Shown here piece by piece: positions 1 through 64,000 of a DNA stretch of 64,000 nt. The position numbers and the translations under genes are program-made. The notes beneath the pieces are model-generated. The model was not told where the DNA came from and did no database searches. It saw only the letters and a program-made list of their open reading frames with translations. The stretch lies in NCBI RefSeq assembly GCF_021129305.1, contig NZ_JAJOMB010000010.1, positions 186,001 to 250,000 of the forward strand. Reading direction: 5' to 3'. The stretch comes from Kineosporia babensis. GTDB lineage: Bacteria > Actinomycetota > Actinomycetes > Actinomycetales > Kineosporiaceae. The stretch's first letter is position 1. Each line of letters opens with the position of its first letter.

Positions 1-1
1 G

Positions 2-988
2 CGCGCGGCCGAGCGGGTGATGGCGGCGCTGACCCGGCCGATCCGGCTGGGCGGGCGGGACATCTTCGTCTCGGCCAGCGTCGGGGTGGCCAACGGGGCG
101 GCGGCCCAGCACGAGACCGGGGAGCTGCTGCGCCAGGCCGACCTGGCGATGTACCAGGCGAAGAAGGCCGGTTCGCGGCGGGCGGTGGTGTTCGAGCCGC
201 AGATGCAGGCGGACGCCCGGGACCGGCTGGAGCTGCAGGGCGACCTGCGGCGGGCGCTCTCGGAAGGGCAGTTCGAGCTGGTCTACCAGCCCCTGATGGA
301 CCTGCCGGGCCGCCGGCCGCTCGGGGTGGAGACGCTGATCCGCTGGCGGCACCCGGAGCGCGGGATGATCTCGCCGGCCTTGTTCGTGCCGATCGCCGAG
401 GAGACCGGCGCGGTGATCGAGATGGGCCGCTGGGTGCTGGTCCAGAGCTGCCGGCAGGTGGCTGCCTGGCGCCGTGGGGGCTGGCCCGACCTGGGGCTGA
501 ACATCAACGTCTCGGCCCGGCAGCTGTCCGACGGGGTGCTCGCCCAGGAGGTGATCAGCACCTTGGCCGAGACCGGGCTGCCGGCCTCGGCGCTGACCCT
601 CGAGCTGACCGAGACGGTGCTGATGGAGGATCCGGAAGGGATCACCGCACAGTTGTCGGAGCTGCGCCGGCTCGGCGTGCAGGTCGGGATCGACGACTTC
701 GGTACCGGCTACTCCTCGCTGTCCTACCTGCGGCGTTTCCCGGTGGACAAGCTGAAGATCGACAAGTCGTTCATCGACAACATCGAGACCGTCGAGGAGG
801 ACCTGGCGATCGTGCGCACGGTGGTGGACCTGGCCCGGATCCTGTCGCTGGAGACCACCGCCGAGGGGATCGAGAGCCCGGCCCAGGCCGACCTGCTGCG
901 CGACGTCGGCTGCGAGGTCGGCCAGGGCTACTACTTCGCCCGGCCGCTGCCCCCGGAGGAGATCCCCGGGTTCCTGTCCAGGTTCTAG
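2..988 (+). CDS. GGDEF/EAL c-di-GMP phosphodiesterase, 5' truncated by window edge
   Basis: C-terminal part of a c-di-GMP signalling protein; the frame is open to the left edge, so the true start lies outside. The first ~60 visible residues are the end of a GGDEF domain (SASVGVA, then ADLAMYQAKKAG). A complete EAL domain follows. The EAL motif reads ETL, which keeps the metal-binding Glu. The other catalytic signatures are present: NINVSARQL, ELTETVL, DDFGTGYSSL, KIDKSFI, AEGIE and GQGYYFARP. The EAL domain therefore looks active in hydrolysing c-di-GMP to pGpG. Whether the GGDEF half is active cannot be judged here. It converges on the next gene with a 3-bp gap. Confidence 0.93.
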   Translation, partial: RAAERVMAALTRPIRLGGRDIFVSASVGVANGAAAQHETGELLRQADLAMYQAKKAGSRRAVVFEPQMQADARDRLELQGDLRRALSEGQFELVYQPLMDLPGRRPLGVETLIRWRHPERGMISPALFVPIAEETGAVIEMGRWVLVQSCRQVAAWRRGGWPDLGLNINVSARQLSDGVLAQEVISTLAETGLPASALTLELTETVLMEDPEGITAQLSELRRLGVQVGIDDFGTGYSSLSYLRRFPVDKLKIDKSFIDNIETVEEDLAIVRTVVDLARILSLETTAEGIESPAQADLLRDVGCEVGQGYYFARPLPPEEIPGFLSRF

Positions 989-991
989 GTT

Positions 992-2389
992 CTAGAAGGG
1001 CACGATGTCGCGGTGCAGGACCCGGTGCCGCAGCGCGGCCCGGAACAGGTCGGCGGCACCGGAACGGGCTCGCAGCTGCCGGTCCAGCAGGGCGCCGGAC
1101 TCCTCGACCAGCTCCATCCAGCGCAGCTCCCGCAGGACCGCGAAGAACAGCGCGCTGGTGTCACTCTCGGACGGCGTGCGCCGGCCGGCCACCCGCCACC
1201 CGGACTCGGTGATCACGGCCTGGACCAGGGTGCGCACGTCTTCCTCGCCGACCACGTCGCCCGGGGCCAGCACGGCCAGCACGACCTCCCAGGCCACGGC
1301 CAGGGCCGAGTGCTCGGGGCCGACCAGCCCGGCGGCCACCGCCTGCCAGAGGGTGCGGCCGTCGTTCAGCGCGGCCCGGCCGCTCGGGGTCAGGGTGAGC
1401 CGGGAGGCCCGGCGCCGGCACAGGCCCAGCCGCTGCGCGGTCTCCCGCAGCACCAGCACCGGGTAGGCGTCCACCTCGCGGTTGGCCGGGCCGATCAGCT
1501 CGTCCCGCCAGCCCAGCTCGTCCAGCGCGCGCGAGACCGTACGCGGGGGCAGATAGCCGGCCGCGGTCAGGGCCAGGCCGTCGCCGATCTCGGTGAGCAG
1601 CCAGTCCAGCGGGCGCAGCAGGGCCCGGGCCGGGGCTGCCATGCCCGGGTCCACGTTCTCCCGCAGCGAGGTCTCCAGCGGGGCCAGCAGGCCGCCGCGG
1701 GTGGTCGAGCGCGGGCCGCGGATCCAGTCGTCCAGGCGCTCGTCCAGGATCTGGTCGTACAGCGCCTCGCCGGACAGGTCCATCCGGGGTGAGAGCAGCA
1801 CGTTCAGGGTGATCTCGGCCTGCGAGTCGCGCCAGCCCCGGGTGCCGGGCTGCAGGTCGCCGACCGCCACCGCCAGCTCCAGCCGGTCGGCCACCGCCTC
1901 GCGGGCCTGGCCCTCGGCCGGGCCCATGATCGCGCCCCAGGTCAGCAGCTCGGTGTCGGGCGGTTCGATGCCCGAGCGCTGCATCGCCCGGCGCACCACC
2001 GTGCGGCCCCGGTCGGGAGCCTGGTCACCGGTGAAAAGGATCTGCCGGGTGGTGTCGCTACGCGCGATCCCGGCGTAGCGCTGCATACTCAGGCCGTCCA
2101 GCAGCGCGGCCAGGGCGGTGGCTACTCGCCAGCGGCCCTGCGCGTCGGACATCCACGACCGGTTCAGCTCGTCCCAGCAGAACTGCTGGAGCCGCCACTG
2201 CGTCACCGATTCGGGACCCTCACCCCCGGTCAGAGAGTCCCAAGCCGCCCGAGCGTCCTCGGCCACCTCGGGTTCGGCGCGGCCGATAGCGGCCAGCGCC
2301 TGTTCCACGGAATGCACGGGCGCCAGCCTGCCACTAACCAACCTTCGGGGGAACCTGCCGCGCTGGCCGATCAGGTCACCGATTAGCAT
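992..2389 (-). CDS. conserved hypothetical protein, ~465 aa
   Basis: I do not recognise a defined family. The protein has no obvious signal peptide or membrane segment. It is rich in Arg, Leu and Trp, and its C-terminal half (LTLTPSGRAAL followed by helical stretches) weakly resembles the winged-helix-like tail of actinobacterial pRiA4b ORF-3-type proteins; this is a guess. The start is uncertain: ATG at 2389 lies only 6 bp from the divergent menE start and inside the probable menE -10 box, with no Shine-Dalgarno sequence, so translation may begin further in. The longer in-frame extension would run into menE and is unlikely. Confidence 0.7.
   Translation of the reverse strand: MLIGDLIGQRGRFPRRLVSGRLAPVHSVEQALAAIGRAEPEVAEDARAAWDSLTGGEGPESVTQWRLQQFCWDELNRSWMSDAQGRWRVATALAALLDGLSMQRYAGIARSDTTRQILFTGDQAPDRGRTVVRRAMQRSGIEPPDTELLTWGAIMGPAEGQAREAVADRLELAVAVGDLQPGTRGWRDSQAEITLNVLLSPRMDLSGEALYDQILDERLDDWIRGPRSTTRGGLLAPLETSLRENVDPGMAAPARALLRPLDWLLTEIGDGLALTAAGYLPPRTVSRALDELGWRDELIGPANREVDAYPVLVLRETAQRLGLCRRRASRLTLTPSGRAALNDGRTLWQAVAAGLVGPEHSALAVAWEVVLAVLAPGDVVGEEDVRTLVQAVITESGWRVAGRRTPSESDTSALFFAVLRELRWMELVEESGALLDRQLRARSGAADLFRAALRHRVLHRDIVPF
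2384..2389 (+). promoter_or_regulatory. -10 box of menE (leaderless type)
   Basis: TAGCAT lies 6 nt before the GTG of menE, the spacing expected when transcription starts at the start codon. Confidence 0.5.
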
Positions 2390-2395
2390 TGGCCG

Positions 2396-3622
2396 GTGCC
2401 GACCGGGACCCCTCCACGTTTCCTCGAAACCCGGCTGACCTGCGCCGATGAGCGTATTCGGGAGGTTCTCCCGGGCCTTCGGGCGGCGCTTTCGGGCAAC
2501 GGACCGGCCCTCGCTCTCAGCAACGAAGTCCCACAAAGTCACCGCAAATCCACAGCGCGTCCCGGTTCCGGCGAGGTCCTCGAGCTCCTCGAGCCGCCGG
2601 TCCCGCTGCTCGGCGCGGACGACGACCCGGCCGACCCGACCGCCGTCTCGGTCCGCACCTCCGGTTCCACCGGCGTCCCCAAACGGGTTCTGATCAGTGC
2701 CTCGGCCCTGCTGGCGTCGGCCGCGGCCACGCACGACCGGCTGGGCGGCAGCGGGCAGTGGCTACTGGCCCTGCCGGCCCAGCACATCGCCGGGCTGCAG
2801 GTGCTGGTGCGCTCGCTGGTGGCCGGCACCACCCCGGGGGTGATGGACCTCACGCACGGCTTCACCCCGGGCGGCTTCGCCGAGGCCACGGCCGCCCTGA
2901 CCCGATCCCGGCTCTACACCTCGCTGGTGCCCACCCAGGTGGTGCGGATCCTGGAGGACCCGGACGCCACGGCCGCCCTGCGCCGCTTCGAGGCGGTCCT
3001 GGTGGGCGGAGCCGCCGCCGCCCCGGCCCTGCTGGAGCGGGCCGCCCAGGAAGGCGTGCGACTGGTCACCACGTACGGCATGAGCGAGACCGCGGGCGGC
3101 TGCGTCTACGACGGGGTGCCGCTGGACGGGGTGCAGATCACCTTGGACGAGACCGACGGCCGGATCCGGATCGGCGGGCCGACCCTGGCCCGCGGTTACC
3201 TGGGAAGCCCGCAGGACAGCGCCTTTCAGGACGGGCAGTTCGTCACCAGCGACCACGGTTCCTGGGCCGACGGGAAGCTGAACATCGGGGGACGTCTGGA
3301 CTCGGTGATCATCAGCGGTGGCGTCAACGTCGTACCCGGCCCGATCGAGGACGCGTTGACTCGCCTCCCCGGGGTAGCGGAAGCCGTGGTCGTCGGGTTG
3401 CCGGATGCGGAGTGGGGGCAGCGGGTGGCCGCCGCCGTCGTGCTCTCGCCGGGCGCGATTCCCCCTACCCTGGCCCAGGTTCGCGCGGCGGTCACCGAGG
3501 CCCGCTCCGCGCCCCGGCAGTTGACCGTCCTGGAGAGCCTGCCGTTGCGGGGACCGGGCAAGCCCGACCGCACGGCGATCGCGCAGATCCTGGCGAGTGC
3601 ACCGCCGTCCGAAGCAGTCTGA
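2396..3622 (+). CDS. menE: O-succinylbenzoate-CoA ligase MenE
   Basis: ANL-superfamily adenylating enzyme that activates o-succinylbenzoate to its CoA thioester in menaquinone synthesis. Visible motifs are the P-loop TSGSTGVPKRV, the aromatic-site segment TYGMSETAGG, the hinge region GRLDSVIISGGVNV and the late catalytic Lys in GPGKPDR. At ~408 residues it is shorter than the ~450-490 residues of Bacillus or E. coli MenE, the usual compact actinobacterial form. The GTG start is chosen from the TAGCAT box 6 nt upstream. menA follows after 13 bp on the same strand, which supports the assignment. Confidence 0.93.
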   Translation: MPTGTPPRFLETRLTCADERIREVLPGLRAALSGNGPALALSNEVPQSHRKSTARPGSGEVLELLEPPVPLLGADDDPADPTAVSVRTSGSTGVPKRVLISASALLASAAATHDRLGGSGQWLLALPAQHIAGLQVLVRSLVAGTTPGVMDLTHGFTPGGFAEATAALTRSRLYTSLVPTQVVRILEDPDATAALRRFEAVLVGGAAAAPALLERAAQEGVRLVTTYGMSETAGGCVYDGVPLDGVQITLDETDGRIRIGGPTLARGYLGSPQDSAFQDGQFVTSDHGSWADGKLNIGGRLDSVIISGGVNVVPGPIEDALTRLPGVAEAVVVGLPDAEWGQRVAAAVVLSPGAIPPTLAQVRAAVTEARSAPRQLTVLESLPLRGPGKPDRTAIAQILASAPPSEAV

Positions 3623-3635
3623 GAGGAACACGAGC

Positions 3636-4517
3636 ATGGCCACCCCAACGCAATGGGTCGAGGGCGCGCGGCTGCGCACCCTCCCGCTCTCGGTCGCCCC
3701 GGTGGTGGCCGGGACCGGCGCGGCGATCGGCCAGGACCTGGGCTGGGGCGTACGGGAGCTGTTCGCGGCCGTGCTGGCGCTGATCGTCTCGCTGGCCCTG
3801 CAGGTCGGCGTGAACTACGCCAACGACTACTCCGACGGCATCCGCGGCACCGACGACGACCGGGTGGGGCCGTTCCGGCTGACCGGGTCGCGGGCGGCCG
3901 AGCCCGGCGAGGTGAAGCGGGCCGCCTTCGCCAGCTTCGGGGTGGCCGCGCTGGCCGGGCTGGTCCTGGTGCTGCTGTCCGGCCACTACTGGCTGCTCGG
4001 CGTGGGGGTGCTGTGCGTGCTGGCGGCCTGGTACTACACCGGCGGCAAGCGGCCCTACGGCTACGCCGGGCTGGGCGAGGTGGCGGTGTTCATCTTCTTC
4101 GGCCTGGTCGCCGTCCTGGGCACGATGTACACCCAGGTCGGCACCATCTCGGGGACCGGGGTGGGCGCGGCCGTGGGGATGGGGGCGCTGGCCTGCGCGG
4201 TGCTGGTGGCCAACAACCTGCGCGACATCCCGACCGACACGGTGAGCGGCAAGCGCACCCTGGCGGTACGGCTGGGCGACGCCAGCACCCGGGTGCTCTA
4301 CACCTTCCTGGTGGCCACGCCGTTCGTGCTGACCCTGGTGATCGCGCCCTGGTACCCGTGGACCGCGCTGTCGCTGCTGGCCCTGCCGCTGGCCCGCGGC
4401 CCGGTGCTGTCGGTGACCTCGGGGGCGAGTGGCCTGGGCCTGATCCCGGCGCTGGCCGGGACCGGCCGCCTGGGCCTGGTCTGGGCCACGCTGATGGGCG
4501 TGGGCCTGGCCTTCTAG
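3636..4517 (+). CDS. menA: 1,4-dihydroxy-2-naphthoate polyprenyltransferase MenA
   Basis: UbiA-family membrane prenyltransferase that attaches the isoprenoid tail to 1,4-dihydroxy-2-naphthoate, giving demethylmenaquinone. The first Asp-rich motif, NYANDYSDGIRGTDDD (around residues 55-70), and the second, NNLRDIPTDTVSGKRTLA (around 190-207), bind the Mg-diphosphate. The rest is hydrophobic helices. The 293-residue length is normal. The ATG is preceded by GAGAGG about 10 nt upstream. It probably forms an operon with menE and ends tail to tail with the DUF4229 gene, overlapping by 4 bp. Confidence 0.95.
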   Translation: MATPTQWVEGARLRTLPLSVAPVVAGTGAAIGQDLGWGVRELFAAVLALIVSLALQVGVNYANDYSDGIRGTDDDRVGPFRLTGSRAAEPGEVKRAAFASFGVAALAGLVLVLLSGHYWLLGVGVLCVLAAWYYTGGKRPYGYAGLGEVAVFIFFGLVAVLGTMYTQVGTISGTGVGAAVGMGALACAVLVANNLRDIPTDTVSGKRTLAVRLGDASTRVLYTFLVATPFVLTLVIAPWYPWTALSLLALPLARGPVLSVTSGASGLGLIPALAGTGRLGLVWATLMGVGLAF

Positions 4518-4819
4518 GGCCGCTTGTCCGGGGAGATCTGCTCGGCGGCGAGGTCGTCCTCCACCTCGTCGTCCGAGCGGTCCAGCCCGGCCGCACGGGC
4601 GGCGGCCTTGTCGTCCAGACGGCGCTGGGTGCGCTCGGCCAGGGCGATGCTGACCTCTTCGCGCGGCTTGCTCAGGAACAGGTACGACAGCGCCACCGAG
4701 ATCACCCAGGCGATCACGATCAGCAGCAGGCTGCCGCCCATGAGGAGACCGAGCACGATCAGGACGGCGACGAAGATCGCCACCCGCATCGCGGTGTACT
4801 TGATCAGGGCCTGGTGCAC
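4514..4819 (-). CDS. DUF4229 small membrane protein
   Basis: A ~101-residue protein with two adjacent hydrophobic segments (roughly residues 11-45), followed by SKPREEV and a charged tail rich in Asp, Glu and Arg. This matches the DUF4229 layout found beside menA in actinobacteria; its function is unknown. The GTG at 4819 is preferred over longer in-frame starts because a TACCCT hexamer stands 7 nt upstream. The stop overlaps the menA stop by 4 bp on the opposite strand. Confidence 0.82.
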   Translation of the reverse strand: MHQALIKYTAMRVAIFVAVLIVLGLLMGGSLLLIVIAWVISVALSYLFLSKPREEVSIALAERTQRRLDDKAAARAAGLDRSDDEVEDDLAAEQISPDKRP

Positions 4820-4826
4820 ACCGTTC

Positions 4827-4832
4827 AGGGTA
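4827..4832 (-). promoter_or_regulatory. -10 box of the DUF4229 gene (leaderless type)
   Basis: On the minus strand TACCCT precedes the GTG start by 7 nt. Confidence 0.45.
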
Positions 4833-4964
4833 ACCGGCGCCGCCGGGCGGGCACCGCACACCCTCGGATCGGCCGTCAAGATCTTCCCGGCACCTGCCGA
4901 AGCAAGGCGCATCAGCGTTCACCCGACCGGGTGATCACACGGCGCCTGCCGGCAGGGAGAAATC

Positions 4965-7421
4965 ATGCAGCTTCTCGGGGCCGATCCCAGTGGTGAAGGC
5001 CGTCCCGGAACTTCGCTGGCCGAAGGCTCCGTCTTCCGGCGGGGCCGGTTCCGACGGCTGAGCCGGCGCGGTTCCCGGGTGCGGCTGCGCCGTCGGGAAG
5101 CCGCCTCGAACCAGCGCCCGGCGTTACCGGCACCCCTGCTCACACCGCCGCTGGCGATCCCGAACCCGCTGCGGGACAGCCCTTCCGGGCCGATCGAGAG
5201 CGGATTCGACACAGTAGCTTTCGGTGCCGGCCGGATTCCCTGGCCGCGGACGGCGAAGCAGGACGAGGGGACGCTCGTTCCCGAGTCGGGCGCCGACGAT
5301 CCGGAAGACACCGCCGAATGGGAACAACCGGTTCCGCTGGCGATCGATCTTTCCGACGGACCCAAGCTGATCCGGCGCCCGCTCCCGCCCCTGCCGGTCC
5401 CCGAGAAGCCGGCGGCACCCGTCGTCCCGCAGGCCGAGATCGTCACCCAGCCGATCGTCGGGCTGAAGCCCGGGGTAGATCTGCACCCCGCTCCCCCGGC
5501 ACCCACCAGCGAACCCCGCCGGGTGCCCGAAGCCCTGCTGACAGCCGTCCTTTCGATGATCGCGAGCGCCAGCGCCTGGGCCATCGCCGCGTCTCCGCAG
5601 GTCTGGCTGACCCTGTCCGCTCTCCCGGCGGCCGGTCTGCTGGCCCTGATCCTGCCTGGCGGACAGACCGCCCGGGTGCTGCGCTCGGCCATCCTGTTCT
5701 CCGCGGCGGCCTCGTTGCCCATCCTGGATCCGGCGATGACCCCGGTCTCGCTGGTGATCACCCTGGCCACGGCGGCCTCGTACCCCCTGCTGCTGAGCCC
5801 CACGGCGGGCTGGGTGGTCACCGCGCTGGCCATCGCCTCCCCTGCCGCCGCACTCATCGGCCGCGTCATGGCCGACGGCCCCGAACGCGTGGCCCGGCTG
5901 CTGCTCAACCCTCAGGCGCACCCGTCGATGGGGATCCAGATCGCGCTCGCCTCCGGCATTCTCGTGACCGCGCTGGTCGGGATCACCTCCACCACCGCGC
6001 GCCGCCGCCTGGCCGGGGCGGCCACGGCCGCGCAGGCTGGTGAGCTGCGGGCCCGGGCCGAGACCGCCGCCGTGCTCGCCTCGGCCACCGTGGACCCGGC
6101 CACCGGCCTGCCCAACCGCGAAGGCCTGCTGCGGGCGGTCGCCGTGGCCCTGACCGGGCCCGACCCGGTCACCTGGGGCAGCAGCCAGCAGCCGGTCGGG
6201 CTGGTCCTGGCCGACCTGGACCGGTTCGACGACCTGGCCGACGACCTGGGCGCCCAGGTGGCCGGTGACCTGGCCGGGCAGACCGGCCGGCGGATCGCCG
6301 AGGCGTTCGCCGACCACCTGGTGGCCCGGGTCTCCCGCCACCAGTTCGCCGTGCTGCTCACCGAGGACGTGCTCGCCCCGAACACCGACACCTGCGCCGA
6401 CGTGGCCCGCCGGATCACCCAGCTGATGCGCGAACCGGCCCTGGTCGGCGGCCGCGAGTTCACCCTGTCGTGCTCGCTCGGCGGCGCCGTGTGCGGCCCG
6501 GGCCTGATCACCGCCGAGGACCTGCTGCAGGGCGCCGACGAGGCGGTGCGCATCTCGCAGCGAGGTGGCCGGGGGCGCTGGACGATGTTCGACCGGGCGG
6601 TGCGCGCCCGCACCCGGCAGCAGGCCGGGCTGGAGAACGAACTGCGCCAGGCGGTCGCCCGCAGCCAGATCGGGGTGGACTTCCAGCCGATGCTCGCGCT
6701 GGGCACCAGCCTGGAGGACGACGACCACATCTGCGGCGCCGAGGCCCTGCCACGCTGGCGCCGCAGCGACGGAACCACAGTTCCCGCGCCCGGCTTCGTG
6801 GCGCTGGCCGACGAGCTCGGCCTGGGCGTCACCCTGGGCCTGCAGACGATCAACCGGGCTCTGGCCGCGCTGGTGATCTGGCGGCACGAGGGGGTCGGGG
6901 TGGATCAGGTGTGGGTCAGCCTGTCCCCGGCCCAGCTCGAGGACCCGGACTTCGCCCACGAGGTGGCCGCGCAGCTGGCGATCCGCGGGCTCACCGCCTC
7001 GTCGCTGACCCTGCAGATCAGCGCGGGCGAGCTGACCGAGTCGGGCCAGGCGCTGATCACCCTGGGGATGCTGCGCTCGCTGGGGATCTCGGTGGCGCTG
7101 AGCGACTTCGGCGGCGGCGGGACCTCGCTGACCATGCTGCGCCGGCTGCCGATCACCGCGGTGAAGCTGGACGGGCGGCTGGCCGGGGACCTGGGCCAGG
7201 CCGACGACGTGCCCCGGGCGCTGGCCCAGCTGGGCCACTCGCTCGGGCTGAACGTGATCTGCGGATCGGTGGCCAGCTCCGCTCAGCTCGAGGGGGCCCG
7301 CCGGATCGGGGCCGACGCGGTGCAGGGGCACGCGATCGCCCGGCCGATGTCGGCCCAGGACGTGACCAGCCTGCTCACCCTGCGCATGGCCCGGGACCTG
7401 CGGCTGCGCACCCGGCGGTAG
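4965..7421 (+). CDS. membrane GGDEF/EAL protein with eroded catalytic motifs
   Basis: An 818-residue protein in four parts: a Pro/Arg-rich, probably disordered N-terminus (1-185), a hydrophobic region with about six membrane helices (190-345), a GGDEF-like domain (from ~375) and an EAL-like domain (from ~560). The GGDEF signature is replaced by SRHQF near residue 457. In the EAL domain the AEAL motif is present near 591, but the usual N of NxS is lost (VWVSLSPAQL), the DDFGTG motif reads SDFGGGG and KID reads KLDG. It is therefore probably inactive as both cyclase and phosphodiesterase, and may bind nucleotide or act as a scaffold. GGGAG precedes the ATG. Confidence 0.88.
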   Translation: MQLLGADPSGEGRPGTSLAEGSVFRRGRFRRLSRRGSRVRLRRREAASNQRPALPAPLLTPPLAIPNPLRDSPSGPIESGFDTVAFGAGRIPWPRTAKQDEGTLVPESGADDPEDTAEWEQPVPLAIDLSDGPKLIRRPLPPLPVPEKPAAPVVPQAEIVTQPIVGLKPGVDLHPAPPAPTSEPRRVPEALLTAVLSMIASASAWAIAASPQVWLTLSALPAAGLLALILPGGQTARVLRSAILFSAAASLPILDPAMTPVSLVITLATAASYPLLLSPTAGWVVTALAIASPAAALIGRVMADGPERVARLLLNPQAHPSMGIQIALASGILVTALVGITSTTARRRLAGAATAAQAGELRARAETAAVLASATVDPATGLPNREGLLRAVAVALTGPDPVTWGSSQQPVGLVLADLDRFDDLADDLGAQVAGDLAGQTGRRIAEAFADHLVARVSRHQFAVLLTEDVLAPNTDTCADVARRITQLMREPALVGGREFTLSCSLGGAVCGPGLITAEDLLQGADEAVRISQRGGRGRWTMFDRAVRARTRQQAGLENELRQAVARSQIGVDFQPMLALGTSLEDDDHICGAEALPRWRRSDGTTVPAPGFVALADELGLGVTLGLQTINRALAALVIWRHEGVGVDQVWVSLSPAQLEDPDFAHEVAAQLAIRGLTASSLTLQISAGELTESGQALITLGMLRSLGISVALSDFGGGGTSLTMLRRLPITAVKLDGRLAGDLGQADDVPRALAQLGHSLGLNVICGSVASSAQLEGARRIGADAVQGHAIARPMSAQDVTSLLTLRMARDLRLRTRR

Positions 7422-7424
7422 GGG

Positions 7425-7721
7425 CTATTTCTTCTTGTCCTCGTCGTCCGGCCTGGGCTGGCGGGACTCGAGGGTTCGCAGGAAGTCCGGGTCGTCGTCC
7501 GGGCCGAGCGAGCGCAGGCGGCGCGGGGGCTGGTTGCCCGGCGCCGCCTGATGCCCGAACACGATCCAGATCAGCCCCCCGAAGAACGGCACCGCGAAGA
7601 TCAGCAGCAGCCACAAGGGTTTGGGCAGGGTGCGGATCTCGTCGTCGGAGCTGCGCAGGCAGTCGATGGCCGCGTAGATCGTGATGCCGATCGCCGCGAG
7701 CACGAAGAGAACTCTGACCAT
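7425..7721 (-). CDS. small PLDc_N-type membrane protein
   Basis: A 98-residue protein with a first hydrophobic segment (VRVLFVLAAIGITIYAAIDC), a linker with ELR/IRTLPKPLW-like residues and a second segment (LLLIFAVPFFGGLIWIVFG). A charged C-terminal tail ends in DEDKKK. This is the layout of the PLDc_N domain (phospholipase D N-terminal-like), which occurs alone in many actinobacterial proteins of unknown function. ATG at 7721 is chosen because TACCAT lies 6 nt upstream. The gene converges on the GGDEF/EAL gene with a 3-bp gap. Confidence 0.82.
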   Translation of the reverse strand: MVRVLFVLAAIGITIYAAIDCLRSSDDEIRTLPKPLWLLLIFAVPFFGGLIWIVFGHQAAPGNQPPRRLRSLGPDDDPDFLRTLESRQPRPDDEDKKK

Positions 7722-7727
7722 CGCCCA

Positions 7728-7733
7728 ATGGTA
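7728..7733 (-). promoter_or_regulatory. -10 box of the PLDc_N gene (leaderless type)
   Basis: TACCAT on the minus strand, 6 nt before the ATG. Confidence 0.45.
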
Positions 7734-7815
7734 GGCGCTCCGGCTAGGAGTCGCTCGGTTCGCTCGCGCTTCACCCAACCCCTACGACACCGACGTCTGT
7801 AGCACCCGACGTGAG

Positions 7816-8370
7816 CTACAACTCGTTCTTGCGGTCCGGTAACGGAACGGCAGCCTTCTGAAAGAAGATACCGAAACGAGGCCACTCACAGAAGATGGCG
7901 AGTCTTTCAGCAGACACACCCCACAACCAGAATTCGCGGACCGCCTGACTTTCGTCGCCCCACCCTCCACCAGGGGTCAGAACAGGCAGCATCGGCTGCC
8001 CATCCTCTCCGACCGGCCCGGTGTAGCCACCTTCGGCATCGCGAGCATCGATGATCAGCGTCGCGCCCACCTCAAGCCCCCAACGCAGTCCTTCGCCCGC
8101 AGCAATACACGATTCCTCCAGTTCACTCCAATTCTCCGAGAGCTCAGCCAAGATGAACGGATCTTGCCGCCCTTCCTTCAACTGCAGGTGAAGCGAGAAA
8201 CGCAAACCCGTGGAGTAGAGCGAGAAGGAATGCACCACAAGAACGGCTTGGCTGGACTCGGCGAGTTTCAACGACAACGGCACCGGACGACCAGACTCGC
8301 CCTCTGAGGGCATCTCCCAGTCCGGGGTATAGACCCCATCCCCGGTTAACAATGCCCGCTGGTCCACCAC
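7816..8370 (-). CDS. hypothetical protein in the lower-GC pocket
   Basis: Unrecognised soluble protein of 184 residues. It has no signal peptide or membrane segment and is rich in Glu, Ser and Trp; the C-terminal part reads FWLWGVSAERLAIFCEW. The GTG at 8370 is preferred because a strong Shine-Dalgarno sequence (GAAGGAG) sits 8 nt upstream; longer in-frame ATG and TTG starts lack one. Codon third positions are visibly less G/C-rich than in the flanking genes, suggesting more recent acquisition. It lies 87 bp downstream of the secreted-protein gene on the same strand, so the two may be cotranscribed. Confidence 0.72.
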   Translation of the reverse strand: MVDQRALLTGDGVYTPDWEMPSEGESGRPVPLSLKLAESSQAVLVVHSFSLYSTGLRFSLHLQLKEGRQDPFILAELSENWSELEESCIAAGEGLRWGLEVGATLIIDARDAEGGYTGPVGEDGQPMLPVLTPGGGWGDESQAVREFWLWGVSAERLAIFCEWPRFGIFFQKAAVPLPDRKNEL

Positions 8371-8457
8371 TCCAGACGCTCCTTCGCACATCACAGGTGC
8401 AGGGCAGGCCCCGCCCTTTCCGACCAACGCCGGACGCGGCAGTGGCAAAACCCGCTA

Positions 8458-8871
8458 TTAGCAACTCACTTGGACGCTCTCACTGGTCACGGTCTTCGTC
8501 TGCGTGTTGTGATGACGGCCAGTGTTCTTTACGTGTAGGCGATATCGGTTGATTCCCTGCTTGCAGGGCGCCCCATCGTAGAGGGAGACGTGCATACCAC
8601 GGTTATGTGTTTCTGTCGGGTTTCCGTAGTTGCGCCATTTGCCCTCATAGATCTGCAACTGAACGATCATTTCCCGACCGTCCACGATGTCATCGCAGTC
8701 AACCCGTCCGTAACCGCCAACCGAATACGGCCGCTCCGAGCCCGTCCGATAGGGCTTGCCAGCCAACGTGTGGCATGTGATGGCGTGAGCCGACGCCGAC
8801 GACGCCCCAGCCACCAACGTACCGCCGGTGATCGCCGCCACCGCCGCGAAAGCAGCCAAGAACTTTTTCAT
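8458..8871 (-). CDS. small secreted protein with four cysteines
   Basis: A 137-residue precursor with a classic signal peptide: MKKF, a hydrophobic core, and a likely cleavage site after SSASA near residue 28. The mature ~109 residues contain four Cys (near the N-terminus, in VDCDD, in GAPCKQG and at the very C-terminus), so two disulfides are possible. Many Tyr, Thr and charged residues suggest a small beta-rich domain. I do not recognise the family. The ATG at 8871 is chosen from GGGAGG 10 nt upstream and the signal-peptide fit. Base composition is AT-richer than in neighbouring genes. Confidence 0.78.
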   Translation of the reverse strand: MKKFLAAFAAVAAITGGTLVAGASSASAHAITCHTLAGKPYRTGSERPYSVGGYGRVDCDDIVDGREMIVQLQIYEGKWRNYGNPTETHNRGMHVSLYDGAPCKQGINRYRLHVKNTGRHHNTQTKTVTSESVQVSC

Positions 8872-9059
8872 ACCCACGGAACCTCCCATACCCACCGCGG
8901 ATGGCGCCCTGCCTACTGCCCGCGGCCACGCCAGACTCCTGGGTAACGACTGCGTGTGCAATATGACGGCAATCATTAAGCGGCACGCTCGGCCCATCGG
9001 TTAAGAAAGTCGGAAATGGCCTTAAATCACTCTTTCAATCACAAATCGACGACCTGCAC

Positions 9060-10052
9060 TCACTTCGCGTAGGCGTGCAGCCCGGAGAAGAAGATGTTGA
9101 CCCCGAAGTAGTTGAACATCAGGCAGGCGAACGCCACGCAGGCCAGGTAGGCGGCGCGCCGGCCGTCCCAGCCCCGAGTCGCCCGGGCGTGCAGGTAGGC
9201 GGCGTAGGCCACCCAGATCACGAAGCTCCAGATCTCCTTCGGGTCCCAGTTCCAGTAGCGGCCCCAGGCCTTCTCGGCCCAGATCGCCCCGGCCAGCAGG
9301 GTGAAGGTCCACAGCGGGAAACCGATCGCGTAGAGCCGGTAGGAGGCCCGGTCGAGCACGTCGGAGGCCGGCAGCTTGTCCATGAACTGGCCGCGGCTGG
9401 GCTCCTTGCCGCCCGCCCGCAGACTCTCCCGGCGGTCCTGGGAGAGCTGGAGCACGGTCAGCGAGAAGCCGAGGACGTACAGCGCCGAGGCGATGAAGGC
9501 GACCGAGACGTGGATGACCAGCCAGGTGCTCTGCAGGGCGGGGACCAGCTCGGCGGCCTCGGTGTAGAGCACCGCCACGGCCAGGCCCAGGCTGAGCAGC
9601 ACCGGGCCGATCACGAAGGTGCCCAGGAAGCGCAGGTCCATCCGCCACAGGGCGGCCAGGTAGACCCCGGTGACGATCACCGCGCCGCTGATCGAGAACT
9701 CGTACATGTTGCCCCACGGCACCCGCTCGACCGCGACCCCACGCAGGATCACCCCGGCCGTGTGCAGGACGAAGGCCAGCCAGGTGACCATGATCGCCAT
9801 GGCCACGGTCTGGCGCTTCTCGCTGGGCTTGTCGCCGGCCGCCATCGAGGTGGCGGGCAGCTCCGGGCCGGCCCCGGTGACGGTGACGCCGGGACTGCCG
9901 GCGTTGACCAGCTCCTTCTCCCGGCCGGCGTTGGCCACCCGGCCACGGCCGGACAGGTCGATCGCGAAGGCGATCAGCGCCACCGCGTAGGCGGCCATCG
10001 CGCTGTAGATCAGGTTGTTGCTCAGTTGCGCCAGGTTCTCGTTGACGCCCAC
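9060..10052 (-). CDS. ccsB: cytochrome c biogenesis protein CcsB (CcsA/ResC type)
   Basis: Heme-handling membrane subunit of system II cytochrome c maturation; with ResB it presents heme outside the membrane to apocytochrome c. About eight hydrophobic helices are visible, with the tryptophan-rich WWD-type heme motif WGRYWNWDPKEIWSF near residues 264-278. Conserved His residues lie near 95 and 180. The 330-residue length is normal. The GTG start is one base from the resB stop, so the two genes are surely cotranscribed and probably translationally coupled. It is the last gene of the minus-strand ccs operon. Confidence 0.95.
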   Translation of the reverse strand: MGVNENLAQLSNNLIYSAMAAYAVALIAFAIDLSGRGRVANAGREKELVNAGSPGVTVTGAGPELPATSMAAGDKPSEKRQTVAMAIMVTWLAFVLHTAGVILRGVAVERVPWGNMYEFSISGAVIVTGVYLAALWRMDLRFLGTFVIGPVLLSLGLAVAVLYTEAAELVPALQSTWLVIHVSVAFIASALYVLGFSLTVLQLSQDRRESLRAGGKEPSRGQFMDKLPASDVLDRASYRLYAIGFPLWTFTLLAGAIWAEKAWGRYWNWDPKEIWSFVIWVAYAAYLHARATRGWDGRRAAYLACVAFACLMFNYFGVNIFFSGLHAYAK

Positions 10053-10053
10053 G

Positions 10054-11760
10054 TCAGACTCCTTCGCCCGGCTGGGTGCTCCGGTCAGTAGCAGCGCCCT
10101 CGCTAGGGGGCGTCGGATCGGTCGCCGCAGTGTCCGTGCTGGTCTCCGGGGACTCCTTCACCCGGGTCGGAACTGCGGCTGTAAGGAGCCTACGCACCTC
10201 TTCGGCGAGTTGCGTGTCCTCGGTCCGGGAGAGTCCGCCGATCCCGACGACAGTGGTGCCGTCGGCACCGGGCGTGACCCGGAACCAGACCCGGCGGCGG
10301 CGGACGAACAGCGAGGCCGTCACGCCGAACAGGGCCATCAGAGCAAAGACCAGGGCGTAGACCTTGGTCGGGTCGTACCGGATGTCCAGGGCCACGTACC
10401 GGCTGACCCCGTCCAGGGTGACGGTGCCGTTGCCGCCGGGCAGCTCCACGCTCTCGCCGACCCCGATCGTCTGGGTGAACTGCTCGCCCTCGGCGTTCTT
10501 GACCTGCTCGAGTTTTCCCTCGTCGAGCACGTAGACCGAGCGGGCCACCCCGTCGTCCAGGCCCAGGTCGCCGGTGAAGGCGTAGACCTGCAGCTTGGGG
10601 TTGTCGTCGTCGGGGAAGACCGAGACCTCGGCGCCGGTGTCCGGATCGGTGCCGGCGGTGGGCAGGAACACGCCCAGCAGCCCCAGCTGCTCGGGCTTGG
10701 CGTCCGGCATCTTCACCACGCCGGTCGAGGTGTAGTTCGCGTCGTTGGACAGGAACGGCACCGCGGCGGACCAGACCTCGTTGCCCTCGCCGTCGCGGAC
10801 CGTGATCACCGGGGCGTAGCCGTTGCCGACCAGGAAGAGCCGGGCGCCGTCCACGTCCAGCGGCTGGTTGACCCGGATGGTCTGCTCCTGCGGCTCGGCG
10901 CCGGGCTCGCGTACCAGGTCGACCTTGGCCTCGAAGTCCCGGGCGGCGCCGAACTGGTCGCCGGTGGACTCGGAGTCGAACTCGGCGGTGAAGCTCTTCA
11001 GGGTGAAGGAGTACGGCGGCAGGTCGTCCGCGCCGACGTTGCGCCCGCCCTCGAAGGTGTCGTACTGCGGCAGGGTGTTGGCCCACTTGTCGCCGACGAT
11101 CACCACGTTCTGGCCGGAGTAACTGACGAACGAGCCGATCGCCATCGCGGCCAGCAGCCCGACCAGCGAGAGGTGGAAGAGCAGGTTGCCGGTCTCCTGC
11201 AGCAGGCCCCGGTCGGCCGAGAGGGTCTGCCCGTCGTGCGCGTGCACCCGGTAGTACTTGCGGCGCAACGCCTTGCGGGCCTTGGCGAGCACCTCTTCGG
11301 GCGAGTCGGTGGTGGTCACGGTGCCGTGTACCGGCATCCGCTCGAGCCGGCGCGGGGCCTTCGGCGGCTTGGCCAGCAGCGCCTTGAACTGCAGCCGGGT
11401 GCGGGGCACCACGCAGCCGATCAGCGAGATGAACAGCAGCAGGTAGATCGCCGAGAACCAGGGCGAGCCGTAGACGTCGAAACCGTCGAGCCGGCGCACC
11501 CAGGGGGCCAGGTCCGGGTGGTCCTCGACGAAACCGGTCACCGCGCTCGGGTCGATCCGGGTCTGCGGGATCAGCGAGCCCGGCACCGCGGCCAGGGCCA
11601 GCAGCATCAGCAGGATCAGCGCGGTGCGCATGCTGGTCAGCTGCCGCCAGATCCAGCGCAGCCAGCCCAGCAGGCCCAGCCGGGGCTGGACGATCGGCCG
11701 GGACTGGTCCTCGGTCTCGGGAAGGCGGGGCTTCTGCCCGTCACGCAAGTCGGTGCTCAT
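10054..11760 (-). CDS. resB: cytochrome c biogenesis protein ResB
   Basis: Partner of CcsB in the system II heme exporter/cytochrome c synthetase complex. The 568-residue protein has three N-terminal hydrophobic segments (around residues 30-60, 85-110 and 175-205), a large extracytoplasmic domain (about 210-440) and a fourth segment near 455-480 followed by an Arg-rich loop. This is the ResB layout. The acidic/Thr-rich C-terminal tail of ~90 residues is typical of actinobacteria. The gene starts one base after the ccdA stop. Confidence 0.95.
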   Translation of the reverse strand: MSTDLRDGQKPRLPETEDQSRPIVQPRLGLLGWLRWIWRQLTSMRTALILLMLLALAAVPGSLIPQTRIDPSAVTGFVEDHPDLAPWVRRLDGFDVYGSPWFSAIYLLLFISLIGCVVPRTRLQFKALLAKPPKAPRRLERMPVHGTVTTTDSPEEVLAKARKALRRKYYRVHAHDGQTLSADRGLLQETGNLLFHLSLVGLLAAMAIGSFVSYSGQNVVIVGDKWANTLPQYDTFEGGRNVGADDLPPYSFTLKSFTAEFDSESTGDQFGAARDFEAKVDLVREPGAEPQEQTIRVNQPLDVDGARLFLVGNGYAPVITVRDGEGNEVWSAAVPFLSNDANYTSTGVVKMPDAKPEQLGLLGVFLPTAGTDPDTGAEVSVFPDDDNPKLQVYAFTGDLGLDDGVARSVYVLDEGKLEQVKNAEGEQFTQTIGVGESVELPGGNGTVTLDGVSRYVALDIRYDPTKVYALVFALMALFGVTASLFVRRRRVWFRVTPGADGTTVVGIGGLSRTEDTQLAEEVRRLLTAAVPTRVKESPETSTDTAATDPTPPSEGAATDRSTQPGEGV

Positions 11761-11761
11761 C

Positions 11762-12508
11762 TCACAGCCACAGTTGGAAGTCGGCGATGTAGCCCTGGCT
11801 CCGGGCGATCAGGTAGCCCCAGAACCCGCTGACCAGCAGGACCCCGATCAGCACGAGCATCAGGCCGCCGAACCGGGTGATCGCCACCCGGTGCCGGCGC
11901 AGCACGCCGAAGGCGTTCATCGCCCGGCGGTAGGCCAGCGCGGCCAGCAGGAACGGCAGGCCCAGGCCGAGGCAGTAGGCGAAGGCCAGCAGCCCGCCGC
12001 GCCGGGCGTCGCCGAAGCCGCTGGACATCGACACGATCGCGGTGAGCGTCGGGCCGATGCACGGGGTCCAGCCCAGGCCGAAGACCACGCCCAGCAGCGG
12101 GGCGCCGAGCAGGCCGGCAGTGGGGCGGATGTCCAGCCGCTTCTCCAGGCCGGACATTCCCGGGACCAGACCGGCGAAGACCAGGCCCATCAGGATGGTG
12201 ACGCCGCCCAGGACCCGGGTGATCACGTCGTTGTACTGCATCAGCGAGTTGCCGATGGCGCCGGCCACCCAGCCCATCGTGACGAAGACCGCGGTGAAGC
12301 CGGCGATGAACAGCAGCACCCCGAGCACCATCCGGCCGCGCCGCTGCTGCTCCAGGTCCTCCCCGGTCAGGCCGGTGACGTAGCCCAGGTACCCGGGCAC
12401 CAGCGGCAGCACGCAGGGCGAGGCGAACGAGACCAGCCCGGCCAGCACCGCGATCGGGACGGCCAGCAGCAGCGGCCCGTCCAGCACGGTGCCTGACAGG
12501 CCGGTCAT
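11762..12508 (-). CDS. ccdA: thiol-disulfide transport protein CcdA
   Basis: DsbD-core/CcdA membrane protein that passes electrons from cytoplasmic thioredoxin to extracytoplasmic thioredoxin-like proteins. It has six predicted helices and the two redox cysteines in FASPCVLPLVPGYLGY (near residue 32) and GLGWTPCIGPTL (near 148). It is 248 residues long. Its ATG overlaps the tlpA stop by 4 bp, so the electron donor and its partner are translated together. Confidence 0.96.
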   Translation of the reverse strand: MTGLSGTVLDGPLLLAVPIAVLAGLVSFASPCVLPLVPGYLGYVTGLTGEDLEQQRRGRMVLGVLLFIAGFTAVFVTMGWVAGAIGNSLMQYNDVITRVLGGVTILMGLVFAGLVPGMSGLEKRLDIRPTAGLLGAPLLGVVFGLGWTPCIGPTLTAIVSMSSGFGDARRGGLLAFAYCLGLGLPFLLAALAYRRAMNAFGVLRRHRVAITRFGGLMLVLIGVLLVSGFWGYLIARSQGYIADFQLWL

Positions 12509-13062
12509 GCCGCGGAGTCCGCCGAGATGTCCTCGACCAGGTTCTTCAGCGTGACCGTGGTGACGATGCCGACGTAACGCCCGGCGATCCGGCCCTGTTC
12601 GTCCAGCACCAGGGTGACCGGGATGGTCTGCGAGGTGACCGCGCCGTTCAGGTTGAGCAGCAGGTCACCCTCGTCGAACAGGCTGGGATAGGTGATCCCG
12701 TACTCCTTCTCGTGGGTCTTCGCCCCGGCGACGGTGTCGCGGAAGGCCAGGCCCAGGAAGTTCACGTCCTCGCCGAGCTCCTCGTGCGCCTGCTGCAGGT
12801 CCGGCGCCTCGGTCCGGCACGGCCCGCACCACGAGCCCCAGACGTTCAGCACCAGCGGTTTGCCGCGCAGCGTGGCGATGTTGAGCTGCTCGCCCTCCAG
12901 CGTCTCGGCGGTCATCTCGATCGGCTCCTTGCGGTCGCCGGCCGGGATCACCTGGACGGCGCCACCGTCGACGGCCGTACCGTCGTCGGCGGCGGCGTTC
13001 GAGCAACCCGCCAGCGCCAGCAGAAGGGCACCGGCGGCGATCAGGGGTCGGGCAGAGAACAT
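12505..13062 (-). CDS. TlpA/ResA-like thioredoxin lipoprotein
   Basis: Membrane-anchored thiol-disulfide oxidoreductase that probably keeps the CXXCH cysteines of apocytochrome c reduced, using electrons from CcdA. The 185-residue protein starts with a lipoprotein signal whose lipobox LAGC puts the lipidated Cys at residue 20. The thioredoxin active site WGSWCGPC has Cys79 and Cys82. The cis-Pro region is SQTIPVTLVLD. A longer in-frame ORF exists, but the lipoprotein signal and GGGAGC 10 nt upstream fix this ATG. Confidence 0.93.
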   Translation of the reverse strand: MFSARPLIAAGALLLALAGCSNAAADDGTAVDGGAVQVIPAGDRKEPIEMTAETLEGEQLNIATLRGKPLVLNVWGSWCGPCRTEAPDLQQAHEELGEDVNFLGLAFRDTVAGAKTHEKEYGITYPSLFDEGDLLLNLNGAVTSQTIPVTLVLDEQGRIAGRYVGIVTTVTLKNLVEDISADSAA

Positions 13063-13067
13063 GAAGC

Positions 13068-13865
13068 TCAGGCTCCCGCAATTTTCTGTGCGCCGGGCAG
13101 CAGGTCGCGCGAGGGCTCGGTGTAGGCCACCGAGACCACCCGGTCGTCGTGGTACGTGATCGAGGTGACCGAGGCCAGCGAGCACTCGCGCTTGCGCGGG
13201 TCGTGCCACAGCCGGCGGTTCTCCACCTTCAGCCGGGCCATCCAGACCGGCAGCTGGTGGCTGACCAGCACCGCCTCGTGGCCGACGGCCTTGTCCCGGG
13301 CGTCCGCCGCACCGGCCAGCATCCGGGCCGCGACCTGCTCGTAGGGCTCGCCCCAGGACGGCCGGAACGGGTTGCGCAGGTGCCACCAGTGCTGCGGGTG
13401 CTTCAGCGAGCCGTCGCCCACCCCGAAGGTCAGGCCCTGGAACACGCTGGTGCCCTCGGTGATCCGCGGGTCGGTGCCGACCTCGAGGTGGTGCGCCTGG
13501 GCGACCGGCTCGGCGGTCTGCTGGGCGCGCTCCATCGGCGAGGCGATCACCAGCACCACGTCGCGGGTGGCGAAGAAGCCGGCGGCCCGCTCGGCCATCC
13601 GGTGCCCCAGGTCGGACAGCCGGAAACCGGGCAGCCGGCCGTAGAAGATGCCCTGCGGGTTGTGGACCTCGCCGTGGCGCAGCAGGTGCACCACGGTGCG
13701 ATGGTTGGCCTCGTCACCGGCCGGCGGGCGGACCAGGCCGGCGTTGATGTCGGGGTCCACCTCGGGCAGATGGTCCGGGGCGGGCGGGACGTCGGGGTTG
13801 ATCAGCTCGTCGTTGCTGGCCGGAGCCGCGCTCTCCCCACTGGGTGGGTGTTCCTGACTGGTCAC
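13068..13865 (-). CDS. histidine phosphatase (phosphoglycerate mutase-like)
   Basis: A 265-residue histidine-phosphatase superfamily protein. The phospho-acceptor signature LRHGEVHNP lies near residue 62, the conserved Arg in [10 protein letters not shown] near 110 and the second catalytic His in LVSHQLPVW near 203. A ~50-residue Pro/Asp-rich N-terminus is extra to the fold. Its substrate is unknown. The M. tuberculosis homologue (Rv0525, from memory) occupies the same place between hemL and the thioredoxin gene. The ATG overlaps the hemL stop by 4 bp. Confidence 0.9.
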
Positions 13866-15193
13866 TGCGACATCCTTGCAGCCTCCTTGGCCGCCGCGGG
13901 CAGCGCGGCGACAACCTGCTCGAGCACCGCGTCGTCGTGGGCCGCGGACAGGAACCAGGCCTCGAACGCGCTGGGCGGCAGGTAGACGCCCTGGCTCAGC
14001 ATCGAGTGGAAGAACCCGGAGAACGCCGGCAGGTCCTGCTGCCGGGCCTGCTCGTAGTTGCTCACCGTGGTCTGCTCGGTGAAGAACACGCTGAACATCG
14101 AGCCGGCGAACTGGATGGTGTGCGGTACGCCCTCGGCGTTCAGCGCGTCCCGCACGGCGTAGGCCAGCTTGCCGGCCTGGGCCAGCAGGTGGCCGTACAC
14201 GTCGTCGGTGAGGTTGCGCAGGGTGGCCAGGCCGGCGGCGGTGGCCACCGGGTTACCCGAAAGGGTGCCCGCCTGGTAGACCGGGCCGGCCGGGGCCAGG
14301 TAGGCCATCACGTCCGAGCGCCCGCCGAACGCGGCGGCCGGGAAGCCGCCGCCCATCACCTTGCCGAAGGTGAACAGGTCCGGTTCGGGCCCACTCTCGG
14401 ACAGTCCCTGCCAGCCGGCCTTCGAGACCCGGAAGCCGGTCATCACCTCGTCGGAGATCAGCAGGGCGCCGTTCAGCCGGGTGAGATCGCGCAGCGCGGC
14501 CTCGAACTCGCGGGTCGGCGGGACCACGCCCATGTTGCCGGCGGCGGCCTCGGTGATCACCGCGGCGATGCTCCCGCCCTCGGCGGCGAAGGTCTGCTGC
14601 AGGGCCTCGACGTCGTTGTAAGGAAGGACGATCGTGTCGGCGGCCGCGGCCCCGGTGACTCCGGGGGTGTCGGGCAGGGCCAAGGTGGCCACCCCGGAAC
14701 CGGCCGCGACCAGCAGGCTGTCGACGTGGCCGTGGTAGCAGCCGGCGAACTTCACGATCTTGGCGCGGCCGGTGAAGCCGCGGGCCAGGCGGATCGCGCT
14801 CATCGTGGCCTCGGTGCCGCTGGAGACCAGGCGCACCTGCTCTACCGGGGCGACCCGGGCGACGATCTCCTCGGCCAGGGCCACCTCACCCTCGGTGGGG
14901 GTGCCGAAGGAGTACCCGTTCGCAGCAGCCGCGGTGACCGCCTCGACGACGGCCGGGTGCCGGTGGCCCAGGATCATCGGGCCCCAGGAGCAGACCAGGT
15001 CGACGTAACGCCGCCCGTCGGCATCGAAGAGGTACGGCCCCTCACCCCGGACCATGAACCGGGGGGTGCCACCCACGGCGCGGAAAGCGCGCACCGGAGA
15101 GTTGACACCGCCAGGGGTCACGATGGAGGCGCGATCGAAGAGCGCCTGCGAGGCGGGAGCGTCGGCCGGGTAATCCGCACTGACGTCTGTCAC
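13862..15193 (-). CDS. hemL: glutamate-1-semialdehyde 2,1-aminomutase HemL
   Basis: PLP enzyme that converts glutamate-1-semialdehyde to 5-aminolevulinate, the second step of the C5 heme pathway; HemA, also in this window, makes its substrate. Visible are [12 protein letters not shown] and [16 protein letters not shown] near the N-terminus, [14 protein letters not shown] (PLP phosphate site) and the Schiff-base Lys in [11 protein letters not shown] near residue 270. The 443-residue length is normal. It starts with GTG and heads the hemL-phosphatase-tlpA-ccdA-resB-ccsB run, all in minus orientation with overlaps or gaps of at most 5 bp. Confidence 0.97.
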
Positions 15194-15246
15194 CAGTGCA
15201 GTGTCCCAGCTTCGGACCTAGGGCCCGCGCCGGGGGGTCCTGTGTC

Positions 15247-15438
15247 CTACAGGTACATGTCGACGCGACCAGCGCCGATCGCCTGCAGCGCGGCCTGCTG
15301 CGCGGCCTGGGTGGCCACCAGCGCGGCGTCGGCCGCCCGCTGGGCCAGCACCCGGGAGACCTGACGCTGCGCCATCACCTGCATCACCATCAGCAGGTCG
15401 GCCCCGCCGCTGCCGGACTGGCCGTTCACTGCGTCCAT
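15247..15438 (-). CDS. unrecognised 63-aa small protein between hemB and hemL
   Basis: A short ORF with an excellent ribosome site: a GAGAGGGGGAG stretch ends a few bases before the ATG at 15438. The protein has a Gly/Ser-rich start (DAVNGQSGSGGADLL), then a long helix rich in Ala, Gln, Val and Met with repeated Gln-Ala pairs, ending in GRVDMYL. It has no signal peptide, cysteine or membrane segment. The helical stretch (about residues 15-55) could be an amphipathic oligomerisation helix. It lies on the same strand as hemB and hemL, between their transcription units. The function is unknown; the ribosome site is the main evidence that it is translated. Confidence 0.62.
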   Translation of the reverse strand: MDAVNGQSGSGGADLLMVMQVMAQRQVSRVLAQRAADAALVATQAAQQAALQAIGAGRVDMYL

Positions 15439-15508
15439 CGCTCCCCCTCTCGGAAACCTGAAGATCAGGCGGGCCACCGGTGGCGGCCCGCACCCTTCCG
15501 ATCGGCCA

Positions 15509-15543
15509 CGTCACCCCGCTCCGAAGGCTCCGAGCGGGTGACG
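15509..15543 (-). terminator. hairpin downstream of hemB
   Basis: CGTCACCCCGCTC pairs with GAGCGGGTGACG (12 bp with one bulged C, 10-nt loop). It sits 38 bp past the hemB stop on the minus strand and upstream of the 63-aa gene. There is no clear U-tract, as is common in actinobacteria. Confidence 0.6.
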
Positions 15544-15580
15544 CGGGCCGGAATCCGTGACGGTGGGTAGCGCGGATCCC

Positions 15581-16558
15581 TCAAGAGCGCAGTGCGGCGG
15601 CTACTTCCATCGCGTAGTAGGTGAGGATGACCGAGGCGCCGGCTCTGCGGATCGACAAGAGCGACTCGTGGATCGCCCGCTCCCGGTCGATCCAGCCGTT
15701 CGCCGCGGCGGCCTCGATCATCGAGTACTCCCCGGAGATCTGGTACGCCGCAATCGGCACGTCGAACCGGTCGGCGGCCCGGGCCACCACGTCCAGGTAG
15801 CTCATCGCGGGCTTGACCATCACCAGGTCGGCGCCCTCGGCGATGTCCAGCTCCATCTCCCGCAGGCCCTCGGCGCCGTTGGCCGGGTCCTGCTGGTACG
15901 TCCGCCGGTCGCCCTCCAGGCTGGAGTCCACCGCCTCGCGGAACGGGCCGTAGAACGCCGAGGCGTACTTGGCGCCGTAGGCCAGGATCGACACGTCCTG
16001 GAAGCCTTTTCCGTCCAGCGCGGTGCGGACCGCCGCCACCTGGCCGTCCATCATCCCGCTGGGGCCGACCATGTGGACGCCTGCCTCGGCCAGCGCCACG
16101 CCCATGTCGGCGTAGCGCAGCAGCGTGGCGTCGTTGTCGACCGCGCCCTCGGGGGTGAGCACGCCACAGTGACCGTGGTCGGTGAACTCGTCCAAGCAGA
16201 GGTCGGCCATCACCACCAGCTCGTCGCCGACCTCCTTACGGACGTCCGCGACGGCCTGGTTGAGGATCCCGTCCGGATCCGTCGCCCCGGAACCCACCGC
16301 GTCTTTTGCCGTGGGGATCCCGAACAACATGATCCCGCCGAGCCCCAGACCGGCTGCCTCGGCGGCCGTGCGCCGCAACGACTCCCGCGAGTGCTGGGAC
16401 ACCCCGGGCATCGCGGACAGCGGATGCGGTTCCTGCAGGCCCTCTTTCACGAAGACCGGCAGGATCAGCTCGGCCGGGTGCAGCCGGTTCTCCCCGACCA
16501 GGCGCCGCACTGCGGGGTTCACCCGCAGGCGGCGCGGCCGGTGGCTGGGGAAACTCAC
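15581..16558 (-). CDS. hemB: delta-aminolevulinic acid dehydratase HemB
   Basis: Porphobilinogen synthase: condenses two 5-aminolevulinate molecules. Catalytic lysines lie in [10 protein letters not shown] (Schiff base, near residue 248) and [13 protein letters not shown] (near 195). The metal-site segment [14 protein letters not shown] keeps two of the three zinc cysteines, with Asp at the middle position. This is an intermediate between Zn- and Mg-type enzymes that I recall in other actinobacteria. The 325-residue length is normal. The ATG overlaps the hemD stop by 4 bp. Confidence 0.96.
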
Positions 16559-18180
16559 TTCGCGCTCCGGCGGGTGGAGCCCTTGCGCTGCGAAGGCCGC
16601 AGCACCGGCTCGCCGGCCTCGTCGGCGCTCAGCCGCAGGCCCGCCCCGTACTCGGCCAGGGCGTCCACCAGGGCGTCGGCGCTCGGCTCGGCGGCCAGCA
16701 CGTCCACCCGCAGGCCGTGCTCCTCGGCGGTCTTGGCGGTCTGCGGGCCGATGCAGGCCACCACCGTGGTGGCGTGCGGCTTGCCGGCGATCCCGACCAG
16801 GTTGCGCACGGTCGAGGAGGAGGTGAAGACCACGGCGTCGAAGTGACCGCTCTTGATCGCCTCCCGGGTCTCGGCCGGCGGCGGCGCGGCCCGCACGGTG
16901 CGGTAGGCGGTGACGTCGTCCACCTCCCAGCCGTTCTGCTCCAGACCGGCCACCAGGGTGTCAGTGGCGATGTCGGCCCGCGGCAGGAAGACCCGGTTGA
17001 TCGGGTCGAGCACCTCGTCGTAGGGCGGCCAGCACTCCAGCAGGCCGACCGCCGACTGGTTCTCGGCCGGCATCAGGTCCGGCTCGATCCCCCACTCGCG
17101 CAGCGCGGTGGCGGTGACCCCGCCCACGGCCGCGACCTTGAGCCCGGCGAACGCCCGGGCGTCCAGGCCGAACTCCTCGAACTTCTCGCGCACCGCCCGC
17201 ACCGCGTTGACGCTGGTGAAGCCGATCCACTCGTAGCGGCCGGTGACCAGGCCCTTGACCGCCTTCTCCATCTGGTGCGGAGTGCGCGGCGGCTCGACCG
17301 AGATGGTGGGCACCACCTGGGCGGTGGCGCCGTGGTCGGCCAGCTCCTTCACGATTCCGCCGGCCTGCTGCTTGGTCCGCGGCACCAGCACCCGCCAGCC
17401 GAACAGCGGCTTGGTCTCGAACCAGGAGGCCTTCTCGCGCAGCGCCGCGGCCTCGCCGATCACCGCGGTCATCGGCTTGTCCAGCTTGGCCGCGGCCAGC
17501 ACCGGGGTGACCTCACCGAGCTGACAGGACACCGAACGCTGCTTGGTGGTGGTGCCGTGCGCGGTGACCACGACCGGGGTGCTGGCCTTGCGGCCGGCCT
17601 CGAGCAGGCCGTCGGCCGCGCCGGTGATGTCCTCCTCGGCGCCGAGCACGACCACGGTGGTGCCCGCCGAGGCGTGCAGCTTCCAGTCCACGACCTCGCC
17701 GTGCGGGTGCAGCACGTGCACCCCGCTGACCCCCGCGGGAGTCAGCGGGACCCCGGCGTAGGCTGGGACCGCAGAGGCGGCCGAGACTCCGGGCACGACC
17801 TCGAAGGGCAGCGACTGCTTGCGGCATGCCTGGATCTCCTCGGCCAGGCCGGTGAAGGTGGCCGGGTCGCCGTCCAGCAGGCGCACCACCCGGGCCCCGG
17901 TCTTCGCCGCGGTGACCACGACCTTGGCCCGGCTGGCCCGGGTCATCGGCTGACCGTCCTCGCCGAACCCGGCGTCGACGATCTCGACGCCGGCCCGGCA
18001 GTAACGGGAGATGATCGCCTCTCGGGGCAGCTGGTCGACGACGACCACGTCCGCCTCGCCGAGCCGTTCGACGGCGCGCAGGGTGAGCAGGCCGTCATCG
18101 CCGGGGCCGGCCCCGACGAAGGCCACGGAACCGCCGGTCGACGAGTGTCCCGCCTTCTTGCTGGTGATGATCGATGTCAC
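16555..18180 (-). CDS. hemD: fused uroporphyrinogen-III methyltransferase-like / uroporphyrinogen-III synthase
   Basis: A 541-residue two-domain protein. Residues ~15-260 resemble a tetrapyrrole methylase (SUMT/CobA): [18 protein letters not shown] at the N-terminus and [20 protein letters not shown] further on. Residues ~270-515 are a HEM4 uroporphyrinogen-III synthase domain ([14 protein letters not shown], then SSSTVRNL near 440), which cyclises hydroxymethylbilane. The methylase segment GGDPFVFGRGGEE reads [13 protein letters not shown] here, so methyltransferase activity is doubtful. A Lys/Arg-rich C-terminal tail follows. It is coupled to hemC and hemB by 4-bp overlaps. Confidence 0.93.
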
Positions 18181-19244
18181 GAGTCACCTTCTCTAGCCAC
18201 GGCCTCGTCGGCCGCCGGCAGGGGGTCTGGTACAGGGATCAGGAGGGCGGCACCGGCGTCGAGCATCTGCTCGGCGAGTGCCCGGCCCAGGTGGTTCGCG
18301 ACCTGCTCGTCCTGGGGGTCGCCCAGCAACCGGGCGGTCGCGGTACGGCGGATGGTCTGCACGCCGTCGGGAGAACCGGCGAACGCGGTCAGCGTCAGCA
18401 CCTGGTTCTCGATGGTGGCCAGGGCGCCGACGGGGGCGGCGCACCCGGCCTCCAGGCGGGCCAGCAGCGCTCGCTCGGCGAGCACACAGGCCCGGGAGGC
18501 CCGGTCGTCGAGCAACCGCAGGGCGGCCAGCAGCGACGCGGACTCGGGGCGGCACTCCACGGCGAGTGCGCCCTGGCCGGGAGCGGGCAGCATCTGCTCC
18601 GGGCCGAAGAGGTGGGTGACCTCGTGGTGGCGGCCGATCCGGCGCAGGCCGGAGTGGGCCAGCACGACGGCGTCGAGCTCGCCGGAGGCGACCTTGCCGA
18701 TCCGGGTGCCGAGGTTGCCGCGGATCCCGGTGATCTTCAGGTCTGGGCGCAGCGCGCTGAGCTGGGCGGCCCGCCGGGGTGAGCCGGTGCCGATCACCGA
18801 GCCGGCCGGCAGCTGCGCGAAAGTCAGCCCGTTGCGGGCGATCAGCGCATCGGCCGGGTCCTCCCGCAGCGGCACGGCGGCCAGGGTCAGGCCCTCGGGC
18901 TGGGCGTTGGGCAGGTCCTTGAGCGAGTGCACGGCGAAGTCGCAGCGCCCGTCCAGAACGGCCTCGCGCAGCGCCGAGACGAACACGCCGGTGCCGCCGA
19001 GCTGGGTCAGTGGGGTGCCTGCCGCCTGGCTGATGTCGCCGCTGGTGACGATCTCGACCAGCTCGACCTGGAACCCGCGCTGCGGGCAGGCCACCGCCAG
19101 GGCCTCCAGCAGCCGGTCGGCCACCCACCGCGACTGGGTGGTGGCCAGCTCGCTGCGGCGGGTGCCCAGCCGCAGCACGATGGGCTTGTTGTCCAGCCCT
19201 TCCAGGATGCCGAACAGGTTGTCGAGCTGATGGTCGACCGTCAC
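18177..19244 (-). CDS. hemC: porphobilinogen deaminase HemC
   Basis: Hydroxymethylbilane synthase: polymerises four porphobilinogens. Visible are LRLGTRRSELATTQSRWVA near the N-terminus, the substrate-binding HSLKDLP near residue 107, and the Cys that carries the dipyrromethane cofactor in LEAGCAAPVGA near 270. At 355 residues it is slightly longer than usual (~310), with an extra ~17-residue N-terminus; an internal start near the LRLGTRRS segment is possible. The ATG overlaps the hemA stop by 4 bp. Confidence 0.96.
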   Translation of the reverse strand: MTVDHQLDNLFGILEGLDNKPIVLRLGTRRSELATTQSRWVADRLLEALAVACPQRGFQVELVEIVTSGDISQAAGTPLTQLGGTGVFVSALREAVLDGRCDFAVHSLKDLPNAQPEGLTLAAVPLREDPADALIARNGLTFAQLPAGSVIGTGSPRRAAQLSALRPDLKITGIRGNLGTRIGKVASGELDAVVLAHSGLRRIGRHHEVTHLFGPEQMLPAPGQGALAVECRPESASLLAALRLLDDRASRACVLAERALLARLEAGCAAPVGALATIENQVLTLTAFAGSPDGVQTIRRTATARLLGDPQDEQVANHLGRALAEQMLDAGAALLIPVPDPLPAADEAVAREGDS

Positions 19245-20611
19245 GATGCTCCTCCGGTACGGCCCAGCAGTGCGGAGAGGTCGGTCAGCGAGTCCTGCTC
19301 GAGCTGGACTGCGAGTTCCACCCCGGGCAGGTCACCTGCCTTCGCCGCGGGTGCCGGGCCGAGATTGAACAGCAGGCGCAGCGCTTCGGCGTAGGTGTCC
19401 CCACCCGGCGCGGCGGCCAGCTCCTTGACCCGCACGGTGGGCTGGTGGAGAAGCTTCTCCACCACCCGGTGCACGGTCTGCTCCAGTTCGGCGAAGACGT
19501 CCGGGTCCAGGCCGTCGAGGCGCCCCGAGAGCCGGTCCAGCTCCGTCTCCATCACCGAGCGGGCCATCGCCCGCAGCGCGACCACGGTCGGCGCGACCTC
19601 TTTGGCCCGCTGGTCGGCCAGGTACAGCGCGACCTCGTTCTCGACCATCGCCCGGGCCTCGGCCAGGTCCTCGCTCAGGCCCTCGGCGGTCAGCACCTGG
19701 CCCAGGTGCTCCAGGTCGAACACATGGGCCGCGTCCAGTTCGGCCACCGCGGGCTGCACGTCGCGCGGCAGGGCCAGGTCGATGTACACCTGCGCGCGGC
19801 CGTCGCGGGACTTCAGCGCCAGCTCGGCGGCGTCCTTCTCGACCAGGTAACCGGTGGCGCCGGCGCAGGCGATCACCAGGTCGGCGGCGGCCAGGGCGTC
19901 CGGCAACTGCTCGCGCGGGACCGGGGTGCCCCCGACCGATTCGGCCAGCCGGCGGGCCCGGGGCAGGGTGCGACTGCAGACCGAGATCGAGGCGACCTGG
20001 GCGCGGTACGCCGAGGCCACCGAAAGCCCGCTCATCGCACCGGCGCCGAGCACCAGCACGTTCAGCTCGCCCAGCGGGCCGAGGGCTTCGGCGGCCTTGC
20101 GCAGGCCGGCGTCCACCAGGCTCGGCGCGGCCTGGTCGAGCAGGGTCTCCGAGTGCACCCGCTTGCCCACCCGCAGCGCGTTCTGCACCAGGTGGCCGAT
20201 GGTGCGCCCGGCGGAGCCGGCGCCCTGGGCAGCGCGCAGCGCGGTGCGCACCTGGCCGAGGATCTGCTGCTCGCCCACCGCCATCGAGTCCAGGCCGCAG
20301 GTGACCTGGAACAGGTGGGCGACCGCGGCGTTCTCGTAGTGCACGTACAGGTGCTCGGTCAGTTCGGTCAGCGGCACGCCGGTGGCCTCGGCCAGCCCGG
20401 CGCCGATCTCGCCGATCCCACCGTGGAACTTGCTCACCTCGGCGTAGATCTCCAGCCGGTTGCAGGTGACCAGGGCGATCGCCTCGGCCACGTGCTCGCC
20501 CCGGCACAGGTTGGCGACCAGCTCGGCGGCCGCCTCGGTGCTCAGCGTGGTGCGTTCCAGCAGGGAGATCGGTGCGGTGCGGTGCGACAGCCCGACGATC
20601 ATGATGCTCAT
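19241..20611 (-). CDS. hemA: glutamyl-tRNA reductase HemA
   Basis: First committed enzyme of the C5 pathway: reduces glutamyl-tRNA(Glu) to glutamate-1-semialdehyde with NADPH. It has the N-terminal GLSHRTAPISLLER, the catalytic Cys in LVTCNRLEIYAE (near residue 50), the GEQQILGQVRTA segment near 115, the NADPH-binding VLVLGAGAMSGLSVA near 187 and a C-terminal helical dimerisation domain. It is 456 residues long. Its ATG overlaps the rex stop by 4 bp, placing heme synthesis directly under the rex promoter. Confidence 0.97.
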   Translation of the reverse strand: MSIMIVGLSHRTAPISLLERTTLSTEAAAELVANLCRGEHVAEAIALVTCNRLEIYAEVSKFHGGIGEIGAGLAEATGVPLTELTEHLYVHYENAAVAHLFQVTCGLDSMAVGEQQILGQVRTALRAAQGAGSAGRTIGHLVQNALRVGKRVHSETLLDQAAPSLVDAGLRKAAEALGPLGELNVLVLGAGAMSGLSVASAYRAQVASISVCSRTLPRARRLAESVGGTPVPREQLPDALAAADLVIACAGATGYLVEKDAAELALKSRDGRAQVYIDLALPRDVQPAVAELDAAHVFDLEHLGQVLTAEGLSEDLAEARAMVENEVALYLADQRAKEVAPTVVALRAMARSVMETELDRLSGRLDGLDPDVFAELEQTVHRVVEKLLHQPTVRVKELAAAPGGDTYAEALRLLFNLGPAPAAKAGDLPGVELAVQLEQDSLTDLSALLGRTGGAS

Positions 20612-21492
20612 CCGGCGGCCTCGGCTCTCGACTCCGTCAGTGCGGTTGCGGGTTTGGTTCGGGGGGTGTTGCGCGGCTCGGAGAGCGCCGCTGCTCTCGG
20701 GGCCTTGGTTCTCGGTTCTTCCCGGGGTGGCGGCCGCAGCTCGGCCCGGGGATCGGTCAGCCCGGTCAGGGCACCGCTGAGGTCCTGCGGTTCGGTCGGC
20801 ATCTCGCTGGTCAGCCGCCCGACCGCCCGGCGCTGCTCGTGGAAGGCCAGGATCTGCAGCTCGGTGGCCAGGTCGACCCGGCGCACCATCACCCCGTCGG
20901 GCACGGTCAGCACGCAGGGCGCGAAGTTCAGCACCCCGGTGACCCCGGCCTGCACCAGCTGGTCGCAGATCTCCTGCGCGGCCGGGCCCGGGGTGGCCAC
21001 CACGCCGATCTGGATCCCGTGGGTGCGGACGATCTCGCCCAGCGATTCCAGGGGACTGACCGTGAGGCCCGCCACAGTTTCCCCGACCACCCGGGGATCG
21101 GCGTCCACCAACGCGGCGACGGTGAATCCCCGGGAGGTGAATCCGCCGTAGTTCGCCAGGGCATGGCCGAGATTTCCGATTCCGACGATCACGACCTTCC
21201 AGTCCTGGGTAAGGCCGAGTTCACGCGAAATTTGGTAAATCAAGTACTGGACCTCGTAACCCACGCCCCGGGTTCCGTACGAACCGAGGTGGGAAAGGTC
21301 TTTCCGGAGCTTCGCAGAACCGACTCCGGCGGCCGAGGCAAGTTCCTCGGAGGAGACCGTCGCCACTCCGCGCTCGGCCAGAGCGGTCAGCGCCTGGAGG
21401 TAGAACGGGAGCCGGGAGACCGTTGCCTCGGGGATGCCGTCGCGGGCGGCTCGGCCGGAACGGACGAGCCGGGCGGGGCGTGGTCGGGTCAC
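20608..21492 (-). CDS. rex: redox-sensing transcriptional repressor Rex
   Basis: NADH/NAD+-sensing repressor: binds its operators when NADH is low and releases them when NADH rises. The 294-residue protein has an N-terminal winged helix (IPEATVSRLPFYLQAL, SSEELASAAGV, KLRKDLSHLGSYGTRGVGY) and a Rossmann domain with VVIVGIGNLGHALANY near residue 103. A ~70-residue Pro/Arg/Ala-rich C-terminal tail is extra and probably disordered. The GTG at 21492 follows GAAGGAG by 10 nt; the longer ORF would include the operator. It heads rex-hemA-hemC-hemD-hemB, comparable to the Streptomyces rex-hemACD operon. Confidence 0.95.
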   Translation of the reverse strand: MTRPRPARLVRSGRAARDGIPEATVSRLPFYLQALTALAERGVATVSSEELASAAGVGSAKLRKDLSHLGSYGTRGVGYEVQYLIYQISRELGLTQDWKVVIVGIGNLGHALANYGGFTSRGFTVAALVDADPRVVGETVAGLTVSPLESLGEIVRTHGIQIGVVATPGPAAQEICDQLVQAGVTGVLNFAPCVLTVPDGVMVRRVDLATELQILAFHEQRRAVGRLTSEMPTEPQDLSGALTGLTDPRAELRPPPREEPRTKAPRAAALSEPRNTPRTKPATALTESRAEAAG

Positions 21493-21595
21493 AGTCGGCC
21501 GGCTCCTTCGATGGCTTTGGTACCCCTGATAAGGGACGACTGGCGCCTTGTGACATGCGCAGTCATGCCGGTGTGTCGTTCTGCAGCCTAAGCGC

Positions 21596-21613
21596 TTGTG
21601 AACGCATGCACAA
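21596..21613. promoter_or_regulatory. Rex operator (ROP site) upstream of rex
   Basis: TTGTGAACGCATGCACAA is an inverted repeat with TTGTG/CACAA arms. Its core differs from the Streptomyces Rex consensus TGTGAACGCGTTCACA at only two or three positions. It lies 104 bp upstream of the rex GTG and 10 bp beyond the glutaredoxin-like gene stop, where a rex promoter is expected. It implies autoregulation of rex and NADH-responsive control of the heme operon. Confidence 0.85.
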
Positions 21614-21623
21614 AGTTCCCCGG

Positions 21624-21911
21624 TCATCGGTTACGACGCGAGAAGAGCCCCCTACGCCGCGTGAGCGCCGTTCGCAGTCTGTCCTCATCCACCCGCCAAT
21701 AGGTGTGCTGAGCCCCGTCCACCAGTACTACCGGGATCTGTTCCCAATAAGTCTCGGCGAGGTCCGGATGTTCCAGAATGGACAACTCCTTCCATTCTGT
21801 CCCGGTTTCGTCTGCGATCTTTTTCACGATCAACCGGGCGTCGTCGCACAAATGGCAACCGGGTTTGCCGATGAGGGTGATTCGCGGCTCATCGCCGGTA
21901 ACGTCTGACAC
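21624..21911 (-). CDS. glutaredoxin-like protein (DUF836 type)
   Basis: A 95-residue thioredoxin-fold protein with the redox motif GKPGCHLCDDA (CxxC, near residue 19). The cis-Pro is in EQIPVVLVDG near residue 60 and the C-terminus is Arg-rich. M. tuberculosis Rv0508, just upstream of hemA, is the likely counterpart. The GTG at 21911 is chosen over much longer in-frame extensions because TAATCT lies 7 nt upstream. Those extensions overlap the divergent HAD gene antisense and are spurious. Confidence 0.88.
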   Translation of the reverse strand: MSDVTGDEPRITLIGKPGCHLCDDARLIVKKIADETGTEWKELSILEHPDLAETYWEQIPVVLVDGAQHTYWRVDEDRLRTALTRRRGLFSRRNR

Positions 21912-21918
21912 GCGCCCC

Positions 21919-21924
21919 AGATTA
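21919..21924 (-). promoter_or_regulatory. -10 box of the glutaredoxin-like gene (leaderless type)
   Basis: TAATCT on the minus strand, 7 nt before the GTG. Confidence 0.5.
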
Positions 21925-22024
21925 CGGTCACCGGCGCCGCCGACCGCGCTCACGACGTCTCTGCATTCATGTCTGTTCACGTCGGTGTGGCGTTGCCCGG
22001 CCTGTACGCCGTCGGCGGCGCGCG

Positions 22025-22030
22025 TAGACT
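22025..22030 (+). promoter_or_regulatory. -10 box of the HAD phosphatase gene (leaderless type)
   Basis: TAGACT, 7 nt before the ATG at 22038. Confidence 0.5.
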
Positions 22031-22037
22031 CCCCGCC

Positions 22038-22946
22038 ATGTCGGACGCCGAGATCCGGATGGTGGAGAGCCACTCCCCGCCGGCTCGCCCGGGCGACCCG
22101 ACCGCGGCCGCCTTCTTCGACGTGGACAACACCATCGTCCGCGGGGCCTCGATCTTCCATCTCGCCAAAGGGCTCTACCACCGCGGTTTCCTCACCCCCC
22201 GCGACATCTGCCGGTTCGCCCTGCAGCAGGGCCGCTTCCTGGCCCTCGGCGAGCACCCGCACGCGCTGGCCGAGGTGCAGACCCGGGCGCTGGCCTTCAT
22301 CGCCGGACGGTCGGTGGCCGAGATGCGCACGATCGGCGAGGAGGTCTTCGAGGACATCCTGGCCAACAAGATCTGGCCGGGCACCCTGGCACTGGCCCGG
22401 ATGCACGAGGACGCCGGGCAGCGGGTCTGGCTGGTCACCGCCACCCCGATCGAGATCGCCGAGGTGATCGCCCAGCGGCTGGCCCTGACCGGAGCGCTCG
22501 GCACGATCCCCGAGCACGTCGACGGCCGCTACACCGGCCAGCTGGTCGGGGCACCGATGCACGGGGAGGCCAAGGCCGATGCGGTGGCGGCGCTGGCCCA
22601 GCGCGAAGGACTTTCGCTGCGCCGTTGCGCGGCCTACAGCGACTCCGCCAACGACATCCCCCTGCTGTCGCTGGTCGGGCACCCGGTGGCGATCAACCCT
22701 GACGGCCGCCTACGGGCCCACGCCCGGGCCAACGGCTGGCAGGTTCACGACTACCGCACCACCCGGCGGGCCGCGAAGATCGGCCTCCCTGCGGCCGGAG
22801 CAGGTGTGCTGGCCGGTTTCGCTGCCGGCGCCCTCTTGGCCAACAAGCGACAGGACAAGCTGCCCGAGCCCCCGTCCGCAGGGTGTCCGCGCCGGGCCTC
22901 CGAGCTCACCGGCACCAACGGTCAGAAGAAGACCGACCGCCGCTGA
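22038..22946 (+). CDS. HAD-IB family phosphatase (SerB1-like)
   Basis: A 302-residue haloacid-dehalogenase hydrolase, subfamily IB. It has motif I FFDVDNTIVRGAS (nucleophile Asp near residue 28), motif II LVTATP near 134, the Lys of motif III in GEAKADAV and motif IV AYSDSANDIPLL near 200. Similar proteins are called phosphoserine phosphatase-like or CicA; M. tuberculosis SerB1 (Rv0505c) is the positional counterpart. The substrate is not established. A hydrophobic segment (GLPAAGAGVLAGFAAGALLA) near the C-terminus could anchor it. Its 3' end overlaps the convergent acyltransferase gene by 25 bp. Confidence 0.9.
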   Translation: MSDAEIRMVESHSPPARPGDPTAAAFFDVDNTIVRGASIFHLAKGLYHRGFLTPRDICRFALQQGRFLALGEHPHALAEVQTRALAFIAGRSVAEMRTIGEEVFEDILANKIWPGTLALARMHEDAGQRVWLVTATPIEIAEVIAQRLALTGALGTIPEHVDGRYTGQLVGAPMHGEAKADAVAALAQREGLSLRRCAAYSDSANDIPLLSLVGHPVAINPDGRLRAHARANGWQVHDYRTTRRAAKIGLPAAGAGVLAGFAAGALLANKRQDKLPEPPSAGCPRRASELTGTNGQKKTDRR

Positions 22947-24712
22947 ACCAGCAGCGAGTACAAGGTCTGCTGGATGGTCTGCCGGATGCGGTCGGTCAGG
23001 TCGAAGACCAGGATCGGGTCCTCCGCGGCCTGCGGGCTCAGGTCTGCGGTGTGGATCGGGGCGCCGAACTCGATCAGCCACTTGCTCGGCAGGGGTACCG
23101 CGCCGAGCGGGCCCAGCAGCGGGAAGAACGGGGTGATCGGCAGGTACGGCAGTCCCAGGAGCCGCGCCAGGGAAGGCACCTTGGCGATGATCGGGTAGAT
23201 CTCCTCCGCCCCCACGATGGAACAGGGCACGATCGGCACACCGGTCCGCAGCGCCGCCGAGACGAATCCACCCCGCCCGAAGCGCTGCAGCTTGTACCGC
23301 TCGGAAAACGGCTTACCTATGCCCTTGTAGCCCTCCGGCCAGACCCCGACCAGCTCCCCCGAGGACAGCAGACGCTCCGCATCCGGGTTGGACGCCAACG
23401 TGGCACCGCCCCGACGGGCCAGTCCCGCCAAGAACGGTGTCTGGAACACCAGATCGCCGCCCAGGATGCGCAGATGCCGCTCCCGTTCCTCGCGCACCGC
23501 GACCCCTGTCATCAGCGCGTCCAGGGGAACGGTTCCCGAGTGGTTGGCCACGATCAGGGCCCCGCCCTCTGCCGGAATGTTCTCCGCGCCACGAACCTCC
23601 ACCCGGAACCAGTGCTGGTACAGGGGGCGAAGCAGGTTCAGGGGCACGGCGTCCGCGAACTCGGGATCGAACCCGAACGCGTCCACCTCGTAGTCCCCCG
23701 CCAGCCGTGAGCGCAGGAACTCGATCACCTCGAGCAGCCGGTCCGGGTTTTCCTCGCCCTCGGGCTCGGCCGCGGTAGGTCCAACTTCCAAATTTGAGAC
23801 GTTGGGGCTGGCCGCCGCGGTCGGCTCCGGCCAGCCGGTGGGCTCGGTGGTGGGGGCGCTCGCACCTTGATCTTCGTCGTCTTCTGCCGCGAGCTCGGAG
23901 TTCGGAGGCTCAGTGATGGCGGTGAGGACGGACTGGCCGATCTGCCCCGCGATCGAGAGCACCATGGAAGCGGTGGAGGACGCCGGGATCACCGAAGGCC
24001 GCGGAATGTCGGCGTCTGGCACCGCCGGGGGCGGCTCCTCCGGCGCGGTCAGCCAAGGACTCAGCCGTCGACGATTCCGCTCCGCCGCCGCCCGCGTCGC
24101 CCCGGCCCGCACCTGCTCCGCCGCCACCTCGTCCGAGGCCCCCGCCTCGTCCTTCGGCCTCCCCCGGCCGGTCGACTCGGCCGGATCTGCCCCAGCCTTG
24201 CGACCCGACTGCCCCTTCAACCCCGCCCCGGCTGATTCTGGGCGGGCAGCAGGCCCGCCCTTCCCCTTCGACCGCGCTCGGCCGTTGAACTCAGTCGCAG
24301 CACCCGAAGCGGCCCCGACCTCCGGCTCAGCGCCCACCCCCGGGCTCGCCTCGCCCTTCAGCCGCACCCGACCCTTGACCCCGGTCGCCTCTGCCTCAAC
24401 TTCCGGGCCAACCCCTGCCCCAGAACCTGCCCGTCCCTTCCTTCCAGCCTCGCCCCTCGGCCTCACCCGGCCATTGCGCCCAGCCGTCTCCTCAACCGCT
24501 TCGGTCGACCTACCCGCATCCAACTCTTGGCTGGGCTTCGGGGGCTTGGCCTTCTTCGGAGCATCGGGCTTCTTGCTCTCCTTCGAAGGCCGAGATGCCT
24601 TGGTGCCCTTGGCGCCGGAGCGATTCGGCCGGGGGCGAGCAGCGCCTTCCTGGCGGCCGGGCCCGCCGCCCCGGGGGCCACGGTCCTCCAGGTTCTCGGA
24701 AGCGTCGCTCAT
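22922..24712 (-). CDS. lysophospholipid acyltransferase-like protein with long disordered N-terminus
   Basis: A 596-residue protein whose C-terminal ~270 residues are a PlsC-type acyltransferase. The His-Asp site is in VANHSGTVPLDALM near residue 385, and the acceptor-site segment is VWPEGYKGIGKPFSERY near 455. The N-terminal ~310 residues are low-complexity, rich in Gly, Arg, Lys, Ala, Glu and Pro, with loosely repeated units such as GRVRPRGEAGRKGRAG and GRVRLKGEASPGVGAEP. The M. tuberculosis counterpart, Rv0502, is much shorter as I recall, so the extension is unusual. It is coupled to the upstream epimerase gene by a 4-bp overlap. The acyl acceptor is unknown. Confidence 0.88.
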   Translation of the reverse strand: MSDASENLEDRGPRGGGPGRQEGAARPRPNRSGAKGTKASRPSKESKKPDAPKKAKPPKPSQELDAGRSTEAVEETAGRNGRVRPRGEAGRKGRAGSGAGVGPEVEAEATGVKGRVRLKGEASPGVGAEPEVGAASGAATEFNGRARSKGKGGPAARPESAGAGLKGQSGRKAGADPAESTGRGRPKDEAGASDEVAAEQVRAGATRAAAERNRRRLSPWLTAPEEPPPAVPDADIPRPSVIPASSTASMVLSIAGQIGQSVLTAITEPPNSELAAEDDEDQGASAPTTEPTGWPEPTAAASPNVSNLEVGPTAAEPEGEENPDRLLEVIEFLRSRLAGDYEVDAFGFDPEFADAVPLNLLRPLYQHWFRVEVRGAENIPAEGGALIVANHSGTVPLDALMTGVAVREERERHLRILGGDLVFQTPFLAGLARRGGATLASNPDAERLLSSGELVGVWPEGYKGIGKPFSERYKLQRFGRGGFVSAALRTGVPIVPCSIVGAEEIYPIIAKVPSLARLLGLPYLPITPFFPLLGPLGAVPLPSKWLIEFGAPIHTADLSPQAAEDPILVFDLTDRIRQTIQQTLYSLLVQRRSVFF

Positions 24713-25773
24713 CGGGCGGCCTCAGGCCGTGGGGTGCGACGCGTCTGGGTAGCCGCTTGCGGCCTCAGCCGGCTCACCAGCTGACGCTCCAGGGCATTGA
24801 CCACCGGCGGGGAGAAGAAGCCGCGCAGTCCTCGGGTGCGGACGAAGTCCTGGAAGGCCGACCTGGTCGTGTACTTCGGGTCCAGCCCCAGGTCCTCGCG
24901 CATCCGGGTGGTGTCCAGGCAGCGGCCGAAACGTAGGTAGCGGATCTGGTCCGGGCTGAAGTCGGCCAGCCCGCCCCGGTGATAGATGCTGCCCATCAGC
25001 TCGGCCAGCTGGGGTACGACGGCGACGGTGGGTCGGCCGGCGAAGCCTGCGGCCTGGCCCAGGGTGATCACGCCGTCGCCGGCCACGTTGATCACGCCCT
25101 GGCACTCGCCCAGGGTGGCCAGGCGCAGGGCCTCGATCGCGTCATCCTCGTGCAGAAACTGCAGGCGGGGGTCGAAGCCGAGCACGGTGGGCACGACCGG
25201 CAGGGAGAAGTAGTCCGTCATCGAGGTGCGGATGCCCGGGCCGAGCACGTTGGCCAGGCGCAGGGTGGCCACCTCGACGTCGGGCCGGCGGCGGCTGAAC
25301 CCGCGCACGTACTCCTCGACCTCGGCCGAGTCCTTGCCCCAGCCGCTGCGCGGAGGGTGCTTGCCGACCAGTGCCTCGGTGAACATCGCCGGATCGCGCG
25401 GGCTGCTGCCGTAGACCGCCGAGGTGGACTTGACCACCAGCCGCCGCAGCCGGGGCGCCCGCTGGCAGGCGGCCAGCAGCTGCATGGTGCCGATGACGTT
25501 GATCTCTTTCTGCGCCGTACGGCTCCCGGCCGAGCTCGGCGTGGCAATCACGCTCATGTGCACCACGGTGTCGGCGCCGGTCTGCTCGAGGATCCGGCCG
25601 ATCATCGAGTTACGGATGTCGGCCCGGACGAACTCGGCACGGCCGATGTCGTGGGGCGGGGCGATCACGTCTACCCCGATCACCCGGTCTACCCCGGGCT
25701 GCTCGGCGATCAGGCGGGCAAAGCGACCACCGAGATACCTGGCGACGCCGGCCACCAGTACGGTCCGCCCCAT
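24709..25773 (-). CDS. NAD-dependent epimerase/dehydratase family protein
   Basis: A 354-residue extended SDR protein. The N-terminal Rossmann segment is TVLVAGVARYLGGRFARLI, a weak form of the TGxxGxxG motif, followed by VIGVDV with its acidic residue. KSTSAVYGSSPRDPA occurs near 125. A canonical YxxxK is not obvious; the equivalent region reads SGWGKDSAEVEEYVRGF. It is annotated galE2 (Rv0501) in M. tuberculosis by position, but sugar epimerase activity is unproven. The ATG at 25773 follows GGGAGG by about 8 nt. It is the first gene of a pair with the acyltransferase. Confidence 0.87.
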   Translation of the reverse strand: MGRTVLVAGVARYLGGRFARLIAEQPGVDRVIGVDVIAPPHDIGRAEFVRADIRNSMIGRILEQTGADTVVHMSVIATPSSAGSRTAQKEINVIGTMQLLAACQRAPRLRRLVVKSTSAVYGSSPRDPAMFTEALVGKHPPRSGWGKDSAEVEEYVRGFSRRRPDVEVATLRLANVLGPGIRTSMTDYFSLPVVPTVLGFDPRLQFLHEDDAIEALRLATLGECQGVINVAGDGVITLGQAAGFAGRPTVAVVPQLAELMGSIYHRGGLADFSPDQIRYLRFGRCLDTTRMREDLGLDPKYTTRSAFQDFVRTRGLRGFFSPPVVNALERQLVSRLRPQAATQTRRTPRPEAAR

Positions 25774-26195
25774 CCCGATTCCTCCCGCCCAGAACAAGTA
25801 CCAACGGACGCCGTCCAAAGGTCCGCGAGCCCGCTCACGAGTGCGCCGGCGAACGTCTACGAACCCCCACCGACCAGCCCGACCGTTGCCGAGCTGTTAC
25901 CAGCGGACCACGGCCCACCGGATCACGTCCATGCCGGGAGCGCATCTCACGGTTTTCCGGGCCCATCCATGGGCGCCCACCCCGGCAGCGAAACGCCACC
26001 ACCTACGTCCCCAGTGAGAAACTTGGTCCGCCTGCCAGCCTGACAAGCCAACGCGCTCACCGCGTGGTCAAGCCGGCCGATGTGATGCGGGCAACGTCTC
26101 CCCCGATGTCCCCACCCCCCGTAAGCCCCGCAAAGCACGCGCGGCGGCCAGTAGATACTGGCCGCCGGTGTGCGGTACTACGTCCGGATCAGGTC
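25774..26195. other. intergenic region between the epimerase gene and bS22
   Basis: About 420 bp without a convincing gene. It should carry the epimerase promoter on the minus strand and holds the bS22 terminator hairpin at 26143-26166. Short ORFs here have no ribosome site and poor codon use. Confidence 0.6.
26143..26166 (-). terminator. hairpin terminator after bS22
   Basis: GGCGGCCAGT and ACTGGCCGCC pair perfectly (10 bp) around an AGAT loop, 30 bp beyond the bS22 stop on the minus strand. Confidence 0.75.
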
Positions 26196-26294
26196 TTACT
26201 TCTTGTTGCGACGCTGGTGACGCGTCTTGCGCAGCAGCTTGCGGTGCTTCTTCTTGGCCATCCGCTTGCGACGCTTCTTGATGACGGAGCCCAC
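26196..26294 (-). CDS. 30S ribosomal protein bS22 (AURKAIP1/COX24 domain)
   Basis: A 32-residue, extremely basic protein starting with GTG: VGSVIKKRRKRMAKKKHRKL, then LRKTRHQRRNKK. It matches the actinobacterial COX24-domain mini-protein identified as bS22 in mycobacterial ribosome structures. GAGGA lies upstream. An in-frame extension exists but has no family support. M. tuberculosis Rv0500B occupies the same place next to the small HTH gene. Automated annotation often misses it because of its size. Confidence 0.92.
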   Translation of the reverse strand: MGSVIKKRRKRMAKKKHRKLLRKTRHQRRNKK

Positions 26295-26465
26295 GGGTCC
26301 TCGCAGTTCGTTGATCGGGTCGCCCGCGACACCTGCGCGGGATCGAGGTTCTCGCGGCGCGGGGATGCCCGCACCAGCATTACCTGGTCCCCAGGGTAGC
26401 GCCTCGTACACGGTGCACCCGGTCTCACCTCTGCAACGCGGTCCCTAGAGAGCCGTCGAAGCACC

Positions 26466-26690
26466 TCAGGCGGTCTCGGTGCTGCCGTTCATGTACGAGT
26501 GCCGCAGGTACTCCTGCACCGCCCGCTCGGGGACCCGGTAGGAGCGGCCGACTCGCATCGCGGCCAGCTCACCGGCATGCACCAGGCGGTAGACGGTCAT
26601 CTTCGACACCCTCATGATCCCGGCCACCTCGGCCACGGTGAGGAAACGTACTTCGAAATCTCCCCTGGGCAGGGCACGCACGGCGGTCAT
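26466..26690 (-). CDS. small MerR/excisionase-type HTH DNA-binding protein
   Basis: A 74-residue protein that is essentially one winged-helix domain: FLTVAEVAGIMRVSKMTVYR, then LVHAGELAAMRVGRSYRVPERAVQEYL. This HTH_17/excisionase-type fold is shared with BldC-like regulators, but the sequence is closer to the Rv0500A group next to proC. The ATG at 26690 follows a GGGGAG ribosome site. It lies 171 bp upstream of bS22 on the same strand. The target is unknown. Despite the family name nothing suggests a phage or integrase nearby. Confidence 0.88.
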   Translation of the reverse strand: MTAVRALPRGDFEVRFLTVAEVAGIMRVSKMTVYRLVHAGELAAMRVGRSYRVPERAVQEYLRHSYMNGSTETA

Positions 26691-26982
26691 CTGAGGTCTC
26701 CCCTCGGTCGGGCTGACAGTCCGAATCGAAGGCGTTCTGCCCTCTCGCGCCGGATGTCGACTTCGCTCCGGATACGTTCGGCAACGCCCCGTAACCAACC
26801 ATAGGTGTAAGTGAGCCTGAAGTGTGAATCGAGTTGCCGACTCGCCCGAATATCCGGGTACTCAGATCCTCCGAACTGCCCCTTTTTGCCACTCAACCCA
26901 CCGGTACGGGCTTCGTGTGCTCCAAAGTCCGACCTCGAACCCCGTTCGGGGGGCAGCGGGTCAGCAGAGAGTTACCGATGGG

Positions 26983-28164
26983 TCAGTCGAAGTAGGGGTC
27001 GAGCCCATGCAGCGGAAAGACCGCCTTACGGGTGGCCAGGACCACCCGGTCGATGGCATCGGCCGGGTCGTAGCCGGTACTCCAGGAGCGGTAGTCGGTG
27101 TTCGCGCCGTCGGTCATCCGCTGGGGTGCCGGACGACCGCAGCGCGCGTTCACGTATTCGCGCCAGCCGGCGGGCACGTCGGTGCCCGGCGGGATCGGCC
27201 GGTGCGCCGCGATACCGATCAGGTGTGACCAGGCTCGCGGCACCACGTCCACGATCTCGTAGCCCCCGCCGCCGAAGGCCACCCAGCGCCCGCCGGCGTA
27301 CCTATGGGCAAATTCGTGCAGCGCCTCGTAGGAGGCCCGCTGGCAGTCCAGCGAGAGCGCCAGGTGGGCCAGCGGGTCCAGGACGTGTGAATCGCACCCC
27401 TGCTGGGTCACCAGCACCTCAGGTTCGAAGGCCTCCAGCAGGGAGGGCACCACCGAGTGGAAGGCGCGCAGCCACCCCGCGTCGGAGGTACCCGGGGGAA
27501 GCGCCACGTTGACCGCCGTGCCCTGAGCCGCGTCGCCACCGAGATCCTCGGGGAAGCCGGTGCCGGGAAAGAGGACGCGGCCGTTCTCGTGCAGGGAGAT
27601 GGTCAGCACCCGGGGGTCGTCCCAGAAGATCTTCTCCACGCCGTCGCCGTGATGGACGTCCACGTCGACGTACGCCACACGCTTCGCCCCGGCGTCGAGC
27701 AGCGCCTGAATGGCCACCCCGATGTCGTTGTAGACGCAGAAACCACTCGCCGCGGCGGGCATGGCGTGGTGCATGCCGCCGGTGAAGTTGACCCCGTGCT
27801 CGGCCTGCCCCGACCAGACCGCGAGCGCTACCTCCCGGCTGGCCGCGCAGATCCGGCCGCTGGCCTCGTGCATGCCGGGGAAGGTGGGGTTGTCGGTGGA
27901 GCCCAGGCCGAACTTCAGGTCCGAGACCACGGGCCGGGTGGAGGCCCGGCGCACCGCCTCGATGTAGTCCGCGTCGTGCACGCTGAGCAGCAGCTCGTCG
28001 TCCGGCGGCTCGGCGCTGACCACGTGGACCCCGGCCGCGTCGAGCAGCCCCAGATCGGTGGCCAGCCGGGCGGTGAGCTCCAGCCGGATCGGGTGCATCG
28101 GGTGCTCGTCACCGAAGTCGTACCCGGTGAACGCCTCGTCCCAGACCAGCCGCAGTGCCTCCAC
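26983..28164 (-). CDS. acuC: AcuC-like histone deacetylase-family protein
   Basis: A 393-residue class II HDAC-fold amidohydrolase. In Bacillus, AcuC deacetylates acetyl-CoA synthetase; a lysine deacetylase role here is inferred. Motifs are HPMHPIRLELT near the start, the catalytic His pair in GGMHHAMPAAASGFC, zinc ligands in VDVDVHHGDGV and the downstream D in QQGCDSHVLDPL. The C-terminal GGGGYEIVDVV carries the Gly-rich active-site loop. The GTG at 28164 is chosen because TACGGT lies 7 nt upstream; the 60-residue longer ORF is not supported. Confidence 0.92.
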   Translation of the reverse strand: MEALRLVWDEAFTGYDFGDEHPMHPIRLELTARLATDLGLLDAAGVHVVSAEPPDDELLLSVHDADYIEAVRRASTRPVVSDLKFGLGSTDNPTFPGMHEASGRICAASREVALAVWSGQAEHGVNFTGGMHHAMPAAASGFCVYNDIGVAIQALLDAGAKRVAYVDVDVHHGDGVEKIFWDDPRVLTISLHENGRVLFPGTGFPEDLGGDAAQGTAVNVALPPGTSDAGWLRAFHSVVPSLLEAFEPEVLVTQQGCDSHVLDPLAHLALSLDCQRASYEALHEFAHRYAGGRWVAFGGGGYEIVDVVPRAWSHLIGIAAHRPIPPGTDVPAGWREYVNARCGRPAPQRMTDGANTDYRSWSTGYDPADAIDRVVLATRKAVFPLHGLDPYFD

Positions 28165-28171
28165 CCGCCCC

Positions 28172-28177
28172 ACCGTA
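28172..28177 (-). promoter_or_regulatory. -10 box of acuC (leaderless type)
   Basis: TACGGT on the minus strand, 7 nt before the GTG. Confidence 0.45.
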
Positions 28178-28210
28178 ATCGCTGCCGGGACGGCCCGCCC
28201 TACCGTCCGG

Positions 28211-29029
28211 TCAGAACTGTGAGAGCTGGGCCGACCGATTGCAGGCGGCCTCGATCGCCGACATGAAGGCGCCGCGCACCCGCTGGTCGTCGAGCAGCCG
28301 CACCGCCGCCGCGGTGGTCCCGCCCGGGCTGGTGACCTGCTCACGCAGGATGCTGGGGTGCTCGCCGGTCTGCCTGAGCATGGTCGCGGCGCCGAACAGG
28401 GTCTGCACCACCAGCTCGGTGGCGGTGGGCCGGGGCAGGCCGAGCAGGACGCCGGCCTCGATCATCGCCTCGGCCACGTAGAACACGTAGGCCGGGCCGG
28501 AACCGCTGACCGCCGTCACCGCGTCCTGGTAGCTCTCCGGCACCTGGAGCACCTTGCCGGTGGAGCTGAGCAGGTCCTGGGCGCGCTCGGTGTGCTCGGG
28601 AAGGCAGTGCGTGCCCGGGCTGAGCACCGACATGCCCTGGTCGACCAGCGACGGGGTGTTCGGCATGACCCGGATCACCGGAGTGCCCTCGGGCAGGCCG
28701 CCCTCGAGCGCGGCGATGGTCTGCCCGGCGGCCAGCGAGACCACCAGGGTGCCCGGGCGCAGGGCCGGGCCGATCTCGGCGAGCAGGCCGGCGATGTCGC
28801 GGGGCTTGACCGCCAGGAGCACCGTGTCGCCCCAGGCCGCGGCCTCGACGTTGGCCAGGACCTCGACGCCGTGCCGCTGCTTGAGTTCGGCAGCGCGTTC
28901 CGGGCGACGGGCCGAGACCACCACGTCGGCGGGCGCGCGGCCGGCGCGCAACAGCCCGGCCAGGATCGTGCCGCCCATGTTCCCGGCGCCCAGAATCGCG
29001 ACCCGGCCTGTCTTCACCTGCTCAACCAT
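28211..29029 (-). CDS. proC: pyrroline-5-carboxylate reductase ProC
   Basis: Final enzyme of proline synthesis: reduces P5C with NAD(P)H. The N-terminal dinucleotide motif is VAILGAGNMGGTILAGLLRAG. VIRVMPNTPSLV lies near 125, and the C-terminal signature AVTAVSGSGPAYVFY, then TSPGGTTAAAVRLL, is complete. It is 272 residues long from the ATG at 29029. Nearby in-frame ATGs at 29038 and 29041 are alternatives; none has a strong ribosome site. The start overlaps the end of the PucR-type gene by 8 bp. Proline catabolism genes lie just beyond that regulator, so synthesis and degradation are adjacent. Confidence 0.94.
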   Translation of the reverse strand: MVEQVKTGRVAILGAGNMGGTILAGLLRAGRAPADVVVSARRPERAAELKQRHGVEVLANVEAAAWGDTVLLAVKPRDIAGLLAEIGPALRPGTLVVSLAAGQTIAALEGGLPEGTPVIRVMPNTPSLVDQGMSVLSPGTHCLPEHTERAQDLLSSTGKVLQVPESYQDAVTAVSGSGPAYVFYVAEAMIEAGVLLGLPRPTATELVVQTLFGAATMLRQTGEHPSILREQVTSPGGTTAAAVRLLDDQRVRGAFMSAIEAACNRSAQLSQF

Positions 29030-30209
29030 GCGGGCCATCATGCCTGGCCAGCACTTCGCCCAGAGCCAGGCCCAGGTGCAGCCCGAGCCGCGCCTCACCT
29101 TCGTCGAGATCTACCCCGGCCAGCTGCTCGATCCGCTCCAGCCGGTAGTAGAGGGTCTGGCGATGGACCGACAGGGCGGCCGCGGTGCGGGCGGCGTTAC
29201 CCCCGTTGTCCAGCCAGACCAGGGCGGTACGGATCAGATCGGCGTCGGCCTTGGCGCGCAGCCGGGCGGCCGGGGTGCCGGAGATCAGGGCCTCGACGGC
29301 GGCGGCTCCCTGCCCGAGCACTCGGTAGATGCCGAGGTTGGCCCAGGTCAGAACCGAACCCAATTGGGGACGGGTCTGCGCCACGAGCGCTGCGAGCTCG
29401 GCTTGGTGGGCGGCTGCGGGAAGAACCGACTGCCAAAACCGGCCCGGCGCCTCCTGGTCGGAAACCTCGCCCCGTGGCTCAGCCGCACCCAACCGACCCG
29501 GTGCGCCCGACGTCCCCAATTGGGTTGGAACCAAGCACGACTCGCTTACCCCCGCCACCGCCCCCGACGGCAACTGCCGGGCCACCCGCCGGCTGATGAC
29601 TTCCGCGTCGGCCCCGGTCGGAACCGAAAGCACAGTGCGCCGCCGGGCCCCATCAGAAGTCCGGATCGCAGCAACGACAAACGGCTCCCCGGAAGCAAGC
29701 TCGCCCAGGGAGACCAAACGACGCCAGGCGAGCTCGTCCCCTTGCAGTAAGGCCTCGACCAACGCCGCCCGTTCATCGACAACACCCGCCCGGCGAGCCA
29801 GCAACGCCCCCGCCCGCTCGGCCAACGGCGCCGAACGGTTCAGCGCGTCCGCGTCTACCCCGGCAGCCGGTTCGACCACCCAGAAATAGCCATAGGTACG
29901 CCCGGAAGCCCGCACGGGGATGCAGACCCGGGCCGCGATCTGCCGGGACTCGTCCGCCGGGATCCGCACCGGAGCGGTGGCCGAGGCGATGCCGTGTTCC
30001 AGGAAATAGCTGCGTACCTGCGACGTCGCGGTCTTCCGCAAGATCGTCGCGGCGCGCACCTGATCTACGCCCTCGGGGCTCTGTGACCCGTAGGCCACCA
30101 GGGCGAATCCCAGGTCTTCGAGCACCGCCGGGGCGTGCAGCAGGTCCGAGACGTCATCGACCAGTTCCTGCAGCGCCCGGGAGTCCGGCTCGGCGGGGGC
30201 TGACGTCAT
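29022..30209 (-). CDS. PucR-family regulator, probably of the proline catabolic genes
   Basis: A 395-residue transcription factor. It has a GAF-like/PucR N-terminal sensory region and a C-terminal HTH_30 domain (NGGNAARTAAALSVHRQTLYYR, split as NGGNAARTAAAL and SVHRQTLYYRLERIEQL, near residues 345-375). It is divergent from proline dehydrogenase with 77 bp between starts. A PucR-type activator (PruC, Rv1186c) controls pruAB in mycobacteria, so the same role is likely here. The ATG at 30209 has neither a clear ribosome site nor a TANNNT box, so the start is moderately certain. proC follows with an 8-bp overlap. Confidence 0.88.
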   Translation of the reverse strand: MTSAPAEPDSRALQELVDDVSDLLHAPAVLEDLGFALVAYGSQSPEGVDQVRAATILRKTATSQVRSYFLEHGIASATAPVRIPADESRQIAARVCIPVRASGRTYGYFWVVEPAAGVDADALNRSAPLAERAGALLARRAGVVDERAALVEALLQGDELAWRRLVSLGELASGEPFVVAAIRTSDGARRRTVLSVPTGADAEVISRRVARQLPSGAVAGVSESCLVPTQLGTSGAPGRLGAAEPRGEVSDQEAPGRFWQSVLPAAAHQAELAALVAQTRPQLGSVLTWANLGIYRVLGQGAAAVEALISGTPAARLRAKADADLIRTALVWLDNGGNAARTAAALSVHRQTLYYRLERIEQLAGVDLDEGEARLGLHLGLALGEVLARHDGPHG

Positions 30210-30274
30210 CCCAGTACGACAATCGTCGGAACGGCTCGTGACATCTGCACATGGTGACACCCCAGCCTCGCTCC

Positions 30275-30280
30275 TAGCCT
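30275..30280 (+). promoter_or_regulatory. -10 box of the proline dehydrogenase gene (leaderless type)
   Basis: TAGCCT, 6 nt before the ATG at 30287; GTGACA 15 bp further up may serve as the -35. The 77-bp divergent region should also hold the regulator's binding site. Confidence 0.5.
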
Positions 30281-30286
30281 GGCCGT

Positions 30287-31210
30287 ATGCCGAAACTCCT
30301 GCTGGCCGCCGCACAGACCCGGCCAGTCCGGGCCTCCGTCAGCGCGCTGCCGATCAGCCGCAAGATGGTCCGCCGGTTCATCGCCGGGCCCGACGCCGCC
30401 TCCGCGCTGGAGGTCACCAGGACGCTGCGCGAGCAGGGTCTGGCCGTGACCCTGGACGTACTCGGCGAGGACGTGACGGATGCCTCGCAGGCCGCCGCCA
30501 CCGCTGCTGCTTACCGTTCGCTGCTGGCCGACCTGGCCGATGCCGACCTGGCCGACCGCGCCGAGGTCTCCGTAAAGCTCTCGGCCCTGGGTCAGGCTCT
30601 CGGCGCCGACGGTCACAAGATCGCCCTCGAGAACGCGGCATCGATCGCCGAGGCCGCAGCAGCCACCGGCACCACCATGACGCTGGACATGGAGGACCAC
30701 ACCACGGTCGACTCCACCCTGGGCATCCTGCAGGAACTGCGTACCCAGCACCCCTGGGTCGGCGCCGTGCTGCAGGCCGCGCTGTACCGCACCGAAGGTG
30801 ACTGCCGGGATCTGTCGAACGCCGGTTCGCGCGTACGGCTGGTCAAGGGTGCCTACGCAGAACCGGCTTCGGTGGCGCACCCCCGGAAGGCCGACGTCGA
30901 CGCCGCCTACCGCCGTTGCATGGAGATCCTGTTCAACGGCCAGGGCCACCCGATGATCGCCACGCACGACATGGCGCTGGTCGCCGAGGCCACCGCCACC
31001 GCGGCCCGGCTCGGCCGATCCCGCGAGAGCTGGGAACTGCAGATGCTTTACGGCATCCGCACCGATGAGCAGAAGACGCTCTCGGCCGCCGGGGTGGACG
31101 TGCGGGTGTACCTGCCGTTCGGCACCGACTGGTACGGCTACTACATCCGCCGCCTGGCCGAGCGCCCGGCGAACGTGTTCTTCCTGCTCCGCAACCTCAA
31201 GAACGCCTGA
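30287..31210 (+). CDS. proline dehydrogenase
   Basis: FAD enzyme that oxidises proline to P5C and feeds electrons to the quinone pool (PruB/PutA-type PRODH domain as a single protein). The 307-residue barrel shows VSVKLSALG near 87, LDMEDH near 136, RLVKGAYAEP near 185, MIATHDMALV near 225 and the C-terminal substrate motif YGYYIRRLAERPANV. Two conserved Arg in YIRRLAER bind the proline carboxylate. The P5C dehydrogenase gene follows after 27 bp, giving a complete proline-to-glutamate pathway. Confidence 0.96.
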   Translation: MPKLLLAAAQTRPVRASVSALPISRKMVRRFIAGPDAASALEVTRTLREQGLAVTLDVLGEDVTDASQAAATAAAYRSLLADLADADLADRAEVSVKLSALGQALGADGHKIALENAASIAEAAAATGTTMTLDMEDHTTVDSTLGILQELRTQHPWVGAVLQAALYRTEGDCRDLSNAGSRVRLVKGAYAEPASVAHPRKADVDAAYRRCMEILFNGQGHPMIATHDMALVAEATATAARLGRSRESWELQMLYGIRTDEQKTLSAAGVDVRVYLPFGTDWYGYYIRRLAERPANVFFLLRNLKNA

Positions 31211-31237
31211 AAAACCCTAGAACGAAAGGACGATTCG

Positions 31238-32866
31238 ATGGACGCGATCACGAAGGTCCCGGCTCCGGTCAACGAGCCGCCGCGCCCCTACACCGTCGGC
31301 AGCCCCGACCGGGCCGCGCTGGAGCCGGTGCTGAAGGAGATCTGGGAGACCCGCACCGAGATCACCAACTGGATCGACGGCCGGCCGGTGGCCGGTGGCG
31401 GCGACCTGGTCGAGGTGGTTGCCCCGTTCGAGAAGTCGCACGTTCTGGGCACTTTCCGGAACGCCACCGCCGAGGACACCGCCGCCGCCATCGCCGCCGC
31501 CAAGAAGGCCGCCCCGGCCTGGGCCGCGCTCTCGATCGACGACCGGGCCGCGATCCTGCTGAAGGCCGCCGACCTGCTCACCGGCAGCTGGCGCGCGGTG
31601 ACCAACGCGGTCACCATGCTCGGCCAGGCCAAGACCATCTACCAGGCGGAGATCGACGCGGTCTGCGAGCTGGCCGACTTCTGGCGCTTCAACGCGCATT
31701 TCGCCCGGCAGATCTACGCCGAGCAGCCGGCCGCCAACTCCCCCGGGATCTGGAACCGGCTGGACCACCGCCCGCTCGAGGGCTTCGTCTACGCGATCAC
31801 GCCGTTCAACTTCACCTCGATCGCCGCCAACCTGGCCACCGCACCCGCCCTGATGGGCAACACGGTGATCTGGAAGCCCAGCCCCACGCAGGCGCTTTCG
31901 GCCGAGTACACGATGCGGATGCTGCGCGCGGCCGGTCTGCCGCCCGGCGTGATCAACCTGGTGCACGGCGCCGGCCCGGAGGTCTCGTCCGTGGCGCTGG
32001 CCGACCCGGACCTGGCCGGCATCCACTTCACCGGTTCCACCGCCACCTTCCAGCACCTGTGGAGCGAGGTCGGCTCACGGATCACCGAGTACCGTTCCTA
32101 CCCGCGGATCGTCGGCGAAACCGGTGGTAAGGACTTCGTTCTCGCCCACCCCAGCGCCGACGTCGACGTGCTGCGCACCGCTCTGGTGCGAGGCGCCTTC
32201 GAGTACTCGGGCCAGAAGTGCTCCGCCGCTTCGCGGGCGTACGTGCCCCGCTCGGTCTGGACCCGACTGAAGGACGGGCTCGCGGACGTCACCAGTTCTC
32301 TGCCGGTAGGCCCGCCCACCGACTTCGCCAACTTCACCTCCGCCGTCATCGACGAGCGGGCGTTCGCCAAGCACAAGGCCGCTCTGGCCCGCGCCGCCTC
32401 CGCCGAAGGCGTGGAGATCCTGGCCGGTGGCAAGGTGGACGACAGCGTGGGCTACTTCGTCGAGCCGACCGTGCTGGTGGTCGACGACCCGGCCGACGAG
32501 GCGCTGAGCACCGAGTACTTCGGCCCGATCCTGGCCGTGCACGTGTTCGAGGACGAGGAGTTCGACGCGATCGCCGCCTCGATCTCGGCCACCTCGAAGT
32601 ACGCGCTGACCGGCGCGATCATCGCCCAGGACCGGCAGGCGGTGGCGGCCGCGGCCGAGGCCCTGCGGTTCGCGGCCGGCAACTTCTACATCAACGACAA
32701 GCCGACCGGTGCGGTGGTGGGGCAGCAGCCGTTCGGCGGCGCCCGCGCCTCCGGCACCAACGACAAGGCCGGGGCCCCGCAGAACTTGCAGCGGTGGACC
32801 TCGACCCGGTCGATCAAGGAGACGTTCGAGCCCGCCGTCGACTGGCGCTACCCGCACATGGGCTGA
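31238..32866 (+). CDS. pruA: L-glutamate gamma-semialdehyde (P5C) dehydrogenase
   Basis: NAD-dependent aldehyde dehydrogenase that converts P5C/glutamate semialdehyde to glutamate. The 542-residue ALDH4-type protein has YAITPFNFTSIAANL near 185, HFTGSTATFQHLW near 262, the catalytic Glu in IVGETGGKDF near 290, the catalytic Cys in YSGQKCSAASRAYVP near 328 and EYFGPILAVHVFED near 428. GAAAGGA precedes the ATG. It follows proline dehydrogenase and ends at a shared terminator hairpin. Confidence 0.96.
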   Translation: MDAITKVPAPVNEPPRPYTVGSPDRAALEPVLKEIWETRTEITNWIDGRPVAGGGDLVEVVAPFEKSHVLGTFRNATAEDTAAAIAAAKKAAPAWAALSIDDRAAILLKAADLLTGSWRAVTNAVTMLGQAKTIYQAEIDAVCELADFWRFNAHFARQIYAEQPAANSPGIWNRLDHRPLEGFVYAITPFNFTSIAANLATAPALMGNTVIWKPSPTQALSAEYTMRMLRAAGLPPGVINLVHGAGPEVSSVALADPDLAGIHFTGSTATFQHLWSEVGSRITEYRSYPRIVGETGGKDFVLAHPSADVDVLRTALVRGAFEYSGQKCSAASRAYVPRSVWTRLKDGLADVTSSLPVGPPTDFANFTSAVIDERAFAKHKAALARAASAEGVEILAGGKVDDSVGYFVEPTVLVVDDPADEALSTEYFGPILAVHVFEDEEFDAIAASISATSKYALTGAIIAQDRQAVAAAAEALRFAAGNFYINDKPTGAVVGQQPFGGARASGTNDKAGAPQNLQRWTSTRSIKETFEPAVDWRYPHMG

Positions 32867-32876
32867 ACCCGGAACT

Positions 32877-32918
32877 GCCGCTAGGGCTCAGGAACCCCTC
32901 GACCTGGGCCCTAGCGGC
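32877..32918. terminator. bidirectional hairpin between pruA and the isomerase gene
   Basis: Two 16-nt arms, GCCGCTAGGGCTCAGG and CCTGGGCCCTAGCGGC, pair with one G-U and a 10-nt loop. The right arm covers the last codons of the convergent isomerase gene, so it can stop transcription from both sides. Confidence 0.8.
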
Positions 32919-33753
32919 TGGTGGTGAGGTTGGCCGAGGCCAGGTGCTCGCGGGCGAAGGTCAGGCACTCGGACAGTTCGGCCTCGCGCTCGGCCCGGGT
33001 CCGGCACTTGCGGGTGTTCACCTCGACCGCCACCACGCCGGCCCAGTCCCACTCAGAGAGCAGGTCCAGCACCTCGCCGCAGGGCTGGGTACCGCGCCCG
33101 GGCAGCAGGTGCTCGTCCTTCGCCGAGCCCGCGCCGTCGGCCAGGTGGATGTGCGCCAGCCGCTGGCCCAGGGCCTTGGCCATCGCCAGCGAGTCGCCGC
33201 CGGCCGTGGCGGCGTGCGAGAAGTCCAGCGTGACGTGGCTGTACGGCTGCTCCAGCGGGTCCCAGCCGGGCGAGTAGGCCATCACCTCACGGCTGCGGGC
33301 GCGCCAGGGATACATGTTCTCCACCGCGATCGGCACCGCGAAGTGGTCGTTCATCCGGGTCACGCCGTCCACGAAGGCCGCGCCGTACTCCTTCTGCCAG
33401 CGGAACGGCGGGTGCGCCACCACGGCGCTCGCACCCACGTCCTCCGCCATCTGCACCGAGCGCTCCAGCTTCGCCCACGGCTCCTTGCCCCAGACCCGCT
33501 GAGTCACCAGCAGTGTCGGAGCATGCACGGAGAGCACGGGGACGCCGTAGTGCTGGGACAGCCGCTTCAGCGCACCGGTGTCCTGGCTGACCGGGTCGGT
33601 CCAGACCATCACCTCGACGCCGTCGTAGCCCAGACGCGCGGCGATCTCGAACGCGTCGGCACAGGACTCCGGGTACACAGAACTCGTCGACAGCGCGACC
33701 TTGGCTGCCTTACCCCGTGAAGCCTGTGCCCCACCATTGTTCGATAGGCCCAT
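32911..33753 (-). CDS. sugar phosphate isomerase/epimerase family (AP endonuclease 2-like) protein
   Basis: A 280-residue TIM-barrel protein of the xylose isomerase-like superfamily. [71 protein letters not shown] and the C-terminal VAVEVNTRK are the usual strand-end, metal-binding segments. The substrate is unknown; M. tuberculosis Rv0498 is the positional homologue. ATG at 33753 is supported by TACGCT 7 nt upstream. It lies next to ppx/gppA on the same strand, as in M. tuberculosis. Confidence 0.9.
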
Positions 33754-33760
33754 GCCGTTC

Positions 33761-33766
33761 AGCGTA
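33761..33766 (-). promoter_or_regulatory. -10 box of the isomerase-like gene (leaderless type)
   Basis: TACGCT on the minus strand, 7 nt before the ATG. Confidence 0.5.
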
Positions 33767-33830
33767 GTCACTCCCGCTGTGGGCGCTTGCCCACACCCAC
33801 CTCGCCCGCTTCGGCACTCACCCCTCCGGC

Positions 33831-34769
33831 TCAGAAGCCGGGGCCGGCCGCGCTCATCATGTCGTCGAGCCGGCGCAGGATCACGCCCTCGCGCAGCGCC
33901 CACGGGCTGATCTGCATGCTCTCCACGCCGAGCAGTTCCATCGCGGCCTCGGCCACCAGCGCACCGGCCAGAATCTGCCGGGCCCGGCCGATCGAGACGC
34001 TGGGCAACTCTGCCCTTTCGGCCTCGGTCATCGTGGCCAGGCGGGGAACCCACTCGGTCAGATCGGCCCGGCGCAGCACCCGGACCGGACTCTCGGCCGT
34101 CTCCGGGGCGCAGATCCGGGCCAGCGAGCGGAAGGTCTTGCTGCTGCCGACAGTCTGGTCCGGCGCACCGCTGCGGACCACGTCACGCACCACCCGGCCC
34201 AGCTCGGCCCGGACGTAGCGGCGCGCGGCGCGGATCTGGTCGGCGCTCGGCGGGTCCCCGACCAGCCGGTCCCGGGTCAGCCGGCCCGCGCCCAGGGGCA
34301 GCGAGATCGCCACGTCGGGCAGTTCGTCCAGGCCGGTGCCGATCTCCAGCGAGCCGCCGCCGATGTCCAGCACCAGCAGCCGCCCGGCCGACCAGCCGAA
34401 CCAGCGCCGCACCGCCAGGAAGGTGAGCCGGGCCTCGTCCCCGCCGCCCAGCACGTGCAGCTCGATACCGGTCTGCTTGCGCACCCGGGCCAGCAGTTCC
34501 TCGCCGTTGGGGGCGTCCCGAATGGCCGAGGTGGCGAACCCGATGACCTCCTCCACGCCCAGGTCCTCACCGATGGTCAGGCTGGACTCGACGAAGCGCA
34601 GCAGCGACTCCTCGGCCTGCGGGGAGATCCGGCCGTCCGCGTCCAACTGCTCGGCCAGCCGCAGTTCGATCTTGTGCGAGGAGGCCGGCAACGGCCGGGC
34701 CCCCGGATGAGCGTCCACCACCAGCAGATGCACCGTATTGGAACCCACATCGAGAACGCCCAGCCGCAT
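33831..34769 (-). CDS. Ppx/GppA exopolyphosphatase-family protein
   Basis: A 312-residue ASKHA-fold phosphatase that acts on polyphosphate and/or pppGpp; the homologue Rv0496 (Ppx1) is an exopolyphosphatase. Nucleotide-fold motifs are [17 protein letters not shown] at the N-terminus, the catalytic Glu region [13 protein letters not shown] near 108, [13 protein letters not shown] near 130 and [11 protein letters not shown] near 200. The ATG at 34769 begins the family's usual N-terminus and has TACTTT 6 nt upstream. The 114-residue longer ORF runs antisense to the next gene and is rejected. Confidence 0.93.
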
Positions 34770-34775
34770 CCTGCG

Positions 34776-34781
34776 AAAGTA
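34776..34781 (-). promoter_or_regulatory. -10 box of the ppx/gppA gene (leaderless type)
   Basis: TACTTT on the minus strand, 6 nt before the ATG. Confidence 0.45.
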
Positions 34782-34847
34782 CCTCACGATCCGGCCGCGA
34801 CCTGAGCCGATTAGCTCCCTTGCACCTGAGCAGGGGCCCGCAGGGCT

Positions 34848-34853
34848 TACATT
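34848..34853 (+). promoter_or_regulatory. -10 box of the acid-tailed cysteine protein gene (leaderless type)
   Basis: TACATT, 7 nt before the ATG at 34861. Confidence 0.5.
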
Positions 34854-34860
34854 GTCGGCC

Positions 34861-35763
34861 ATGCCCCATCCCCCCGCGCCGGAACTCGGACTCGACCCGG
34901 CCCGGCTCTGGCTCGAGTTCCCCGATCCGGAGCCCTCCGAAATCGTCGAAGACCCCGAGAATGTCGACGACGAAGACGAACTTGACGACGTCGTCGTGGA
35001 CTTCTCCGACTCCGCCGACGAGGAGGACGAGGAGGACGACGACGAGACCTTCGAGGACGAGGACCAGCCCGACCAGGTCTTCCGCTGCGACCTGACCTGG
35101 CTGACCTCCAACTACACCTGCATCTACGGCAGCGGCTGCGGGGGCATCTACGCCGACCGGCCGAACGACGGATGCTGCACCCTGGGTGCGCACTTCGCCG
35201 ACGAGGAGGACGAGGAGCGGGTCACCGAGGCGGTCAAGGGCCTGGACGCCGGCATCTGGCAGTTCGCCGACGAGGGCACCCGCGACGGCTGGACCGAGGT
35301 CGACCCGGAGGGCCAGCGCAAGACCCGGGTGTTCGAGGGCGCCTGCATCTTCCTGAACCGCCCGGGCTTCGCGGCCGGCGACGGCTGCTCGCTGCACAAG
35401 CTGGCCTGGGCCCAGGGCCGCGAGCCGCTGGAGCTGAAACCGGACGTCTGCTGGCAGCTTCCGATCCGCCGGTCCTACCGCACGATCGAGCGCCCGGACG
35501 GCACCAGCTACCTCGAGGTGACGATCAGCGAGTACGACCGCCGGGGCTGGGGCGCGGGCGGGCACGACCTGGACTGGTACTGCACCGGCAACCCGCAGGC
35601 CCACGTCGGCAGCCAGCCGGTGTACCGCAGCCTGAAGCCGGAACTGGTGGAGCTGATGGGCGAGGCTGCCTACGGGGTGCTGGCCCAGCACTGCGACCAG
35701 ATCACCGGGGCCCGCAAGCTGATCCCGCTCACCGTGCACCCGGCGACCGCCCGGGCCCGCTGA
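34861..35763 (+). CDS. conserved cysteine-containing protein with very acidic N-terminal tail
   Basis: A 300-residue soluble protein in two parts. Residues ~25-71 are almost all Asp and Glu (for example [17 protein letters not shown]) and should be disordered. The folded part starts near 73 and holds a Cys cluster: C76, C87, C93, C105 and C106, with more Cys in [18 protein letters not shown] and DVCWQL. The pattern loosely recalls DUF3109/YkgJ-type metal-binding proteins; this is tentative. It starts 91 bp from the divergent ppx/gppA gene and is followed after 8 bp by a methyltransferase. Confidence 0.82.
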
Positions 35764-35771
35764 GGCCGTTC

Positions 35772-36644
35772 ATGGCCGGAGTCATCCCGAGCCCCAACAT
35801 CTGGCACCACCCGGGGGTCTACGAGATCGAGAACCGCAGCGTCGATCCGGACGGTGTGATCGAGGCCGCCATGCGCTCGATCCGCTCCTGGGAGGGCGCC
35901 GCGGTGCTCGACATCGGTTGCGGCACGGGCTTTCACCTGCCCCGCTTCGCGGCCGAGGCGGCCTCGGTGATCGGGGTGGAGCCGCATCCGCCGCTGGTGC
36001 AGCTGGCCCGGCGGCGGATTGCGGCAATGATGGACGACGGGCGCGCCTCGGGTGCCCCCTCCGCCTTGGGTGCGGGGGACGGTTCGGACAGCGGATCAGT
36101 CGGCGGGGCCGACCCGGTCGACTCCGCCACTCGGAGTGCCGGTGAGGCCGAGAGCGCCGCTGCCGCCCGGAGCGCCACTGCGGCCGACCTCCGAAAGATC
36201 GACATCCGCCTCGGCACCGCCCAGAAACTCCCGGTTCCCAAGGCTTCGATCGACGTGGTGCACGCCCGCTGGGCCTACTTCTTCGGCCCCGGCTGCGAAC
36301 CCGGCCTGGCCGAGATCCGCCGGGTGCTGCGCCCCGGCGGCATCGCCTTCGTGATCGACAACGACGCCACCCGCTCCACCTTCGGCACCTGGTTCCGCCA
36401 GTGGCTGCCCAGTTACGACCCGGCGGCCGTGGAAACCTTCTGGGCCCGGCAGGGCTGGTCGCGGCGCAGCCTGGACATCCGCTGGGAGATGCCCACCCGC
36501 GAGGAGTTCGAGGCCGTGGTGCGGATCGAGTTCAGCCGCGAGCACGCGGACCGGATCCTGGCCTCGCACCCGGGCTCGTCGGTGGACTACGCCGTGAACC
36601 TGCTCTGGTACCAGGCCCCGAAAGGCCTCTGGCTCAAGCGCTGA
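35772..36644 (+). CDS. class I SAM-dependent methyltransferase with low-complexity insertion
   Basis: A 290-residue methyltransferase with motif I AAVLDIGCGTGFHLPRF (near 44-60), acidic loop VIGVEPHPP (67-75), post-I DIRLGTAQKLPVPKASIDVV and the motif IV/V segment EIRRVLRPGGIAFVIDND. Between the second strand and DIRLG, residues ~89-139 form a Gly/Ser/Ala/Asp-rich insertion that does not look folded. The substrate is unknown. It starts 8 bp after the previous stop, so the two form an operon. The TGA is followed by a repeat-rich spacer. Confidence 0.87.
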   Translation: MAGVIPSPNIWHHPGVYEIENRSVDPDGVIEAAMRSIRSWEGAAVLDIGCGTGFHLPRFAAEAASVIGVEPHPPLVQLARRRIAAMMDDGRASGAPSALGAGDGSDSGSVGGADPVDSATRSAGEAESAAAARSATAADLRKIDIRLGTAQKLPVPKASIDVVHARWAYFFGPGCEPGLAEIRRVLRPGGIAFVIDNDATRSTFGTWFRQWLPSYDPAAVETFWARQGWSRRSLDIRWEMPTREEFEAVVRIEFSREHADRILASHPGSSVDYAVNLLWYQAPKGLWLKR

Positions 36645-36757
36645 CCAATCCCAGTTACCGCGTGCGAAAGCTGTCGCCCGAGCGCTCTTAATCCACGCAA
36701 TAGCGACAGAACGCCCCAAGTAGACGCTTCCGAGCCAGCATTGGGCCGGTGCGAAGC

Positions 36758-36844
36758 CCACCCCTCCACCGGTGCGGAGCCTGCCCCCTCCACCGGTGCG
36801 GAGCCCGCATCTCCACCGGTGCGGAGCTCGCCCCCTCCACGAGC
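36758..36844. repeat. 23-24 bp tandem repeat, about 3.5 copies
   Basis: Units at 36758-36780, 36781-36804 and 36805-36827 share CTCCACCGGTGCGGAGC exactly; a partial fourth unit runs to 36844. Each unit carries the palindrome CACCGGTG. Confidence 0.9.
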
Positions 36845-36918
36845 CCCGCACCGAGTCCGCCCCTCCCACAACGCCCTTCGACCCGAACGGCCTCGCCCAG
36901 CTCGCTCCCTGCCCCCGT

Positions 36919-37057
36919 TCGCCCTTCGCCCCCAACGACCCCGACCAACTCGCGCCCCGCCCAACTCGCTCTGGCCCCGCTCGCCCTTCGCCCCCAACAA
37001 CCCCGACCAACTCGCGCCCCGCCCCGCTCGCTCTGGCCCCGCTCGCTCTGGCCCCGC
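36919..37057. repeat. 62-bp tandem duplication plus a 15-bp repeat
   Basis: 36919-36980 and 36981-37042 are near-identical 62-bp copies (3 mismatches). The last 15 bp, TCGCTCTGGCCCCGC, is then repeated again at 37043-37057. The tract ends 6 bp before the radA stop codon. Confidence 0.92.
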
Positions 37058-37063
37058 TCGCCC

Positions 37064-38515
37064 CTACCCCCGCTCGCTCCTCCCCCCGCCGGCATTCCCA
37101 CCAACCAGCGGGAAGGTGGCCCGGCTCAAGGCGGTGAGGACATCGGGAACCTCGTACACCGCCATCCCCTCCGGTGCGGGCGCAGCATCTTTCGTGCCGG
37201 CCGGGACGAAGGCCGAGGTGAAGCCCAGCCGGGCGGCCTCGGCCAGGCGGCGGCCCACGCCGGCCACCGGGCGCACCTCGCCGGCCAGACCCACCTCGCC
37301 GACAGCGATCGTGCCGGGAGCCAGAGGTCGGTCGATGGCGGCGCCGGCGACGGCCAGGGCCACGGCCAGGTCGCAGGAGGGCTCGGCCAGGCGGTTGCCG
37401 CCGACGGTGGAGACGTAGACGTCGTTGCCGGACAGCCTTGCCCCGGCCCGGCGTTCGAGGACGGCCAGGATCATCGAGACCCGGCTGTTGTCCAGGCCGG
37501 AGGTGGCCCGGCGGGGGTTGTTGGCGGCGGTCGGGGCGACCAGCGCCTGGACCTCGCTGACCAGGGGGCGGCGGCCCTCCAGGGTCACGGTGACGCAGGT
37601 GCCGGGCACCGGCTGGGCGTGCTGGGACACGAACAGGCCACTGGGATCGGTCAGGCCGACGATGCCCACCTCGGACAGGTCGAAGCAGCCCACCTCGTCG
37701 GTCGGGCCGTACCGGTTCTTCACCGCGCGGACCAGGCGCAGCCGCGAGTGCCGGTCGCCCTCGAACTGGCAGACCACGTCCACCAGGTGCTCGAGCACCC
37801 GGGGCCCGGCGATCGAGCCGTCCTTCGTGACGTGGCCGACCAGCAGGGTGGCCATGCCGCGCTCCTTGGCCACCCGGATCAGCGAGGCCGCCACCTCCCG
37901 GACCTGCGAGACGCTGCCGGCCGAGCTCTCGATCGCGTCGCTGGCGATGGTCTGCACCGAGTCCACCACCAGCAGGTCGGGCTGCACGTCCTCCACGTGG
38001 CCGAGCACGGTGGACAGATCGGTCTCGGCGGTGAGCAGCAGCCGGGGCCGCAGCGCCCCGATCCGCTCGGCCCGCACCCGGACCTGGCTGGCCGACTCCT
38101 CACCGGTGACATAGAGCACGGTGCGCGAGTTCTGCGCGGCCTTGGACGCCACGTCGAGCAGCAGCGTGGACTTGCCGACCCCGGGCTCACCGGCCAGCAG
38201 CACCACCGCCCCGCTGACGATGCCGCCGCCGAGCACCCGGTCCAGCTCCTCCACCCCGGTGGACCAGGTCTGCGCGTTGTCGGCCGCCACCTCGCCGATG
38301 GGCTGGGCCTTCACCCCCACCGGCCGGGCCTTGGTGATGCCGGCCGGGGCCGCACTGGTGGCCTCCATCACCGTGCCCCAGGCCTGGCACTCGCCGCAGC
38401 GGCCGACCCACTTGGCGGCCTGCCAGCCGCACTCGGCACAGCGGTAACCGGGGTTGTCCCGCCCGGACCGCTTGCCCCGGCCTGCCGTACCTCGCCGCGC
38501 ATCAGATGTGCTCAC
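37064..38515 (-). CDS. radA: DNA repair protein RadA
   Basis: RecA-like branch-migration helicase of recombinational repair. The 483-residue protein has an N-terminal four-Cys zinc finger (CAECGWQAAKWVGRCGEC), Walker A GEPGVGKSTLLLDV near 109, Walker B LLVVDSVQT near 180, the RadA-specific KNRYGPTDEVG near 262 and a C-terminal Lon-protease-like domain. The GTG at 38515 is supported by TAGGTT 7 nt upstream. It is divergent from disA with 63 bp between starts; RadA is known to interact with DisA in Bacillus. Its 3' end borders a tandem-repeat tract. Confidence 0.96.
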   Translation of the reverse strand: MSTSDARRGTAGRGKRSGRDNPGYRCAECGWQAAKWVGRCGECQAWGTVMEATSAAPAGITKARPVGVKAQPIGEVAADNAQTWSTGVEELDRVLGGGIVSGAVVLLAGEPGVGKSTLLLDVASKAAQNSRTVLYVTGEESASQVRVRAERIGALRPRLLLTAETDLSTVLGHVEDVQPDLLVVDSVQTIASDAIESSAGSVSQVREVAASLIRVAKERGMATLLVGHVTKDGSIAGPRVLEHLVDVVCQFEGDRHSRLRLVRAVKNRYGPTDEVGCFDLSEVGIVGLTDPSGLFVSQHAQPVPGTCVTVTLEGRRPLVSEVQALVAPTAANNPRRATSGLDNSRVSMILAVLERRAGARLSGNDVYVSTVGGNRLAEPSCDLAVALAVAGAAIDRPLAPGTIAVGEVGLAGEVRPVAGVGRRLAEAARLGFTSAFVPAGTKDAAPAPEGMAVYEVPDVLTALSRATFPLVGGNAGGGRSERG

Positions 38516-38522
38516 GGCCAAG

Positions 38523-38528
38523 AACCTA
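38523..38528 (-). promoter_or_regulatory. -10 box of radA (leaderless type)
   Basis: TAGGTT on the minus strand, 7 nt before the GTG of radA. Confidence 0.5.
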
Positions 38529-38565
38529 CGCGCGCCCACCGACAATCTTGACGGCCGTAGCCGGA

Positions 38566-38571
38566 TAGACT
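38566..38571 (+). promoter_or_regulatory. -10 box of disA (leaderless type)
   Basis: TAGACT, 7 nt before the GTG of disA; identical to the hexamer of the HAD gene at 22025. Confidence 0.55.
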
Positions 38572-38578
38572 CCCTCTC

Positions 38579-39661
38579 GTGGTTGCGGAGCGGACTCCCG
38601 AAGAGCTACTGCGGTACACCCTGGCCGCCGTCGCTCCGGGCACGACGCTGCGTGACGGCCTGGAGCGGATCCTGCGTGGCCGGACCGGCGCGCTGATCGT
38701 GCTCGGCCACGACCCGTTGGTGGAGACGATCTGCACCGGCGGCTTCCACCTGAACGTCGGCTTCTCCGCCACCCGGCTGCGCGAGCTGGCCAAGATGGAC
38801 GGCGCGATCGTCACCGACCAGGACGTGACGCACATCCTGCGGGCCGCGGTCCAGCTGGTGCCCGACCCCACCATCCAGACCGACGAGTCCGGCACCCGGC
38901 ACCGCACCGCGGAGCGGGTGGCCAAGCAGACCGGGTACCCGGTGGTCTCGGTCAGCCAGTCGATGCGGATCATCGCGCTGTACGTGGCCGGCCGGCGTTA
39001 CGTGCTGGAGGGCTCGGACGCCATCCTCGGCAAGGCCAACCAGGCGCTGGCCACCCTGGAGCGCTACAAGGCCCGGCTGGACGAGGTCACCAGCACGCTC
39101 TCCGCGCTGGAGATCGAGGACCTGGTCACCGTGCGCGACGTCTCGATCGTGATCCAGCGGCTGGAGATGGTGCGCCGGATCTCCGACGAGATCCAGCACT
39201 ACGTGGTCGAACTCGGTACCGACGGCCGGCTGCTCTCGCTCCAGCTGGACGAGTTGATCGGCGGCGTCGGCCCGGACCGCGACCTGGTGATCCGCGACTA
39301 CCTGGACGCCACCCGCCGCGAGCGCTCGATGCCCGAAGTGGTCACCGCGCTGGCCGAGATCCCCTCGAACGACCTGGTCGACCTGGGCCTGGTGGCCCGG
39401 GTGCTGGGCTTCGTGCAGGGCGGGGACGCGCTGGACGCCTCGGTCAGCCCCAAGGGCTACCGTCTGCTCACCAAGGTGCCCCGGCTGCCCGGCACGATCG
39501 TCGAGCGCCTGGTCGACCACTTCGGCGACCTGCAGAAGCTGCTCGCCGCCAACCTGGACGACCTGATGCTGGTCGAGGGGGTCGGCGACCAGCGGGCCCG
39601 GGCGGTCCGGGAGGGCCTGTCCCGGCTGGCCGAGTCCAGCATCCTGGAGCGGTACATCTGA
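38579..39661 (+). CDS. disA: DNA integrity scanning protein / diadenylate cyclase DisA
   Basis: Makes c-di-AMP from two ATP and scans DNA for branched structures. The 360-residue protein has the DAC domain (residues ~10-150) with both active-site motifs, KMDGAIV near 73 and GTRHRTAER near 105, a central helical linker and a C-terminal helix-hairpin-helix DNA-binding domain (VEGVGDQRARAVREGL). All catalytic residues look intact. It starts with GTG from a probable leaderless promoter and is divergent from radA. Confidence 0.97.
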   Translation: MVAERTPEELLRYTLAAVAPGTTLRDGLERILRGRTGALIVLGHDPLVETICTGGFHLNVGFSATRLRELAKMDGAIVTDQDVTHILRAAVQLVPDPTIQTDESGTRHRTAERVAKQTGYPVVSVSQSMRIIALYVAGRRYVLEGSDAILGKANQALATLERYKARLDEVTSTLSALEIEDLVTVRDVSIVIQRLEMVRRISDEIQHYVVELGTDGRLLSLQLDELIGGVGPDRDLVIRDYLDATRRERSMPEVVTALAEIPSNDLVDLGLVARVLGFVQGGDALDASVSPKGYRLLTKVPRLPGTIVERLVDHFGDLQKLLAANLDDLMLVEGVGDQRARAVREGLSRLAESSILERYI

Positions 39662-39920
39662 ACGTCCCAGCAACGGACGCGGCAACTCACCAAAGCGCCC
39701 GTCCCACCGGCGCAGCGAGCGGGTCCAGCGCCAAAACCAGAAGGCGAACCGCCTTCGGCCAGTTCGCCCACCGCCGGATCCAGTCCACCCGCGCCCGGTT
39801 CGCTCAGGACCGGGAAGACAAAACCCCTCATAGCGTTGCTTTGTCTTCCCGATCATGGCCATGGCCGCCGGCAGCACCAAGCACCCCCCACGCCGACCAC
39901 CACCCCGGGAAGCGCCACCC

Positions 39921-40868
39921 ATGACGCCCACCACCGCCTCAGCCAAAGCCACCCGGACCAAGGGCACCACAACGTCCGCAAGCAAGAACCAAAACCCGCT
40001 CCACACCCCGATCATCGCCTGGTACGAGGCCAACCAGCGGGATCTGCCCTGGCGCGAACCCGGCTGCCCCGCCTGGCACATCCTGATCAGCGAGATCATG
40101 CTGCAGCAGACCCCGGTCGTCCGGGTGCTGCCGATCTGGCGCGAGTGGGTAGAGCGCTGGCCCACCCCGGCCGACCTGGCCCAGGCCTCCCCCGCCGACA
40201 TTATCCGCGCGTGGGGCCGACTCGGTTACCCCCGGCGAGCGCTGCGCCTGCACGCGGCCGCCCAGGCCATCGTGGAGAAGCACAACGGCGAGGTCCCGAG
40301 CGACCACGCCGAGCTGCTCGCCCTTCCCGGCATCGGCTCCTACACCGCAGCAGCCGTGGCCAGCTTCGCCTTCGGCCAGCGTCACGCCGTGCTCGACACC
40401 AACGTGCGCCGGGTCTTCGCCCGCACGGTCACCGGCATCGAGTACCCGCCGACCGCCGTCACCGCCGCCGAGACCAAACTCGCCACGGAGCTCCTGCCCG
40501 AGCAGCGCGCCCACGTCTGGGCCGTGGCCGTGATGGAACTCGGCGCCCTGGTCTGCACTGCCCGCTCCCCCAAGTGCGCCGAGTGCCCCGTCTCCCAGCA
40601 GTGCGCCTGGCGTCTGGCGGGATCCCCTCCGCACACCGGCCCGGCGCGTAAGGGCCAGGCCTGGGCCGGCACCGATCGGCAGATCCGCGGCGCACTGATG
40701 GCCGCATTACGAAGCAGCAAGGAACCGTTGTCGCACCCTCAGCTGGTGATCGAAGTGCCCGACAGCGCCCTGCGGGATCCGAACCAGCGCTCCCGCTGCC
40801 TGTCCGGCCTGATCGAAGACGGTCTGGTCGAACCACTTCCCGGCGATCATTACCAGCTCCCCGCCTGA
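39921..40868 (+). CDS. mutY: A/G-specific adenine glycosylase MutY
   Basis: Base-excision repair enzyme that removes adenine opposite 8-oxoguanine. The 315-residue protein has the catalytic Glu in SEIMLQQTPVVRV, the helix-hairpin-helix LPGIGSYTAAAVASF, the catalytic Asp in LDTNVRRVFAR and the 4Fe-4S ligands in CTARSPKCAECPVSQQC (C-x6-C-x2-C-x5-C). No NUDIX-like C-terminal domain is seen; the last ~80 residues look like a small winged helix. The ATG at 39921 follows GGGAAG by 8 nt; in-frame ATGs at 39855 and 39861 are alternatives. A 259-bp gap separates it from disA. Confidence 0.93.
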   Translation: MTPTTASAKATRTKGTTTSASKNQNPLHTPIIAWYEANQRDLPWREPGCPAWHILISEIMLQQTPVVRVLPIWREWVERWPTPADLAQASPADIIRAWGRLGYPRRALRLHAAAQAIVEKHNGEVPSDHAELLALPGIGSYTAAAVASFAFGQRHAVLDTNVRRVFARTVTGIEYPPTAVTAAETKLATELLPEQRAHVWAVAVMELGALVCTARSPKCAECPVSQQCAWRLAGSPPHTGPARKGQAWAGTDRQIRGALMAALRSSKEPLSHPQLVIEVPDSALRDPNQRSRCLSGLIEDGLVEPLPGDHYQLPA

Positions 40869-40963
40869 GCGAAGAATCATGCACCCCCGACCGGGTAGAA
40901 ACACCCATACGGGATACACGGTGCATACGTTACGGCTACTATCTGACCGCCTTAAATCTTCGC

Positions 40964-40969
40964 TAACCT
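40964..40969 (+). promoter_or_regulatory. -10 box of the ABC ATPase gene (leaderless type)
   Basis: TAACCT, 6 nt before the GTG at 40976. Confidence 0.5.
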
Positions 40970-40975
40970 CAGCAC

Positions 40976-41947
40976 GTGGTCCACAGTGACGGGGGAAAGC
41001 ACGAGCCTGCCCAGAATGCTCCTGCGCTCGTCGTTGACCACGTTGCCTTTGCCGCCCGCCAGGGTTTCCTGCGCCGCCGGCGGCAGATCTTCGACGGCCT
41101 GTCGTTCACCGTCGATCCCGGTGAAGCGGTAGGTCTGCTGCTGGCCTCGGGCTCGGGCAAGACCAGCCTGGCCAAGCTCGCCACCGGTCTGCACACCCCG
41201 GCGTTCGGCTCGGTCTCGGTGCTGGGCCTGAACCCGGCCGCCGACCAGGGCAAGCTGAAGGGCCGGGTCGGCGCCATCGTCAACGAGCACTCCCAGCTCT
41301 GGCCCGACCTCCCCCTGGGCGATGCCCTGGCCATGCTCGGTCAGTACTTCGACCTGCACAACGAAAAGGCCCGCCGGACCGAACTGGCCGAGCGCCTTGA
41401 GCTCACCCGGGTTCTGCGTACCCCCGTCGGCGATCTGACCCCGGCCCAGCATCGGCGCGCCGAACTGGTGGCCGCCCTGATGCCCGATCCGGAACTGCTG
41501 ATCCTGGACGAGCCGACCCGGGGTATGGATGCGGCCGGCAAGGAGCGAATCCGCTCGGTTCTACGCCAGGAGAACCGGATGCGAGGGCGCACCCTGCTGG
41601 TGGCCACCAGCGATCTGGCCGACGTCGAATCCCTTTGCCCCCGGCTGCTGGTCGGCGTGGACGGCCGGATCGGCTTCGACGGGAATGTGCCCGCGCTGAG
41701 CGAACTCCTGGGCACCGAGCGGGTGCTGGTGGTGGACCTGATGGCCCCCACCGACCGGCTCGACGAACTGCCCGGCACCGACCTGATCGCGATCGAGGCC
41801 AACGGCCTACGTCAGCGGATCGGCATTACCCCCGGGCAGACCACGACGGCGAAAGTGCTTGCAGACGTAGTCTCCCGAGCTTCCGTACGCAATCTCACCC
41901 TGGAGGAGCCGGACGTCTCGGAGCTGGTCCGCCGGCTGGCCTTATAG
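40976..41947 (+). CDS. solitary ABC-type ATPase with degenerate motifs
   Basis: A 323-residue ABC ATPase domain plus ~90 extra C-terminal residues, like drug/ABC-2-type exporter ATPases. No permease gene is adjacent. The P-loop reads LLLASGSGKTS, with Leu56 in place of the first Gly but Gly61-Lys62-Thr63 kept. The signature LSGGQ reads LTPAQ. Walker B (LLILDEPTRGMD) is complete. The switch His is replaced by Ser (VATSDLAD). It may have reduced ATPase activity or work without a transporter. The GTG start is supported by the TAACCT box. It overlaps the convergent GNAT gene by 6 bp. Confidence 0.87.
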   Translation: MVHSDGGKHEPAQNAPALVVDHVAFAARQGFLRRRRQIFDGLSFTVDPGEAVGLLLASGSGKTSLAKLATGLHTPAFGSVSVLGLNPAADQGKLKGRVGAIVNEHSQLWPDLPLGDALAMLGQYFDLHNEKARRTELAERLELTRVLRTPVGDLTPAQHRRAELVAALMPDPELLILDEPTRGMDAAGKERIRSVLRQENRMRGRTLLVATSDLADVESLCPRLLVGVDGRIGFDGNVPALSELLGTERVLVVDLMAPTDRLDELPGTDLIAIEANGLRQRIGITPGQTTTAKVLADVVSRASVRNLTLEEPDVSELVRRLAL

Positions 41948-42445
41948 CTCGCGGAGCATGCGCGAGTTGCCCAGGGTGTTCGGCTTGACCCGGGCCAGAT
42001 CGAGGAACTCGGCCACCCCCTCGTCGCGCGACTGCAGCATCTCGGCGTAGACCTCGGGCGCCACCGGCGTTCCCTCGATCTCCCGAAAACCGTGGCGCTC
42101 GAAGAACTTCACCTCGAAGGTCAGGCAGAACAGCCGGGCCACCCCGAGGTCGGTGGCCTGCTCGATCAGGGTGTCCAGCAGGGCGTGCCCGACCCCGCTG
42201 CCCCGCCAGGCTGCCGAGACCGCGAGCGTGCGCACCTCGGCGAGGTCTTCCCAGAGCACGTGCACGGCCCCGCAGCCGATCACCTGGTCGTCGGCGTCCA
42301 CCGCGACCCGGAACTCCTGCACGTCCTCGTAGTACGTGACGCGTTCCTTGTTCAGCAGGATGCGCTGGTCGGCATAGCCGGAGACCAGGCCCGCGATCGT
42401 GGGGACATCGGTAGTACGGGCACGCCGGACACGAAACTCAGCCAC
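41942..42445 (-). CDS. GNAT N-acetyltransferase, possibly N-acetylglutamate synthase-like
   Basis: A 167-residue GNAT-fold protein. The acetyl-CoA loop is AAWRGSGVGHALLDTLIEQA (motif A), preceded by VRTLAVSA; the C-terminal FFERHGFREIE is typical. The sequence begins FRVRRARTTDVPTI and resembles the short stand-alone ArgA of mycobacteria (Rv2747), which makes N-acetylglutamate for arginine synthesis; no other arg gene is nearby, so the role is open. The GTG at 42445 follows GGGAG by 9 nt. The protein has no membrane or signal segment. Confidence 0.87.
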   Translation of the reverse strand: MAEFRVRRARTTDVPTIAGLVSGYADQRILLNKERVTYYEDVQEFRVAVDADDQVIGCGAVHVLWEDLAEVRTLAVSAAWRGSGVGHALLDTLIEQATDLGVARLFCLTFEVKFFERHGFREIEGTPVAPEVYAEMLQSRDEGVAEFLDLARVKPNTLGNSRMLREL

Positions 42446-42562
42446 TCGTCGATGCTCCCACGTGCTCCCCCTCGGGGACACCGGAAAACCACTGCTTTTA
42501 GACGGTGTGCGCACCGATCGTGGTGACCTCACCTACGCACGTCTCCGAGCAGCAAACCGGCC

Positions 42563-42596
42563 GAAGGCCGGAACCCCTTGCGGGGTCCCGGCCTTC
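42563..42596 (-). terminator. strong hairpin terminator after clpC
   Basis: GAAGGCCGGAACCCC (42563-42577) and GGGGTCCCGGCCTTC (42582-42596) form a 15-bp stem with one mismatch and a 4-nt loop, 28 bp past the clpC stop on the minus strand. Confidence 0.85.
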
Positions 42597-42623
42597 GCCG
42601 TGGGTAGTGCTGCGGTCAGCCGA

Positions 42624-45149
<2,526 letters not shown>

Positions 45150-46096
45150 CTGCGCTCCTCGTGCGGTCAGTGGGGGTGAGACTGCGGTCTCGCTCTGACC
45201 TTATCGATGCTATCTGGGGCTACGGAAAGAAACACCCTGCGATCTGAGAGTGAGACTGTCCCTACACCCGTGCATCGGCCAACGGAGCTGGAACCTTACG
45301 TGTTCCAGGCTCGCTGCACAGCACTTCGATGTTCGCTGTTGGCGGACAGAAGCGGCCCCCTTACGGCCCGCACCGCGGCCCCGAGCCGCCGGGCACCACC
45401 GCCGGGCGGTCCTGGGGATCGACCCGCCAGAGGCCGAGGGCCCGGATCGGCGGCCGGGTGGACCGGCCCGGATCAGCTCGGTACCCAGAGTGCCATCCGC
45501 CTTCTTCCCGGCGTCAGCCGGATCACCCCTTCGGCGGCACCGCCGGCGCGCGGGCAACAGCAGAACATGACCAACGACACTTCTGCGGAATTCGGCCCGG
45601 GCGCATTTCTCATCACCGAACCGGGCGCCGAGCGAACGGGACATTGCACCGTTCACTGCACAAGCAATCCTTGCAAAGCAACGCCCAGCACCGGAACGAT
45701 CACCGGAAGTACGTTGTCATCGACAACGCCCGCGGACATCTACCAGAAGGCCTTCACCGGGCGAACGCCGCCCCCTTCTGAAGAGAACAGCGCCGACCGC
45801 TTTGTCTCCCCCGGGTCACCACCGCGCCGACCGAAGGTTACGGGCAGGTCTAAACCACCGGTTTTTCCCGGCCGGTCCATTCACCACGACCTGTCGATTC
45901 GGGAAAATCCCGAATTGCCGGTCGGCCGAAACGCCCGGTCCGGACGCAAGAATCTCCCGGCAAAACGCCGACGGGCGCCGAACCGTCCGGCGGTTCGGCG
46001 CCCGTCCACGACTTCACCGTGATTTCCACGGGGGTGGCGCTGTCGTTCACCCTTTCGCCTCGCCCGCAGGCGCGGCGAAAAAGGCCTCAGGAGGGC
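45150..46096. other. long gene-poor region between clpC and lsr2
   Basis: About 950 bp without a gene I can support. The clpC promoter should lie near its left end and the lsr2 terminator is at 45971-46005. One plus-strand reading frame, opening at an ATG at 45567, encodes a Cys/Thr/Ser-rich start (TGHCTVHCTSNPCKATP), but it has no ribosome site and its codon use is less GC-biased than that of real genes here. Confidence 0.6.
45971..46005 (-). terminator. perfect hairpin terminator after lsr2
   Basis: ACGGGCGCCGAACCG and CGGTTCGGCGCCCGT pair perfectly (15 bp, 5-nt loop), 92 bp past the lsr2 stop; on the minus strand a TTTT run follows shortly after. Confidence 0.85.
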
Positions 46097-46429
46097 TTAG
46101 TGCGCGCCCTCGTAGGCGGCCATCACCTCGGCCGAGACCCGGCCGCGGTCGCTGACCTGGTAACCGTTCTCGCGGGCCCACGAGCGCACGTCGCCGAGGT
46201 CGGCCTTGGCGGCGGAACGGCCTCGCGGACCACGGGTCCCCCGGGCGGCGCGGCCGCTGATCTTGCGGGCGTGCTCCACCCACGGCGTGATCGCTTCCCG
46301 CAATGCCTCCGCATTCGCTGCGGAGAGGTCAATTTCATAGTTGACCCCGTCCAGCGAGAACGACACCGACTCCTCGGCTTCGCCCCCGTCCAGGTCGTCA
46401 ACAAGAATGACCTGCACCTTCTGCGCCAT
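46097..46429 (-). CDS. lsr2: nucleoid-associated protein Lsr2
   Basis: H-NS-like xenogeneic silencer that bridges AT-rich DNA. The 110-residue protein has the N-terminal oligomerisation domain (MAQKVQVILVDDLDGGEAEE, then VSFSLDGVNYEIDLS) and the C-terminal DNA-binding domain with WARENGYQVSDRGRVSAEV, including the Arg-Gly-Arg minor-groove hook. The linker holds a basic RAARGTRGPRGR segment. AGGAG 6 nt upstream fixes the ATG at 46429 rather than the TTG one codon earlier. Its upstream region is the most AT-rich spot nearby. Confidence 0.97.
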   Translation of the reverse strand: MAQKVQVILVDDLDGGEAEESVSFSLDGVNYEIDLSAANAEALREAITPWVEHARKISGRAARGTRGPRGRSAAKADLGDVRSWARENGYQVSDRGRVSAEVMAAYEGAH

Positions 46430-46620
46430 CAATTACTCCTAGAAACGCCACCGGAGTCCACCCCGGGCAGGCGAACCCATTCATCGGAATGATGGAGTCG
46501 ACATTCCAGCATGTCAAGCCAACACCTCAGTATGGCCATATTTTCCGGCGCTTAGCAGATGTCCCCACCGGCAGCGGCATTCAAACCTTTCACCGCTACT
46601 TCGCCGACATGTTCGCCGTT

Positions 46621-46650
46621 GCGTCACCCGTTCGGCCGAACGGGTGACGC
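46621..46650 (-). terminator. perfect 30-bp palindrome, terminator of the lysS unit
   Basis: GCGTCACCCGTTCGG is followed directly by its reverse complement. It lies 11 bp past the stop of the 65-aa membrane protein gene on the minus strand and so ends the lysS transcript before lsr2. As RNA it would form a stem of about 13 bp with a GGCC loop. Confidence 0.8.
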
Positions 46651-46661
46651 TTAGGTGTGCC

Positions 46662-46859
46662 CTAATCCTGGGCAGTGGGCCCGGCCGAATCCGGGCTGTC
46701 CCCCGGCGCAACCGTGGTTTTCTCGGCTGCTGCGACCCGGCGGTCCTGCGCCGCCTGGGCCAGGCGCTCACGCCGGTCGGCCTGAAAGATGGCCCGGATC
46801 GCGATCACGAACAGGAAGAGAACCCCGACCGAGGGAAAAATCGCCGCTACGTACTCCAT
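46662..46859 (-). CDS. small single-pass membrane protein
   Basis: A 65-residue protein with one N-terminal membrane helix (VAAIFPSVGVLFLFVIAIRA, residues ~4-23). A basic segment (DRRERLAQAAQDRR) and a Ser/Pro/Asp-rich tail follow. AGGAG lies 6 nt before the ATG, strong evidence that it is translated. It starts 14 bp after the lysS stop and is probably cotranscribed with it. I do not recognise a function. Confidence 0.8.
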   Translation of the reverse strand: MEYVAAIFPSVGVLFLFVIAIRAIFQADRRERLAQAAQDRRVAAAEKTTVAPGDSPDSAGPTAQD

Positions 46860-46873
46860 GTCGACTCCTGTGC

Positions 46874-48397
46874 CTATTCCGGCTTGACCAACGGGAAGAG
46901 AATCGTCTCCCGGATACCGAGGCCGGTGACGGCCATCAGCAGCCGGTCCAGGCCCATGCCCATGCCCCCGGTCGGCGGCATGCCGTGCTCCATCGCCCGC
47001 AGGAAGTCCTCGTCCAGGCGCATCGCCTCGTCGTCACCGGCCGCCGCGGCCTGGGCCTGGGCCACGAAGCGCTCGCGCTGGATCACCGGGTCGACCAGCT
47101 CCGAGTAGCCGGTGCCGAGCTCGAACGAGCGCACGTACAGGTCCCACTTCTCGGTCACCCCGGGCGTGCTGCGGTGCGGGGCGACCAGCGTGGAGGTCTC
47201 CTCCGGGTAGTCGCGCACGAAGGTCGGCGCGTACAGGTCCGGCACCACCAGCTCCTCGAACAGCTCCTCGGCGAGCTTGCCGGGGCCGTACCAGGGCTCG
47301 ACCTTCACGTCGTGCTTGGCGGCCAGCTCGACCAGCTCGGCCCGTTCGGTGGCGGCGGTGATCTCGCGGCCCGCGGCCTGGCTCAGCGAGCCGTACATGG
47401 TGACCTGCTGCCAGTCCCCGCCCAGGTCGTAGTCGGTGCCGTCGGCCAGGGTCACGGTGGTGCTGCCGGCCACCGCGAGCGCGGCGGACTGCACCAGCGA
47501 GCGGGTCAGCTCGGCCATCGTGTCGTAGTTGCCGTAGGCCTCGTAGGCCTCGATCATCGCGAATTCCGGGGAGTGCGTGGAGTCCGCGCCCTCGTTGCGG
47601 AAGTTGCGGTTGATCTCGAACACCCGGTCGATGCCGCCGACCACCGCGCGCTTGAGGAACAGCTCCGGGGCGATCCGCAGGAACAGCTCCAGGTCGAAGG
47701 CGTTCATGTGGGTCCTGAACGGCCGGGCCGCGGCGCCGCCGTGCAGGGTCTGCAGCATCGGGGTCTCGACCTCGATGAACTCACGGGCGTGGAAGGTCTC
47801 GCGCAGCGAGCGCACCACTGCCGCCCGGGTACGGACCACATCGCGCGCGGCCGGGCGCACGATCAGGTCGACGTACCGCTGGCGGACCCGGGCTTCCTCG
47901 GACATCTCCTTGTGCAGCACCGGAAGTGGGCGCAGTGCCTTGGCCGCCAGGGCCCAGCGGTCGGCCATCACCGACAGCTCACCACGCTTGGACGAGATCA
48001 CCTCGCCGTGCACCGAGACGAAGTCACCCAGGTCGACGTCGGACTTGAAGGCGGCCAGGGCCTCGGCGCCGACCCCGTTGGCGGTGACCATCACCTGCAA
48101 CTGGGAGCCGTCACCGTCCTGCAGCACGGCGAAGCAGAGCTTGCCGGCGTCGCGGAAACGCATCACCCGCCCCGCCACCGAGACGATCTCGCCGCTGGAG
48201 GCGCCGGTCTCCAGCTCGCCGTGGGCGGCGCGGATCTCGGCGAGGGAATGCGTGCGCTCGACCTGGACCGGGTAGACCGGCTTGCCCCCGGACAGGATGC
48301 GCGCCCGCTTCTCCGAGCGGATCCGCATCTGCTCGGGTAGGTCCTCCCCGTTCGGGACGGGCGCTTCTGCCTGGTGGGATGCCTGCTGTTCGGTCAC
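46874..48397 (-). CDS. lysS: lysyl-tRNA synthetase, class II
   Basis: Charges tRNA(Lys). The 507-residue enzyme has an N-terminal OB-fold anticodon domain ([20 protein letters not shown]) and a class II catalytic core: motif 1 in [10 protein letters not shown], motif 2 in [20 protein letters not shown] and motif 3 in [11 protein letters not shown]. The GTG start has TAGGAT 8 nt upstream. A ~30-residue polar N-terminal extension precedes the OB fold. It is followed by the small membrane protein gene and then the terminator. Confidence 0.97.
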
Positions 48398-48405
48398 GGC
48401 AAGTC

Positions 48406-48411
48406 ATCCTA
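48406..48411 (-). promoter_or_regulatory. -10 box of lysS (leaderless type)
   Basis: TAGGAT on the minus strand, 8 nt before the GTG of lysS. Confidence 0.45.
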
Positions 48412-48461
48412 GACGGCCCGCCTAAGCGTTTTTACGCCCCGCCGTCAACCCCCGGACGCCC

Positions 48462-49241
48462 TCAGGTCTGCTCCAGGATGGCGCTGGTGGTCAGGGCCGC
48501 CCAGATCCGGGCCGCGGTCTCCCGCTCGGCCGGGGTCGGGCGGACCACCAGTTCCGGGTCCTCCGGGTGCTCGGCATCCTGGCCGCCGACGTGCTCGACC
48601 AGCGCCACGGCCAGATTCCGCAGCCGGATGTTGAAGTGCTGGCTGGCCCGGGCCAGGGCCGCGAAGGCGGCCGGGGCGTCGGCCCCGATCGCGCCCATCA
48701 CCAGCCCTTTCGCCTGCTCGATGACCCGGCGGTACTGGGTCATCTGCAGCATCTGCTGGGCCACCTGCTCCTCGCCGGCGCAGTACTCGACCACGGCCAG
48801 GGCCTGGGTCACCAGCGGCTCGTAGCGGTCGATCTCGCGCAGCACCCGATCGTCCGGCGCCCGGTCCAGGTAGACCGAGAACACCGTGGGCAGGTCGGAG
48901 CCGAACTCGCCGGGCACGAAGATCGCCCCGCGCACCTGCTCCAGCACCGACTCCTGGACGTCGGGCAGGCCCTCCAGACCGGTGCTTTCGCCCTCGCCGG
49001 CGGGCCGGCTCACCACATTGTCCTTGCGGAACGACTCCCAGATCGGCCCGTGTGCATGTTTCCACTGCGCGGTGTCGAGCTCGGTGGCCACCCCGATCGC
49101 GGCCACCGTCTTGGGGGTGCCGCCCTCGTCCCGGCTGTCCGTCGCCACACTCAGCCCGACACCCAGACTTCCCGGCACGGACTGCAGCGTGAACTCGAGA
49201 AGGCTTGTCAGCAGTTCGTTCCCGAACTCGCGGATGGTCAA
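48462..49241 (-). CDS. GAF-ANTAR RNA-binding antiterminator-type regulator
   Basis: A 259-residue protein: a GAF-like sensory domain (residues ~1-165) and a C-terminal ANTAR domain (about 180-240; MTQYRRVIEQAKGLVMGAIG, then AAFAALARASQHFNIRLRNLA). ANTAR proteins bind tandem hairpins in mRNA leaders and prevent termination; the target here is unknown. TTG at 49241 is chosen because AAAGGA lies about 8 nt upstream and the helical start TIREFGNELL follows; a TTG 15 codons earlier is less likely. It is divergent from the glycosyltransferase gene. Confidence 0.87.
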   Translation of the reverse strand: MTIREFGNELLTSLLEFTLQSVPGSLGVGLSVATDSRDEGGTPKTVAAIGVATELDTAQWKHAHGPIWESFRKDNVVSRPAGEGESTGLEGLPDVQESVLEQVRGAIFVPGEFGSDLPTVFSVYLDRAPDDRVLREIDRYEPLVTQALAVVEYCAGEEQVAQQMLQMTQYRRVIEQAKGLVMGAIGADAPAAFAALARASQHFNIRLRNLAVALVEHVGGQDAEHPEDPELVVRPTPAERETAARIWAALTTSAILEQT

Positions 49242-49407
49242 AGAAGATCCTTTCGCCGCGGCGGCCGGACGACCGCCGGTAGTCAAGCATCGGGCTTCAG
49301 CGCGCGCAAAGCGATCACAGCTGCCAGGCTCGAACGGTAAGGAAGGTCCGGCGGCCGACTTCCGCTGCGACGCAGCTTCGGGTCGAAGAGAGGAAGTTGA
49401 TCAGGTT

Positions 49408-50604
49408 ATGGTGACCACCTCGTCCAGGACAGGCGCGAGTTCCTCACCCGTCGGTGTCAGCAAGACCTCCCGAGAGGCGCCTGTGTCCCCCTCCCGTAAG
49501 CGACGTCGTGCATCTCCCGAGTGGGAGGGTCGCACGATCATCCGCGTCGCCGCACTACCCGGACGTGGTGTGTACGTCCGGCACCTGGGCCATCCCGAGG
49601 GTGTGGACGGTGTGCACCGGCCCACCGTGCAGATGCCCGGCTCCGCCCCGCGCCCGCCCGCGGCGTTCGATCCGGCCTGGCTGGCCAGCAATCTCGACGA
49701 CATGCAGGTCGTCCACGTGCACGCCCTGGCCCCCCGGATGAACGCCGAGCACGCGCAGGCCGCGGTCGAGGCCACCCGCCGGGCCGGCCGTCCGCTGGTG
49801 GTCACCGCGTACCACCTGAGCGATCCGACCGGCCTGGACGAGGCGGGGTACGCGCAGCAGCTGGACGTGCTGCTGCCGGCCGCGGACCAGGTGATCACGC
49901 TGACCGAACCGGCCGCCGCGGAGATTGCCCGGCGCTGGTCGGTGGCCGCCGACGTGCAGCCGCACCCGCACGCCGTGGACTTCGTGCGGATGCGCCGCGA
50001 GCGCCCGGCCCGCAGCCAGAACGGCCCGTTCGTGGTCGGGGTGCACCTGGGCAGCCTGCGGTTGCCCAGCGACCCGGTCGCAGTGGTGGCGGCGCTGGCC
50101 CAGGCCGCCCGGGAGGTGGCTCAGGTCCGGCTGGTGGTGTTCGCCCACGACCACCTGCTGGACTCCGACTCCACCCGCTACGACCCGGCCACCATCCGCG
50201 AGATCGACCGGCTGGTGCAGGCCGCCGGGGGCACCGTGAAGGCGCACCGGCCGATGACCGATTCCCAGCTCTGGGACAACATCTTCGGTCTCGACGCTGC
50301 CCTGGTACCGCCCTTCTTCGGCTCGCACTCGGTGTGGCCGGAGGCCTGCTTCGACCTGGGTACCCAGGCGATCATGCCGGCCGCCAACCACGCCGCCCAG
50401 CAGCAGCCGCTGGCCGGGGGCCTGGCCTACGCCTGCGACGGCGCCGGAGTGCCGGACGTGGCCTCGCTGGCCGCCGCCTTCGGCAAGGCGGTGGCGGCCG
50501 GCGAGGTTGTCCGCGCCGACCCGACCGCCCGGTTCAACGAGCGGGTGAAGGTGGCCGAGTGGCTGCGCAACAACTACGAGCGGCTCCTGGCCGAAAAGGC
50601 CTGA
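49408..50604 (+). CDS. glycosyltransferase family 4-like protein
   Basis: A 398-residue GT-B-fold protein. The N-terminal domain shows DMQVVHVHALAPR and PLVVTAYHL; the inter-domain region has ADQVITLTEPAAAEIARRW; the C-terminal half has FVVGVHLGSL, LVVFAHDHLL and the donor-site region PPFFGSHSVWPEACFDLG. The E-x7-E pair of retaining GT4 enzymes is not clear, so activity is uncertain. A ~45-residue Ser/Arg-rich N-terminus precedes the fold and the true start may be later. Donor and acceptor are unknown. It converges on nadC across a terminator hairpin. Confidence 0.8.
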   Translation: MVTTSSRTGASSSPVGVSKTSREAPVSPSRKRRRASPEWEGRTIIRVAALPGRGVYVRHLGHPEGVDGVHRPTVQMPGSAPRPPAAFDPAWLASNLDDMQVVHVHALAPRMNAEHAQAAVEATRRAGRPLVVTAYHLSDPTGLDEAGYAQQLDVLLPAADQVITLTEPAAAEIARRWSVAADVQPHPHAVDFVRMRRERPARSQNGPFVVGVHLGSLRLPSDPVAVVAALAQAAREVAQVRLVVFAHDHLLDSDSTRYDPATIREIDRLVQAAGGTVKAHRPMTDSQLWDNIFGLDAALVPPFFGSHSVWPEACFDLGTQAIMPAANHAAQQQPLAGGLAYACDGAGVPDVASLAAAFGKAVAAGEVVRADPTARFNERVKVAEWLRNNYERLLAEKA

Positions 50605-50624
50605 GAACCGCTCCAGGCCTAGCA

Positions 50625-50654
50625 GTCCCGTCCGCCGAACCCGGTGGACGGGAC
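50625..50654. terminator. bidirectional hairpin between the glycosyltransferase gene and nadC
   Basis: GTCCCGTCCGCCG and CGGTGGACGGGAC form a 13-bp stem with one G-U pair and an AACC loop, between two convergent stops (50604 and 50663). Confidence 0.8.
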
Positions 50655-50662
50655 CGCTGAGG

Positions 50663-51622
50663 TCACTCGTCGAGGAGGTCCACGGCGAGGTCGAGAATCG
50701 GGGACGAGTGGGTCAGGCCGCCGACCGAGAGGTAGTCGACGCCGGTGCGGGCGTAGGCGGCGGCCACCTCCAGCGTGAGCCCGCCGGTGGCCTCGATCTC
50801 GATCCGCTCCGCGGTGGCCTGCCGGGCCTGCTGCACGCTTTCGGCCAGGACCGCCGTGGACATGTTGTCCATCAGCAGGAACCGGGCGCCCACCCGCACC
50901 GCCTCGACCGCCTCGGCCGGGGTGGTCACCTCGACCTGCACCGCGACCTCGGGGAAGCGCTCGCGCACCCGCCGGTAGGCCCCGGCCACCGAACCGGCCG
51001 CGATCTTGTGGTTGTCCTTCACCATCGCGACGTCGTACAGGCCCATCCGCTTGTTCGTGCCGCCGCCGCAGCGCACCGCGTACTTCTCCAGCATCCGCAG
51101 GCCGGGCGTGGTCTTGCGGGTGTCCAGCACCTGCGCCCCGGTGCCGGTCAGCTCGTCCACCCAGCGCCGGGTGTGGGTGGCGATCCCGCTGGTCCGGCAG
51201 ACCAGGTTGAGCAGGGTGCGCTCGGCGATCAGCAGTACCTGCACCGGGCCGTGCAGCACCGCCAGCACGTCGTCCCGCACCACCGCATCGCCGTCCTTGC
51301 GCAACAGCTCGACCCGCGCGGCGGGCAGCCCGGTCCAGGCCGCCACCTCGGCGAGAACCACCGGGATCAGCGGAATTCCGCCGATCACGCCCGGCGCCCG
51401 GGCCACCACGTGCGCGGTGCCCTCGGCTTCCGCCGCGATGGTCGATTCGCTGGTCACGTCATGCCCCGCAGCGGCCCCGGCCACCGTGGCCCCGCCGATG
51501 CCCAGGTCCTCGGCCAGCGCGTCGCGGACCACCGAGCGCACCCGCTGCGCGTCCAGCCCGGCCGCAATCAGCGCCTCCAGGGTGCCCTCGGGCCAAGCGG
51601 TTTCGGATTCCCAGCGGTTCAC
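50663..51622 (-). CDS. nadC: nicotinate-nucleotide pyrophosphorylase (carboxylating) NadC
   Basis: Quinolinate phosphoribosyltransferase: makes nicotinate mononucleotide from quinolinate and PRPP. The 319-residue protein has LAEDLGIGGATV near the start, ERTLLNLVCRTSGIAT near 145, the substrate-binding DTRKTTPGLRMLEKYAVRCGGG near 175 (DTRKTTPGLR, then KYAVRCGGG) and IEATGGLTLEVAAAYARTGVD near the C-terminus. GTG at 51622 follows GGAAGG by 6 nt; the much longer ORF is spurious. nadB ends 2 bp upstream. Confidence 0.95.
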   Translation of the reverse strand: MNRWESETAWPEGTLEALIAAGLDAQRVRSVVRDALAEDLGIGGATVAGAAAGHDVTSESTIAAEAEGTAHVVARAPGVIGGIPLIPVVLAEVAAWTGLPAARVELLRKDGDAVVRDDVLAVLHGPVQVLLIAERTLLNLVCRTSGIATHTRRWVDELTGTGAQVLDTRKTTPGLRMLEKYAVRCGGGTNKRMGLYDVAMVKDNHKIAAGSVAGAYRRVRERFPEVAVQVEVTTPAEAVEAVRVGARFLLMDNMSTAVLAESVQQARQATAERIEIEATGGLTLEVAAAYARTGVDYLSVGGLTHSSPILDLAVDLLDE

Positions 51623-51624
51623 GA

Positions 51625-53328
51625 TCAGCCTTCCAAGGGTTCGTACCGGGTGACGAGCTCGCCGTCCGGGTTCAGCCGGCTGATCAGCCGGCCGCGCCAG
51701 GCCGCATCGTCGCGCTGCGGGAAGTCCTCGCGGTAGTGCCCGCCCCGGGTCTCCTCGCGCAGGGCGGCCACCTGGGTCAGGGCAGTGGCGACGGAGTGCA
51801 GGTTGGTGGTCTCCCACTCGGCGGTCCCGTGGGCGATGTCGATCTTGTCCGCACCGGCCGGCACCTCCGTGCCACCGGCAGTGGAGAGCCGGGCCAGGCT
51901 CGCGGTGGCCTTCGTCAGGCCCTCCGCAGTCCGGATCACGCCCGGGCCGGAGGAGGCCGCGCGCTGCACCTTCACCCGCGCCGTGGCGGCGATCAGCCCG
52001 GCCGGACCGGGCCGGGGCACCGGCTCCAGCTGCGGTAGTTCCCCGCGCCCGAGCCGCGCGCTGACATCGTCCGCAATTCTGTGCGCAAAGACCAAACCCT
52101 CCAGCAGCGAGTTGCTGGCCAGCCGGTTCGCCCCGTGCACTCCGGTGCACGAGCACTCCCCCACCGCGTAGAGCCCGGGCACGCTGGAACGGCCGTCGGC
52201 GTCCACCCGGATCCCGCCGGAGTGGTAGTGCTGGGCCGGAGCCACCGGGATCAGGTCCTCGGCCAGGTCGAAACGGTGCCCGGCCAGGGCGTTCACGATC
52301 GTCGGGAACCGTTTGCGCAAGAACTTGCGGCCCAGGTGCCGGGTGTCCAGGAAGACGTGAGAAGTGCTGGTGGCGGCCATCTGCCGGACGATCGCCTTGG
52401 CCACCACGTCGCGCGGGGCCAGTTCGGCCATCTCGTGCACGCCGGTCATGAACCGCACGCCGTTCACGTCGAGCAGCTGCGCACCTTCGCCACGCACCGC
52501 CTCGGAGATCAAAGGCTGCTGCCCGCGGGCGTTCTGGCCGAGCCAGAGCACGGTCGGATGGAACTGCACGAACTCCAGATCGGCCAGTTCGGCACCCGCC
52601 CGCAGCGCCGCGGCAATACCGTCACCGGTGGCCTCGCGGGGGTTGGTGGAGGACTGGAACACCTGCCCGATACCGCCGGTGGCCAGCACGACCGCCCGGC
52701 CCAGGGCCGCCCCGACCCCGTCCCGGCTTCCCTCGCCGATGACGTGAAGGGTTACCCCGCAGGCGGTTCCGTCGGCACTGGTGAGCACGTCGAGCACCAG
52801 GGCCTGTTCCAGCACCTCGATGCCCGGATCGTCGCGCACCGCCTCCAGCGCGGCGATCAGCGCCCGGGAGATCTCGGCTCCGGTCGCATCCCCACCGGCG
52901 TGCGCGATCCGGTCGCGGTGATGCCCACCCTCGCGGGTCAAGGCGATCTCGCCGCTCGGCGTGAGGTCGAAATTCGCACCCAGCGCGACGAGTTCGCGCA
53001 CTCGCTGGGGGCCTTCGGTGACCAGGGCGCGTACGGCGTCCTCGTCGCACAGCCCGACTCCGGCCACCAGCGTGTCGTCGAGGTGCTCGGCCGGCGAGTC
53101 CTCCGGGGCCAACGCCGCCGCGATTCCGCCCTGGGCCCAGCGGGTAGAACCAGAATCGAGGACGGTCTTGGTCACCAGAAGCACCCGGGGCACCCGGCGT
53201 CGCAGTTGCAGAGCGGCGGTCAGACCGGCGATGCCGGAGCCGACCACGACCACGTCGGCCTGGCTGGTCCAGCCGATCGCCGGCGTGGCCAGCCGGGTCG
53301 CCAGCCGCACCGGCGAGCCGGTGCTCAC
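51625..53328 (-). CDS. nadB: L-aspartate oxidase NadB
   Basis: FAD enzyme that oxidises aspartate to iminoaspartate at the start of NAD synthesis. The 567-residue succinate dehydrogenase-like flavoprotein has the FAD motif [30 protein letters not shown] near 62, the active-site region [19 protein letters not shown] near 135, [11 protein letters not shown] near 255 and [24 protein letters not shown] near 385 ([12 protein letters not shown], then [11 protein letters not shown]). NadA is not in the window. The GTG overlaps the panC stop by 4 bp, so panC-nadB-nadC are one unit. Confidence 0.95.
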
Positions 53329-54176
53329 GCCGGGCCCCCGACCACCATCGGCAGGTTGTCGATCAGCCGGGTGGTGCCGACCTTGGCCGCGACCAGCAGC
53401 ACCGCCTCACCCTGGAACCACTCCGGCACGTCGTCCAGCGAGGCCGGATCGACCAGCACCAGGTAGTCGACCAGCACCAGCGGCTCGGCCACCAGCACGT
53501 CCCGGGCCGCCCGCCGCACCGCGCTCGGCCCCTGCCTGCGCACCGCCTCGGCGGCCCGCAGCGCCCTGGACAGGGCCAGCGCGGTCTGCCGGTCCAGCTC
53601 GGTCAGGTAGCGGTTGCGGCTGCTCAGGGCCAGACCGTCGGTCTCCCGCACGGTCGGCACGGCGACGATCTCGCAGCCGAAGTCCAGGTCCTGCGACATC
53701 CGGCGGATCAGCAGCAGCTGCTGGGCGTCCTTCTGCCCGAAGAACGCCACCTGCGGCCGGGTCAGATGCAGCATCTTGGCCACGACCGTGAGAACTCCGT
53801 CGAAATGCCCCGGCCGGGAGGCCCCCTCGAGCTTGGCCCCCAGCGCACCGGCCGAGATCTTCACCCCCGGATCTCCACCGGGATAGATCACGTCCGGCGA
53901 GGGCGTGAACACCAGGTCCACCCCTTCCCGATCGCACAGCTCGAGGTCTGCCTCGAGGGTGCGCGGGTACTTGGCCAGGTCCTCGTTCGGGCCGAACTGC
54001 AGCGGATTCAGGAAGATCGTGACGATCACGCTGTCGGCCCGTTGCCGGGCCCGGCGGACCAGCTCGGCGTGCCCGGAATGCAGCGCCCCCATCGTCATCA
54101 CGACGGCGACGGTGCCGGTCAGCTTCTCGCGGGCTACGGTCAGCTCGTCCCGGGTGCGAGCCACAACTGTGGACAT
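53325..54176 (-). CDS. panC: pantothenate synthetase PanC
   Basis: Joins pantoate and beta-alanine in an ATP-dependent reaction on the way to coenzyme A. The 283-residue protein has [15 protein letters not shown] (HxGH nucleotide site near 34-37), [36 protein letters not shown] and the KMSKS-equivalent LSSRNRYL near 185. TAGGTT lies 6 nt before the ATG. It leads panC-nadB-nadC. panB and panD are not in the window. Confidence 0.96.
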
Positions 54177-54182
54177 GGCCTT

Positions 54183-54188
54183 AACCTA
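54183..54188 (-). promoter_or_regulatory. -10 box of panC (leaderless type)
   Basis: TAGGTT on the minus strand, 6 nt before the ATG of panC; the same hexamer occurs at radA. Confidence 0.5.
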
Positions 54189-54232
54189 CTCGCCGTCTTT
54201 CGCCCACCTGCCGGCCAGGCGCGTGACGCGCG

Positions 54233-55147
54233 CTACTCACCCGGCTGCGAGTTCAGCGCCGAAAGCAGCGCCTCGGCACTGGTGACCGGCAGCCGCCCCG
54301 AGGCCAGGGCCCGATCCGCGGTGGCCCGGGCCATCGCCCGGTAGGTCTCCAGCGTGCCCTCGCCGTTCTCGCCCGTCGCCCGGATGGCCGCCAGGTGCGA
54401 GGTCAGGGTGCCCGCATCGCCCCGCGCCACCGGACCGGTCAGCGCGCTGTCCCCGGCCCGCAGCGAGTTGTCCAGCGAGGCCGACAACAGCGGCGCCAGC
54501 AGCCGGGCCGGATCCTCCACCCCCGCGTCCCGCAGCAGGTCGAGCGCCTGAGAGACCAGGGTGACCAGGTGGTTCGAGCCGTGCGCGAGCGCCGCGTGGT
54601 AGAGCCCGCGCATCTGCTCGGCGATCACCACCGGCTCGGCGCCCATCTCCACCACCAGGGCCTGGGCGATCGGCAGCACCGGGCCGGGGGCGCTGACCCC
54701 GAAGCAGCAGTCCACCAGGCGGCTCAGGTCCAGGCTGGTCCCGGTGAAGGTCATCGCCGGGTGCAGGGCCAGCGGGATCGCCCCGCGGCCGACCGCCGGC
54801 TCCAGCACCTTCCAGCCGAAGCGCCCGCTGGTGTGCACCAGCAGCTGGCCGGGCTGCCAGGCCCCGGTCTCGGCCAGGCCGGAGACCAGCACCGGCAGAG
54901 CGTCGTCCGGGATCGCGATGAGCACCAGCTCGGCGCGCTCCACCACGTCCGGGATCTCCAGCACCGGCACCCCGGGCAGCAGCGCGTTGGCCCGCTCCAG
55001 GCTGTCTTCGGACACCGCGCTCACCCCGACCACGGCATGCCCGGCCGCGCGCAGGGCCGAGCCGAGTACCGCCCCGACCCGGCCGGCCCCGATCACGCCT
55101 ACCCCGAGTCGGCCCGGGCGGTCAGCAGGATTATGGGTTTCAGACAC
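54233..55147 (-). CDS. Rossmann-like / DUF2520 domain protein
   Basis: A 304-residue NAD(P)-binding protein: RLGVGVIGAGRVGAVLGSALRAAG near the N-terminus (GVGVIGAGRVG), then VLIAIPDDALPVL, and a C-terminal helical DUF2520 domain (MRGLYHAALAHGSNHLVTL). The family resembles 6-phosphogluconate/ketopantoate-type reductases and usually lies next to panC, as Rv3603c does. A ketopantoate reductase role has been considered but is not established. GTG at 55147 is supported by TACTCT 6 nt upstream. Confidence 0.9.
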   Translation of the reverse strand: MSETHNPADRPGRLGVGVIGAGRVGAVLGSALRAAGHAVVGVSAVSEDSLERANALLPGVPVLEIPDVVERAELVLIAIPDDALPVLVSGLAETGAWQPGQLLVHTSGRFGWKVLEPAVGRGAIPLALHPAMTFTGTSLDLSRLVDCCFGVSAPGPVLPIAQALVVEMGAEPVVIAEQMRGLYHAALAHGSNHLVTLVSQALDLLRDAGVEDPARLLAPLLSASLDNSLRAGDSALTGPVARGDAGTLTSHLAAIRATGENGEGTLETYRAMARATADRALASGRLPVTSAEALLSALNSQPGE

Positions 55148-55153
55148 CTCCGC

Positions 55154-55159
55154 AGAGTA
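55154..55159 (-). promoter_or_regulatory. -10 box of the DUF2520 gene (leaderless type)
   Basis: TACTCT on the minus strand, 6 nt before the GTG. Confidence 0.5.
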
Positions 55160-55255
55160 ACCGCCGGTCGGCGCCCGGTACGGCTGCCTGGCCGGGCAGC
55201 GGCACGGGCCGGACTCCGTACGAACAGGGCAGGGCGGGCTTCCTGGTCGGCCGCG

Positions 55256-55261
55256 TAGGGT
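55256..55261 (+). promoter_or_regulatory. -10 box of the two-methyltransferase operon (leaderless type)
   Basis: TAGGGT, 6 nt before the GTG at 55268. Confidence 0.5.
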
Positions 55262-55267
55262 TGCCGC

Positions 55268-56005
55268 GTGGGACGTCACGAACGCATTGCCGAACTGGCC
55301 GGCCTGGATCGACCGGGCCTGGAGATCGCCGATCTGGCCTCGGGGGCGGGGCGCACGGTCAGAGCCCTGCTGCGGGCCACCGCGACGACCGGGAACGAGC
55401 CGGGGCGGGTACACGCGGTCGATGCGGCCTCCAATCTGGACGACGAGGTGTTGCACGACGCCCGGGTCCGCTCCGTGCTGGCCGACCTGGACGAGCCGCT
55501 GCCGTTCGCCGACACCTCACTGGACCGGGTGATCTCGCTGAACGCGGCCGAGCACCTGGACGATCCGACCGCCCACCTGGCCGAGTGCTACCGGGTGCTG
55601 CGGCCGGGCGGGCTGCTGGTGCTGGCCCACAGCGACTGGGACACGGCGTTGTTCGCCAGTGCCGACGACGCGCTGACCCGGCTGCTGGTGGACCGTTTCG
55701 TCTCCACCGTGCCGCAGTTCGCCGAGCGGGCCGACGGTTTCATGGGCCGCAAGCTGCTCGGCCTGGCCACCCGCTCGCCGTTCGAGCTGGTCAGTGCGGA
55801 CACCTGGGCGGACTGCCACCGGCGCTTCGACCAGGGGTCGGTCAGCTGGAAGGTGGCGATGGGGGTCCTGGCCGCCACCAAGAACGATCCAGAACTGGCC
55901 ACCCGCGCGGTCACCTGGGTGGAAGGGCTGGCCGAGCTCGCGGCGGAGGGCAAGTTCCTGTTCGCGGTCACCGATGTCGCCCTGGTGCTCCGCCGTCCGG
56001 AGTGA
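55268..56005 (+). CDS. class I SAM-dependent methyltransferase
   Basis: A 245-residue methyltransferase. Motif I is LEIADLASGAGRTVRALL near 18-35, the acidic loop VHAVDAA near 48, motif II DRVISLNAAEHLDDP and motif III ECYRVLRPGGLLVLAHSDWD near 105. It resembles UbiE/MenG-like small-molecule methyltransferases, but no feature names its substrate. The GTG is preceded by TAGGGT at 6 nt. Its TGA shares one base with the ATG of the next gene, so the two methyltransferases are translationally coupled. Confidence 0.88.
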   Translation: MGRHERIAELAGLDRPGLEIADLASGAGRTVRALLRATATTGNEPGRVHAVDAASNLDDEVLHDARVRSVLADLDEPLPFADTSLDRVISLNAAEHLDDPTAHLAECYRVLRPGGLLVLAHSDWDTALFASADDALTRLLVDRFVSTVPQFAERADGFMGRKLLGLATRSPFELVSADTWADCHRRFDQGSVSWKVAMGVLAATKNDPELATRAVTWVEGLAELAAEGKFLFAVTDVALVLRRPE

Positions 56006-56865
56006 TGCTGCAGTGGCAAGACGCCTGGCAGAGAGCGCTTTACGGGCCGGGCGGCTTCTACCGGCGACCGGAAGGGCCGGCCGGGCACTTCCGGACCGCT
56101 TCGCACGCGGCCCCCGACGAGCTGGCCGAGGCGATCGCCCGGCTCGCCGTTTCGGTGGGGGCAAGCCGAATTGTAGACGTCGGTGCTGGGCGGGGTGAAT
56201 TGCTCACCTCCCTGGTTTCCCAGGATCTGAAAGAGCTTTGGGGCGTCGACGTGGTGGCCCGCCCGCCGGGCCTACCCTCGTCCGTCCAATGGGCCGCGGG
56301 GCTGAACGTGCTGCCGGACGAAGCCTTTGAAGACGCTCTGGTGATCGTCTGGGAGCTTCTCGACGTGGTGCCGCTGCCGGTGCTGGAGATCGACGAAAGG
56401 GGTTGCCCGTCGCTCGTTCTGGTCGACCCGAGAACCGGACGCGAGAAACTGGCGGGACCACCTCGTCCGCAATTTCGGCTCTGGATCGACGAATGGTGGC
56501 CGCCGGACGCCCTGGAGGAGGGCGATCGGCTCGAGGTCGGCCTGCCCCGCGATCTCTTCTGGCGCGACCTGACCGAGCGCGCCTGGCGGGCCGGGGCCCG
56601 AGCCGCACTCTGCGTCGACTACGCCCACACCCGCTCCGAACGCCCTGCTCAGGGCAGCCTGACCGGTTTTCGCAGCGGCCGCGCGGTGCCGCCGCGACCG
56701 GACGGATCGATGGACCTCACCGCGCACGTCGCCATCGACTCGATCGCCGGGACGACCATGTGGACCACTCAGGCCGACGCCCTGGCCGAACTGGGCGTAC
56801 GCGATCAGGAACTGCTCGACCCCGGCGGCCTAGGTGGGTTCGCCTGGCTGCTGCAGATGCCCTGA
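56005..56865 (+). CDS. MidA/NDUFAF7-family (DUF185) SAM-dependent methyltransferase
   Basis: A 286-residue protein. Motif I is IVDVGAGRGELLTSL near 58. The family-specific segments VIVWELLDVVPLPVLEID (the NELLDALPV block) near 115 and PDGSMDLTAHVAIDSIA (the QDLTAHVDF block) near 235 identify DUF185/MidA. In mitochondria the relative NDUFAF7 dimethylates Arg85 of NDUFS2, the NuoD homologue of complex I. A stand-alone nuoD-like gene lies 2.1 kb downstream here, so the same kind of target is plausible but inferred. The 3' end overlaps the convergent PH-domain gene by 36 bp. Confidence 0.85.
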   Translation: MLQWQDAWQRALYGPGGFYRRPEGPAGHFRTASHAAPDELAEAIARLAVSVGASRIVDVGAGRGELLTSLVSQDLKELWGVDVVARPPGLPSSVQWAAGLNVLPDEAFEDALVIVWELLDVVPLPVLEIDERGCPSLVLVDPRTGREKLAGPPRPQFRLWIDEWWPPDALEEGDRLEVGLPRDLFWRDLTERAWRAGARAALCVDYAHTRSERPAQGSLTGFRSGRAVPPRPDGSMDLTAHVAIDSIAGTTMWTTQADALAELGVRDQELLDPGGLGGFAWLLQMP

Positions 56866-58353
56866 CGCCTGGGGCCCGGACCTCTCCATCCAGCGTTCCG
56901 GGCCGGACGCCTTGCGCGCTTGCTCGGCCCGGATCGACTGCACCGCAATGAGTTCCGAGGCCTCGGCCTGATCCAGGTGCGAGGCGGTGGGCGAGACCGG
57001 GCCGGCGGTGGAATGCATGGTGAAAGACGCCAGCCCGAGCCGCCGCTGCAACGGGCCCTGGGTCAGGCCGAGGCTCTGGGTGCGGGCGTGCGGGACGATG
57101 TCGAGGTGCCGGTAGATCCGGCCGCTGCGGATCAGCACGGCCTGGTCGGTGACGCGAACCCCGGAGCGCCCCCAGGAGATCGGGTCCACCCAGCGCGAAC
57201 GCCTCGGCGCGGTGAGGAAATTCGCGGCCGGCCCGGCCCCGGTCAGGCCGGCGTCGACCACGTCCCACGGGTTCTCGCCCGGCCGCACCCCCAGATCGGG
57301 CAGGACCAGCGCGAGCACGCCGACCGCCTCGACCTTGGGCCCGACCGGCAGCAGGGTGCTGCCGGACTCCGAGTCGTTGTCGTCGCCCCCGTACCCGGCG
57401 ATGTTCACGTGCACCGTCCACCAGCCCAGCTGCCGCCAGAGCAGGCCCTGGCTGAGCCGGACCGCCTGCACCCGGCCCGGCGGCACCGTCTGGGTACGCT
57501 GCTCGAGCAGGCCGTAGCGCAGGCGCAGACCGTCGGGCGAGTCGGCGATCCGGAAGCCGAAGCCGTTGCTGAACCGGGTCCAGAGCATGCCCGCGGCGCC
57601 CAGCAGCGGGGCGAACGAACCGGCCAGCGGGCCCGGATGCCCGATCCACAGGCTGATCCCGGCGAGCACCAGCACCCCGCCCACGAAGCCGATCGCCGGG
57701 CCGCTGACCAGCAGCGAAAGGATCAGCCGGCCGACCGGGACCTCCAGGGTGGAGCGCTCGGGCGCCTCCGGGGCCTCCGGCCCGTCGTAACGCACCCCGG
57801 CGGCCGAGGCCAGCAGATGGTTGCGCAGCACCCGGGCGTCGTCCTCGCGCAGGAACGAGAGCGCGACGTTGGACTCCTTGCCGCCGGCCACCTCCACGGT
57901 GAGCCGGGCCAGGCCGAGCAGCCGGGCCAGGAACGGCTGCACCACGTCGACCGCCTGCATCCGGTCCAGCCGGGCCCGGCGCTGCTGCCGGAACAGGATG
58001 CCGGTGTGCAGTTCCAGCGCCTCGTCGAGCACCCGGAACCGGGTGGCCCGCCAGGACGCGAAGGCCAGGCCGACCCCGGCCAGCACGATCAGCAGCAGGA
58101 CCGCCCCGCCGCCGAGCAGCCAGCGCCCGGCCACGTGCGGGCCCTCGAAGTCGGCGTCACCGGCGATGAAGTCGTTGCCGAAGCTCTGCACCACGAACAG
58201 CAGCACCACGGCGATGACCTGCCAGGAACGCAGCAGCGGGGTGGCCGGGTGCATCAGGTGCCACTCGCCGTCGGCCAGGCCGGAGTACGCCGGCAGCCCC
58301 GGTTCCGGCGGCGGCGGTGCGGTGCTGGAGCCGGGTTCGGGCGGCTGGGTCAC
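56830..58353 (-). CDS. YdbT-like bacterial PH-domain membrane protein
   Basis: A 507-residue membrane protein with repeated bPH2 (DUF304) domains. After a Pro-rich start come a first helix pair (~45-105), a PH-like domain (TRFRVLDEALELHTGILFRQQRRARLDRMQAVDVVQP, given in parts: ALELHTGILFRQQRR and RMQAVDVVQP), a second helix pair (~205-255), and two more PH-like modules (RLRYGLLEQRTQTVPPGRVQ; IRSGRIYRHLDIVPHARTQS). B. subtilis YdbS/YdbT form the same pair and are linked to antimicrobial resistance. The GTG overlaps the YdbS-like stop by 4 bp. Confidence 0.9.
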   Translation of the reverse strand: MTQPPEPGSSTAPPPPEPGLPAYSGLADGEWHLMHPATPLLRSWQVIAVVLLFVVQSFGNDFIAGDADFEGPHVAGRWLLGGGAVLLLIVLAGVGLAFASWRATRFRVLDEALELHTGILFRQQRRARLDRMQAVDVVQPFLARLLGLARLTVEVAGGKESNVALSFLREDDARVLRNHLLASAAGVRYDGPEAPEAPERSTLEVPVGRLILSLLVSGPAIGFVGGVLVLAGISLWIGHPGPLAGSFAPLLGAAGMLWTRFSNGFGFRIADSPDGLRLRYGLLEQRTQTVPPGRVQAVRLSQGLLWRQLGWWTVHVNIAGYGGDDNDSESGSTLLPVGPKVEAVGVLALVLPDLGVRPGENPWDVVDAGLTGAGPAANFLTAPRRSRWVDPISWGRSGVRVTDQAVLIRSGRIYRHLDIVPHARTQSLGLTQGPLQRRLGLASFTMHSTAGPVSPTASHLDQAEASELIAVQSIRAEQARKASGPERWMERSGPQASGHLQQPGEPT

Positions 58354-58844
58354 AGCCCCGCCAGCCGGGCCTCGCCGCGGGAGGCCAGCCGGTCGCGTAA
58401 CCGGGCCGCCTCCTGAGCATTCAGCCCCGGGATGCGGGCGTCGGTACCGGCCGAGGCGGTGTGCAGCTGGACGTGCGCCACGTCGAACAACCGGTCGATC
58501 GGGCCGGCCTGCACGTCCACGAACTGCATCCGGCCGTACGGCACCACCACCAGGGCCCGGAACATCACCCCGTGCCGGATCATCAGATCGTCGGCCCGCT
58601 CTGCGTAACCCCAGGCCCCGACCTGGCGCCCGATCAGCCACCATTCCCAGGCGAACGTGGCCACGAGCAGCGCGCTGCCGATCCACAGCCAGGGGGTGAA
58701 CAGCACCGCGAGAACGCTGAACACAACCACGCCAACGGTGTTCAGCAAGGCCGCGATCAGGCGTCTGACCTTGGCCAGGCCCGGCGAGATCGGCGTCCAG
58801 ACCACACCGTCGGCATCGAACACGTCGCCCAGAGTCCCGGCCAT
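58350..58844 (-). CDS. YdbS-like bacterial PH-domain membrane protein
   Basis: A 164-residue protein with two adjacent membrane helices (about residues 28-75) and one bPH2 domain: [22 protein letters not shown], split as [14 protein letters not shown] and [17 protein letters not shown]. It is translationally coupled to the larger YdbT-like gene, the typical two-subunit arrangement. The ATG has no clear ribosome site; a TATAGGTAT sequence about 30 bp upstream may be part of the promoter. It diverges from the nuoD-like gene, 160 bp between starts. Confidence 0.9.
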
Positions 58845-59004
58845 AGTCGCAGGATGTCACACCCGCCCCGGCATACCTATAGGACGGCTATGTACCCGTC
58901 CCGACGCCCGGATCGCACCTCCCGGCGCCTTCTGCGGCCCGGGTATCCCGCTTCCTGCTGCCGGATCCGCTCCATCCGGGTGGATGCGTGACAGACTCGT
59001 CCGG

Positions 59005-60195
59005 GTGACCTCGACGGAGCCGGCGAGCAGCAGCACGGACCCGCGCGCGCTGACCGTGGCGCTCGGCTCCACCGGCCTGAGCACCTCCGACATGGTCCTC
59101 AACATCGGCCCCCAGCATCCGGCCACGCACGGCGTGCTGCGGCTGCGGATCGTGGTGGACGGCGAGCGGGTGCTGAGCGCCGAGCCGGTCGTCGGTTACA
59201 TGCACCGCGGCGCCGAGAAGCTGTTCGAGGTGCGCGACTACCGGCAGATCATCGTGCTGGCCAACCGGCACGACTGGCTCTCGGCGTTCGCCAACGAGCT
59301 CGGCGTGGTGCTGGCCGCCGAGCAGCTGCTGGGCACCGAGGTACCCGAGCGCGCGGTCTGGGCCCGCACCCTGCTGGCCGAGCTGAACCGCATCCTCAAC
59401 CACCTGATGTTCCTCGGCTCCTACCCGCTCGAGCTGGGCGCGATCACCCCGGTCTTCTACTCCTTCACCGAGCGCGAGGAGCTGCAGGCGGTGATGGAGG
59501 AGATCGCCGGCGGCCGGATCCACTACATGTTCAACCGGGTCGGCGGGCTGAAGGAGGACCTGCCGGCCGGCTGGCTGGCCCGGGTGCAGAAGACCAGCGC
59601 TTCGGTGCGGCGGCGGTTGCCCCGGCTGGAGGGCCTGATCGTCGGTAACGAGATCCTGCAGGCCCGGACTCGAGGGGTCGGGGTGCTCGACCGGCAGACC
59701 GCGGCGGCCTACGGGGTGAGCGGACCGGTGGCGCGAGCCAGCGGGCTGGACGTGGATCTGCGGCGGGACGACCCGTACCTGGCCTACGGCGAGCTGTTCG
59801 CGCCGGGTGGGCCGGGCCGGGTGGTCACCCGCACCGAGGGCGACTGCCTGGCGCGGTTCCAGGTGCTGCTGGAACAGGTTCACGTCAGCCTGGACCTGGT
59901 GGATGCCTGCGTGGACCGGCTGCGCTCACTGCCGCCGGGGCCGATCAACGTGAAACTGCCCAAGGTGCTGAAGGTTCCGCCGGGTCACGTCTACCGGTGG
60001 ACCGAGAACCCGCTGGGCCTGAACGGGTACTACCTGGTCTCGAAGGGCGACAAGGTGCCCTGGCGGCTGAAGCTGCGCTCGGCCTCGTTCAGCAACGTCC
60101 AGGTGCTCAGCCGGCTTCTGCCGGGAACCCTGCTCTCCGATCTGGTCGCGATCCTGGGGTCCACCTTCTTCGTGGTGGGGGACGTCGACAAATGA
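59005..60195 (+). CDS. stand-alone NuoD-like (49-kDa subunit type) protein
   Basis: A 396-residue relative of complex I subunit NuoD/NDUFS2, without other nuo genes nearby. GPQHPATHG (35-43) keeps both His of the quinone cavity, and HRG (67-69) keeps the Arg equivalent to NDUFS2 Arg85. Two cavity residues differ: the quinone-binding Tyr (RLDY in NDUFS2) is Trp91 in RHDW, and the Asp of HALDLGA is Glu143. The C-terminal [18 protein letters not shown] is family-like. GTG at 59005 is chosen because CAGACT, a variant of the local TANNNT box, lies 7 nt upstream; an ATG at 58984 is possible. Streptomyces has a similar extra NuoD2. Confidence 0.88.
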
Positions 60196-60196
60196 C

Positions 60197-60253
60197 AACT
60201 GGGGACGCGGTCGAGGGTTGGTCGCTCAGCAACCCTCGACCGCGTCCCCAGTT
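60197..60253. terminator. perfect 24-bp stem hairpin between nuoD-like and beta-helix genes
   Basis: The left arm (60197-60220, beginning AACTGGGGACGCGG) and right arm (60230-60253, ending CCGCGTCCCCAGTT) are exact reverse complements around a 9-nt loop. The hairpin begins 2 bp past the nuoD-like stop and ends 7 bp before the convergent stop, so it can terminate both genes. Confidence 0.88.
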
Positions 60254-60259
60254 CCCGGA

Positions 60260-61459
60260 TCATTTACGGCACTTGACCGTGCTCGCCCCTTCGCCCGCGT
60301 TTCGCGCAGTGTTGTTGCAGCGCACCACGTTCCCGCTGTGCCGTTTCGTCACGTTGATCGCGTAGCCGTTGCCGCGCACGGTGGACCGGTTGGCGCTGAA
60401 CAGGTTCCGCCAGCCCCAGCCGTCCAGGATCTCGATCACCTTGTAGCCGTCGGCCCGCGAGTCCACCCCGATGTTGCCCGAGATCAGCCAGCCATTGCCC
60501 TTCACGTCGACCCAGCTGTCGCCCTCGGTCATCGCCGAACCGTCGAAGCGGTTGCCGTTCAGCACGCCGCCGCTGGTGCCCTCTTTGATGTCGACGTTCT
60601 CGGCGGTGGTGCCGGAGATCCGGTTGTTCAGGATGAAGTTGTCGTTGCTGGGATCGGGCTTGCAGTCGGTGTACTCGCACCAGTTGCTCTCGGCCGTGCC
60701 GATGTAGATGCCCTCGCCGAACTTCGGCTTCCGGTTGCCGGTGTCGCGGATCGTCAGCCCGCGCACCACATTGCGCCGGCTGCTGGTGCGCAGGTGCACC
60801 GCCTCGTCACCGATCCGCTCGACCAGGAGGTTCTGCAGGCCGATCCCGCGCCCGCGGTCGACCATCACCCCCTTCTGCCCGTTGCGCACGGTGAAACCGT
60901 CCACCCGCCAGTTGGTCGCGCCGTCGAAGTGCAGCGCGTAGCCGCCCTTGATCGCCCCGGCGTCGATCACCGCGTTGCGGCTGCCGCACAGGTAGATCGG
61001 CTTGGCCGCGGAACCGTCGCGGGTGGTGCGGAACTCGCCGTTGTACAGACCGTCGGCGAGCTGGATCGAGGCACCGGGCTCGGCCGTGTCCAGGGCCTTC
61101 TGCAGCTGGTCGCTGGTGGCCACCTTGACCGTGGCCTTGGGGCAGGTGAAGACCCCGATCGGCGCCTTCTTCCACTTGTTCACGGCGGGGAGTTTGGCCC
61201 GGGCAGCGGCGGTTCCGACTTCCTCGCCACTGCCGTCGTCGAGTTGCTCGTACTCCATCGCGTCGCCGGAGCCGTCGGTGCTGCTGCTCTCGGTCGGAGC
61301 TGGGGTGGGAGGCATCACCGGGGCGGGGGTGGCGACGGTTCGCTCGGCGCTGTTCTTCTCGTCGTCACCGCTGTGCCCGACCGCCCAGCCGGCGCCGAAC
61401 GTCACCACCATGCCAAGGGCGGCAGCGGCCATCAGGGGACGATTGACCGGGCTGCTCAT
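60260..61459 (-). CDS. secreted right-handed parallel beta-helix protein
   Basis: A 399-residue exported protein. The N-terminal hydrophobic segment (PLMAAAALGMVVTFGAGWAV, about 8-27) is a signal peptide or anchor, followed by a ~60-residue Pro/Ser/Thr/Glu linker. The body has pectate-lyase/NosD-like coils with strings such as VDGFTVRNGQKGVMV, LQNLLVERIGDEAVHL, RGLTIRDTG and FILNNRISGTTAENVDI. Four Cys in the body may form disulfides. It resembles AlgG/chondroitinase B-type carbohydrate-active beta helices, but no catalytic site can be named. It starts within the end of the next beta-helix gene (4-bp overlap). Confidence 0.88.
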   Translation of the reverse strand: MSSPVNRPLMAAAALGMVVTFGAGWAVGHSGDDEKNSAERTVATPAPVMPPTPAPTESSSTDGSGDAMEYEQLDDGSGEEVGTAAARAKLPAVNKWKKAPIGVFTCPKATVKVATSDQLQKALDTAEPGASIQLADGLYNGEFRTTRDGSAAKPIYLCGSRNAVIDAGAIKGGYALHFDGATNWRVDGFTVRNGQKGVMVDRGRGIGLQNLLVERIGDEAVHLRTSSRRNVVRGLTIRDTGNRKPKFGEGIYIGTAESNWCEYTDCKPDPSNDNFILNNRISGTTAENVDIKEGTSGGVLNGNRFDGSAMTEGDSWVDVKGNGWLISGNIGVDSRADGYKVIEILDGWGWRNLFSANRSTVRGNGYAINVTKRHSGNVVRCNNTARNAGEGASTVKCRK

Positions 61460-64000
61460 CGGCCCACCACCCGACGGCGGCGCGGCGGCACCGGGTTGCG
61501 GCGGGACTCGGCGATGGCCAGGTCGATCACCGTGGTGCCAACCGCCGGGGTCAGTTCCGGCGAGGCCGCCTCCCGGCCCTCACGCACGTCGACCTCAGCG
61601 TCGGGCTGCTGGCGCGGCCGGGTGACCTGGTTGCGCCAGTCCGCGGCCACCGGAGGCTCCAGGTCCAGATCCAGGGCCGGGCGATGGGTGGGGTTACGCC
61701 GCGGTTTCAGCTTGGGCACCGAACGGCGCAGCGTCTCGTTCCGGGCGACCGCGGGTTCACGGGTCGGCTCGGGCTGTGGTTCGGGGTGACGGGTCGGCTG
61801 CGGTTCTGCCCGGCGCACCGGCCTGGACTCGGGCATGGGGGTGGTAGCGGGGTTGCGGGCCGGAGTCGGCTCCGGGGTGATGGGGTTCCGGGGCGGGGCG
61901 GCAGGGTTGCGGGGCAAGGTGGTGGGGTTGCGAACCGGGGTCGGTACCGGGACGGCCACCGGGTTCGGGGCCCAGGCGTCCGGGTCCTGCACCGAATCCG
62001 ACGACGCGACCGGCTCGTTGGCCGGGTGGGGTGCGCGCATCGGCCGGGTGCCCCGGACCGGCCGGGGCTCCGGAACCTGTGCGTACTGATGCTGGTCGGG
62101 CCGATCGGGCTGGTCGAAGGGCAACAGGGTCGCGGGCTCCGGCTCGTACGTCCGCTCCTCACGCCGGCGCCGGTCGCGCTTGGCGGCCGGTTCTTCCTCG
62201 GGCTGCGGCATTTCGTACTGCGGCAGCTCGGACGGCTGAGGCTCGTCCTGGGGTGTTTCGTACGGCAGCTTCTCGTAGTGTGGCACTTCGGGCTTTTCGT
62301 GGGTCTGCACCGGGTTCTCCCGTTCCCGGGCGGCTTCGCTCGCCGGTGGGTGCTCGCCGGTCGGTCCGCCCTTACCCAGCAGTGGATCAGCCAGGTAGGG
62401 GGTTCGGGTACCGCCACGCCGGGGACGGCTCATCAGCAGCAGCAAAAGACCGACGCCGATCCAGACCATCGTGAGCGGATGCAGAAGAATGCTCAGGAGC
62501 GAGTCTTTCGTGACCGTCCGGGACCAACCGGAATCATCGATCTCGATCAGCTGCGGCTGGTCACCGGAAACCCGCACGGTGTCGATCGCCGAGGTGCCCG
62601 AACCACGTAACTGGTTCCCGTTGGCCACACTTCCGGCCACCGCCCCCACGAAGGTGAACGCGTGCAGGGTGGCGCCGGAGGTGGAGTTGTCCCGCAGCGT
62701 GGCCACCGCGTCCCGCACGTGCACCCCGGTCGCCGCGCCGATCACGTTGTTCGAGGTGAGCTCCACCTTGGACTCGTCGCGCACCTGGATCCCGTTGACC
62801 TTGGCGTCCTTGACCGTGTTGCTGCTCAGCAGGATGTCCTTGGCCCGGTCGGAGACCACGATCCCGGAGTGCCCGCCGGTGACCGTGTTTCCCTGCACGG
62901 TGAGCGCCACCCCACCGGCCACATGCACCCCGATCCGGCCGTTGTTGCTGCTCTTGCTCGTGGTCAGGACGTTGTTGCCGAACGGGCGGACCGCGGCGCC
63001 GCTGGGCGAGGGGCCGTCGGCCATCGGGCTGCCGGAGATCACCACCCCGTCGCGGCCGTTCTCGCGCACGTCCAGCAGATTCAGCACCGAGCCCTCGACG
63101 TTGCGGTTGATCACCACGCCGTCGACCGCCGATCGTTCCACCCGGACCCCGGTGACCGTCGCCGAGTCCACGTTCCGGTGCAGCACCAGGCCGTCGACCA
63201 GGCTCTTGCTGATCACCGAGTCGGTCACCCGGGGCCCGGAGGAGCCGGAGATGAACAGCCCGAAGGCGTTTCCGGTCATCGTGGCGTTCTGGATCGCGGA
63301 GGCGAACGAGCCGGACTCGTCCTCCTGCAGGGTGCTGGGCAGTTTGCCCGCGGGCAGGATGTCGGTGTGGCTGGTGGCCCGCTTGGCCACCGGATCGTCG
63401 GTGACCCCGGTGGCGGCGTTGCCGTTGAGTTCGGTGTTCGGCGTCGAGCTGGCCGAGACCACCGACACCCCACCGGTGCGCCCGCTCCAGAACCCGAGCC
63501 GGTTGAACTTCGTGTACGAGACCACCAGCTGGCCGCTGGCCCGCACGTAGGCCCGGCCGTCGGACAGCCGGGTGTCCGGCCGGCCGTGCGACTCGTCCCA
63601 GCTCTGGATGCTGATCGGCGCGGTCGCCGAGCCGTTCAGCCGGATCCGGCCGCCGTCGGTCACGATCGAGGTGAAACCCTCCGGCCCGGAGGACATCTTG
63701 ATCTTCAGCGGGCGGCTGGGGCTGATCGACAGCGTGGCCCCGGGCCCGACCAGGATGTGCTCACGCAGCAGGAACGAGCCGTCGGCCTGCGGAACCAGCT
63801 TGTCGGCGGACAGCTTTCGCAGGTCGGTCCAGCTGTAGGGCTTGCGCCGGGCGGTCAGCACCAGGGTGAACTGGCCGTTCGGCTGGGCCCGGTACGGCCC
63901 GGTGATCTTCTTCTCCTTCTTGACCTGGGCGTTCAGCAGCGCCTGGGTGACCCGCCGGTCCTCCCCGGCCACGATCTCGGCCTGCCGGTCCGGATCTACT
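61456..64000 (-). CDS. beta-helix surface protein with membrane anchor and Arg-Asn-Pro-rich tail, 5' truncated by window edge
   Basis: At least 848 residues; the frame stays open to the right edge, so the N-terminus is missing. From the visible N-terminus: a beta-rich region (GPYRAQPNGQFTLVLTARRK), then a right-handed beta-helix with many short repeats such as SNNVIGAATGVHVRDAVAT and GNTVTGGHSGIVVSDRAKD. A membrane helix (LTMVWIGVGLLLLLM) with following RPRRGG comes next, then a ~320-residue charged, Pro-rich tail containing several RNP units (RNPTTLPRNPAAPPRNP). The topology suggests an external helix and an internal tail. It is the first of a pair with the smaller beta-helix gene. Confidence 0.85.
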   Translation of the reverse strand, partial: VDPDRQAEIVAGEDRRVTQALLNAQVKKEKKITGPYRAQPNGQFTLVLTARRKPYSWTDLRKLSADKLVPQADGSFLLREHILVGPGATLSISPSRPLKIKMSSGPEGFTSIVTDGGRIRLNGSATAPISIQSWDESHGRPDTRLSDGRAYVRASGQLVVSYTKFNRLGFWSGRTGGVSVVSASSTPNTELNGNAATGVTDDPVAKRATSHTDILPAGKLPSTLQEDESGSFASAIQNATMTGNAFGLFISGSSGPRVTDSVISKSLVDGLVLHRNVDSATVTGVRVERSAVDGVVINRNVEGSVLNLLDVRENGRDGVVISGSPMADGPSPSGAAVRPFGNNVLTTSKSSNNGRIGVHVAGGVALTVQGNTVTGGHSGIVVSDRAKDILLSSNTVKDAKVNGIQVRDESKVELTSNNVIGAATGVHVRDAVATLRDNSTSGATLHAFTFVGAVAGSVANGNQLRGSGTSAIDTVRVSGDQPQLIEIDDSGWSRTVTKDSLLSILLHPLTMVWIGVGLLLLLMSRPRRGGTRTPYLADPLLGKGGPTGEHPPASEAARERENPVQTHEKPEVPHYEKLPYETPQDEPQPSELPQYEMPQPEEEPAAKRDRRRREERTYEPEPATLLPFDQPDRPDQHQYAQVPEPRPVRGTRPMRAPHPANEPVASSDSVQDPDAWAPNPVAVPVPTPVRNPTTLPRNPAAPPRNPITPEPTPARNPATTPMPESRPVRRAEPQPTRHPEPQPEPTREPAVARNETLRRSVPKLKPRRNPTHRPALDLDLEPPVAADWRNQVTRPRQQPDAEVDVREGREAASPELTPAVGTTVIDLAIAESRRNPVPPRRRRVVGR

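Follow-up and report, generated by a model that had tools for sequence, protein, structure and literature searches.

The window, a 64,000-nucleotide stretch of Kineosporia babensis DNA, contains a gene for a MidA/NDUFAF7-type methyltransferase and, about 2.1 kb away on the same strand, a gene for a paralogue of the D subunit of complex I, referred to as NuoD2 (Table 1). Both assignments had been made in an initial annotation, as a DUF185 family protein and a NuoD paralogue carrying HRG at residues 67 to 69, and both were upheld by the open reading frames and by profile searches. The MidA product matched PF02636 (Methyltransf_28) with 49.1 bits against a cut-off of 23.3, and it was the sole match to this family in a genome-wide profile search of its own genome (42.2 bits). 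A PDB search with a profile revealed kinship of sequence and fold to solved MidA/NDUFAF7 structures; a single-sequence query retrieved no MidA structure from the PDB. The protein (P0001) contains the SAM-binding motif I VDVGAGRGELL, in which G62, G64, and L66 are invariant or nearly so in the MidA alignment (A4).

Table 1. Features of the MidA-NuoD2 locus (positions are those of the window)
Feature	Position	Strand	Evidence
Class I methyltransferase (Methyltransf_11)	55268..56005	+	PF08241, 60 bits
MidA/NDUFAF7-type SAM-dependent methyltransferase, 286 aa	56005..56865	+	PF02636 match, SAM motif I
bPH_2 (YdbT-like) membrane protein, ends approximate	56830..58353	-	PF03703, 141 bits, 3 stretches
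bPH_2 (YdbS-like) membrane protein	58350..58844	-	PF03703, 60 bits
NuoD2, D subunit of a second complex I (Nuo2)	59005..60195 (GTG start to stop)	+	PF00346, 232.5 bits; grouping
Arg68 codon CGC (HRG), equivalent to human NDUFS2 Arg85, expected methylation site	59206..59208	+	Sequence
Trp codon TGG at the quinone-contacting Tyr position (Thermus Nqo4 Tyr87)	59275..59277	+	PDB 2fug alignment

Homology to PF00346 (Complex1_49kDa) extends over the whole length of NuoD2, which identifies it as a member of the NuoD family. Its scores with the NCBIfam models were under the cut-offs of TIGR01962 and PRK12322 and slightly over that of NF004739/PRK06075 (364.5 versus 360). The protein is 40 to 83% identical to 24 other NuoD2 sequences, and the HR pair is invariant across the 25-row alignment. 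In a NuoD tree, a quick build with several long branches, the NuoD2 proteins of the class formed a single clade (support 100), and NuoD2 grouped with D subunits encoded within the gene clusters of a second complex I (Nuo2). Numbering from the GTG start gives Arg68; the translation P0002 starts 24 residues later, and the same residue is R44 there. Positions 44 and 67 of P0002 are Arg and Trp in all 55 class genomes in which NuoD2 DNA was read, out of 65 having NuoD2, and in the 80 best named loci. Ordinary NuoD of the class contained Thr and Tyr at the corresponding positions (20/20 loci). The other NuoD of the same genome (G000:C2:165197-166063) has HTG in place of HRG. Together with the conservation just described, this makes the HRG of NuoD2 more than chance. 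The tyrosine named as quinone-contacting in Thermus Nqo4 (PMC8042128) is replaced by Trp in NuoD2, and we therefore do not claim a canonical quinone-site D subunit.

The stop codon of the Methyltransf_11 gene overlaps the start of the MidA gene (TGATG), indicating that the two are probably co-translated; a homologue was found at only 2 of 40 other class loci (L085 and L088), making it a lineage-specific neighbor. The two bPH_2 genes, located between the MidA and NuoD2 genes on the opposite strand, had been proposed to belong to the same neighborhood. Homologues of each were present in only 21 of the 80 best named loci, so that we rejected them as members of the system, and they look like probable passengers.

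The initial annotation regarded this NuoD as a lone protein. That view, and with it a stand-alone role, was rejected because a Nuo2 cluster was located in the same genome: genes for its partner subunits lie beyond the window, approximately 105 to 121 kb from the MidA-NuoD2 pair on the same contig. The NuoA2-B2-C2-H2 genes share one strand, those for I2-J2-K2-L2-M2-N2 lie on the opposite strand, KorAB is encoded with them, and no D gene is present in this cluster (A2, C2, H2, I2, J2, K2, and L2 were assigned by Pfam, B2 by PF01058, and M2 and N2 by homology). An M48 peptidase gene adjoins Nuo2. The 11 subunits A, B, C, D, H, I, J, K, L, M, and N are thus encoded by the Nuo2 gene set, split in this genome with D in the window, and the cluster contains no E, F, or G. 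Of 20 context windows from outside the class, 8 contained a same-strand gene series ordered A2-B2-C2-D2-H2-I2-J2-K2-L2-M2-N2. NuoD2 is thus most likely the D subunit belonging to this second complex I, with a gene that in Actinomycetes has been displaced from the other nuo2 genes. The gene set is the same as that of Streptomyces, for which nuoA2, B2, and H2-N2 have been reported together and nuoD2 elsewhere (PMC3765725, PMC8388888). The Streptomyces passages available to us name no MidA, Arg/Thr swap, or nuoC2, whereas in the present genome NuoC2 is encoded between B2 and H2. The subunit content, A, B, C, D, and H to N without E, F, and G, is also that of the Desulfitobacterium enzyme, as far as described in the parts of PMC11238625 available to us, and of cyanobacterial and chloroplast NDH-1. 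Unlike those 11-subunit enzymes, Nuo2 has Trp for the quinone Tyr, a split gene order in Actinomycetes, an attached MidA, and, in some lineages, an apparent loss of the membrane arm.

Comparison of the NuoD and NuoB partners revealed an exchange of residues between the two complexes. Ordinary NuoB contained Arg at the swap position in 16/16 loci, aligned with Arg83 of Thermus Nqo6, and NuoB2 contained Thr in 16/16 alignment rows and 8/8 outer operons; the NuoB2 of L174/L149 has Thr in the alignment. Within single genomes, the ordinary pair is therefore D-Thr/B-Arg and the second pair D-Arg/B-Thr (D1 Thr, 20/20; D2 Arg, 55/55). An Arg/Thr swap has been described between Yarrowia, in which the NDUFS7 partner has Thr122, and Thermus (PMC8042128), and mitochondrial chains contain AGT (Thr) at this position of NDUFS7. 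NuoD1 and NuoB1 of the K. babensis genome share the Thr/Arg arrangement of Thermus thermophilus Nqo4 and Nqo6, whereas NuoD2 and NuoB2 reverse it and display the mitochondrial arrangement. Since ordinary complex I has Thr on NuoD and the arginine on NuoB instead, it presumably needs no MidA.

These data bear on the alternative that NuoD2 is a condition-dependent alternative D subunit, or a decoy, for ordinary complex I. Nearly all NuoD2 genomes also have an ordinary NuoD, and an exchange of L2 and M2 into complex I has been proposed in the accessible portions of the Streptomyces reports (PMC3765725, PMC8388888). However, combining B1 and D2 would bring two arginines where known enzymes fit one, and eight context windows contain a full Nuo2 in which the D2 gene is placed between C2 and H2. 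Furthermore, G111, a genome rated 100% complete, has a single NuoB, NuoH, and NuoD, all of the Nuo2 type; ordinary complex I is missing, and the Nuo2 cluster, NuoD2, and MidA are kept. We consider the alternative-subunit explanation highly improbable.

The initial annotation predicted that DUF185 genes and the NuoD paralogue occur together. Among 148 class genomes, 59 contained both, 3 contained MidA only, 6 contained NuoD2 only, and 80 contained neither, in agreement with this prediction and at odds with DUF185 genes being equally common in genomes lacking the paralogue (Fisher P = 2e-30, phylogeny ignored; the genomes are not phylogenetically independent). Two of the six genomes with NuoD2 only were cut by contig ends, G018 and G113 were scored as having MidA on the basis of C termini present at contig ends, and G059 had MidA near a contig end with no NuoD2 seen. 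The distance between the two genes was 70 bp to 11 kb in 57/57 pairs on the same contig, the other 2 of the 59 pairs being on different contigs. MidA was at most 7.5 kb from NuoD2 in 75 of the best 80 named loci, a selection from a longer list that favors near relatives; in the other five, NuoD2 was at most 2.6 kb from a contig end. With a NuoB2 score cut of 157 bits, chosen after viewing the list (ordinary NuoB reaches 155), NuoB2 and NuoD2 were both present in 62 of the 148 genomes, NuoB2 only in 1, and NuoD2 only in 3, of which two have a partial NuoB2 and one is ambiguous. MidA and NuoD2 distances were correlated over 38 loci, the window plus 37 of the best 80 named loci (r = 0.82; 0/2,000 permutations).

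In Actinomycetes, MidA and NuoD2 both adjoin DUF2520-panC-nadB-nadC, as expected if their adjacency were passive linkage at the pan/nad locus. However, presence and absence of the two genes match across genomes, beyond position alone. Outside the class, MidA lies 0.2 to 4.0 kb after NuoN2 on the same strand in all seven complete clusters whose genome has MidA, and tblastn detected no pan/nad gene in the outer-class windows with a full Nuo2, which led us to reject these genes also as a functional partner. Passive linkage is largely refuted and barely credible.

The enzyme-target relationship itself has precedents. The substrate named for NDUFAF7 is the NDUFS2 arginine of the HRG motif (PMC3829151, PMC9006661). 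The bovine context is LLHRGTEK, the Paracoccus arginine is symmetrically dimethylated, and the E. coli arginine is present and unmethylated (PMC3750175). The initial annotation saw in the pair a simple bacterial model of this assembly step; the pair is indeed conserved, but the bacterial setting is not new, Paracoccus being in print (PMC3750175). Likewise, the Streptomyces nuo2 and nuoD2 genes are already published, and the link to MidA was not found in our literature search.

It is unlikely, though less so than the preceding alternatives, that Arg68 is kept for the geometry of the N2 cluster alone, with MidA acting on another substrate and the genes merely co-inherited. In a sample of 248 genomes of the phylum, 24 had a W-type NuoD2 with Arg kept and MidA undetected, 23 of which form one clade (support 94), and class genomes G100, G110, G120, and G138 also keep Arg with no MidA. 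Because it fails in the 23-genome clade, Arg is not a proxy for MidA. Conversely, MidA occurs without a W-type NuoD2 in eight phylum genomes. The NuoD is of the Arg/Tyr kind in five of them, the NuoD sequences read from G213, which carries MidA in two copies, and from G293 contain HTG, and the NuoD of G282 was outside those read. The unmethylated E. coli arginine is consistent with the same explanation, as is the influence on gene expression asked about for Wolbachia MidA in the accessible part of a 2025 paper (PMC12455994). Against it stand the substrate named for NDUFAF7 and the 7/7 placement of MidA after NuoN2. MidA also accompanies an Arg NuoD in 58 of the 60 phylum genomes in which NuoD was read (Thr in 2), out of 66 with MidA, and in G066 and G146, both without NuoD2, MidA is reduced to a remnant that has lost the SAM motif.

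Together, these results make it likely that NuoD2 functions as the D subunit of a complex I devoid of the NADH module and that MidA is its dedicated arginine methyltransferase. The D (49-kDa) subunit gene would have been relocated beside the pan/nad biosynthesis genes in Actinomycetes, and MidA would symmetrically dimethylate Arg68, adjoining iron-sulfur cluster N2 of NuoB2. The methylated residue may help to lock D2 to B2 during assembly, in the manner of NDUFAF7 acting on NDUFS2. Electrons would probably reach Nuo2 from ferredoxin reduced by the adjoining 2-oxoacid:ferredoxin oxidoreductase (KorAB); the available part of PMC11238625 proposes ferredoxin as the donor of 11-subunit complex I-like enzymes. 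The predicted pair resembles NDUFAF7 with NDUFS2 Arg85, and Paracoccus Nqo4 Arg65, in methyltransferase family and fold, in the HRG motif beside N2, and in the Thr on the partner. Unlike in those systems, the target belongs to a second complex I without NADH module, the ordinary complex in the same cell has the Thermus arrangement, the enzyme gene adjoins the target gene or ends the target's cluster, and Trp replaces the quinone Tyr.

A complete Nuo2-type NuoH was missing in 9 of 18 NuoD2 genomes tested (G026 holds a fragment). The clusters of these nine genomes encode B2, C2, and I2, the four NuoB cysteines (CC/C/C) are kept, MidA is present in five, and KorAB adjoins in four. In divergent reduced lineages, the NuoB2 stretch after CC, which we take to face the quinone channel, is degraded. 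Judged by NuoH and the clusters, several lineages may have lost the membrane arm; we tentatively suggest that B2-C2-I2 with NuoD2 could form a soluble ferredoxin-linked enzyme, with Arg methylated beside N2, a non-Tyr quinone site, and another acceptor.

What methylation of the NDUFS2 arginine contributes, as distinct from the arginine itself, has been discussed as open (PMC8042128). Here, one cell holds both arrangements, Thr(D)/Arg(B) in the ordinary complex and Arg(D)/Thr(B) in the second, the latter with its own predicted methyltransferase. MidA and Nuo2 are probably dispensable beside the ordinary complex, and deletions and site swaps may therefore be nonlethal. The 23-genome lineage keeping Arg without detected MidA and G111, which has the second complex only, offer ready-made comparisons. 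Streptomyces nuoD2 gains a place and a partner, an actinobacterial branch of MidA is tied to complex I, and many soil bacteria with a slimmer second complex I would provide a natural test of the role of the arginine modification.

Searches of the Kineosporia babensis genome revealed a single gene for a PF02636 (Methyltransf_28, formerly DUF185) protein, here called MidA, and two NuoD genes. The window contains MidA and, on the same strand, the NuoD paralogue (NuoD2), as read in the initial annotation, which had also correctly recognized the intervening PH proteins (a bPH_2 pair) and the HRG motif at residues 67 to 69 of NuoD2, a numbering valid for the GTG start codon. The stop codon of an upstream class I methyltransferase gene overlaps the MidA start (TGATG, 56003 to 56007). 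The other NuoD belongs to the ordinary nuo operon of the same contig and reads GYLHTGIEK. The structure of MidA was reportedly described by Shahul Hameed in 2018 in Cell Reports. The nadC-nadB-panC-DUF2520 set recurs beside MidA/NuoD2 in Actinomycetes, also where MidA is absent.

Features of the window and of Nuo2 loci (L numbers)
Feature	Position	Strand	Remark
nadC, nadB, panC, and DUF2520/Rossmann protein	50663-55159	-	
MidA (PF02636)	56005-56865	+	
Two bPH_2 proteins	between MidA and NuoD2	-	
NuoD2	59005-60195	+	GTG opens frame at 59005
Right-handed beta-helix (NosD-like) protein	61456-63972		838 aa, long proline-rich tail
KorA/KorB next to Nuo2	L159:15006-18016		also L162, L163, L168, L169, L171, L175
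M48 peptidase at N2 end of Nuo2	L161:2597-3592; L359:11066-11944		several clusters, these and others

Of 148 Actinomycetes genomes, 62 have MidA, as detected by a single-sequence search at E ≤ 0.001, and 65 have NuoD2 (full-length matches of at least 245 bits). The co-occurrence survey suggested by the initial annotation identified both genes in 59 genomes, MidA only in 3 (G059, G066, and G146), NuoD2 only in 6 (G018, G100, G110, G113, G120, and G138), and neither in 80 (Fisher P = 2.3e-30 in a test that ignores kinship). Fragments of MidA are present at contig ends in G018 and G113, and a profile search gave no real MidA in G100, G110, G120, and G138. The MidA of G059 is located near a contig end. 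In G066 and G146, which have neither a NuoD2 nor a NuoB2-type match, a MidA-like frame (loci L072 and L073) adjoining DUF2520-panC-nadB has lost the SAM-binding motif and kept the N-terminal and C-terminal blocks; scanned alone, that of G146 is below the PF02636 cutoff. Genera with both genes (G042 and G111) and with neither (G069) occur in a single family, f4, and likewise in f19. The two genes are also close, the other point raised at the outset: 57 of the 59 pairs are on one contig, with 70 bp to 11 kb between matched stretches (under 10 kb in 56), and 2 are on different contigs. Among named genomes, including Streptomyces, Terrabacter, Janibacter, Nonomuraea, and Flexivirga, MidA is within 7.5 kb of NuoD2 (median, 3.0 kb) in 75 of the best 80 loci of a longer list, the other 5 having a contig end at most 2.6 kb from NuoD2.

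The NuoD paralogue was initially regarded as lone, but K. babensis encodes a second nuo cluster (Nuo2) comprising A2 to C2 and H2 to N2. PF01058 and PF00146 searches located a second NuoB (G000:C2:137620, on the contig of the window) and a second NuoH (138899) 20 to 30 kb from the ordinary copies. The cluster spans about 124.2 to 139.8 kb of this contig; one strand encodes NuoA2, NuoB2, NuoC2, and NuoH2, and the opposite strand encodes NuoI2, J2, K2, L2, M2, and N2. It is adjoined by KorA/KorB (2-oxoacid:ferredoxin oxidoreductase). No D gene was found in this stretch, and NuoD2, at 245.0 kb, is 105 to 121 kb away. The only NuoB, NuoH, and NuoD of G111, a genome rated 100% complete, are all of the second type; this genome has an A2-to-N2 cluster without D and, in addition, NuoD2 and MidA. 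With NuoB2 called at 157 bits, a cutoff chosen after the list was seen (ordinary NuoB, at most 155), NuoB2 and NuoD2 were both present in 62 class genomes, NuoB2 alone in 1 (G004), NuoD2 alone in 3 (G005 and G029, with partial NuoB2 at contig ends, and the ambiguous G147), and neither in 82. A second nuo cluster with nuoD2 encoded apart is already in print for Streptomyces, where L2/M2 are discussed as antiporter subunits that could serve as alternatives in complex I (PMC3765725, PMC8388888); a full-text search of open-licence literature, as far as its texts were available, retrieved no link of MidA to this cluster.

In a 248-genome sample of the phylum, 20 context windows were taken from genomes outside the class. 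Eight of them display a collinear, single-strand A2-B2-C2-D2-H2-I2-J2-K2-L2-M2-N2 set; the remaining 12 were cut elsewhere or contain part or none of it. MidA lies 0.2 to 4.0 kb past N2, on the same strand, in all 7 full-cluster windows whose genome has MidA. Within the class, NuoD2 still adjoins N2 in L098 and L293. Of the 18 Nuo2 stretches fetched, 7 include KorA/KorB next to the Nuo2 genes, with KorA only partly covered in L171. A complete Nuo2-type NuoH was not found in 9 of 18 NuoD2 genomes, which were picked, not drawn; the clusters of these nine contain B2, C2, and I2, and reduction to B2-C2-I2 is seen in L162 to L168, L172, and L175. Loss looks recent in G026 (L172), since a NuoH2 fragment remains.

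An intersubunit switch has been described in which Yarrowia has NDUFS2 Arg121 and NDUFS7 Thr122 and Thermus has Nqo4 Thr and Nqo6 Arg83, the two arginines occupying the same space beside cluster N2 (PMC8042128). Single Actinomycetes genomes contain both states. As in Thermus, ordinary NuoD has Thr (HTG in 20/20 loci) and ordinary NuoB has Arg (AGRV in 16/16 loci); as in Yarrowia, NuoD2 has Arg (55/55 class genomes read) and NuoB2 has Thr (16/16 alignment rows and 8/8 operons outside the class). The position is correct, since the AGR of the K. babensis ordinary NuoB aligns with that of Thermus Nqo6, in which R is residue 83, and the NuoB2 Thr aligns with the AGT of mitochondrial NDUFS7 chains. 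This reciprocal swap ties NuoD2 to NuoB2 rather than to NuoB1.

In a quickly built tree with 114 D subunits, NuoD2 proteins with Trp at the position of the quinone-contacting Tyr (W-type) form one group, the W/Y label changing once; class NuoD2 form one clade (support, 100), and MidA presence requires 9 changes. Outside the class, where MidA was called by the A2 profile or PF02636, all 66 W-type NuoD2 have the Arg, 42 with MidA and 24 without; 23 of these 24 group in a single clade (support, 94), in which the Arg is retained. In the phylum sample of 248 genomes, MidA and W-type NuoD2 were both present in 58, MidA only in 8, W-type NuoD2 only in 24, and neither in 158. The NuoD of the MidA-only genomes, read in all but G282, is Arg/Tyr in G149, G172, G181, G278, and G312 and Thr/Tyr in G213 and G293. 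NuoD was read in 60 of the 66 MidA genomes (excluding G282 and five class genomes); 58 have Arg and 2 have Thr. An arginine NuoD accompanies MidA almost always, but the arginine outlasts the enzyme. G213 contains two PF02636 genes (L277 and L278) with a best NuoD of the HTG type.

NDUFAF7 dimethylates NDUFS2 Arg85 during assembly (PMC3829151). The bovine peptide KCDPHIGLLHRGTEK is dimethylated at Arg85, a position occupied by Thr in Thermus, unmodified Arg in E. coli, and dimethylated Arg65 in Paracoccus (PMC3750175); Yarrowia Arg121 mutants lose cluster N2 (PMC8042128). A ferredoxin model has been put forward for an 11-subunit enzyme (PMC11238625), and Nuo2 would receive electrons from ferredoxin via NuoI2. 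The electron acceptor of Nuo2 is uncertain, since all W-type NuoD2 sequences read have Trp in place of the quinone Tyr. MidA would dimethylate Arg68, the arginine of the NuoD2 HRG motif, before or during docking on NuoB2, and, from the reciprocal Arg/Thr swap, only NuoD2 would need a MidA.
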